Assembly (NCBI GenBank): GCA_903832205.1
Contig: CAILAH010000060.1
Location: forward strand, 1 to 36,007
DNA length: 36,007 nt
Source: an uncultured Microcaldota archaeon
GTDB taxonomy: Archaea > Micrarchaeota > Micrarchaeia > CAILAH01
Direction: 5' to 3'
The position numbers and the translations under genes were made by a program. Below the pieces are notes generated by a model, which saw only the letters and a list, made by a program, of their open reading frames with translations, was not told the origin of the DNA and ran no database searches. Position 1 is the stretch's first letter. Each line of letters opens with the position of its first letter. Positions 1 to 36,007 of the stretch are shown piece by piece.

Positions 1-90
1 CCCATAAATCCACTTTATGAGCAGATTGAAGATATTGTGAGCAAAATTTCAAATCTTTTTCTTTTAGATATTTATGAGATGTCCTACTAA
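1..90 (+). CDS. C-terminal fragment of an unknown protein (5' end outside window)
   Basis: Open frame 1 from the window edge reads PINPLYEQIEDIVSKISNLFLLDIYEMSY* with TAA at 88-90; too short for the ORF track. Confidence 0.4.
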   Translation, partial: PINPLYEQIEDIVSKISNLFLLDIYEMSY

Positions 91-249
91 AAGCATTATC
101 ACGCTAACAATAAACTCAAGTAGAATCAATTTGAGTAGCAGTGGGTTTGATTTGCCACTCTTCCAATAGGCTAGGGCGCCTGTTACCCAAGCAATCACAA
201 GTCCAATTCCAACTCCCGAGAAGTAGTTACTCATATTCATCACATTCAT
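64..249 (-). CDS. Small two-TM membrane protein
   Basis: 61-aa ORF with two hydrophobic segments (VGIGLVIAWVTGALAYW; LLLKLILLEFIVSVIMLLVGHLI). Confidence 0.5.
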   Translation of the reverse strand: MNVMNMSNYFSGVGIGLVIAWVTGALAYWKSGKSNPLLLKLILLEFIVSVIMLLVGHLINI

Positions 250-372
250 ATTGCCATGGCAATTTTTTTAAGATTCTATGAGCAACATTCAGACTTTATG
301 AGCAGAATCGAGTTTCTTAGCAAAGCTGATTGTGGCGGGATTTATGACGGCAAAACGGCGAAAGAAAAATAT

Positions 373-1620
373 TCACTCGTATTTGAGCGCCTCGATTGGC
401 GGGATTGCCGATGCGTTCCTTGCGGGTGCAACGCCCGCAACAATTCCAATCAGGACGGAAAATAGCAGGCCGCCCAAGAGCAAATCAAATGAGAGAATGG
501 TTGGCACTCCAGCCGCGCCCAATCCTAGAGAGACAATGAAGCTGAGCAGGAGGCCGAAAAATCCGCCCACTAGGCCTATGATGCCTGCCTCAATCAGGAA
601 TAGCAGCATCACGTCGCGGTTCTTTGCTCCGAGCGATTTGAGGACGCCTATGTCCTTTGTCTGCTCAAGGACGCTCATGAACATTGTGTTAGCAACGCCT
701 ATGCCGCCGACCAGGAGCGAGATTGATGCGATGCCGCCAAGGAGAAGACCGAGCGTATCGGTGACGCTGGCCACTGCGGACTGGACTGTTGTGGCGGTCA
801 TTACCTGGAAATCTTCGGTGTCTTTTGTGACCCTGTGCAAATCGAGCAGCTTGTTCTCAATTGTTGTTGCAACATCATCTGTGTTGTGGTCTGGGGAAAC
901 GACAACAATAATCTGGCTCACTGCAGTGGACTGATTGAAAAGCCGCTTGGCGGTTTGCTGGGGAATGTATATGGCGCTATCCGAGCCACCGAAGCCGCTT
1001 GACCCGGACTCCTGCAGGATGCCCACCACGCGGAATGGGACATTGCCGATTTTTATCTGCTTGTTAATCATGTCAAGGTCATTGAATGTGGAATTTGCGA
1101 CGTTGTATCCCAGGACAACGGAGTATTGGTCGCTTGTGCTGAGATAGCGGCCGGATAAAATGTCTGCCCCAACGGAATCCTTGAACGCAGAGGGCTCGGT
1201 GCCGATTACGCTTAGCGAGGTGTTCTTATCGACGTAAGAAACGGTGTCTCGCTTTTCCACCCGCGCATCAAGCTTGTAGACGCCGGGCAGGGTTCTCAGG
1301 TCATCGGCTTCCCTGAACGTGATTACCGAATCCTGATGTGTATCAAAATTGCTGCGCCCCCCCGGGCCTTCGGTTGGCGGGCGCATTGCACCCATGCCGC
1401 CAAACCGCTGCGCCTGCTGGCCTCCCGCGCTTATTTGTATTATGTTGCTGCCGAGCGTGTTGATGCGCTGGCTTATCTGGTCGCTCACTCCCAGGCTTAT
1501 GGAGATTAGGCATATCACGGAAGCCACGCCGATGACTATGCCGAGTATGGTAAGCCAGCTGCGCAGGTTCCTGTGGCGTATATTCTCCAGGGCCAGTGAG
1601 AACAGGTGTTTTGGTTTCAT
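373..1620 (-). CDS. MacB/FtsX-type ABC transporter permease
   Basis: 415 aa; N-terminal LRSWLTILGIVIGVASVI, MacB-like periplasmic domain, C-terminal GGIGVANTMFMSVLEQTKDIGVLKSLGAKNRDVMLLFLIEA FtsX signature. Confidence 0.93.
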   Translation of the reverse strand: MKPKHLFSLALENIRHRNLRSWLTILGIVIGVASVICLISISLGVSDQISQRINTLGSNIIQISAGGQQAQRFGGMGAMRPPTEGPGGRSNFDTHQDSVITFREADDLRTLPGVYKLDARVEKRDTVSYVDKNTSLSVIGTEPSAFKDSVGADILSGRYLSTSDQYSVVLGYNVANSTFNDLDMINKQIKIGNVPFRVVGILQESGSSGFGGSDSAIYIPQQTAKRLFNQSTAVSQIIVVVSPDHNTDDVATTIENKLLDLHRVTKDTEDFQVMTATTVQSAVASVTDTLGLLLGGIASISLLVGGIGVANTMFMSVLEQTKDIGVLKSLGAKNRDVMLLFLIEAGIIGLVGGFFGLLLSFIVSLGLGAAGVPTILSFDLLLGGLLFSVLIGIVAGVAPARNASAIPPIEALKYE

Positions 1621-3314
1621 TTTTTCTTCACACCAACGAATTTCTTGTAGCCAAAGTAGCCCACCACTGCGATAAGCGCAATCAGCACGATGAGGCCTGG
1701 GATGCCAAAGCCTGCAAGCGGGCCAAGGAAGGAGAGGGCGCCTGCAGAATTGCCGGACCTTCTAGTGAAGGAGGAATTGCCGGAGCCCTGTGCGCCCGTA
1801 TTGCCCATTGCAGCCGCATCGTTCGGGCCGGAGAGCGTTATGTCCACGTTCTTGGTCACGGTATGCTGCGTGTTCGTGCTGTCCTTGAACACAATCTGTA
1901 TGGGAATGCCGTACTTGCCCGGGGACAGCCTGCCGGGCACGTTAACCGTAAACTGGAACGTGGTGAAGTCATCCACGTTGAGTGTGCCGATGAACTTGTC
2001 GGTTGCGCCCACAAGCTCGAAATCCTTGGATTGCGGGACCGTTACGTAAACGCTTCTTATGGGCGTGTTGCCCGTGTTGGCAATCTGTGCCGTTACCACG
2101 ACGTTCTGGCTGCCCGGGCTCACAAAGGACGGGTTGATGCTGGAGCTGACTGTAGTCTCCTGCGTTGCCTGCACCGCTATGCCCATGTTCTGCGTGTATG
2201 TGTTGCCATCGTCGCTTATTATGCCAATGGGAAGCGTGTAATAGCCTGCAGATGTGGACGGTTCTATGCCAAGGATTATTGTCCTTGTCTCGCTGCCGCC
2301 GGGTGCCACCGCATCCATGTATATCCTGCTGTTGCCGAGGGGCGTAAATACGGAACTTTGGCTTAGGTCTATAATCACGGACGCGGGGGTGGACCCGCGG
2401 TTTTCTACGGTAAGCTCAAATTGCGCCTGTGAGCCGACCTCGGCGGGCGTAAGCGGCTTGAGAGTTACGCTGAACTGCGCTGAAGAGTCGGCGACGCTCA
2501 CGGGACCGATGGATATGGTCTGTGAAACGATGTTCTGGATTGGGTCCTGGTATTCCACTATGATTGGAATGGTGTACTTGCCTGGGGCCGCGGATGATGA
2601 GGAGACAATGTCAACGGACACGGTCTTGCTCTCGCCGGATGCAATGTCGCCCACTTTTTGCTGGCTTGCGCCCGCAAGCGTGAATGATGAATTGTCCGGG
2701 AAGCGGATGACTGCGTTGTTTACTGCGCCGCCCGTGTTGCGTATTTCAAGAAGCGCCGTGAACTTGCCGCCCGGCGTAACGGGCGTGCCGTTAACCGAAA
2801 GGGTGTTTACATCCACCGCAGAGTGCTGCAGCACTGATATGGGCACGGTCACGGTTGTGCTCCCGGTGTTGGAGCTGCCGCCCTGTGAATCACCGTATTT
2901 GTAATATATGTTCATGTGCACCAGCATGACCCCTCCCTCAATATCCGATGGGACCGAGAATGGTATGGAAGCCATGGTTGTGCTGCCCGCGCCCAAATCG
3001 CCGATGCTTGTCTGCGCATCCGTGTCCGAGCCCGGGCCGTGGTCATAATATATGGTGATTGCGGTTGCTGTGGCTCCGCCGCCATTGCTCATGGTGAGCT
3101 GAAGCTGGCCGTTGGTCCCGGCATAGATTGATGCTGGGGTGGTTGAATAGCCGGTTATCTGCAGCGTCGGCGAACTTGATGTTGCTGCCGATGCGGTCCC
3201 CACCATCAGGACGAATAGCAGAAGGCCGAACAATGCGAGATTTTTCATGTGCATCATCCCGTAGCCTTCAATCTCAGTATTTTTCTTTTTGTATTCCATT
3301 TCTTTTTTCATCAT
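1617..3314 (-). CDS. Secreted COG1361/NEW3-like beta-sandwich protein with C-terminal TM anchor
   Basis: Hydrophobic signal LALFGLLLFVLMVGTASA, repeated CARDB/NEW3-like modules (ENRGSTPASVIIDL; IANTGNTPIRSVYVTVP), C-terminal TM GLIVLIALIAVVGYFGYKKF; stop overlaps the permease start by 4 nt. True start may be an internal Met. Confidence 0.85.
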   Translation of the reverse strand: MMKKEMEYKKKNTEIEGYGMMHMKNLALFGLLLFVLMVGTASAATSSSPTLQITGYSTTPASIYAGTNGQLQLTMSNGGGATATAITIYYDHGPGSDTDAQTSIGDLGAGSTTMASIPFSVPSDIEGGVMLVHMNIYYKYGDSQGGSSNTGSTTVTVPISVLQHSAVDVNTLSVNGTPVTPGGKFTALLEIRNTGGAVNNAVIRFPDNSSFTLAGASQQKVGDIASGESKTVSVDIVSSSSAAPGKYTIPIIVEYQDPIQNIVSQTISIGPVSVADSSAQFSVTLKPLTPAEVGSQAQFELTVENRGSTPASVIIDLSQSSVFTPLGNSRIYMDAVAPGGSETRTIILGIEPSTSAGYYTLPIGIISDDGNTYTQNMGIAVQATQETTVSSSINPSFVSPGSQNVVVTAQIANTGNTPIRSVYVTVPQSKDFELVGATDKFIGTLNVDDFTTFQFTVNVPGRLSPGKYGIPIQIVFKDSTNTQHTVTKNVDITLSGPNDAAAMGNTGAQGSGNSSFTRRSGNSAGALSFLGPLAGFGIPGLIVLIALIAVVGYFGYKKFVGVKKK

Positions 3315-3330
3315 TCGCTCACCATTCCAT

Positions 3331-4083
3331 CTAGTATTTCATCTTGATATTATCGCCATTGCCGGGAACCTTTGGCACTTGCCGAGTGTCCTTTTCAATC
3401 TGCCCGTCCCTTATGTGGATCACCCTTTCCGTATAGGCTGCCACAACGGGCTCGTGGGTGACAATGATTACGGTAACTTTGTGTTTCTTCCACAGCTCCG
3501 AAAGGAAATGCATCACATCCCTGCCGGATTTCGAGTCCAGGTTGCCTGTGGGCTCGTCCGCAAGTATTATCTCAGGATTGTTTGCGAGGGCGCGCGCTAT
3601 GGCGACCCTCTGCTTCTCGCCGCCGCTGAGCTGGGAAGGCTTGCTGTCCAATTTGTCGGACAGGCCGACCATGGCGAGTAGCTCCTTGGCGCGCTTGGCC
3701 GTGATGTCGTCATCTGTGCCGCCAATCATGAGCGGGAGGCTGACGTTCCTAAGCACGCTGAGTGTGGGGCTGAGGTTGAATGCCTGGAAAACGAACCCGA
3801 GCTTGCTGTTCCTCGCCTCCGCCAGCTGGTCGTCATCCATCTTGGAGACCGCCTTGCCTTCAAGATAGACTTCGCCGGAGGTGGGCTTGTCAAGGCAGCC
3901 CAAAAGGTGGAGCAGCGTGCTCTTGCCGCTGCCGCTCGGGCCGATTATGGATACGAACTCGCCCTTTTTTATCTTCAGGCTCGCGCCCTTCAGCGCCCTG
4001 AAGGTGGCCGTGCCAGTGCCGTATTCCTTGGTTGCGTTCTCAATTACCAAAATATGCTTGTCCATATAATCCACTTGTGCCAC
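3331..4083 (-). CDS. LolD/MacB-type ABC transporter ATP-binding protein
   Basis: Walker A GPSGSGKST, signature LSGGEKQRVAIARALA, Walker B IILADEPTGNLD. GTG start at 4083; alternative ATG (MDKHILV) at 4065. Confidence 0.95.
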   Translation of the reverse strand: MAQVDYMDKHILVIENATKEYGTGTATFRALKGASLKIKKGEFVSIIGPSGSGKSTLLHLLGCLDKPTSGEVYLEGKAVSKMDDDQLAEARNSKLGFVFQAFNLSPTLSVLRNVSLPLMIGGTDDDITAKRAKELLAMVGLSDKLDSKPSQLSGGEKQRVAIARALANNPEIILADEPTGNLDSKSGRDVMHFLSELWKKHKVTVIIVTHEPVVAAYTERVIHIRDGQIEKDTRQVPKVPGNGDNIKMKY

Positions 4084-4092
4084 GAGAGCAAC

Positions 4093-4119
4093 GTAACGCT
4101 ATTGTAACCTTAATGTAAC
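4093..4119. promoter_or_regulatory. Three direct GTAAC repeats at 11-bp period
   Basis: GTAAC at 4093-4097, 4104-4108 and 4115-4119. Confidence 0.6.
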
Positions 4120-4122
4120 AAA

Positions 4123-4132
4123 GCTTATAAGC
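4123..4132. promoter_or_regulatory. Palindromic TATA box GCTTATAAGC
   Basis: Perfect 10-bp palindrome in the divergent intergenic region. Confidence 0.6.
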
Positions 4133-4179
4133 CTGAGCGCAGTAATAAGTTTTGTAGAAAATAGAAAAGAGGGAATGTC

Positions 4180-4491
4180 ATGGATTTACTATTTGGTCTC
4201 TTTGGATTTTTGCATGTCCTGGCGGCATTCAGCATGCTGGCCACGCTTGCGCTTGTGATCAAGCTCTATCTGGAAACTGACAAGGGATGGTACTGGCTCT
4301 GCCTTGTGCTTTCCATACTGCTCATTGCGATTTCACAATGCGTCGATCTTCTCTTCCCACCGGGCCTTAGGGGCTTTATGATAATCGGGCTGCTTAGCGA
4401 GATCTGCCAGATAGCTGGGGGCTTGCTTCTGGCGGTTTCGTTCTACGGCATGTACAGGACGATGAAATCTATTCGCAAGAGGATTGAATGA
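4180..4491 (+). CDS. Small integral membrane protein (about 4 TM)
   Basis: 103 aa, hydrophobic throughout; GAGGGA Shine-Dalgarno-like sequence upstream; ATGA overlap with the downstream wHTH gene. Confidence 0.75.
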   Translation: MDLLFGLFGFLHVLAAFSMLATLALVIKLYLETDKGWYWLCLVLSILLIAISQCVDLLFPPGLRGFMIIGLLSEICQIAGGLLLAVSFYGMYRTMKSIRKRIE

Positions 4492-4757
4492 AAACCATCC
4501 TTTTCTACTGGAGCAGGGGCGCGGAAACGCGCAGGGACATAATAATGCTAGCGGCAGAATGTGGCAAAAAGGAGAAACCCTGCTATCTCAGCACGCTTGC
4601 GAAGAGGCTTAAGCTGAGCCACGTCGCCATAAAGAAGCACGTGGACCTGCTCCTGGAGGAGGGCTATATGAAAGTGACGAATCCAGGGGGGAAGCCCGCC
4701 TTCCTCGCGCTGACTGGGAAAGGAAGGGAAGTGTTCAACGAGATTTCGGAAAAATAG
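4488..4757 (+). CDS. Winged-helix transcriptional regulator
   Basis: LSTLAKRLKLSHVAIKKHVDLLLEEGYMKV...LTGKGREVFNEI is a classic wHTH pattern. Confidence 0.8.
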   Translation: MKTILFYWSRGAETRRDIIMLAAECGKKEKPCYLSTLAKRLKLSHVAIKKHVDLLLEEGYMKVTNPGGKPAFLALTGKGREVFNEISEK

Positions 4758-4815
4758 AATAGCTGCTTATTTTATCATTTCGGAAAAATAGGAAACTGAT
4801 TGAGAAAAAAGAGAT

Positions 4816-5007
4816 TTATTTTATCTTGAGCGCGTACTTGCCGGACATTTTCACTACCATCTGCTTTGCAAGGTCAGATGCCTCCGGGTCCATTATTATG
4901 ACGAAGCCGGACCAGTTGTCGGTGAGCTCGCTTGAGCCGCACGCTGGGCAGTTCTCGGCACCCGAGCTTACATACCTGCACGACCTGCATGCTTTTTCAA
5001 CGCTCAT
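4816..5007 (-). CDS. spt4: Transcription elongation factor Spt4 (RpoE2)
   Basis: 63 aa, MSVEKACRSCRYVSSGAENCPACGSSELTDNWSGFVIIMDPEAS; two CxxC motifs; next to rpo7. Confidence 0.95.
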   Translation of the reverse strand: MSVEKACRSCRYVSSGAENCPACGSSELTDNWSGFVIIMDPEASDLAKQMVVKMSGKYALKIK

Positions 5008-5064
5008 CGTTCACACCAATCCATACCTTATATTCCGCCTTCATTCAGCATTCGTTCATGCCCT

Positions 5065-5652
5065 TTACTTTTTCTCCTTCTTGGCTGCGGCCTTTTCCGC
5101 CCTGCCCTTTGCGCCCTTGGTCTCTTTGTTCCAGTCCTCTTTTCCGAGGCCTGGCGTCCTCATTGAAAGGCCAACCTTCGTTTCAAGAATGGTCGGCTTC
5201 ATGCTAACGGTAATTATGCGTGCCTTCACCGTGTCGCCCTTCTTGAGCGCCCTCTTCGTGTTCTTGCCGGTAAGCTGGGCGGTCTTCCTGTCAAGGCGCA
5301 CTATGTCGTCCGTGACCTGGGAAAGGTGCACGAGGCCCTCCAATGGGCCGAGCGAGAGGAATGCACCGAACTCGACCACTTCCGTGGCCTCGCTCTCAAC
5401 AACCTCGTTGATATCTGGGAAATAGGAAAGCATGTCAAAATGCGTGTCGTAGTAGGCGGCGCCGTCACCGGGGACCACATAGCCTCCGCCGATGTCGCGC
5501 ACGCCCTGTATGCTCAGGACGACGCCCAAATCAGTGTCCATCTTCCTCTCATATTTCTCCCTCAAAATCTGAAGGATAGCGTTTTCCCTCTTCATTGTGA
5601 ACATCTCGGGAGGAACACGGACTGAATCTAGAATTGTGTGGACCTTGTACAT
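5065..5652 (-). CDS. rpo7: DNA-directed RNA polymerase subunit Rpo7 (RpoE1)
   Basis: VRVPPEMF, GDGAAYYDTHFDMLSYFPDINEVVESEATEVVEFGAFLSLGPLEGLVHLSQV S1 domain. Confidence 0.96.
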   Translation of the reverse strand: MYKVHTILDSVRVPPEMFTMKRENAILQILREKYERKMDTDLGVVLSIQGVRDIGGGYVVPGDGAAYYDTHFDMLSYFPDINEVVESEATEVVEFGAFLSLGPLEGLVHLSQVTDDIVRLDRKTAQLTGKNTKRALKKGDTVKARIITVSMKPTILETKVGLSMRTPGLGKEDWNKETKGAKGRAEKAAAKKEKK

Positions 5653-5660
5653 TCTGACAC

Positions 5661-6023
5661 CTACGTGATTACTACTTTGTTAGATTTAGTTATGCTTATA
5701 ACCCTTACTCCGCGCTCTCTGGCGACCCTGGCGAGGCGTATGTCGACCGTGGCGATGAGCGGCTGCTTGAGCAGCCAGTCGTCCGGCTTTTCCATGGAGG
5801 GCACGGCCTTGATGTTGAGGTCTTTTATCCATTTGAGCGCCTGCCCGGCCTCTGGCGCAATTGCCCTTGCGGAATGGGAGAGGAGGTGAAGCTCATTTAG
5901 CACGCCCTGGCTTATGTAAAACTGCACGGGACCGTCGAACATTTCCTCCACTCGTGCCCTGTCCACGCGCCTCTTAATCATGAAAATTATGAAGCTCGTG
6001 TCAACGGCGATGCGCATCTGCAT
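5661..6023 (-). CDS. PIN-domain ribonuclease, archaeal FCF1-like family
   Basis: MQMRIAVDTSFIIFMIK...PLIATVDIRLARVARERGVRVISIT; start trimmed from the tracked 6260 to ATG at 6023 (or 6017); position beside rpo7/spt4 matches the common archaeal order. Confidence 0.85.
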   Translation of the reverse strand: MQMRIAVDTSFIIFMIKRRVDRARVEEMFDGPVQFYISQGVLNELHLLSHSARAIAPEAGQALKWIKDLNIKAVPSMEKPDDWLLKQPLIATVDIRLARVARERGVRVISITKSNKVVIT

Positions 6024-6056
6024 AACCTTATTTATTTGCCGCACACATATATATTC

Positions 6057-6815
6057 ATGCCCGAGGGAGAATACGAGATCCAGATAGATGTGCGGAAGAG
6101 CGTAACGGAGAATGCGAACGATTACTATGAGAAGGCAAAAAAAGCGAAGGAGAAGGCGAAGAGAATAAGGGAGATGCTGGAGAAGGGCGTGGAAATCAGG
6201 AAAGATAAGAAAAGCGAGGGAGAGGAGAAGAAGGAAGGCAAGATGAAGTGGTTTGAGCATTTCAAGTGGTTTTATTCAATGAAAGGGTTCCTGGTGGTTG
6301 CGGGAAAGAACGCAAACCAGAACGAGAGGCTCTATAAGGGAGTGATGAAGGCGAATGACCTGTTTTTCCATGCGGAGATTGTGGGCGCGCCCTTCACCAT
6401 AATCAAGAACGGCCTCACTGCGGATGAGAGGACCATTGCCGCGGCCGCCCAGTATGCTGGCAGCCATTCGAGGGCGTGGAAGTTCGGCTATGCCGCGGTG
6501 GATGTCTATTCGGTGAAGTTGGAGCAGCTCACGAAGAAAACGAGCGGCGCCTACGTGAAGAAGGGCGGGATAATCATTACGGGCGAGAGGACGTGGTACA
6601 GGAACACCAAGCTGGAATTGGCCATCGGGTATTACAATGATAAGCTGGTGTGCTTCCCTGAGTTGTGTGCAACCATGCTGAGGAACCCGGTGAAGATTGT
6701 GCCAGGGACGAGGGAAAAGGAGGACGTGGCCAAGGAGATTGCGCTTAAGATTGGTGGAAATGTAGACGAGATTGTTGCGCTGCTTCCCGCGGGGAATACG
6801 GATATCGTCAGGTAA
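6057..6815 (+). CDS. NFACT-R (DUF814) domain protein with short N-terminal coiled coil
   Basis: KWFEHFKWFYSMKGFLVVAGKNANQNERLYKGVMKANDLFFHAEIVGAPFTIIKNG is NFACT-R; start trimmed to the ATG at 6057 (MPEGEYEI). Confidence 0.88.
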   Translation: MPEGEYEIQIDVRKSVTENANDYYEKAKKAKEKAKRIREMLEKGVEIRKDKKSEGEEKKEGKMKWFEHFKWFYSMKGFLVVAGKNANQNERLYKGVMKANDLFFHAEIVGAPFTIIKNGLTADERTIAAAAQYAGSHSRAWKFGYAAVDVYSVKLEQLTKKTSGAYVKKGGIIITGERTWYRNTKLELAIGYYNDKLVCFPELCATMLRNPVKIVPGTREKEDVAKEIALKIGGNVDEIVALLPAGNTDIVR

Positions 6816-6865
6816 TTGGAATATAAATTTTGCTTCTGATTGTGTATTAGGAGAGGTGTTATGTT

Positions 6866-7069
6866 ATGGCTAAGAAGGTTATTGGCAAGGAGAAAAAGGG
6901 AAGGAAGAAATGGTGGTATGACATTGCGGCGGGAGGAATACTGATTGCGTTTTTCCTCGGGATGGATTACATCACAACGGGAAGCATAACGTGGTCCATT
7001 TGGCCGATAGGAGCGATACTGTTCTTCTGGATTGCATATAGGCTGCTTAATCTCGTGGGAAGGGAATAG
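6866..7069 (+). CDS. Small two-TM membrane protein
   Basis: 67 aa, basic N-terminus then two hydrophobic segments. Confidence 0.7.
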   Translation: MAKKVIGKEKKGRKKWWYDIAAGGILIAFFLGMDYITTGSITWSIWPIGAILFFWIAYRLLNLVGRE

Positions 7070-7073
7070 GAAA

Positions 7074-7739
7074 TCAGAATTGGGCAATGCCCAATCCCTT
7101 TGCGATTAGGTAGGTGCCAAATATCAGGAAGATAACTGCTGCAAGAATCCTGCCGTGGGTTTCAATGAAGGCGCCGAACGGCTTGAGCAGCTCTTCTGAT
7201 TTTTTCGGATATAAAACGCTAATCACTAGCGGAAGCAGTGCGGGAAGGATGAAGAGGAGCGAGCCCAGGAGTGCGAGAAGCAGCTGGAAGGCAAGGGCTG
7301 TGTTTGACTGGAATATTTCCTTTACCTCAGTGAAGAAGAGGAGCTCGGCGTCAAGGTTGGTGATGTTGAGCAGGAGGCCGATGATTAGCCATTTTATGAG
7401 CACGGGGGATTGGGACTTTTTCTCTTTGAAATCGGGCGCCTTCTCCTTTTTTTTGCTCAGAAGTGGAAGGATGCCGAAGAAGATGAATATCACGCCAAGG
7501 AACAAATCGACAGATGAGAGGTAGGGGGAAAAGCCTTTGGTAAAATGGAGCACCTGGGCGCCCACAAGGAAGCCGAACGTGAGGATTATGAAAAGCGCGA
7601 TTATGCCGCCAAGAAGAAAGGCGAGAGAGCGCTTGTACGGGAATTTGCCTGCGAGAAGTGTTAGCGCGACAGCAAATATCACCGGTGATGCGGTGGATGC
7701 GATGCCGAGCGCAAGAACTTTGAGCAGGAGCCCCAACAT
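7074..7739 (-). CDS. Polytopic membrane protein, GAP/LysE-like transporter family
   Basis: 6 TM pattern; ALGIASTASPVIFAVALTLLAG resembles the GAP family N-terminus; TAATATAT TATA box about 25 bp upstream. Confidence 0.65.
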   Translation of the reverse strand: MLGLLLKVLALGIASTASPVIFAVALTLLAGKFPYKRSLAFLLGGIIALFIILTFGFLVGAQVLHFTKGFSPYLSSVDLFLGVIFIFFGILPLLSKKKEKAPDFKEKKSQSPVLIKWLIIGLLLNITNLDAELLFFTEVKEIFQSNTALAFQLLLALLGSLLFILPALLPLVISVLYPKKSEELLKPFGAFIETHGRILAAVIFLIFGTYLIAKGLGIAQF

Positions 7740-7830
7740 AGTAAAGGAATCAGCGCAAAATAATATATGCGCATCAGCAGGCTACGAGGAGAAGAACTAT
7801 TTTTATTTCTTGCCCCTGTTAATAAGACAA

Positions 7831-7954
7831 GCTCCAATCGTCTAGTCCGGTTAAGGACACGGGCCTTTCAAGCCTGTAACCCGGGTTCGAAGCACCTCTT
7901 TTGGGATGCCTAAAGAGCTGCACCAGAAAAGGTTACGAAAATCCCGGTTGGAGC
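7831..7954 (+). tRNA. tRNA-Glu(TTC) with T-loop intron
   Basis: Acceptor GCTCCAA(7831-7837)/TTGGAGC(7948-7954); anticodon stem CGGGC/GCCTG, loop CTTTCAA; T stem CCGGG(7881-7885)/CCCGG(7943-7947); intron 7892-7941; T-run terminator follows. Confidence 0.9.
7892..7941 (+). other. tRNA intron (50 nt) between positions 59 and 60 of the T-loop
   Basis: Removing it restores loop TTCGAAT; BHB-like central helix TTCG/CGAA with 3-nt bulges AAG and AAT. Confidence 0.82.
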
Positions 7955-8010
7955 TTTCTTTTTTTTTCAACTGATAACTAAGCTTGAATGTCAATGAGGG
8001 GTAGGGGCAG

Positions 8011-8049
8011 ACCACACGGGGGAGGGGACGCTTCCCCTCCCGCAGTGGT
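8011..8049 (+). other. Strong stem-loop, possible ncRNA or terminator
   Basis: GGGAGGGG(8020-8027)-ACGCTT-CCCCTCCC(8034-8041), with outer ACCAC(8011-8015)/GTGGT(8045-8049). Confidence 0.5.
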
Positions 8050-8133
8050 TGGAGCTCTCTTTTTTTATGTTTCGAATATCCGAAGCGAAGCTTGGGAAAG
8101 ATTTATATAACTGAAGCATCTAACTCTAACCCT

Positions 8134-9441
8134 ATGTCGGATGGTGCTGAGCATAAGCCAGCGGAGAAGAAAGTGGTTACAACCAGGCCCAGCACCGCTG
8201 AGAGGAAAATACAATTCAATAGGCAGCATGAGAAAGAGCAAAACACCTACAGGGCGCTGTCAGGGGCGTTGGACGAGCTTATTGCAGGGGGCGTTGTCGA
8301 GGAGGACAGTTTCAGCGGGACATTGCACCTGGCATTCAAAAACATCACCGGGATACAGAGGCTTAACCTCTACTGGAGCGATGCGGATTCGCACGCATTA
8401 ATGCCATACCAGTTTTACAGGCTCAATGAGAGGCTTGAGATGATCGGCAGGAATTTCAGCTTTGCATCTGCAGCAATTGGAAAGACGCTCGAGGAGCATT
8501 CTCTGGCCCACATCATGCTTTTGGAAGAGCTGACGCATTCCAACAGCCTTTTTGAAAAACTGGTTGAGGAAAAGCTTACATTGCCGCTGGGTATTTGCTG
8601 GAACAAAAAGAGACGGAGCATCCATGTGTTTGACCTTGACCCAAACAACCAATATATCCACAAGGCGAACCAGGATGAATTCATGGCGTTAAGCCATATG
8701 TTTGAAATGCCAAGCGGGATAATTGTGCCGCTATTGTATAAGAAGGGACTGCTCGGGGTGATGGAGGTGTGCGGCTCCAACCTGTATTTCGACGGTGACG
8801 AAAGGAATGCGGACAGCCTGATTAGGTACATTGTGGGAGTGGGGAGAATTCTCGCACTGCACAAGAAGATCCAGACCGACCCGCTCACAAGGCTTTTGCC
8901 AAAGGAGATGTTTGAGGATGGCCTGAGGAAAAAGGTGCAGGAGTCGCTCGAAAGCGGCAGGCCGTTGTCGCTGATTTATCTTGACGGCGATGATTTCAAG
9001 ACAATCAATGATACCTACGGCCATGCTGTGGGGGACAGGGTGCTCAGGAATATCGCAAAAAGGATTTTGGAGAGCACCCACAGCTATGACAGGGATTATA
9101 GGGTTGGCGGGGAGGAATTTGCCATACTCACTAATGTGCCCCCCCCAACTGCAATCAAGATTGCACAAAGGATTGCGGGCAATATAATGCGGCCGTTGCG
9201 CGTGGAAATGATTGGAGACATCGGCGAGACCGAATACATTGACCTGTCAAGGACCGTGAGCATTGGGATCGCGCCACTAACGGTTACCGATTTAACGGCA
9301 CACGATACCGTTGAGAAAGTTGTGATGAAAATGAAGAGGCTTGCTGATGAAGCGCTTTACAGGGCGAAGTCTGAGCCCAACAAGAATTCAGTTTATATTG
9401 CGGAACCCGTTGATGGAAAGATAGAATACAGGAAAGTTTGA
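8134..9441 (+). CDS. GAF-like + GGDEF protein (putative diguanylate cyclase)
   Basis: DPLTRLLPKEMFEDGL...PLSLIYLDGDDFKTINDTYGHAVGDRVL...YRVGGEEFAIL; start trimmed from TTG 8092 to ATG 8134, with TATA (TTTATATA) about 27 bp upstream. Confidence 0.92.
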   Translation: MSDGAEHKPAEKKVVTTRPSTAERKIQFNRQHEKEQNTYRALSGALDELIAGGVVEEDSFSGTLHLAFKNITGIQRLNLYWSDADSHALMPYQFYRLNERLEMIGRNFSFASAAIGKTLEEHSLAHIMLLEELTHSNSLFEKLVEEKLTLPLGICWNKKRRSIHVFDLDPNNQYIHKANQDEFMALSHMFEMPSGIIVPLLYKKGLLGVMEVCGSNLYFDGDERNADSLIRYIVGVGRILALHKKIQTDPLTRLLPKEMFEDGLRKKVQESLESGRPLSLIYLDGDDFKTINDTYGHAVGDRVLRNIAKRILESTHSYDRDYRVGGEEFAILTNVPPPTAIKIAQRIAGNIMRPLRVEMIGDIGETEYIDLSRTVSIGIAPLTVTDLTAHDTVEKVVMKMKRLADEALYRAKSEPNKNSVYIAEPVDGKIEYRKV

Positions 9442-9502
9442 ACTGGGTGCGGGGGAAGGTTCGGGCTAAAGTTGATTAAGCTTGTTTTTCTAATTAGGCG
9501 GT

Positions 9503-10474
9503 ATGGAATTCGGGATGCTTATTCAGGATGCAATGGAGAGGGTTAAAGGGATTGAGTACGAGACGTTTTCAACATCGCTAAAGTTGCCTGAGAGCATTGT
9601 GAAAGAGGAGGAGAGCTCGTTCAAGAGGGACGGGATCATTGGGAAGGCTGCAACGAAGACTGAGATGGGGAGGCAGATAAGAGAAGAGCTGGCGAAGAAG
9701 AGCGGGAAGGAGATGGATTTGGGCGGGGACGTCACGTTCATGTTTGATTTGGAAAAGAATTCAGTGAGTGTTGCGATTAATCCCGTGTTCCTGCTGTGCA
9801 AGTACAGGAAATTGAAGAGAGGGATTTCGCAGACAAGATGGGACAAGTACGATAATTCGGTTGAAGGGTTCATTGTGAAGGCGGCGGAAGAGCTGTATAA
9901 TTCAACGAATGCGTTTTTGCACGGTGCCGGAAGGGAGGACGTGGATGTGAGGATGCTGGGTGACGGCAGGATATGCACGGTTGAGATTGTTGAGCCGAAG
10001 AAGAGGGATGTGGATGCGAGGGAGTATGAGAAAAAGGTGAAGGAGCTTTCTGGGGGAGACGTTGAGCTTGTTGTTATTGGGCAGGTTCCGCGCGAGTATG
10101 TATGGATTGCTAAGGAGGCGCATTTTGAAAAGGAGTATGAGGCGGAAGTGGAGTTTGAGAAGGAATTGAGTGAGGAGGAACTGAAGAAAATATTGGGGAT
10201 TGGGGAGCTGTTGCAGCAGACGCCTGTGAGGGTGCAGCACAGGAGAGCCGACCTTGTAAGGAAGAGGAATGTGCTCGGGATTGAGCTGCTTGAGAAGAAC
10301 GGGAAAGGCGCAAGGTTCAGGATAAAGACGCAGGCGGGGACGTACATAAAGGAGCTCATTAATGGCGATGAGGGAAGGACAAAGCCGAGCTTTGCGGAGA
10401 TTGCGGGGTGCAAGGCAAGGTGCATCACGTTGGATGTTATAAAGGTTCACGAATACATTTCTGATTGGTGGTAA
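9503..10474 (+). CDS. pus10: tRNA pseudouridine synthase Pus10
   Basis: RVQHRRADLVRKRNVLGIELL...FRIKTQAGTYIKELINGDEGRTKPSFAEIAG is the Pus10 catalytic C-terminus. Confidence 0.93.
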   Translation: MEFGMLIQDAMERVKGIEYETFSTSLKLPESIVKEEESSFKRDGIIGKAATKTEMGRQIREELAKKSGKEMDLGGDVTFMFDLEKNSVSVAINPVFLLCKYRKLKRGISQTRWDKYDNSVEGFIVKAAEELYNSTNAFLHGAGREDVDVRMLGDGRICTVEIVEPKKRDVDAREYEKKVKELSGGDVELVVIGQVPREYVWIAKEAHFEKEYEAEVEFEKELSEEELKKILGIGELLQQTPVRVQHRRADLVRKRNVLGIELLEKNGKGARFRIKTQAGTYIKELINGDEGRTKPSFAEIAGCKARCITLDVIKVHEYISDWW

Positions 10475-10475
10475 G

Positions 10476-11264
10476 TTGATAATTTGGGGGTTTGCAATCG
10501 CACTCTTGTTCCTTGCAGTTGCGTCGTATTATGACATATTCAACAAGAGGACGATACCAGATTTGCTTTCATACGTTTTTGTGGTTGTTGCGGTTGCGTT
10601 TAGCTTACTGACTGAAGGATTTGTGCTGATAAAGATTGGCGCGGCAATAGGGATTTTTGCCCTGGGATATCTGGTTTACAGGATTGGCTACATTGGGGGG
10701 GCGGACGTGTTCTTCCTTAGCGGCCTGATGCTGCTGCTTCCGCTCACTGCAATTGCGGGCGTTGGCGCGGCCACACCGGTGATTGTTAACGTGCTCCTGA
10801 TTTCAACGATAGTGATGGCTATTTATCTTGAGTATAATTTCTTTGCCAGGAAAAATGAGTTCAAGCCGAGGATGCAGGAGATTGCCACTGCGGCGATTTG
10901 GGTTGTGGGATATGGGGCGGTTGCCTACATGCTGTTCACGCTTGGACTGACGGCGTTTGCGGTTCTTGCGTTCCTTGTGGGGATTGTTTCCTCTGTGTTT
11001 GCTTTGATAAAGAGGGAGCTGGCTAGGAGCCTCATTACCATGGTTACGCCAAAAGAGATTATTGAAGAGGACATACTTGCGATTGAGGAGATGGACCCAA
11101 AGCTGGTGGAGAAATTGGGATTGGAGAGGCTGCTTACCAAGGCGCAGATTGGGAAGATAATACATGCCAAATTGAAAGAGGTCCCTGTTTACGGAAAACT
11201 CCCGCCATATATGCCGTTCCTGCTTATTGGTGTTTTGGCTGCAGCGGTTCTTGCGCTGCTTTAG
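10476..11264 (+). CDS. Type IV prepilin/preflagellin peptidase (A24 family)
   Basis: ASYYDIFNKRTIPDLLSY and IGGADVFFLSGLMLLLP, the two catalytic Asp motifs; polytopic; TTG start. Confidence 0.9.
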   Translation: MIIWGFAIALLFLAVASYYDIFNKRTIPDLLSYVFVVVAVAFSLLTEGFVLIKIGAAIGIFALGYLVYRIGYIGGADVFFLSGLMLLLPLTAIAGVGAATPVIVNVLLISTIVMAIYLEYNFFARKNEFKPRMQEIATAAIWVVGYGAVAYMLFTLGLTAFAVLAFLVGIVSSVFALIKRELARSLITMVTPKEIIEEDILAIEEMDPKLVEKLGLERLLTKAQIGKIIHAKLKEVPVYGKLPPYMPFLLIGVLAAAVLALL

Positions 11265-11289
11265 TGCGTGTTTTTAGGCGTGATTGGTA

Positions 11290-12027
11290 ATGGAAAAATT
11301 CATTTTTGAAAACCAATTGGAAGAGGGGCTTATTCTATCAAGGCCCAATAGGTTCATCATGTTTGTGAAACTGGGGAACAGGACTGTGAAATGCCACTGC
11401 CCCGCCACGGGCAGGATTGGCGACATTGTGTTCAAGGATGTGCCGTGCCTTGTTTCAAGAAGCAATAATCCTGAGAGGAAGACGGGATTTACGGTTGAGG
11501 CAATCTCGCTTGAGGAGATTCAAAAGAAGAACAAGAAATGGATTGGGATAAACCAGACAAGGGCAAATGATTATGTGGATTTTTTCTTCAGGCAGGGAGG
11601 AATGCCGAAGATAGTGGGCGGGGGAAAAATAGAGAGGGAAGTGCGGCTGGGGAAGAGCAGGATTGATTTTCATTCGGGGAAGACGTATGTTGAGGTGAAG
11701 ATGCCGCTCATAACCATGCCTATGAAGAAAGGTGAATTGAGAGAGAGGCAGGTGAGGAAGTTCACCTCGTTTGATAGATTAATCAGGCATTTCGGCGATT
11801 TGGCGAAGAGCATGCATAAGGGGTCGAGGGCAGTTTTGCTGATGTGCTACATGTATGATGCGGAGCCGTTCAGCCCGCCAAAGCCCGATAAGAGCAGCAG
11901 GAAAATACAGGACGCGGCGAGAAGGGCGTCTGCAAAAGGCGTTGAGAACTGGCAGGTCAATCTGGAGATTGATAAGAAGGGCGTGACGCTCAAGAGATAC
12001 TTCAGGCTGAAGATGTTTGGAAAATAA
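11290..12027 (+). CDS. sfsA: SfsA family protein
   Basis: EGLILSRPNRFIMFVKLGNRTVKCHCPATGRIGDI...SRIDFHSGKTYVEVKMPLI. Confidence 0.92.
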   Translation: MEKFIFENQLEEGLILSRPNRFIMFVKLGNRTVKCHCPATGRIGDIVFKDVPCLVSRSNNPERKTGFTVEAISLEEIQKKNKKWIGINQTRANDYVDFFFRQGGMPKIVGGGKIEREVRLGKSRIDFHSGKTYVEVKMPLITMPMKKGELRERQVRKFTSFDRLIRHFGDLAKSMHKGSRAVLLMCYMYDAEPFSPPKPDKSSRKIQDAARRASAKGVENWQVNLEIDKKGVTLKRYFRLKMFGK

Positions 12028-12030
12028 AAG

Positions 12031-13641
12031 TTAGGGTTGGCCGGTAAGCCGGCTTGCAACGAGTTTTTTGTCAAGCGCCAAAATGAATGAGAACAGCTTC
12101 GGGCCGCGGGACCTTCCGAGAAGGAGCGAGTAGGCGGAGCTGAAAAAGTCCGCAATGGGCACCTCATGTTCGGTGCAGAGCTGCTTTGCGCGCGCCGAAA
12201 GCAATTCCTCGGTTGCCTCGGGCATTTGGTACATCTCAATGAATTCCTTTAATACGCGCTTCTGGTTGTCCGGAAGCAGTATGAAGCGGGTTATTGACTC
12301 GTCCGCGGAGAGAATTGTGTATTTTGATTCGGGCGGTGCATAGAGGCTCACCCAGTTGCGCGCCAGGCCTATTCTCCTGCGCGCGCTCTCAACGTCCTTT
12401 TCAGAAGCGCCGTTGAGATGGCCGAGCGATTTCAATTTGGAGAGTGCCTGCTCGTCATCCATCAATTGGGCGAGCTCTGATGTAAAGCTGTAGGGCACGC
12501 GCACCGGCGCCTTGTCAGGGATTTTTGGCATTGCGAGCTCGTACATCCTCTTTGAGTTCTCCTCCCTGTTCTCGCTGCGCGACTCGGCTTTGCCGAAATA
12601 GACGCGCTCGGTCTCGTCGAATTCATCAATCAGCTGGGATATCTTTGAGAGTTCCAAGTCGCGCTGCTTCTCTGGCCTGCGGGTGTAGAACATGGCGAAC
12701 ACTTCGGGCTCCATGATCTTCAGCATATCCTGCACAATGTAGACGTTGCCTTTGCTGGCGCTCATCTTCTCGCCGTTCACAAGGAAGAATTCGTAGACGA
12801 ACGGGATGGGCGGCTCGCGGTTGAAGACCTTGGGTATTATCTCCAGGACGCTCTTCCAGCTGCCCTCAAAGTGGTCTTTTCCAAAAGGCTCGAACGTTGT
12901 GTTAAAGATGCACATCAGCGCGGGCCACTCGAACCTCCACTGGAGCTTGCCCTCACTCCAGGGGACTTCCCCTTCGAAGCCGCAGCCTTCGCTTTTCTTT
13001 TTCTTTATCGACTTGCCCTCGCACACGCAGTGCACGGTCTTCTTCTCAAGATTGAATGAGTCAATATTTGCGAGCCTGCCGCACTGCGGGCAGATTGCAT
13101 CGAACGGGATGTAGTCCGCGCCTTTTGTGGACTGGAATTTGGAGATGAGTTCTCCCGCTATTTCTCTTTTCTCAAAAACTTGCTTGATGTAGGGCTCGAA
13201 CTTGCCCTCCTTGTAGAGCGCGTCAACGGAATAGAGCGTCGGGTTGATGTCGATGGCTCGGAGGCCCTGCATCCACACCTCTGTGAAATGCTCGCTCCAG
13301 GAGCCGCAGCAGCCGAACGGGTCGGGGACCCTGCAGAGCGGCATGCCCAAATGCTTTTGGATTTCCGGGTATTCAGAGGTGCTGTGCCATTTGCCTGAGA
13401 GGTCCGCAATGCGTGAGGGAACATCCTTTAGCGGGTCACGGTCATCGGTGGTGTGCACGAATTCGCACTCCACACCTTTTTCGCGAACTGCTTTTACGGG
13501 AAACCACGCACGAAGGACATCATTGAGGTTGCCGATGTGCTTGCCTCCGCTGGGCGTCTGCTGGCACTTGACGTTCGGCGTCCTGCCCTCCTTTTTCGAG
13601 CGCTCAATAATCTGCTCTGCTAGATGGTCTGCCCAGTGCAT
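12031..13641 (-). CDS. lysS: Lysyl-tRNA synthetase, class I
   Basis: HWADHLAEQII, TPSGGKHIGNLNDVLRAW (HIGH-type), GEKMSASKGN (KMSKS-type). Confidence 0.96.
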   Translation of the reverse strand: MHWADHLAEQIIERSKKEGRTPNVKCQQTPSGGKHIGNLNDVLRAWFPVKAVREKGVECEFVHTTDDRDPLKDVPSRIADLSGKWHSTSEYPEIQKHLGMPLCRVPDPFGCCGSWSEHFTEVWMQGLRAIDINPTLYSVDALYKEGKFEPYIKQVFEKREIAGELISKFQSTKGADYIPFDAICPQCGRLANIDSFNLEKKTVHCVCEGKSIKKKKSEGCGFEGEVPWSEGKLQWRFEWPALMCIFNTTFEPFGKDHFEGSWKSVLEIIPKVFNREPPIPFVYEFFLVNGEKMSASKGNVYIVQDMLKIMEPEVFAMFYTRRPEKQRDLELSKISQLIDEFDETERVYFGKAESRSENREENSKRMYELAMPKIPDKAPVRVPYSFTSELAQLMDDEQALSKLKSLGHLNGASEKDVESARRRIGLARNWVSLYAPPESKYTILSADESITRFILLPDNQKRVLKEFIEMYQMPEATEELLSARAKQLCTEHEVPIADFFSSAYSLLLGRSRGPKLFSFILALDKKLVASRLTGQP

Positions 13642-13674
13642 TGTAATCCCTTTTTCTATTTAGAAGGGTGAGAT

Positions 13675-14481
13675 TTATTTATGTGTCATATAGGTGCCGT
13701 CCCAGCCGTTGCGGTAGAAACGCCTAAGCATTGCCAGCGAACCGTTCTCGAATTCTGGATTTATCTCCCTGCCGATGCTTTCGTAATAAGGACGCATGGC
13801 ATCAAACAGGTGCATTTGGTATTGCATTATGTGTCTGAAGCCCTGGCGCAGCCAGAAGGGGACGGGGGAGCTGTAGAGATGCGCGGAGTGGCCGAGGGAG
13901 TCGATGTCCCCGTTGTTCCTGCCGGAGAGGTACCAGGTGCTTAAAACCTGTGGGAGATTATTGCTAAAGCCGTTCGCTATGCTGTTGTAGAGCTGGCCGC
14001 CTATGCATCCCCTGTGCGAAGGGTGCACAATTATTGAGGAGACGTAATTGACGCCCCGCTGCTCGCCAGCCATGATGTAACCCACCAGCGCATCGCCGCG
14101 GAATGCAAATGCGTTGGTGCGGAACACGCTGAAGTCGCGGAACAGCTCAATGCGGCCATCTAGAGTGCGCATCGAATCACTGGTTAGGCCGTCGAAAAAT
14201 GCCAGGTCGGGATGGAAGAAGCTCTCTAAATAGAGAAGCATCCTGCGATTCTTCGGGTTTGCCAAATCAATCTCCCTTGTGAGCGTGAGGCGCTCGCGGC
14301 GCACGCTTGCATAATATGCATCAAGCTCGCCAAGCGCAGGCTCGTCAAGCAGGCAATCGAACTGGGTCATGAGCTTGAGCTGCGGCCTTCCGCTCCTTGT
14401 GGAGAATGCGCGGCTCTGTACGCCGCCGGATGCCTGCCTCTGCGGCACGCTTCGGAGTGCCTCGGCTTGATTTATGCTCAT
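13675..14481 (-). CDS. GNAT-like N-acetyltransferase
   Basis: VSSIIVHPSHRGCIGGQLYNSI matches GNAT motif A; start trimmed to ATG 14481 (MSINQAEAL) with TATA about 25 bp upstream. Confidence 0.7.
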   Translation of the reverse strand: MSINQAEALRSVPQRQASGGVQSRAFSTRSGRPQLKLMTQFDCLLDEPALGELDAYYASVRRERLTLTREIDLANPKNRRMLLYLESFFHPDLAFFDGLTSDSMRTLDGRIELFRDFSVFRTNAFAFRGDALVGYIMAGEQRGVNYVSSIIVHPSHRGCIGGQLYNSIANGFSNNLPQVLSTWYLSGRNNGDIDSLGHSAHLYSSPVPFWLRQGFRHIMQYQMHLFDAMRPYYESIGREINPEFENGSLAMLRRFYRNGWDGTYMTHK

Positions 14482-14516
14482 ACGGTCTATTGGGATGGAC
14501 GTTATATTTAGAACAT

Positions 14517-14531
14517 TTGTCAGAATTACAA
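14517..14531. promoter_or_regulatory. Operator copy 1, TTGT-N7-ACAA
   Basis: TTGTCAGAATTACAA. Confidence 0.55.
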
Positions 14532-14546
14532 CACTAAAAGCACAGA

Positions 14547-14561
14547 TTGTTGATTTTACAA
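14547..14561. promoter_or_regulatory. Operator copy 2, TTGT-N7-ACAA
   Basis: TTGTTGATTTTACAA, 30 bp from copy 1, directly before ATTTATATAAAT (14563-14574). Confidence 0.55.
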
Positions 14562-14596
14562 CATTTATATAAATAATATAACATAATTGGGATTGT

Positions 14597-15238
14597 ATGC
14601 CCTTATCCGTGAATGCAGCGGTGGCCCTCGTCATCGAGCGCGACCCGTTCATAGCAACGGCACTCGAGAGGGGAATAGTGAGCTACACGAAGCTGGCGAG
14701 GGCGTTAAACAACGAAGTGGAGACCCTGTGCGGCAGGGGCGTCAGCACTGCGGCCATAGTGATGGCGCTGATGCGGCACGGCGGAAAGAAAGTGGAGAAG
14801 AAGAAGCATGGAGCGCGGATAAGGGCAAGACACATAACAACCAGGACCGGGCTCGCCATGGTGAGCGTTGAGCGTAGGGAAATCGAGCATGTCCACTCCC
14901 TCTACGGGAAGTTCAACATGGCGGCCGGCGATTTTTTACAGGTCTCAATGGGGAATACCGAGATAAGCGTGATATACAATAGGGAGAAGGAGAACCTGGT
15001 TGCAAAAACCCTCACGAAAATTTTGCACAGGGAGACCAATCTTTCACTCTTGTCCATCGGGTTCCCCGATGAGTACCTGGAGACGCCGGGAGCGATAGAG
15101 TACATGATACGGCCGATTGCGCTAGCGAACGTGAACATTATTGAGATGGTCTCCACCTATAGAGAGCTCAATATTTTCTTCAGGGATAAGGAGTTGCTAA
15201 AGGCCTATGCGACATTGAGGTCGTGGCTGAATGCATAG
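14597..15238 (+). CDS. Putative HTH-ACT regulatory protein
   Basis: N-terminal helical HTH-like region (SYTKLARALNNEVETLCGRGVSTAAIVMALMRHG), C-terminal ACT-like tandem (AIEYMIRPIALANVNIIEMVSTYRELNIFFRDKELLKAYATL). Confidence 0.7.
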   Translation: MPLSVNAAVALVIERDPFIATALERGIVSYTKLARALNNEVETLCGRGVSTAAIVMALMRHGGKKVEKKKHGARIRARHITTRTGLAMVSVERREIEHVHSLYGKFNMAAGDFLQVSMGNTEISVIYNREKENLVAKTLTKILHRETNLSLLSIGFPDEYLETPGAIEYMIRPIALANVNIIEMVSTYRELNIFFRDKELLKAYATLRSWLNA

Positions 15239-15308
15239 GAAAAAACAAAAAGAGCAGATGACTGCAGTGCCGCCATCATGCCTGGTTTTGTGGCTGTCCT
15301 TACACTGG

Positions 15309-15995
15309 CTAGAATTGGGGCTGCCTTGCGCCGTATAATTGGTAGTAGTCCTTTACCTTTCTCCTGATATCATCGGGCGGCCTCTTCTTTGCAAAGACGA
15401 GCGGAAGCAGCTCGGTTGCATGGCTCATTGCGAAATGCTTGATATTCATTGTGGAGAGTTCCTCGGCGATTGTCTTGCCGTCGTTCCTGCGCTCGTCACG
15501 GTCTGTGAGCGTGAGCGTTGCGATGACATTTATCTCGGCTGCACGGAGCACCTTTACGAATTCTAGGAGCATCCTGCCGGTTGCTGTTGCGTCCTCAATC
15601 ACCACGGTCTCATCCTTGGGGACACCAACGAAGTACCTGTCCCTCACGCTGCCGTGCTCCTTTGGAATGCTTCGACCCAGGGGAAGGGAGTATATGTTGG
15701 GGCCGTAGGTAGTCTGATGATAGGCCCACTTGAACTGGGCGATTATCCCTATCTTGGTTGCGCCTTCAGGCACGCCTATGAACGTGCGGATAGCGCCAAT
15801 GCTGCCCATCCTCTCCTTGGCAAAGAAGTATGTGAAATCCGCAATCTTGTTCATGAAGAAAACGTCGTTGGTCAGCGGGCGCCAGTTCACGTAGAACGGC
15901 GAGCCCCTATCTGCCATTGGCTCGCAGAAATTTATGACATCATTCTCAATTATCATGTCATTGAAACTGTTCTTGTCGAACATAACTCCCAACAC
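15309..15995 (-). CDS. Phosphoribosyltransferase, orotate PRTase-like
   Basis: VVIEDATATGRMLLEFVKVLRAAEINVIATLTLTDRDE is a PRPP-binding-loop type motif. Confidence 0.75.
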   Translation of the reverse strand: MLGVMFDKNSFNDMIIENDVINFCEPMADRGSPFYVNWRPLTNDVFFMNKIADFTYFFAKERMGSIGAIRTFIGVPEGATKIGIIAQFKWAYHQTTYGPNIYSLPLGRSIPKEHGSVRDRYFVGVPKDETVVIEDATATGRMLLEFVKVLRAAEINVIATLTLTDRDERRNDGKTIAEELSTMNIKHFAMSHATELLPLVFAKKRPPDDIRRKVKDYYQLYGARQPQF

Positions 15996-16065
15996 CCCGA
16001 AGTATACAAATCAGGGTGAATGAATTTATACCTATTGCCGGGAGGGATAGTGCTTAAAAAAATGA

Positions 16066-17109
16066 CTAGTACCTTGCGATTGCCAGGTAGGAGTTGGTGA
16101 ACCAGCCGCCGAAAGGCGTCCTGGTGAGGCTGAATGCGAACGCGTCGCTGAATATCTGCGGGAAGTTGAGCACGCCGTCCTGCACCAGGTGCATGGTGTT
16201 GAACCCGAGCCTTGAGCGGTTGACTTTCATCTCGTAGTTCCTGAGCCCGTCCTTGAGCGACATCTTTCCCTTTGAGATGTCCTGTATTGTCTCCGCGCAC
16301 ATTCTTGAGAATGTTATGGTGGGCCTGATGCCTTCTGCTGAGAGCGGGAGCACCTGCCTTGCGGAGTCGCCCACAAGGAATATGTTGTTGTCAATGGGCC
16401 TTGACATCCCCGTGCAGGGGACGACGCCGCTCATCAGCCCTTCAGTCGTGTATTTCACCTTCACGTGGTCAAGGAACATGTTGAATGCCTTCTTCAGCGA
16501 GGCATTGAAGCAGTAGCCGCCTATGCCGACGTGCGCGAGGCCGCCGCCCACCGGAAATATCCAGCCGTAACCAGGGATGCGGCTCCTGTCAAAGAAGAAG
16601 TTGAGGCGCTTCAGGTATTTCTCGTCAACGGGCGCGGTAATCTCAATCCCCGAAAAGAGCTTTTGGAATTTCGCAGGGTCTTTTGAGAGCGCCTTTCTCC
16701 AGCCCGTGCAGTCTACAATAAAATCGCCTTCGATGACGCCGTTTGCCGTGAGAACCGTGTTGCCGGCCGTGCCGAGCACTTCCGTTTTCATGAACTCCGC
16801 GCCGGAATTCTTGAACATTGTTGTGCAGAATTTCTTATAATCGACAACGCAGTAGTCGTGGGGCATCTTGAGGATGCCGTTCACGCGCGGGGTCTCAATG
16901 TAAAAATGGTCGACGCTGTCGAGAATTGATTTCGGAGCAAGTTTTTCAGCAAGAGGCATGGGCATGCCGCAGGTTGACGCGCGGTTGTCGCCTATCTCCT
17001 TCTTGTCTACCATGAGGACCTTGAATCCGGATTCCTTCAAGTGGTAGGCGACCCCGAGCCCCGCAAAGCTTGCACCAGCGATAATAACGTCTGCACGCAT
17101 AGGAATCAT
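16066..17109 (-). CDS. Geranylgeranyl reductase family FAD-dependent oxidoreductase
   Basis: ADVIIAGASFAGLGVAYHLKESGFKVLMVDKKEIG (Rossmann), GWIFPVGGGLAHVGIGG, FLVGDSARQVLPLSAEGIRPTI. Confidence 0.9.
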   Translation of the reverse strand: MIPMRADVIIAGASFAGLGVAYHLKESGFKVLMVDKKEIGDNRASTCGMPMPLAEKLAPKSILDSVDHFYIETPRVNGILKMPHDYCVVDYKKFCTTMFKNSGAEFMKTEVLGTAGNTVLTANGVIEGDFIVDCTGWRKALSKDPAKFQKLFSGIEITAPVDEKYLKRLNFFFDRSRIPGYGWIFPVGGGLAHVGIGGYCFNASLKKAFNMFLDHVKVKYTTEGLMSGVVPCTGMSRPIDNNIFLVGDSARQVLPLSAEGIRPTITFSRMCAETIQDISKGKMSLKDGLRNYEMKVNRSRLGFNTMHLVQDGVLNFPQIFSDAFAFSLTRTPFGGWFTNSYLAIARY

Positions 17110-17113
17110 TCTC

Positions 17114-17827
17114 TTAGGAATATTTTTTAAGCGTTAGGGCGTGCTGCCTTAGCCTGCCTTTGACAGCGGGGCTCTCCAGCTCCCTGATTGCATCAGCGGC
17201 AATCCATTTTGCGGATTTTGAATTGAGCTTTTGGATTTCCCTTGCGGTCTTGAGCGCCTGCGCGTTCAGCAGCAGGCTGCGCTTTCCAATTTGCCGAAGG
17301 GCCCAGTTCACCGCCTTTCTTACGAAATTCCTCTCATCGGCTGATTCGCGCTTGATTATTGGAAGGAAGCGCAGGAACGCTTCATTGTTCGCTTTCTTAT
17401 CGTGCACTGCAAGCGCGGCCATAAGGGCAAACCCCGCCCGCTTCACGAATTCCTCATTTCTTTTACTCCATTCAATTGCCTTGGCATGCGCATAGGGCGT
17501 CCTGTCAAAAAGGTTTGAGCAGGCCTGGTCGCAGATGTCCCAGGAATCAAAATCTTTCGCCCAGTGTTCCATCTGCTTTTCAGTGACTTGCTTTGGGTCG
17601 TCGATAAATCCGGCAAGGAGGCGCGCCTCGTGGATTTCTGATTCCCAGAGCTTTTGCGCGAGCGCGTGGTCTTTTCCTATCTTCTTTGCATAGGCGCGCA
17701 AAAAGGGGATGGGAATGCCCAAAGTATTCTTTGGATTTATTCCGAACCGCGCCATTCCCGCCACGTTCGTGGGGTTGGAATGGGACTTTAGTTTTGCTAT
17801 GACCTGTGATGCACTCTGCGCTGCCAT
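17114..17827 (-). CDS. DNA alkylation repair enzyme, AlkD-like HEAT-repeat glycosylase
   Basis: GIPIPFLRAYAKKIGKDHALAQKLWESEIHEARLLAGFIDDP...SWDICDQACSNLF...RNFVRKAVNWALRQIGKR; start trimmed to ATG 17827. Confidence 0.88.
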   Translation of the reverse strand: MAAQSASQVIAKLKSHSNPTNVAGMARFGINPKNTLGIPIPFLRAYAKKIGKDHALAQKLWESEIHEARLLAGFIDDPKQVTEKQMEHWAKDFDSWDICDQACSNLFDRTPYAHAKAIEWSKRNEEFVKRAGFALMAALAVHDKKANNEAFLRFLPIIKRESADERNFVRKAVNWALRQIGKRSLLLNAQALKTAREIQKLNSKSAKWIAADAIRELESPAVKGRLRQHALTLKKYS

Positions 17828-17850
17828 GGTCTTATGTGTCAAAAAAATGT

Positions 17851-17856
17851 TTTAAA
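17851..17856. promoter_or_regulatory. Shared palindromic TATA box (TTTAAA), mirror promoter
   Basis: Centre 17853.5 is 26.5 bp from both ATG 17827(-) and ATG 17880(+). Confidence 0.65.
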
Positions 17857-17879
17857 GTGTGAGCGTGCCTAAAATCCTC

Positions 17880-18452
17880 ATGGAAAATCCGGGGCTCCTG
17901 GAGAAGTACAAGAGGGGCAAGCATTGGGAAAAGCACCCTACTGTTTATGCTGAGAGGTTCGTGAGGTTCCTGAATGATAATGGGGTTAGGGGAAAAGTGG
18001 TCGATATCGGGTGTGGCAACGGCAGGGATGTGGCCGTGTTCAAGAATGCCGGGTTTGACGCGCTGGGCATCGACCATTCGCCCGAAGAAATTAGGCACGC
18101 ATCAATGCTGCATCCCGACTGCATGTTTGAGGTGCAGAATGCGGAGTCAATGAATTTGCAGGACAACAGCGTCGCTGCGTTTTTCATGATTAATGTGGTG
18201 CACTATACCAGGAAGAAGGAGGCGTTCAGGGAAATACAGAGGGCGCTGATGCCCGGAGGGCTCGTCCTGGTGCATTTCAACCTCTCAATTGTTGACAGCT
18301 ACCTTAACGTGGACTATAGGGACGATGAGAAGGAGATTATGAGTCTTGTTTCAGATTTTGAGGTAATGCACAGGGAAACCTTCCAGAGAAAGGATATGCT
18401 GCCGCATGAGCATACGCATACCATACTTGAGCTTATACTAAAGAAGAAATAG
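17880..18452 (+). CDS. Class I SAM-dependent methyltransferase
   Basis: VVDIGCGNGRDVAVFKNAGFDALGIDHSPEEI; start trimmed to ATG 17880. Confidence 0.9.
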   Translation: MENPGLLEKYKRGKHWEKHPTVYAERFVRFLNDNGVRGKVVDIGCGNGRDVAVFKNAGFDALGIDHSPEEIRHASMLHPDCMFEVQNAESMNLQDNSVAAFFMINVVHYTRKKEAFREIQRALMPGGLVLVHFNLSIVDSYLNVDYRDDEKEIMSLVSDFEVMHRETFQRKDMLPHEHTHTILELILKKK

Positions 18453-18560
18453 TAAATCTAATTCACGCTAATCCAATTTGTGCCTGGTGCACGAAAGGGA
18501 TTTGAATGCAAAAATTAAAAGAGCTAAAATTTGGCCCTGAATATAAAAAGTAAGAGAGAA

Positions 18561-19238
18561 TTAGGCGATAAGCATCTCGGTGAGGATGAGGCGATCCTCG
18601 AGAAGCAGAGGGGCCGCATTTGTGCCGCGAGTTATCCTTGAGATGTCGATTTTCCTCAGGTTAACATCCAGCTCCGGATATTCCTTTGTGAAATACTGGA
18701 GCAGCTCCGGGAAATTTTGGAACTCCCAGCTGATTGCGAAATTCGTGCGTGAAACGGACTTGGCATATTTCTCCGCGTGCATTCTCTTGATTGCTTCCTG
18801 CACTGCCCTGAGCTTCTCTGTCTCGTCCTCAAAGAGATTGAACAGCTTCTGCATCTGGCCGCCCGCATCGGGCTCGTAAACAAGGATTATGCCATTCTTG
18901 CGGAGCACGCGCTTCGCCTCAAGAAGAGAGCTGTAGATATTATCAATGGGGATATGGTGGAGTGATTGCGTGTAGATGACGGTGTCGAAAATCCTGTCAG
19001 GAAATTCGAGTTTCTCGCCATTTCCCACGCGGTAAAACAGGTTGTTCATGTCGGGAGGAAGCAGCTTCCTTGCAAGGTCGAGCTTGTCCCTGTCTGGATC
19101 GATTGCCGCAATCTTCTTTGCCTTTCTTGCGAGGCCTATGCTCAGCCGCCCGTCGCCGCAGCCAATCTCAAGGACTTCCCTGCCCGCAATGCCTGAGCGC
19201 GTGAGGGTCGCAAGCTCGGATTTGACATCGATTCTCAT
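18561..19238 (-). CDS. Class I SAM-dependent methyltransferase
   Basis: VLEIGCGDGRLSIGLARKAKKIAAIDPD...FDTVIYTQSLHHIP. Confidence 0.92.
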   Translation of the reverse strand: MRIDVKSELATLTRSGIAGREVLEIGCGDGRLSIGLARKAKKIAAIDPDRDKLDLARKLLPPDMNNLFYRVGNGEKLEFPDRIFDTVIYTQSLHHIPIDNIYSSLLEAKRVLRKNGIILVYEPDAGGQMQKLFNLFEDETEKLRAVQEAIKRMHAEKYAKSVSRTNFAISWEFQNFPELLQYFTKEYPELDVNLRKIDISRITRGTNAAPLLLEDRLILTEMLIA

Positions 19239-19344
19239 GTGTTAGATTTGGGGATGAAGATATATGAGGTTTGGGCTCCTGATGCGCTTCGGCCCTAGGT
19301 GAATTATTAAGTTTATGGTGGGCAACTCTTTTCACTGGTTGCAT

Positions 19345-19749
19345 ATGGCAAAAGTAATGAAACAGGCTTCAGAAGTTTCGGCATTGCTATGCGGAATTCT
19401 TGAGGATAACGGGAGGGTTCTTTTTCTTTTGAAAAAAGATGAGCGGGGGCGCGAGGCGTTGGAGCTGCCGCACGCGCTTGTGAAAAGCGGCGAGAATGAG
19501 GTTAGCGCATTGACCGCTGCGATGCGCGAGCAGGCGGGCATTGATGCCCAGGTGCATGAGGTGATAAAACAGGGAAGGCATAACGCAGGCTCGAGAAAAA
19601 AGAAGAGAGGGGTGCCTGCGTTGGGTTTCAGGGTGACCGCGAAATCTGCGAAGGTTGTCGCGGGGAAGGGGTTTGCCGGGTTCAGGTGGATTGCATTAAG
19701 GGAGATTGGAAATGTAAAACTTGGTAGGAATTCTGAGTGGCTGAGATAA
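19345..19749 (+). CDS. Nudix-fold-like protein with degenerate Nudix box
   Basis: SALLCGILEDNGRVLFLLKKDERG...SALTAAMREQAGIDAQV; canonical REUxEExGU is only partly kept (REQAGI). Confidence 0.6.
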   Translation: MAKVMKQASEVSALLCGILEDNGRVLFLLKKDERGREALELPHALVKSGENEVSALTAAMREQAGIDAQVHEVIKQGRHNAGSRKKKRGVPALGFRVTAKSAKVVAGKGFAGFRWIALREIGNVKLGRNSEWLR

Positions 19750-19838
19750 ATGAGTCAGGAAGAATTGCTGCGTAAAATCCGAGATAAAAATAGGGTAAGA
19801 AAAATCTGATTAAAAAAAGAAATTAGACTGCTGCGGAT

Positions 19839-20213
19839 TTATTCCACAACAATTTTTCCCTTCATTGAGGGATGTATTGCACAGGTGTAATCAAACGTGC
19901 CCGCAGTGTTGAACTGGTGCTCATACGTGCCGCCCTGCGAGAGCTGCTCTGATTGGAAGTCGTTGAATTTCACTATGTGCGGGGCGGAATCCTCATTTGT
20001 CCATTTCACATTTGTGCCTTTCTTTATGTTGAGGTCGGCCGGGTTGAATGCGAAATTCTTTATTGAAACCAGGGCTGAGAGCTTCACCGTTAAATCCGAA
20101 GGGTTCTGCTGGGTAGTGCCGCCGTTGCCTGCTGGCGGGGATGCGGGCTGTGTGCATCCCACGATAAGGACCGCAAGCAGCAATATAGGTATAATCAAAA
20201 TTGACCATTTCAT
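19839..20213 (-). CDS. Cupredoxin/plastocyanin-like lipoprotein
   Basis: Lipobox LIVGC; DSAPHIV...FDYTCAIHPSMKGKIVV type-1 copper ligands (H, C, H, M). Confidence 0.93.
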   Translation of the reverse strand: MKWSILIIPILLLAVLIVGCTQPASPPAGNGGTTQQNPSDLTVKLSALVSIKNFAFNPADLNIKKGTNVKWTNEDSAPHIVKFNDFQSEQLSQGGTYEHQFNTAGTFDYTCAIHPSMKGKIVVE

Positions 20214-20278
20214 TGGATTACCTCTTTAGCACACATGTGCGTAACGTATTATATAAGGGTTGGAGGAGGAGTATCTGC

Positions 20279-20680
20279 ATGGAGACTAAATATCTGCTTG
20301 TGTCCGCGGCCTTCCTGCTCGTGCTGTTATCGGGATGCCTCAGGACCAACAACGGGCAGAGCACTGTTGGGACGCTTGAGGGAAAGGTCACCATAGGGCC
20401 GCTGTGCCCGGTGGAGCCGTGCAACATCTCCGCGGAGCAGATGGCACAGGCGTATGCAGGCAGGAAAATCTTTATTTATGCAAAGGACATGAACACACTT
20501 TTGAAAACTGTTGACATAAATGCGGACGGGACATATGGCATCGAGCTGGCGCCGGGGCAGTACATTGTCGATACCAACCATTTGGCGGTTGGAAGCGTAA
20601 AGGGCGCGCCAAAGCTTGTGGATATCACTGCGGGCAAAACAACAAAAGCGGATATTGAGATTGATACGGGAATAAGATAG
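20279..20680 (+). CDS. Secreted lipoprotein of unknown function
   Basis: METKYLLVSAAFLLVLLSGC lipobox; beta-rich DINADGTYGIELAPGQYIVDTNH; TATA about 27 bp upstream of ATG 20279. Confidence 0.75.
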   Translation: METKYLLVSAAFLLVLLSGCLRTNNGQSTVGTLEGKVTIGPLCPVEPCNISAEQMAQAYAGRKIFIYAKDMNTLLKTVDINADGTYGIELAPGQYIVDTNHLAVGSVKGAPKLVDITAGKTTKADIEIDTGIR

Positions 20681-20706
20681 GCAATCTAATTGAAAGCGGT
20701 AAATTT

Positions 20707-20805
20707 TAGAAGCATCGGCAGCAGCTCTCGCATTTTGCGCATTTGCCGCAGATGATTTCCTTCTTGCCGCAGTATTTGCAACTGCCTGGCTTGGGATATT
20801 GCATG
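20707..20805 (-). CDS. Cys-rich 32-aa microprotein
   Basis: Hand translation: MQYPKPGSCKYCGKKEIICGKCAKCESCCRCF*; absent from the ORF track (<60 aa). Confidence 0.7.
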
Positions 20806-20836
20806 TTATATTTAGGAAGGAAATATTAAAGAAACA

Positions 20837-21154
20837 TCAATAGCCGAACCGCCTCTCATAATTCTTGTGGTCGAACCATTCCAATAGGACGACGAGCAGC
20901 AAAACGTTTTCCTTTTTCATTGTGTAGATTAGCCTCCATCCCCTACAGAGATTATATTTCCAAAGATTGTCAACACCATACTTGCGGAGGTATTCATCTG
21001 GTATTAAATTCTTGGGAATTGGAATTCCATATGTGGGGTCAAGCCTAAGCTTTTGTATTGCATTCCCAATACTCTTGCTCAGCACAGGGTCTAGCTCCTT
21101 AAGTTTGTGGAAATCCTCGCGTAGACCGTCATCGGCAAAGTAAATATGGTGCAC
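20837..21154 (-). CDS. RelE/ParE-superfamily toxin-like protein
   Basis: LKELDPVLSKSIGNAIQKLRLDPTYGIPIP...YNLCRGWRLIYTMKKENVLLLVVLLEWFDHKNYERRFGY. Confidence 0.82.
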   Translation of the reverse strand: MHHIYFADDGLREDFHKLKELDPVLSKSIGNAIQKLRLDPTYGIPIPKNLIPDEYLRKYGVDNLWKYNLCRGWRLIYTMKKENVLLLVVLLEWFDHKNYERRFGY

Positions 21155-21194
21155 AAATGATTGTGCAATACCCGGGTATATAAGAATGATGCTG

Positions 21195-21464
21195 CTAGAT
21201 TTCCACTAATAAGTCTTTTCTTTTCAGGTATTTCTGTACACCTTTAGGGTCCCAAACCCATACGATAACGCCTCTCCTGTCATAGACGATCTTGTTTGAT
21301 TTTTCTATGTAGTTCATAATCACGCAGAAGCTCTGGTACATCATCTTCTTGGGGAGCCCCTTCCAGAGCTTTGTCTTTGTATATTCGCCCGAATGCAGGC
21401 GTATGAAATCCTCTACCATCAGCACTGTGTCAAGCCTTGGGTAGTGGAGAATGTTCACGTCCAT
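21195..21464 (-). CDS. Small winged-helix-like protein, candidate antitoxin
   Basis: 89 aa; YTKTKLWKGLPKKMMYQSFCVIMNYIEKSNKIVYDRRGVIVWVW looks like a wHTH with beta wing; 40 bp upstream of the RelE-like gene, same strand. Confidence 0.6.
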   Translation of the reverse strand: MDVNILHYPRLDTVLMVEDFIRLHSGEYTKTKLWKGLPKKMMYQSFCVIMNYIEKSNKIVYDRRGVIVWVWDPKGVQKYLKRKDLLVEI

Positions 21465-21465
21465 G

Positions 21466-21487
21466 AGTTATATATACTTATATAACT
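21466..21487. promoter_or_regulatory. Inverted repeat AGTTATATA-N4-TATATAACT
   Basis: Perfect 9-bp arms directly upstream of the start at 21464. Confidence 0.6.
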
Positions 21488-21533
21488 ATATAAGGTTTGC
21501 GAAAAGCGGAATTTAAATAAATAAAAAAAGAAT

Positions 21534-22688
21534 TTATGGCAGGATTTCCCCGCTGGTGATTTTTTCCTTAACGTAATCACCGACGAACGTGAGCCTCTGC
21601 CCCTGGAGCGCATCCTGCTCAATCTTTTTCTTTGTCTTGAGAACGATATTGAGCTCATCTACCCACTGCTTGTGCTTTGAGATCCAGGGGTATGAGAGCA
21701 TTTCCTGCGCACGCTTTATGTCCACTTCCTTCGCGGTGATGGTGAGCTTCTTCAGGAAATCGTAGTGCTCAATGTCGCTCATTGTCACGCCGATGAATCT
21801 TGCTTCGGGCGTTGCAAGGCTCTTTGAGAGGTAGGCGAGGTTCATCGAGCCCGTCTTGATTGCCCAGTAGATGTACCATCCCCAGGCATCACAGTCCGTG
21901 AACACGTAGATGGGAATCTTTTTGTCGGCAAGCTTGCGGATCAGGCGGCGGGTTCCACGGGAAGCCTGGCCTTTCGGGGTAATGAGGATGCAGTTGTTCT
22001 TTTTCCAGAACTTGTCCTCGTTGAGCCTCTGCCACAAAGCATCCTTTTCAACCACGAGGACGTAGTCGGCATCGATGTCGACGAATTCCATGCCGTTGTC
22101 AACATCGCTCGGGATCATCCAGCCGGAACGGCCCTGCTTTGCCGCGTCGATTATGCTCTCATCGCCGCCGAACTTGTCCTTGATTGTCATGTTGCCTGCG
22201 ACCACTCCCTTTCGGTCTGTGGACAGGTTGAAGTCCTCACGCTTCAAATCGAGCGATGCCTCAAGGTCCTCAATGAGCGGGTTGGATTCGGACTGCTCGC
22301 TGAAGAGTTCTTCATCAACGTCCTCGCCGATGCTGAACTTCAACTGGTAGTAAAGGCCCCTTATTGAGGTGTGCAGCCCCTGCTCAAGGAATGACTTGAG
22401 CTTTGATGCGATTGCAACCGTCTGCATGAATTTCTTCGCCTGGGATACGTGCACGAAGGTGCGCGTCTCCTTTGACCCGCCAAGGTAGAGTGCGCCCGTG
22501 TCCGGGTCGGACTTGATGTTCGAGCGGGAGCGTACCGGGGTGAGGAAGGATGGCGACTCGCTCATGTTGATTTCCTGGACCATCTCCCTTCCCATGGTCA
22601 CGAGCTTGTCGTGCGCGACCGTTGTCTTTTCATCTGATTTCTTTTTTTCTGCCATAAACATCACATCTAATTTTCTTTTCCAAGGCAC
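21534..22688 (-). CDS. top6A: DNA topoisomerase VI subunit A
   Basis: TSIRGLYYQLKFSI, VVEKDALWQRL, FTDCDAWGWYIYWAIKTGS, IGVTMSDIEHYDF; true start may be an internal Met (MFMAEKKK). Confidence 0.95.
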   Translation of the reverse strand: MPWKRKLDVMFMAEKKKSDEKTTVAHDKLVTMGREMVQEINMSESPSFLTPVRSRSNIKSDPDTGALYLGGSKETRTFVHVSQAKKFMQTVAIASKLKSFLEQGLHTSIRGLYYQLKFSIGEDVDEELFSEQSESNPLIEDLEASLDLKREDFNLSTDRKGVVAGNMTIKDKFGGDESIIDAAKQGRSGWMIPSDVDNGMEFVDIDADYVLVVEKDALWQRLNEDKFWKKNNCILITPKGQASRGTRRLIRKLADKKIPIYVFTDCDAWGWYIYWAIKTGSMNLAYLSKSLATPEARFIGVTMSDIEHYDFLKKLTITAKEVDIKRAQEMLSYPWISKHKQWVDELNIVLKTKKKIEQDALQGQRLTFVGDYVKEKITSGEILP

Positions 22689-22689
22689 G

Positions 22690-22733
22690 CTTTTGCAAAC
22701 GCAAAAGGTGCGCCTTTTGGCACAGCCAAAAGG
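22690..22733. repeat. Tandem stem-loops between top6B and top6A
   Basis: CTTTTGC-AAAC-GCAAAAG (22690-22707) and CCTTTTGG-CACAG-CCAAAAGG (22713-22733). Confidence 0.6.
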
Positions 22734-22790
22734 GCGTTTTCTTTGGAGAGCAGGGAACTGCGATCAGCTCCTGCGCACCGAAAGAAAAGC

Positions 22791-24515
22791 TTACATGTCT
22801 TCCTCGTCAAATTCAATCTTGCCGTCACTGTCACTGTCCGACTCGTTGCCCTCCTCTTCCATGAGCACACGCGTCTTTTTCTCTTTCTTGTCCTCCTCGG
22901 CCTCATCGGCCTTGAATTTGTCAAACACCAGGACAGTGAGCTTTTTCTCCAGGTCCTCCTTGTTGCCCGTGTTTGCAAGCATCGGGAGGTGTTCCGAAAG
23001 CAGCTGGATGTAGCGTATGATTGCCTTTCTCTTTGTCGCACGCGTCTCTTCGCGCACCTTTCCGGCAATGTACCTCTGCAGGTCGCGGGCAACGTCCATC
23101 ACCGCGAACTTAATCTCATCAACAACTTCTGGCTCGGATGCGATGGACTGCTTTCCTGCGCCCGTGTAGGGCACGAATGCCGAGAGTATGTTGACGAAGA
23201 CCGTAACGGGTATTGTATCGAAATCGGATATGCCGTATCTCTTCCACTCGATCCCCTTCACTGCCTTTGTTATGGCGCAGCCGCCCGCATCAAACAGCAG
23301 CGGCGAGCGGTTTGAGAATCTCATTATCTCCCCGCCCACAGAGCCCGCCTCCGTTCTTGCGCCGGATTTGCCGCCGTATGAGATGGCCGCCTCCACAATG
23401 AACGGGACGCCGCCCTTGTATACCTTTGGCGGGCGTGAGCGCACGGAGAGGTATTCGGGGCTAAGAAGGCTGCGGAGCGATATCTCAATCTGGTCATTGC
23501 CAATGGGGCGGAGCCCTTCTGCTGAAGGCGCAACCCATTTGACTTTTTTGAATCCCGCAACAAGCCTCCTGGCATCTTCCCAGGTTACGTCTTTGGGGCT
23601 CATGTCGAAATCAAACTGCGGAATCACGTTGCGCAGCTCATCAACCTTTGATGATGTGACGCGTACGAGCTCGGTCGTCATGAATGAGCTGACCTTGCGT
23701 GCGGGCGATATGCGCATAAGCTCGTAAAGCGTGTGGCTCTCAAGTCCGAGCGGGTGCGGCTGCACTTCATGCGGCCTTTCCGGTAGGCTTTCCGAAACCC
23801 TCGGGAATCTTACTTTTCTCCCTTCCGGGTCGATGAATGAAATTTCCGCGTGCGGGTTTGCGATTGCGGTCCTCTTCAGATATTCGAGCGGGCTGTACTC
23901 GCTGCGGTCATACTTGACGTCGGCGAACTCCGCCATCACTTCCACACCGCGGAACTCGCCCTCGTACTCCTGCACGTCCGAGACATTGGGCATGTTGGTC
24001 TTTATGTTCACCGAGACGTTGCACTCGTAGACCTTCCCGTTGCCCGTTGACGACCTAATGTGAATTGGCTTGCCTGATGTGAGCTGCGCGAACATTGTGC
24101 ACCCAGTGGCGCCGATTCCCTGCTGCCCCCTCTGCTGCATGTACCTGTGGAATTTTGTTCCCGAGAGCATCATTCCAAGGGCCCTGCCTATGTGGTCCAG
24201 CGGAATGCCCGGGCCATTGTCCGCCACCTTCACCAAATAGTGCTCTTCCTGCACCGAAGTGATTTTCACGGTAATGTCAGGGAGTATTCCCGCCTCCTCA
24301 CAGGCGTCCAGCCCATTTGTAACGTACTCGTGAATGACAGTTGTAAGCGAGCGCACCTTTCCTGAAAATCCGAGCATCTGCTTGTTCTTCGTAAAGAACT
24401 CGGCTACGGAATGCTCCTTGAACTCCTCAAAGATCTCTTCCGCGCTTTTTGGCTCCACTTCCTTGCCGTTTTCAACTCCCTTATCTGGGTTTTTTTCCTT
24501 TGTAGCCATCTCCAC
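22791..24515 (-). CDS. top6B: DNA topoisomerase VI subunit B
   Basis: GHKL ATPase: HEYVTNGLDACEEAGILPDI, VADNGPGIPLDHIGRALGMMLSGTKFHRYMQQRGQQGIGATG. Confidence 0.97.
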   Translation of the reverse strand: MEMATKEKNPDKGVENGKEVEPKSAEEIFEEFKEHSVAEFFTKNKQMLGFSGKVRSLTTVIHEYVTNGLDACEEAGILPDITVKITSVQEEHYLVKVADNGPGIPLDHIGRALGMMLSGTKFHRYMQQRGQQGIGATGCTMFAQLTSGKPIHIRSSTGNGKVYECNVSVNIKTNMPNVSDVQEYEGEFRGVEVMAEFADVKYDRSEYSPLEYLKRTAIANPHAEISFIDPEGRKVRFPRVSESLPERPHEVQPHPLGLESHTLYELMRISPARKVSSFMTTELVRVTSSKVDELRNVIPQFDFDMSPKDVTWEDARRLVAGFKKVKWVAPSAEGLRPIGNDQIEISLRSLLSPEYLSVRSRPPKVYKGGVPFIVEAAISYGGKSGARTEAGSVGGEIMRFSNRSPLLFDAGGCAITKAVKGIEWKRYGISDFDTIPVTVFVNILSAFVPYTGAGKQSIASEPEVVDEIKFAVMDVARDLQRYIAGKVREETRATKRKAIIRYIQLLSEHLPMLANTGNKEDLEKKLTVLVFDKFKADEAEEDKKEKKTRVLMEEEGNESDSDSDGKIEFDEEDM

Positions 24516-24606
24516 TCACCTTATTTTTTCAAAACTTATTCGTCGGTTTCATTGCTTCATCCGTCTCATTTTCGCTTTCGCTTCTGCAACTTCATCCTTC
24601 CCACTA

Positions 24607-25134
24607 TTATCTCCAAAGCTTCATCTTCTCCTCTTTGATTTTTCTCCTGCCCGCTTCCAGCAGGCGATAGACCTTCCTGTGCTCTGCGCCGCGCACAATG
24701 GATTCAATCGCCTCGGATGCGAGGTGGACGCCCTCAAGGGTCCCGATTACGTAAATCTTGTCATCCTTTATCGTCATGCTCACTTCGGTTATCTGCTCTA
24801 TTATCAACTTTGTCTTGCCATCGGTGCCTATGATGCGCGCCATTATCCTGTGTATGTCCCTCTCCCTATCGTTTGTTATGTCGCTCAGGTCCACGATCTT
24901 GAGTATGTACTCCTCTGAAAACAGCCTCAAGGCCTCCCTGTAATTCACGCCACCTATGCCGAGCGCGGTCAGCACGTCTTTTGCCTTCAGCTCAACGAAT
25001 GCATCATCGGACTCAAACTCAACTGTAAGGTCTTTGGGATTGAATTCCAGCTTCAGCCCCCTTTTTCTAAACTCCGTCATAACAGCAGTGCTAAACCGCT
25101 TCAAATTTCTCTTTTCAATACCGACAATTTGCAT
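24607..25134 (-). CDS. KH-domain rRNA-processing protein, Pno1/Krr1-like
   Basis: Two KH-like segments; RIIGTDGKTKLIIEQITEVSMTIKDDKIYVIGTLEGVHLASEAIESIVRGAEHRKVYRLLE; upstream of top6B as commonly seen in archaea. Confidence 0.92.
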   Translation of the reverse strand: MQIVGIEKRNLKRFSTAVMTEFRKRGLKLEFNPKDLTVEFESDDAFVELKAKDVLTALGIGGVNYREALRLFSEEYILKIVDLSDITNDRERDIHRIMARIIGTDGKTKLIIEQITEVSMTIKDDKIYVIGTLEGVHLASEAIESIVRGAEHRKVYRLLEAGRRKIKEEKMKLWR

Positions 25135-25249
25135 TAGTTAGTTTGAGGAATTGAAGCTTATAAATACTCTTGGAAGGGGGGTTATACCTATCCGCTTTGC
25201 CAGGCTAAACGTGCAAAAAAGAGAGGCTCTGTGGCGTAAAATGTGCAGA

Positions 25250-25858
25250 TTATGATGATAAATTGGATTCAGACGGGAAAGGTTTTTTGCCTGAATTTTC
25301 GATTGTTTTTATGCGCTCGTAAAGCTGTCTCCAGGATTCGACTCTCTGTGCGAAATCATTCGGAATAATGAGATGCTTATTGTATCCCCAAGTAAACAAA
25401 TAGAGATTCTTAACAACATTCGCAAGAGGCTCCAACTTGTCCAAATCATCATCGGCGTAAACATCAAATCCTTTGCAGGCATCTGATTTGCTCACGCCAA
25501 CTCCAACACCTGTCGCAGGGATGAATATCCCCTGTGAATGCATCCATTCAATTGCCATCAGTGTTGAGCTCGTGGTTCTCGAAGTGACAACTTCAAGTGC
25601 GTGCCCGTCGCTTTTTAGTCTATTGATGTATTCTATTGCCCCTTCAACGGGTCTCATCTGCCTGTTTATTTCTGCGTTATTATAGACGATGCCCTGCAAT
25701 TCCTTGTATTGTGCGGCCGTGAGCAGATTCTCCCTTACCAGGATTTCTTTCAAGAATTTTTCAGGTGCGATTTTCTTACCAAAAAATTCCTTTGCAACGC
25801 GCTCTTTTGAGTGTGCACAATCACTAATCAGCCCATCAAAATCTAGTCCGATTCTCAT
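25250..25858 (-). CDS. HAD-superfamily phosphatase, 5'-nucleotidase-like
   Basis: MRIGLDFDGLISD (DxDG), VVTSRTTSS, VYADDDLDKLEPL. Confidence 0.75.
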   Translation of the reverse strand: MRIGLDFDGLISDCAHSKERVAKEFFGKKIAPEKFLKEILVRENLLTAAQYKELQGIVYNNAEINRQMRPVEGAIEYINRLKSDGHALEVVTSRTTSSTLMAIEWMHSQGIFIPATGVGVGVSKSDACKGFDVYADDDLDKLEPLANVVKNLYLFTWGYNKHLIIPNDFAQRVESWRQLYERIKTIENSGKKPFPSESNLSS

Positions 25859-25980
25859 ACAATATTTGTGTGTTTACTCGTATATAAACGTTGTCATAAA
25901 TATATCCGAAAAGAATGCGATTCCGAAGCGGTAAAATGTGCCGCCAATTCCGGTTCAGACGTGTGTGCCACCTGCTATTG

Positions 25981-26529
25981 TTATTGTGTTTTTCCCGTTT
26001 GTTTGTCAAGGGTTTCCATCTCACTTACCCGTTTCCTGCTCATGTAATTGAATATGGGAATGAATACGAGCCTGTCGAGCACCTGCTGGATGGTTACTGC
26101 TGCGAAATTTGATGCGCCAAATGCGACTGCGGCCGCCGTGCCTGACCAGCTCACAACCCATGTTATGGCCTGTGCGATGAATGTGCTTCCTGCCATCTTC
26201 AGCATGTCGTTGAAGAGCTTGCCGGGATTTTTCTTGTAGACGTCCCTGTGGAAGAGCCACCAGCAGGCGCAGATGGAGGTCAGGCCGCCGAAGTAAGCCG
26301 AAATCCCCGCCACCCAGGTGGCTGCGGAGGACCTGTCCATGCCGGATTTTTCCGCAATGTGCGAGGAAACGTATGCGGCGGTTGTTGCGGTGACAGTCCC
26401 CACAATGTAGGAGCCGTTGAGCTTTACCCACTCCTTCTTATTTTCGTAAATGTTTTTCATGCGCGCAAAGCTCCTGCTGCGTTTCTTTTGAATCCGGGGG
26501 CTTTGCTCCATTTGCCTGGTGATTGCCAT
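25981..26529 (-). CDS. Membrane protein of unknown function
   Basis: Several hydrophobic Gly/Ala/Thr-rich segments after a basic N-terminus. Confidence 0.65.
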   Translation of the reverse strand: MAITRQMEQSPRIQKKRSRSFARMKNIYENKKEWVKLNGSYIVGTVTATTAAYVSSHIAEKSGMDRSSAATWVAGISAYFGGLTSICACWWLFHRDVYKKNPGKLFNDMLKMAGSTFIAQAITWVVSWSGTAAAVAFGASNFAAVTIQQVLDRLVFIPIFNYMSRKRVSEMETLDKQTGKTQ

Positions 26530-26552
26530 TTGTTTTGCACCGATTATTTACA

Positions 26553-27362
26553 TTATGCGTATTCTACGCCACTCACCCCAAAAGCCGAAGCGGGCAGGTA
26601 GGAGCTGACGATGCCCCTCGGCTCGCAAAGGTTGCCGTAACCGCGGGCCAGAGGCCTAACACCAACCCCATCTATCCTGAAAATCCAGCGCGTTTCATCG
26701 TCCGGCAATTGCTCCAGGAGCTGGGCATCAACCTGCAATGGAACTCTTGTTTCCCTGTCTACCTTGCCTCCTGCTCCTGATTCCTGTATAATGCCATTTA
26801 AGACAATGACTGTTTTTGGAATTACGACCATCTTTCCATTCTCCTTTTTTACTTCCGCGGGGTCGATAAACAGGCCCACACCTTTCACTCCTATTGCTTC
26901 TGCTGGAATGTAATTCGCCGGAACAATCCAAGTTGTTTCTGAATCCACAATGTCTCTTCCTACAACGAACGTTCCATCTATTTCTGGATATGCAATTATC
27001 TCACGGACCCATGCACCATAGTAGCCCTTTTTGTCCAGCTTTTTCCATTTGTCTGAGCCGACTAAATAATCATCATGCAATACGTTTGAGGGAAGGCGAA
27101 GGCCTTGTGCAGCTACAAGTTTTGCTGCTTCAAGATAGCCGGCGTGTGCTAGTTTGCTGCCATTAGTTCCCCTGATTAGCTTGATTTTCTTACCTAAATC
27201 GTTTGCTAAATATATGGATGAAGGTTGGATTGTCCTTACCGGTTCGGGAGCGGGCTTCTCCTCTTTGAACGGCTTGCTAAGGTCAACATTTCGAATGTCT
27301 GTGCCGAATAGGCCATCCTTAGCAATCGCGTCAAGTATTGGGTCCTTTTGTTTTTGAGCCAT
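26553..27362 (-). CDS. Hypothetical protein
   Basis: ORF to 27371, probable start MAQKQKD at 27362; no family recognised. Confidence 0.65.
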   Translation of the reverse strand: MAQKQKDPILDAIAKDGLFGTDIRNVDLSKPFKEEKPAPEPVRTIQPSSIYLANDLGKKIKLIRGTNGSKLAHAGYLEAAKLVAAQGLRLPSNVLHDDYLVGSDKWKKLDKKGYYGAWVREIIAYPEIDGTFVVGRDIVDSETTWIVPANYIPAEAIGVKGVGLFIDPAEVKKENGKMVVIPKTVIVLNGIIQESGAGGKVDRETRVPLQVDAQLLEQLPDDETRWIFRIDGVGVRPLARGYGNLCEPRGIVSSYLPASAFGVSGVEYA

Positions 27363-27498
27363 TTGTTTCACCGATGCCCCAGCTAATGATGCATAGATAT
27401 TGTTAGGATTCCTTGCGTAATATACGTGTTGCCATTGTACAATGTGCCCGTTTGCAGAGATTGAAATTAAATGAATGCTGTCTCAGTGCCGAAACGTA

Positions 27499-27526
27499 TA
27501 TATAGTTTGCATATAATAACTATATA
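27499..27526. promoter_or_regulatory. Inverted repeat TATATAGTT-N10-AACTATATA
   Basis: Perfect 9-bp arms upstream of the antitoxin-like gene. Confidence 0.6.
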
Positions 27527-27535
27527 AGTGATTAT

Positions 27536-27778
27536 ATGAGTTTCACAACAATACAGATAAACTCTACAACCAGGGAACGACTCACAAAGCTCAAAAGAAG
27601 GGGAAGGGAAACCTACGATGAGCTGCTCAACAATCTAATGGATCTTGTCCCGGCCGGAGACAAAGAGGGGGAATATACGGATGAATTCAAGGCCTCAATT
27701 GTCAAAGGGCGCCTTGACATAAAACACGGCAGGACTTATACGCTTGAAGAGGCGAAGAAAAGATTGGGGATTAATTAG
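27536..27778 (+). CDS. RHH/VapB-like antitoxin
   Basis: TTIQINSTTRERLTKLKRRGRETYDELLNNLMDLV resembles a ribbon-helix-helix N-terminus; precedes a RelE gene. Confidence 0.75.
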   Translation: MSFTTIQINSTTRERLTKLKRRGRETYDELLNNLMDLVPAGDKEGEYTDEFKASIVKGRLDIKHGRTYTLEEAKKRLGIN

Positions 27779-27831
27779 CGGCAACATACTGGAGACAGGA
27801 ATATAAACCGGTCAAGTGCATGTGATATTAT

Positions 27832-28101
27832 ATGGCTTTCAGGATTATACTCTCAGAGGAAATGCTCCTTGAGCTGGAGAAGCTTGATAATAAGGCTGCA
27901 AAACGGATTTTGGACAGGCTGGAGCATGCAAGCGAGAACCCAATGCACTTCTTCCAGAGGCTTGTTGGCAGGGAGGACTACAGGTTAAGAATCGGCGATT
28001 ACAGGATTATAGCGAGAATAATACAGGATGAGAAGATGATTTTTGTTGACACAATAGGCCACAGGAAAAATGTGTATAAAAGAATGGACAAGAAATTCTG
28101 A
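27832..28101 (+). CDS. RelE-family toxin
   Basis: FRIILSEEMLLELEKLDNKAAKRILDRLE...RLVGREDYRLRIGDYRIIARIIQDEKMIFVDTIGHRKNVYKRM. Confidence 0.92.
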   Translation: MAFRIILSEEMLLELEKLDNKAAKRILDRLEHASENPMHFFQRLVGREDYRLRIGDYRIIARIIQDEKMIFVDTIGHRKNVYKRMDKKF

Positions 28102-28200
28102 GGACCTTTTTTTATGCGACTTATGTGGCCGGAACTTCCTTGAAATCGGAATTTTAATATAAATCCGGTGATAATTCCACCAAATAAGAAAGGCTTATAA

Positions 28201-28210
28201 GGGGGGGGGG
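28201..28210. repeat. G10 homopolymer between TATA box and start codon
   Basis: gcttataa GGGGGGGGGG aaatag...atg. Confidence 0.8.
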
Positions 28211-28230
28211 AAATAGTAATTGGTGATAAT

Positions 28231-29274
28231 ATGCCTGGAACAGCATATAAAGAAAAAGAAATGCACAAGTTTACCCCGAAGAGGGTCGAGAAGCTCAAGG
28301 ACATGACTGTTGAAGAAGCAATCGAACAAAACAGGAAACTATTGCTAAAAAGCACTAAGAATGAAGTGCTGGTAAAACCAGAAATACTCAAGAAAATCCC
28401 GCCGCTGAACATTAACTTCGCCACTTTGGAGTATCCGATAGATGTAAAGCCTATGGCAATTATCCAGATTAATCAGGGAGAAAAGCACCTGCTTTATGAA
28501 GGTTCAGAGATAGAACTGAAAGATGGAGGTAAAATTGCCTGCGTTGGTGTAATGCCTGGATATACGCTTAACTCATCGGTCGCAATGTTTGAAGTCACAA
28601 AACCTGGTTACCAGGGCAAAGAAAGAATTCTTTTAAGTAACCAAGACGGTGAATACAACTCTCTTGGATATAATATCGCCCTTAAGGATCTTACCCTGCC
28701 ACAAAGCAAGGGAAAAACCACAAGTATGTATGTAGAAATGGTAAACCGCAACGATGAGGTTATTGATGCGTTCGTCCTAAAGCCGGGAGAGTCAAAAATG
28801 AGCAACGGATACGAGATATATTCAGGAAAACAATACGCCGGATATACTCTTAGAGACAACAGTGCTGAAATAACTGCGCTTATTGCACCGGGCAAAAGTG
28901 CTGCTTATGGCACAATCAATATAGGGGAAGCACTGGACTTGGGTGATGTTAGGGTTAGACTTGCAGATCTAGAAGCGCCTTCCTCATCAAAACAGGCCAA
29001 TTTGGAATTTGTAAAAACCACCGGATCCGTCTACCACGGCTTTATCGGAGAAAATCAGAGCGGCCTTGCATTGGTTGAAGGAATTGAAAGCACCCCAATC
29101 ACGAATGGGTTTGAAGTTAAAATAGGAAAAGCGTTTGGTGGCTATACCTTGGCTAAGAAAGCTGTTTTTGACATTGAGGTGGGGGGCAGCAAAGTCTCCG
29201 AACTTCACATTGGAGAAGAAGCAACAATAAACGGGATGAAAGTCAGGTTCAAGGATATTGCTTTCGTACCTTAA
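28231..29274 (+). CDS. Repeat-containing beta protein with GYTL motifs, no signal peptide
   Basis: 347 aa; PGYTLNSSVAMFEV, AGYTLRDNSAEITA, GGYTLAKKAVFDIEV repeats. Confidence 0.8.
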   Translation: MPGTAYKEKEMHKFTPKRVEKLKDMTVEEAIEQNRKLLLKSTKNEVLVKPEILKKIPPLNINFATLEYPIDVKPMAIIQINQGEKHLLYEGSEIELKDGGKIACVGVMPGYTLNSSVAMFEVTKPGYQGKERILLSNQDGEYNSLGYNIALKDLTLPQSKGKTTSMYVEMVNRNDEVIDAFVLKPGESKMSNGYEIYSGKQYAGYTLRDNSAEITALIAPGKSAAYGTINIGEALDLGDVRVRLADLEAPSSSKQANLEFVKTTGSVYHGFIGENQSGLALVEGIESTPITNGFEVKIGKAFGGYTLAKKAVFDIEVGGSKVSELHIGEEATINGMKVRFKDIAFVP

Positions 29275-29346
29275 GAGAATCCTTTTCTTTTTTTCTTTAT
29301 TTTCAAATCTGTTCCTGAGGAAAATTATAGAATTAAAAAGAAAAAA

Positions 29347-31251
29347 TTATGCAATCCTGAAGCCGTCGAGGTTCATGGGTGCGCGAGCCTCGGTCTTGAA
29401 TATGTAGCCCAACGTTCTTGCCATGTCCTCGCACTTGCTGGCCTCGCCGTGCATCGTGAATATGTTCCTGAAGTTCTGCCTCATGTCCCTCACGAATGCA
29501 ATGAGCTGCCTGCGGTCCGAGTGGCCCGAGAATCCTTCAATGGTCTTGTGCTGCATGTTCAGCTGCAGGTTCCTTATCCTGCCGTGCTCATCGGATACTT
29601 GGAAATCCTTGTCGCCGCTCTGGATTTTCCTTCCAATAGAGGTTGGGGATTGGTAACCTACGAAGAAGAGCGAGTTCTTGGGGTCTTCCGCCATCATCTT
29701 CAGGTATTCAAATGAGGGGCCGCCCGTAAGCATGCCCGACGGTGCGAGGATGATTGCCGGCTCGCCGTCCACAATCTCGCGCCTGTTCTTTTTCACGGGC
29801 TCGAATATGGGCGACTCGAACGGCGATTCATCTGAGAGGATCCTGCGCTGGATGCCCTTCTTCAAATACTCGGGGTATGCAGTGTGGAATGCTGTGGTTT
29901 CGAGAATCATGCCGTCAATGTAGACCTTGTAGGGGAACTCGGCTTCCTTGCCGCGCACGAATTTCTCTAAAGTGAGCATCACTTCCTGCGAACGGCCCAC
30001 GGAGAAGACGGGAATAAGAACCTTGCCGCCGTTCTTCAGCGTTGCCATTGCGGAGTCCCAGAGGTTCTGGTCACGCTCATATGAGCGCGGCATCACATCG
30101 TTCTTTGCGCCGTAGGTGCTCTCAAGGAAGAGGGTTTCTACGCGCGGGAATAATGTGTCCGCGGGCTCGAAGAGCGTTGAAGGCGTGTATCTGATGTCTC
30201 CTGAGAAGACGAGGTTGTGCTTGCCGTTGCCTATGTGCAGGTGGACGGTGGCGCTTCCCAGGATGTGGCCCGCATTCCTGAACGTGAGCTTCATGTGGGG
30301 CGTGATGTCCGTAACCTCACCGTAGTTGCGCGTGATTGTGTGCGCAACCGTTTTCCTGACGTCGGAGTCCGAGTATGGCGGCTCCTTGCCGGTCATGTTG
30401 AGCACTTTGATGATATCGAACTGCAGAAGCGTCATGAGGTCACGGGTGGGCGGCGTGCAAAAGACTGGGCCGTCGTAGCCCAGCTTGAAGAGATAGGGCA
30501 AAAAGCCGCTGTGGTCCGTGTGCGCGTGCGATATGATTACTGCATCTATTTCCTCAATGGTGAGGCCCATGCTGCCCAGGTAGGGGTAGGCGCGGGTGGG
30601 ATCGGTGGTGTCGTTGTTCATGCCCATATCTATGAGCACGTTCTCCTTGTTGGTCTGCACCAAAAGGCAGGAGCGGCCGATTTCCTTGAATGCGCCGAGC
30701 GCGACTGTCTTCACCCACTCAATCTCGCCCTCAACCTGTGTTACGTTGACTTTCTTTCCGAAAGCGCTCAGGAAGCGCTTGCGCTCTGGAGCGGACTGTG
30801 CCTCTGAGCCGCGGATGCCGCGGATAATGTTTGAGGGAATGGTGGGCGAGCGCTGGACGCGCGCGTTCCATCCCGTCTTTATCATGATTTCCTTGAGATG
30901 CATGCCTCCCTTGCCGATGACGAGGCCCGGCTTCAATGCGTTGATTACCACTTCGCCGAATTCTGGGATGAATGTGATGTCGTTCTCGCCCACTCCCGCC
31001 TCCTCGGTTATGAGGCTGCGTATGAGTGCGAGCGTATCCTCGGGCGGCTTGCGCACGGGCGCATCGCAGCGCACTAGGATTTTTTTGCGCAAACCTCTGG
31101 AGAGGTTCTTCATCGTCTCCTCGTTCTCATAGAACGGGGCGGGGTCTGTCAGGTAAATCGCCACATCCGGACCTTCCATCTCAAGCTTTACCAGTCCGCA
31201 TGCGGGCGGCAGCAACTCTTCTGCCTTCTTCTTAAGCTCATTTTTATCCAT
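29347..31251 (-). CDS. fttA: aCPSF1/FttA-type KH + metallo-beta-lactamase/beta-CASP ribonuclease
   Basis: N-terminal KH (NALKPGLVIGKGGMHLKEIM), ISHAHTDHSGFLPYL, FSGDIRYTPS, SGHSDRRQL. Confidence 0.95.
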   Translation of the reverse strand: MDKNELKKKAEELLPPACGLVKLEMEGPDVAIYLTDPAPFYENEETMKNLSRGLRKKILVRCDAPVRKPPEDTLALIRSLITEEAGVGENDITFIPEFGEVVINALKPGLVIGKGGMHLKEIMIKTGWNARVQRSPTIPSNIIRGIRGSEAQSAPERKRFLSAFGKKVNVTQVEGEIEWVKTVALGAFKEIGRSCLLVQTNKENVLIDMGMNNDTTDPTRAYPYLGSMGLTIEEIDAVIISHAHTDHSGFLPYLFKLGYDGPVFCTPPTRDLMTLLQFDIIKVLNMTGKEPPYSDSDVRKTVAHTITRNYGEVTDITPHMKLTFRNAGHILGSATVHLHIGNGKHNLVFSGDIRYTPSTLFEPADTLFPRVETLFLESTYGAKNDVMPRSYERDQNLWDSAMATLKNGGKVLIPVFSVGRSQEVMLTLEKFVRGKEAEFPYKVYIDGMILETTAFHTAYPEYLKKGIQRRILSDESPFESPIFEPVKKNRREIVDGEPAIILAPSGMLTGGPSFEYLKMMAEDPKNSLFFVGYQSPTSIGRKIQSGDKDFQVSDEHGRIRNLQLNMQHKTIEGFSGHSDRRQLIAFVRDMRQNFRNIFTMHGEASKCEDMARTLGYIFKTEARAPMNLDGFRIA

Positions 31252-31301
31252 TGAAAATACACCTCAAGTGATTGAATTAGTATGAAAAAACTCCCAAGAA
31301 A

Positions 31302-31934
31302 TTAGTGGGAAGAAAGTAAACTCTGGACTTCCTCTTTTGTGTACGCCTTGTACCCCTTGGAGGTTACTGAAACGAGCGCTATCCCGTCGCCTGTGGCGAT
31401 GTCGCGCTTCATTGCGATTGCGATTGCCTTCACGGCCATGGGAAGGAGTTCCTCAATCTTCAGGTCGTCCTTGTAAACGCTCTCGAGATATCCGAGCGCC
31501 GTGGGGGAGCCGCTGCCGGTGGATGTGCACCTTTCGGTTGTCACGCCGCCGATGGGGTCGAGGTTGTAGATGGAGCCGCCCCTGTCATCGAAACCTGCAA
31601 CGAGAAGCTGCACCATGAACGGGTAGTACTTCTGCTGGAAGAGGATGTTTGAAAGAAGCGTTGAGACGCCTTTCACGGGCATGGGCAGGTTGTTCTGCAG
31701 CCTGAAGAGCTTGAGCTCCGCCTGCATGTAGCGCACCAGCGCCTGCGCATCGCCGACGCTGCCTGCGATGGTCATGCCTACGTGCTCGTCGAGCCTGTGA
31801 ATCTTCTCCACTTCCCTGTTGGCGATGAAATAGCCCATGCTCGCGCGCATGTCCGAAGCAAGCACTACGCCATCCTTGCCTACGAGGCCGACCGTGGTTG
31901 TTCCCTTCTTAATATTGTCAAAATTCTGCTCCAT
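31302..31934 (-). CDS. psmB: Proteasome subunit beta
   Basis: KKGTTTVGLVGKDGVVLASDMRASMGYFIANREVEKIHRL; predicted processing before TTT. Confidence 0.97.
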   Translation of the reverse strand: MEQNFDNIKKGTTTVGLVGKDGVVLASDMRASMGYFIANREVEKIHRLDEHVGMTIAGSVGDAQALVRYMQAELKLFRLQNNLPMPVKGVSTLLSNILFQQKYYPFMVQLLVAGFDDRGGSIYNLDPIGGVTTERCTSTGSGSPTALGYLESVYKDDLKIEELLPMAVKAIAIAMKRDIATGDGIALVSVTSKGYKAYTKEEVQSLLSSH

Positions 31935-32017
31935 AAAAACACACCATTTTCCTTTTAGTTGGATTAACTAAAGAAAAAATAATAGTAAAAATAGAGAATG
32001 AAACCTTTTAAAGTTTC

Positions 32018-33739
32018 TTAATAGTTGGTTGTGCCGCCAACCCAGACGTTCTCGACATCGATGACCCAGCCGTCAAGCGCGCCGTTCGACGTCTTCACCT
32101 TGAAGTTCGCGTAGCGGTCCCAGCCTGAGCTGTTTCCCAGGTCCTTGCGCTCGCCGGTCCTCATGGTGACGAGGTTGTTGATTATGCCAATGCTTGCCCA
32201 TTTCTCTGCAAGCGTGTAGCCAGATGCGACATCGTAGACGCGGATAAGGTAGTAGCCCACCTTAATCGTGCCTTCTTCCATGTCGACGGTTCCGCTTGCG
32301 ATTTCCTCGCCCGCAAGGTTTTTTATCGCAATAACTGCGGCCGCTGCGCGTTTGTCTGTTGCAGTTACCAGGTCGCCTATCACGAGCCTGTTGCCTGTGC
32401 CGTCGCCTATGTCAAGGGATTCACCAATTGAAAGCATTGGGGAGTAGGCTGCCTCGGTCACGAGCTCGACTGAGTTCTCATCGGATCTGGAGAGAATCAG
32501 GTCGTGGTCCAGGTACTTTACGATTTTCCTGTCCTTGTAGGCGCCGAGCGGGATGGGCTCGTTGAACGAGCAATCGTGCTGCTTGAGCAGCTTTTTGTCC
32601 GCGCAGCTCTTGCCGTCGACGGACTCGTCCTTTACATCGCTCCACGTGTTTACGAGCTTCTGAACGTTGCCGTCCTCCATCGTGTACTCTGTTGGTGCGT
32701 CAATCTCCATATTACTGGAGAGCCAGCACGTGTCAACACCTGAGATAACGCCAATCTTAGTATAGCGCCAGTTTTTTGGCTGGCCGCCGCCTATCTCATA
32801 GACGCGAACGTGGTATTCTTTGCCGCCCGCTGATATGGTTCTGTAGCAAGTGTCATTGGTGGAGAGTGCTCCAGTCGCTATTTCCTTGCCGTTGGCATCC
32901 ACAAAGGATACAAGAACCTTAGGCAGGTCATTGCCAATAGTTTCGCCTGGAAACACGATATCCTGGACCACAATCTTGTTGCCGTCGCCCAGCTGTATTG
33001 AAGAGTTAATGTAGGCGGTTGACATGGCACTAAGCTTCACCGCATCGTCCGGAATTTCACATATGCTTAATATGGATGTTTCCGAGCCGTCGAAAAACTT
33101 GAGCTTCTTGTCGCTTGCAACGTTGACGGATTTCTCAGCCAGCGTGTAGCCGTTGTTCACTGCGCAAAACTCGAGAACCTGCTTTTCGCCTGAAGGATTA
33201 ATCGTCTCAACCTGTTCGCCTGCGGAGACCTGTATTGTCTGTTTTTTTGCCCTGTTCTCCTGCCACGGCTTGCTGTAATCCTCATACCAGACGTCAAGCA
33301 TTGCCTTGCCATCTGCGGTAAGGTCTACAATGGTTGCAATCACGTTATTCTCGAGCATGACGAATTTCGCCATTTCAAGCTTGCCGGAATTTGTGGTTGT
33401 GCCGAAATCGATGACCTTTGGGTCGCCGCAATATTTGGGTGCCTGAACGCCTGCATCTTGCACGCCTGCGTCCTGGACGCCTGCGTCAGTTGCGGCGCCT
33501 GCGTCCTTTGCAACGCCGCCATCCTGCTTATTGTCAGACATATAGACCTTCACAATAACGTCGGGCGGTTTCGAGCTAAGATCAACGGGAAGTATTTTGT
33601 CTTCACTACAGCCCGTAAGCATCCTTGCGGCAAGGCCTGCGGTCAAAATGCCTGCGGCAATGAACATCTTTGCCCTGCTCTTTTTCGGCTTTTCAGCCGT
33701 AAGCACTGTGTTTTCGTTTGTTCTATAGGATTTTGTCAT
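32018..33739 (-). CDS. Large lipoprotein with GYTL-type beta modules and DAGVQ repeats
   Basis: AAGILTAGLAARMLTGC lipobox; GYTLAEK twice; tracked ORF to 33757, probable start MTKSYR at 33739. Confidence 0.8.
   Translation of the reverse strand: MTKSYRTNENTVLTAEKPKKSRAKMFIAAGILTAGLAARMLTGCSEDKILPVDLSSKPPDVIVKVYMSDNKQDGGVAKDAGAATDAGVQDAGVQDAGVQAPKYCGDPKVIDFGTTTNSGKLEMAKFVMLENNVIATIVDLTADGKAMLDVWYEDYSKPWQENRAKKQTIQVSAGEQVETINPSGEKQVLEFCAVNNGYTLAEKSVNVASDKKLKFFDGSETSILSICEIPDDAVKLSAMSTAYINSSIQLGDGNKIVVQDIVFPGETIGNDLPKVLVSFVDANGKEIATGALSTNDTCYRTISAGGKEYHVRVYEIGGGQPKNWRYTKIGVISGVDTCWLSSNMEIDAPTEYTMEDGNVQKLVNTWSDVKDESVDGKSCADKKLLKQHDCSFNEPIPLGAYKDRKIVKYLDHDLILSRSDENSVELVTEAAYSPMLSIGESLDIGDGTGNRLVIGDLVTATDKRAAAAVIAIKNLAGEEIASGTVDMEEGTIKVGYYLIRVYDVASGYTLAEKWASIGIINNLVTMRTGERKDLGNSSGWDRYANFKVKTSNGALDGWVIDVENVWVGGTTNY
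33443..33487 (-). repeat. 15-bp tandem repeat, three DAGVQ units
   Basis: Consecutive GA(C/T)GCAGGCGTxCA(A/G) on the minus strand. Confidence 0.75.
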
Positions 33740-33799
33740 GTAATTATTGGAGGGCAAGTGGTATTTAAGAGTTTCGGTATGCCCGTATATATATGTTCC

Positions 33800-34522
33800 T
33801 CATTCACAGACGACAACATTGCTCAGGACGCCCTTGGTGCCTGGGATGAAGGGCTCGGTTGTGGCCTCTGCCGTAGTAAGGCCTGTAACGGGCTCGGTAA
33901 GGCGATAGGTATGCTCCCCGTTCACGGAAACCTGGACGACAATCTTTCCGTCTTTTGTGCGGAAGCCGTGGTCGAATAGGACTTTTACGGAAGTGCCGTC
34001 AGCGCCGGGGAAGTCGACCTCCTTTCCTTCCTCAATCTCGATGTCGTTGCCGTCCGACTTGAATAGGAGTTTTGAGATTTTGTAGCCCATGGGGCCGAAT
34101 TTCAGTAAGCACGAATCGGAGGCGGATTCGCAAGTCACGCTGCCGTCGCTGCCCGAGCTTACGGTGGGTGAGATAGACGGGTCCCGCGGTGCGGTCTCAT
34201 AGGATGCCCGGTCGTTCTCGACGTCAATATCTTTTATGGTAAGGTCGATGCCACAGTTTGCGGGGAACTTCTCGCCCGCAAGCATAATCCTGGAAAATTC
34301 TGAAGAAGAGGAGGTGCACTTTTCAGTGACCACCACGTATTCAGGAGGGTTGCAGCTCAGGTCAATATCGTTAGAAACTGCATCAGGCTGCTGGGGCAGG
34401 CATGACGGGAGAAGTGCAATGCCTGCGGACAGAAGGGAAATTTGCAGAAACTGCTTTGCCTTTTGGATTTTAGTAATTGCATGCTTGCTGTCAATTCGCA
34501 TTTCGGGCTTCACCGCACTCAT
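33800..34522 (-). CDS. Lipoprotein, probable distant paralogue of the 32018-33739 protein
   Basis: ISLLSAGIALLPSC lipobox; DIDLSCNPPEYVVV resembles PVDLSSKPPDVIVK of the neighbour. Confidence 0.75.
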   Translation of the reverse strand: MSAVKPEMRIDSKHAITKIQKAKQFLQISLLSAGIALLPSCLPQQPDAVSNDIDLSCNPPEYVVVTEKCTSSSSEFSRIMLAGEKFPANCGIDLTIKDIDVENDRASYETAPRDPSISPTVSSGSDGSVTCESASDSCLLKFGPMGYKISKLLFKSDGNDIEIEEGKEVDFPGADGTSVKVLFDHGFRTKDGKIVVQVSVNGEHTYRLTEPVTGLTTAEATTEPFIPGTKGVLSNVVVCE

Positions 34523-34545
34523 AAAAGGATTGGGGGCGGCGGCGG

Positions 34546-34551
34546 TTTAAA
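34546..34551. promoter_or_regulatory. Shared palindromic TATA box (TTTAAA), mirror promoter
   Basis: Centre 34548.5 is 26.5 bp from both ATG 34522(-) and ATG 34575(+). Confidence 0.65.
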
Positions 34552-34574
34552 TAGTTTTCACGCAACATAACCTT

Positions 34575-35012
34575 ATGCGCATCTATCTTGTGCAGCACGG
34601 GAAGTCTGCGAGTGAGGAGGAGAATCCCAGGAAGCCGCTTACGTTTGAGGGGAGAAATGAGACGCTCAGGGTGGCGAATGCAATCGCAAGGAACGGGCTG
34701 GAAATAAAGAGGATACTGCATTCGGGGAAGACGAGGGCGGAGCAGACGGCGCAGATTTTTGCCGAGAAATTATCGGTAAACGAGGTGGAGGATACGCACG
34801 GGATTTCACCAGTGGACCCGCCGGATGAGATTGCATCGCGGCTGGAAGACGGGATGATGATTGTGGGCCATATGCCGCACCTGAGCAAATTGACGTCGTA
34901 TTTATTGCATTCACCGGAAACAATAAAATTCAAAAACAGCGCGGTTCTTTGTTTAGTTGAGTATCCCGAGGGCTGGAAGATTGAGTGGTACATTACGCCT
35001 GAGATGCACTAA
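34575..35012 (+). CDS. sixA: SixA-like histidine phosphatase
   Basis: MRIYLVQHGKSASEEENPRKPLTFEGRNE; MMIVGHMPHLSKL. Confidence 0.9.
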   Translation: MRIYLVQHGKSASEEENPRKPLTFEGRNETLRVANAIARNGLEIKRILHSGKTRAEQTAQIFAEKLSVNEVEDTHGISPVDPPDEIASRLEDGMMIVGHMPHLSKLTSYLLHSPETIKFKNSAVLCLVEYPEGWKIEWYITPEMH

Positions 35013-35015
35013 AAT

Positions 35016-35576
35016 TTATTCGATGGAATTGCCGGGCGAAAGCTCTTTTTTCTTATTTTGTTTTGCGGGCCTGCTTCTTGCGTCGTCAATTAGTGCGAGC
35101 CAGGATTCGCCTATCTTATTGAGGTAGTTGCCGAAGGTTTTGCTGAGGGAGATGACCATGGGGCGGTACTTCTGCTTGCCGTGCTCCGCGATGATGGTTT
35201 CGCGCTCCACCTTCACGAGGCCCACGCGCTTCAAGCGGGGAAGGACGCGGTTGTAAAATGTCGCCTTTGAAAGAGAATTTTCCTTTACGAAGAGAGAGAT
35301 TTCCTTGCCCTCCATCTTGTGGGTCTGGAGGAGCTCGCCCATGAACCTGTGCGCAATCTCATTATAGGTGGGCTGGTATTTTTTGGGGAATACGAAATTA
35401 ATCAGCTCCTCAAGGTCCCAGTAGTTGCGCAGCATCCCCTCGTTCTCATCCTGGAATTTGCGGAGCTCGGGCGAATAGTGGGGAGGCAGATAGAACGATT
35501 CCTTGCTGGGGATGCCCCTGGTCGCGATTGTCCTTTTTGCCTTTTGGGGCAATGGTTTCTGCTCCGAATCCTCCAT
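35016..35576 (-). CDS. Winged-helix regulator
   Basis: KEISLFVKENSLSKATFYNRVLPRLKRVGLVKVERE; start trimmed to ATG 35576. Confidence 0.7.
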   Translation of the reverse strand: MEDSEQKPLPQKAKRTIATRGIPSKESFYLPPHYSPELRKFQDENEGMLRNYWDLEELINFVFPKKYQPTYNEIAHRFMGELLQTHKMEGKEISLFVKENSLSKATFYNRVLPRLKRVGLVKVERETIIAEHGKQKYRPMVISLSKTFGNYLNKIGESWLALIDDARSRPAKQNKKKELSPGNSIE

Positions 35577-35595
35577 GGGCATATATCCCGCCTTG

Positions 35596-35607
35596 GATTT
35601 ATAAATC
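35596..35607. promoter_or_regulatory. Shared palindromic TATA box (GATTTATAAATC), mirror promoter
   Basis: Perfect 12-bp palindrome, centre 35601.5, 25.5/26.5 bp from ATG 35576(-) and ATG 35628(+). Confidence 0.65.
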
Positions 35608-35627
35608 TTTGAACTGATATGGTAAAC

Positions 35628-35849
35628 ATGTCCAGCGAAGGCGGATTAATCAAGGAAGCACCGAAGGAAGAAAGGAAAAAAGGCGAAGAATTCAAGAGCA
35701 AGGAAGTGATGGGCGAGATCTCAAAGGGGCACGCATACAAGGCGCATTCCAAGTCGCTTTCAAACAAGGACGTATTCGCAATGTTCTCTGGTTTTAAGAA
35801 AAAGTGGGCAAAGAATTTGCTCGGTGCATTGAGGAAATTGCTGGGATAA
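35628..35849 (+). CDS. Small basic protein of unknown function
   Basis: MSSEGGLIKEAPKEERKKGEEF...SGFKKKWAKNLLGALRKLLG; lysine-rich with amphipathic C-terminus. Confidence 0.6.
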   Translation: MSSEGGLIKEAPKEERKKGEEFKSKEVMGEISKGHAYKAHSKSLSNKDVFAMFSGFKKKWAKNLLGALRKLLG

Positions 35850-35905
35850 AACAACTGTGCAGGCGCACTTAAGAAATTAATTGGGAAGACTAACGGGCCC
35901 GGGAT

Positions 35906-36007
35906 TTATTTTTTTCGATAGCCGAATAATTTGTCATACGTCGGATGATCTACCAGATAGAGAATGAATGCAACGATTTCGATTTGGTTACCATCAAGAG
36001 TATAAAG
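35906..36007 (-). CDS. C-terminal part of a RelE/ParE-like toxin, truncated by window edge
   Basis: Reverse translation ...LYTLDGNQIEIVAFILYLVDHPTYDKLFGYRKK*, similar to the 20837-21154 product C-terminus (LIYTMKKENVLLLVVLLEWFDHKNYERRFGY). Confidence 0.75.
   Translation of the reverse strand, partial: LYTLDGNQIEIVAFILYLVDHPTYDKLFGYRKK

Follow-up and report, generated by a model that had tools for sequence, protein, structure and literature searches.

A TATA box probably shared by two divergent leaderless genes in a Microcaldota archaeon, and a genome-wide class of 52-bp intergenic intervals

Transcription in both directions from a single archaeal TATA box has been described in Pyrococcus furiosus, where RNA-seq and in vitro experiments identified one TATA with a BRE on both sides and transcription start sites (TSSs) 49 bp apart (Gruenberger et al. 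2019, PMC6640164). The products in that species are mainly a sense RNA and a presumed non-functional antisense RNA, the genes concerned lie head to tail, and head-to-head genes are separated by a median gap of 117 bp (PMC6640164). Promoters with symmetric sequence are known from both bacteria and archaea (Warman et al. 2021, Nat Microbiol, as relayed by PMC10268837 and PMC12825309); in the bacterial bidirectional kind, a −10 element is shared and the TSSs usually lie 18 bp apart (PMC10268837). The interval analyzed here resembles the BRE-TATA-BRE arrangement of P. furiosus in its near-symmetric TATA box with a TTTAAA core and the roughly 50 bp between starts, both of which are known here from sequence geometry; of its flanking BRE-like elements, the one on the plus side is strong and the one on the minus side weaker. 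It also resembles the promoters of Warman et al., as far as these are presented in the two citing articles, in that divergent transcription would stem from the sequence symmetry of a core element. It differs from the P. furiosus case in that both outputs are predicted mRNAs of protein genes, that the ATG lies at the predicted TSS, and that the gap belongs to a discrete 52-bp class. Unlike the bacterial kind, it has a TATA box, start codons 52 bp apart, and archaeal TFB genes in the genome, and it falls outside that group. In the limited open-access literature searched, we found no description of a class of constant start-to-start gaps in which two leaderless protein genes share a TATA. The mechanism is one already published for P. 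furiosus; what looks new is that it serves pairs of protein genes as a matter of routine and so holds their gap at 52 bp.

The window, that is, the whole stretch of 36,007 nucleotides analyzed, is contig C60 (CAILAH010000060.1) of a draft genome that totals 1,111,759 bases over 70 contigs at 81.8% completeness and was put together for the analysis from stretches with about 500 bases missing. Genes were called with a simple codon model making no use of upstream signals, and start codons are thus predicted ones. The minus-strand gene of the pair (17114–17827, 237 aa) encodes an AlkD-like DNA alkylation repair protein (Pfam DNA_alkylation, E-value 1.5e-36) and the plus-strand gene (17880–18452, 190 aa) a SAM-dependent methyltransferase (Pfam Methyltransf_11, E-value 1.3e-15); both are predicted to be leaderless and neither has an SD upstream. 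The predicted AlkD-like start codon at 17827 is supported by its surroundings, the sole alternative upstream start being a TTG at 17842, and by the homologue L102, whose N-terminal Met coincides with it. The initial annotation had reported 52 bp between ATG 17827 (−) and ATG 17880 (+), with TTTAAA (17851–17856) centered 26.5 bp from each, and this is exact. The full octamer, TTTTAAAG (17850–17857, center 17853.5), is the top match to the genome's promoter matrix in both directions, scoring 8.0 (+) and 7.1 (−). For the plus direction it is flanked by a BRE-like element, AAAAAATG (17842–17849), which fits the A,A,n,G consensus found upstream in this genome, and for the minus direction by a weaker one, CGCTCACA (17858–17865). 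On both sides, the TATA lies some 26 bp from the start codon and an SD is absent, as in a leaderless promoter, and the near-symmetric TATA is placed for both divergent starts.

In our estimation, it is highly probable that the 52 bp form a minimal archaeal promoter of the bidirectional kind, in which one TATA is shared by two leaderless genes. A single TBP-binding TATA would lie midway between the start codons, flanked on either side by an A-rich, BRE-like element; TBP would bend the box, TFB would dock from either side and set the direction, and RNA polymerase would start about 26 bp downstream, on or beside the ATG, yielding a leaderless mRNA for the repair enzyme or for the methyltransferase. 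The interval would measure 52 bp because two leaderless genes each require 26 bp. Only a single complex would fit at once, so that one TBP occupancy event would be common to both genes, which would compete for TFB; the methyltransferase may be slightly favored, its BRE being the stronger. Two-way transcription, the choice made by TFB, and mutual exclusion are all inferred from this arrangement.

The same layout was said to recur at 34523–34574, and there too the agreement is exact: a second TTTAAA (34546–34551) lies midway in a 52-bp gap, 26.5 bp from each of ATG 34522 (−) and ATG 34575 (+). The minus-side gene (33800–34522, 240 aa) has no Pfam match and the plus-side gene (34575–35012, 145 aa) belongs to the histidine phosphatase superfamily (Pfam His_Phos_1, E-value 5e-8). 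The BRE is poor on the plus side (GGCGGCGG, score 0.08) and scores 8.8 on the minus side. In the whole genome, TTTAAA at exact mirror spacing occurs only in these two pairs, and a reversed control pattern at the same spacing gave 0 sites.

A broader view of the gaps shows that the geometry of 52-bp pairs is not due to chance. Nineteen of the 172 divergent pairs in the genome have start-to-start gaps of 50–54 bp, versus about 4.5 expected from flanking bins (P = 2.6e-7); 15 pairs have gaps of 51–53 bp, seven of exactly 52 bp, and the adjoining 5-bp bins hold four and six. AT-rich boxes lie mid-interval in nearly all of the 50–54-bp gaps. Genome-wide enrichment of 51–52-bp gaps had been named beforehand as the test on which a recurring architecture should stand or fall, and the enrichment is present. 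It could be argued that gene calling, or intergenic compaction in general, has produced the peak artefactually, since starts are predicted and the genome is compact (89% coding). However, the peak is narrow and it survives both length filters and another start rule (P = 5.8e-7 for genes of at least 100 aa, 1.3e-5 for those of at least 150 aa, and 3.8e-5 with longest-ATG starts). A second cluster of gaps lies at 90–99 bp (20 of 172 divergent pairs, e.g., C68:1264-1361 and C57:5051-5148); a box is shared in none of the nine such pairs scorable on both sides, and two distinct TATA-like boxes are seen in many pairs of the cluster.

The artefact explanation also meets with a scan that involves no gene calls, in which the pattern CAT-N(22-24)-TTWWAA-N(22-24)-ATG was counted along with a spacing control, N(32-34). 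The scan was run on 246 genomes of the class, and in the 221 tabulated it gave 2559 sites at the 26.5-bp geometry versus 1056 at the 36.5-bp control. The window's own family showed 88 versus 24, and families f14, f19, f12, f15, and f18 were each enriched within a range of 3.4- to 10-fold; no enrichment was seen in f4 (231 vs. 226) or f8 (186 vs. 166), which together comprise 84 tabulated genomes. A further 49 genomes, reached through other loci, were scanned likewise: counts were flat in 17 bacteria (99 vs. 83, P = 0.13) and were not enriched in eight archaea with larger genomes (95 vs. 93), while 14 other small-genome archaea gave 190 versus 60. In addition, 800 kb of the genome G033, from the unenriched family f4, yielded no 52-bp peak with the same caller and displays longer gaps and strong SDs; it had been picked as a replicate before the missing enrichment of f4 emerged and is used here as a contrast. 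Given this agreement, an artefactual peak is barely conceivable. The shared-TATA architecture is thus a lineage trait and, because two families and the eight larger archaeal genomes are unenriched, it is not a general archaeal rule.

Which promoters carry leaders was addressed with a promoter matrix whose training set was limited to genes unable to belong to such divergent pairs; it recovered an octamer T-W-T-W-W-A-W-A with an A-A-n-G element upstream. Among first genes, those with a TATA centered 25–29 bp from the ATG (n = 210) have an SD in only 11% of cases; with the TATA at 36–46 bp (n = 79), the proportion is 71% (Fisher P = 1e-23 for the split between 25–29 bp and above 33 bp), and the former class is therefore most simply leaderless. 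The proposal that a 26.5-bp spacing corresponds to a leaderless mRNA accordingly holds in this genome. In 30 of 74 scorable divergent pairs, the two best TATA matches lie within 3 bp of each other, compared with 9.8 ± 2.5 when gaps are permuted (maximum 19 in 5000 shuffles). Pairs such as these might in principle contain two overlapping promoters a few base pairs apart, each with its own TBP register, as the 13 shared pairs with best matches offset by 1–3 bp would allow. The offset is zero in the other 17, though, and just nine pairs fall between +4 and +37 bp, most of the remaining pairs having separate boxes 38 bp or more apart; moreover, boxes so close could not be bound simultaneously and would behave as one site. 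We therefore regard overlapping promoters as very improbable. The scarcity of pairs at +4 to +37 bp is what steric exclusion of neighboring initiation complexes would predict.

A palindromic box might have been expected to mark shared promoters, and this was rejected: single-use boxes are equally palindromic, the octamers of shared and single-use leaderless promoters do not differ in this respect (2.16 vs. 2.28 of four pairs, P = 0.16). Single-use promoters also have T-rich downstream flanks, and TATA symmetry is therefore general in the genome. When palindromic boxes were put to a strict test of independence within this one genome, the count was 13 versus 7.6 expected (P = 0.045); significance was weak because the effect is already part of the marginal frequencies. 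What decides sharing, instead, is whether a start codon lies at the mirror distance and an A-rich BRE is present on both sides. The initial annotation had proposed that one TBP site could serve both genes with no other core promoter; the single site is supported by the gap peak and the shared boxes, but a BRE is needed as well, and that of the second pair is poor on its plus side.

These same observations leave some room for a one-directional promoter, whose TATA would serve one gene, the divergent transcript being low-level noise due to symmetry and the main promoter of the second gene lying elsewhere. With single-use boxes as palindromic as shared ones and T-rich downstream of them, divergent noise could be general; the poor plus-side BRE of the second pair points the same way, and the antisense RNAs of P. 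furiosus have been so interpreted (PMC6640164). If it were noise, however, start codons should not be overrepresented at the mirror distance, whereas the 50–54-bp class is about four times larger than expected, and a 52-bp gap offers scant space for a second promoter. Conservation of the geometry argues against noise as well. Among relatives, the methyltransferase of the AlkD-like pair has weak matches only, and conservation was therefore examined on the PrsW/RtcB pair. In the window's genome, in a member of the same genus (G001), and in one of the same family (G004), the PrsW/RtcB promoter has one box for both directions with zero offset, in gaps of 54, 52, and 54 bp, respectively, even as the intergenic sequence of G004 by now aligns poorly; in G002 the promoter is kept in part only. 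On balance, we find a one-directional promoter improbable and retain the shared TATA as the preferred reading. We also observed that RtcB carries a long in-frame insert after residue ~101–104, probably an intein, in G003 (G003:C49:39512-42307) and G012 (G012:C3:439231-442167).

Single-lobe archaeal TBPs have been noted earlier (Ravarani et al. 2020, PMC7221094, and an earlier study it cites), and the window's family is of this type: four of its members, G001–G004, encode a single-repeat TBP of ~96–100 aa (L243:1468-1758 (+), L242, L240, and L241). In the window's own genome, about 82% complete, TFB genes are present and no TBP gene was found above the cut-off, while family members have one. 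The single-repeat protein is close to archaeal TBPs of known structure and matches each of their two repeats; it carries the TFB-docking stirrup YEPEQFPG, the position match being our reading of the alignment. Judging from its sequence, it presumably binds as a symmetric dimer, as a single lobe would have to pair to form the saddle and each half would then carry a TFB site. Some of the other families in the class have two-lobe TBPs, or two to three separate single-repeat genes. As a cause of the architecture, the single-lobe TBP finds no support across families: f12, f14, and f7 have two-lobe TBPs and are strongly enriched while f8 is single-lobe and unenriched, and because two-lobe families are equally enriched it cannot be the general cause. 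A more restricted and rather doubtful possibility is that, in the window's family, the TATA box lacks intrinsic polarity, an exact two-fold TBP homodimer letting TFB dock at either end and the BRE alone setting direction; the 52-bp pairs would then be two-way switches operated by one TBP dimer, and gene order would have been selected to make use of them. No link between single-lobe TBP and promoter symmetry was found in the accessible literature. A single-lobe TBP, expected to have no orientation of its own, makes the choice of direction in archaeal transcription directly testable.

In archaea, the divergent transcripts of a symmetric TATA have so far been taken mostly for noise; our results suggest that such transcription can drive two protein genes. 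A shared TATA would then fix genome geometry, and the gap would report leader type. Indeed, shared pairs form a series in which gaps of 50–57 bp, including the 52-bp class, separate two leaderless genes, those of ~61–68 bp usually have one long, often SD-led side, and the one case at 86 bp has two SD-led genes. Gap length may thus offer a means of reading promoter sharing and of correcting start codons in uncultured archaea by sequence alone. The interval 35577–35627, given in the initial annotation as a third instance of the mirror geometry, provides an example of such correction from TATA distance. Its octamer TTTATAAA (35598–35605, center 35601.5) lies 25.5 bp from ATG 35576 (−) and 26.5 bp from ATG 35628 (+), with matrix scores of 10.5 (−) and 8.0 (+) at those distances and a good BRE on both flanks. 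The geometry fits only with these two starts, but the gene caller preferred the upstream ATG 35582 and ATG 35619, over which the promoter geometry predicts 35576 (−) and 35628 (+). A fourth candidate for a shared TATA in the window (20247–20257) consists of overlapping boxes centered at 20250.5 and 20253.5; it lies in the 65-bp gap (20214–20278) from ATG 20213 (−) to ATG 20279 (+), with one short leader and one longer, SD-bearing leader.
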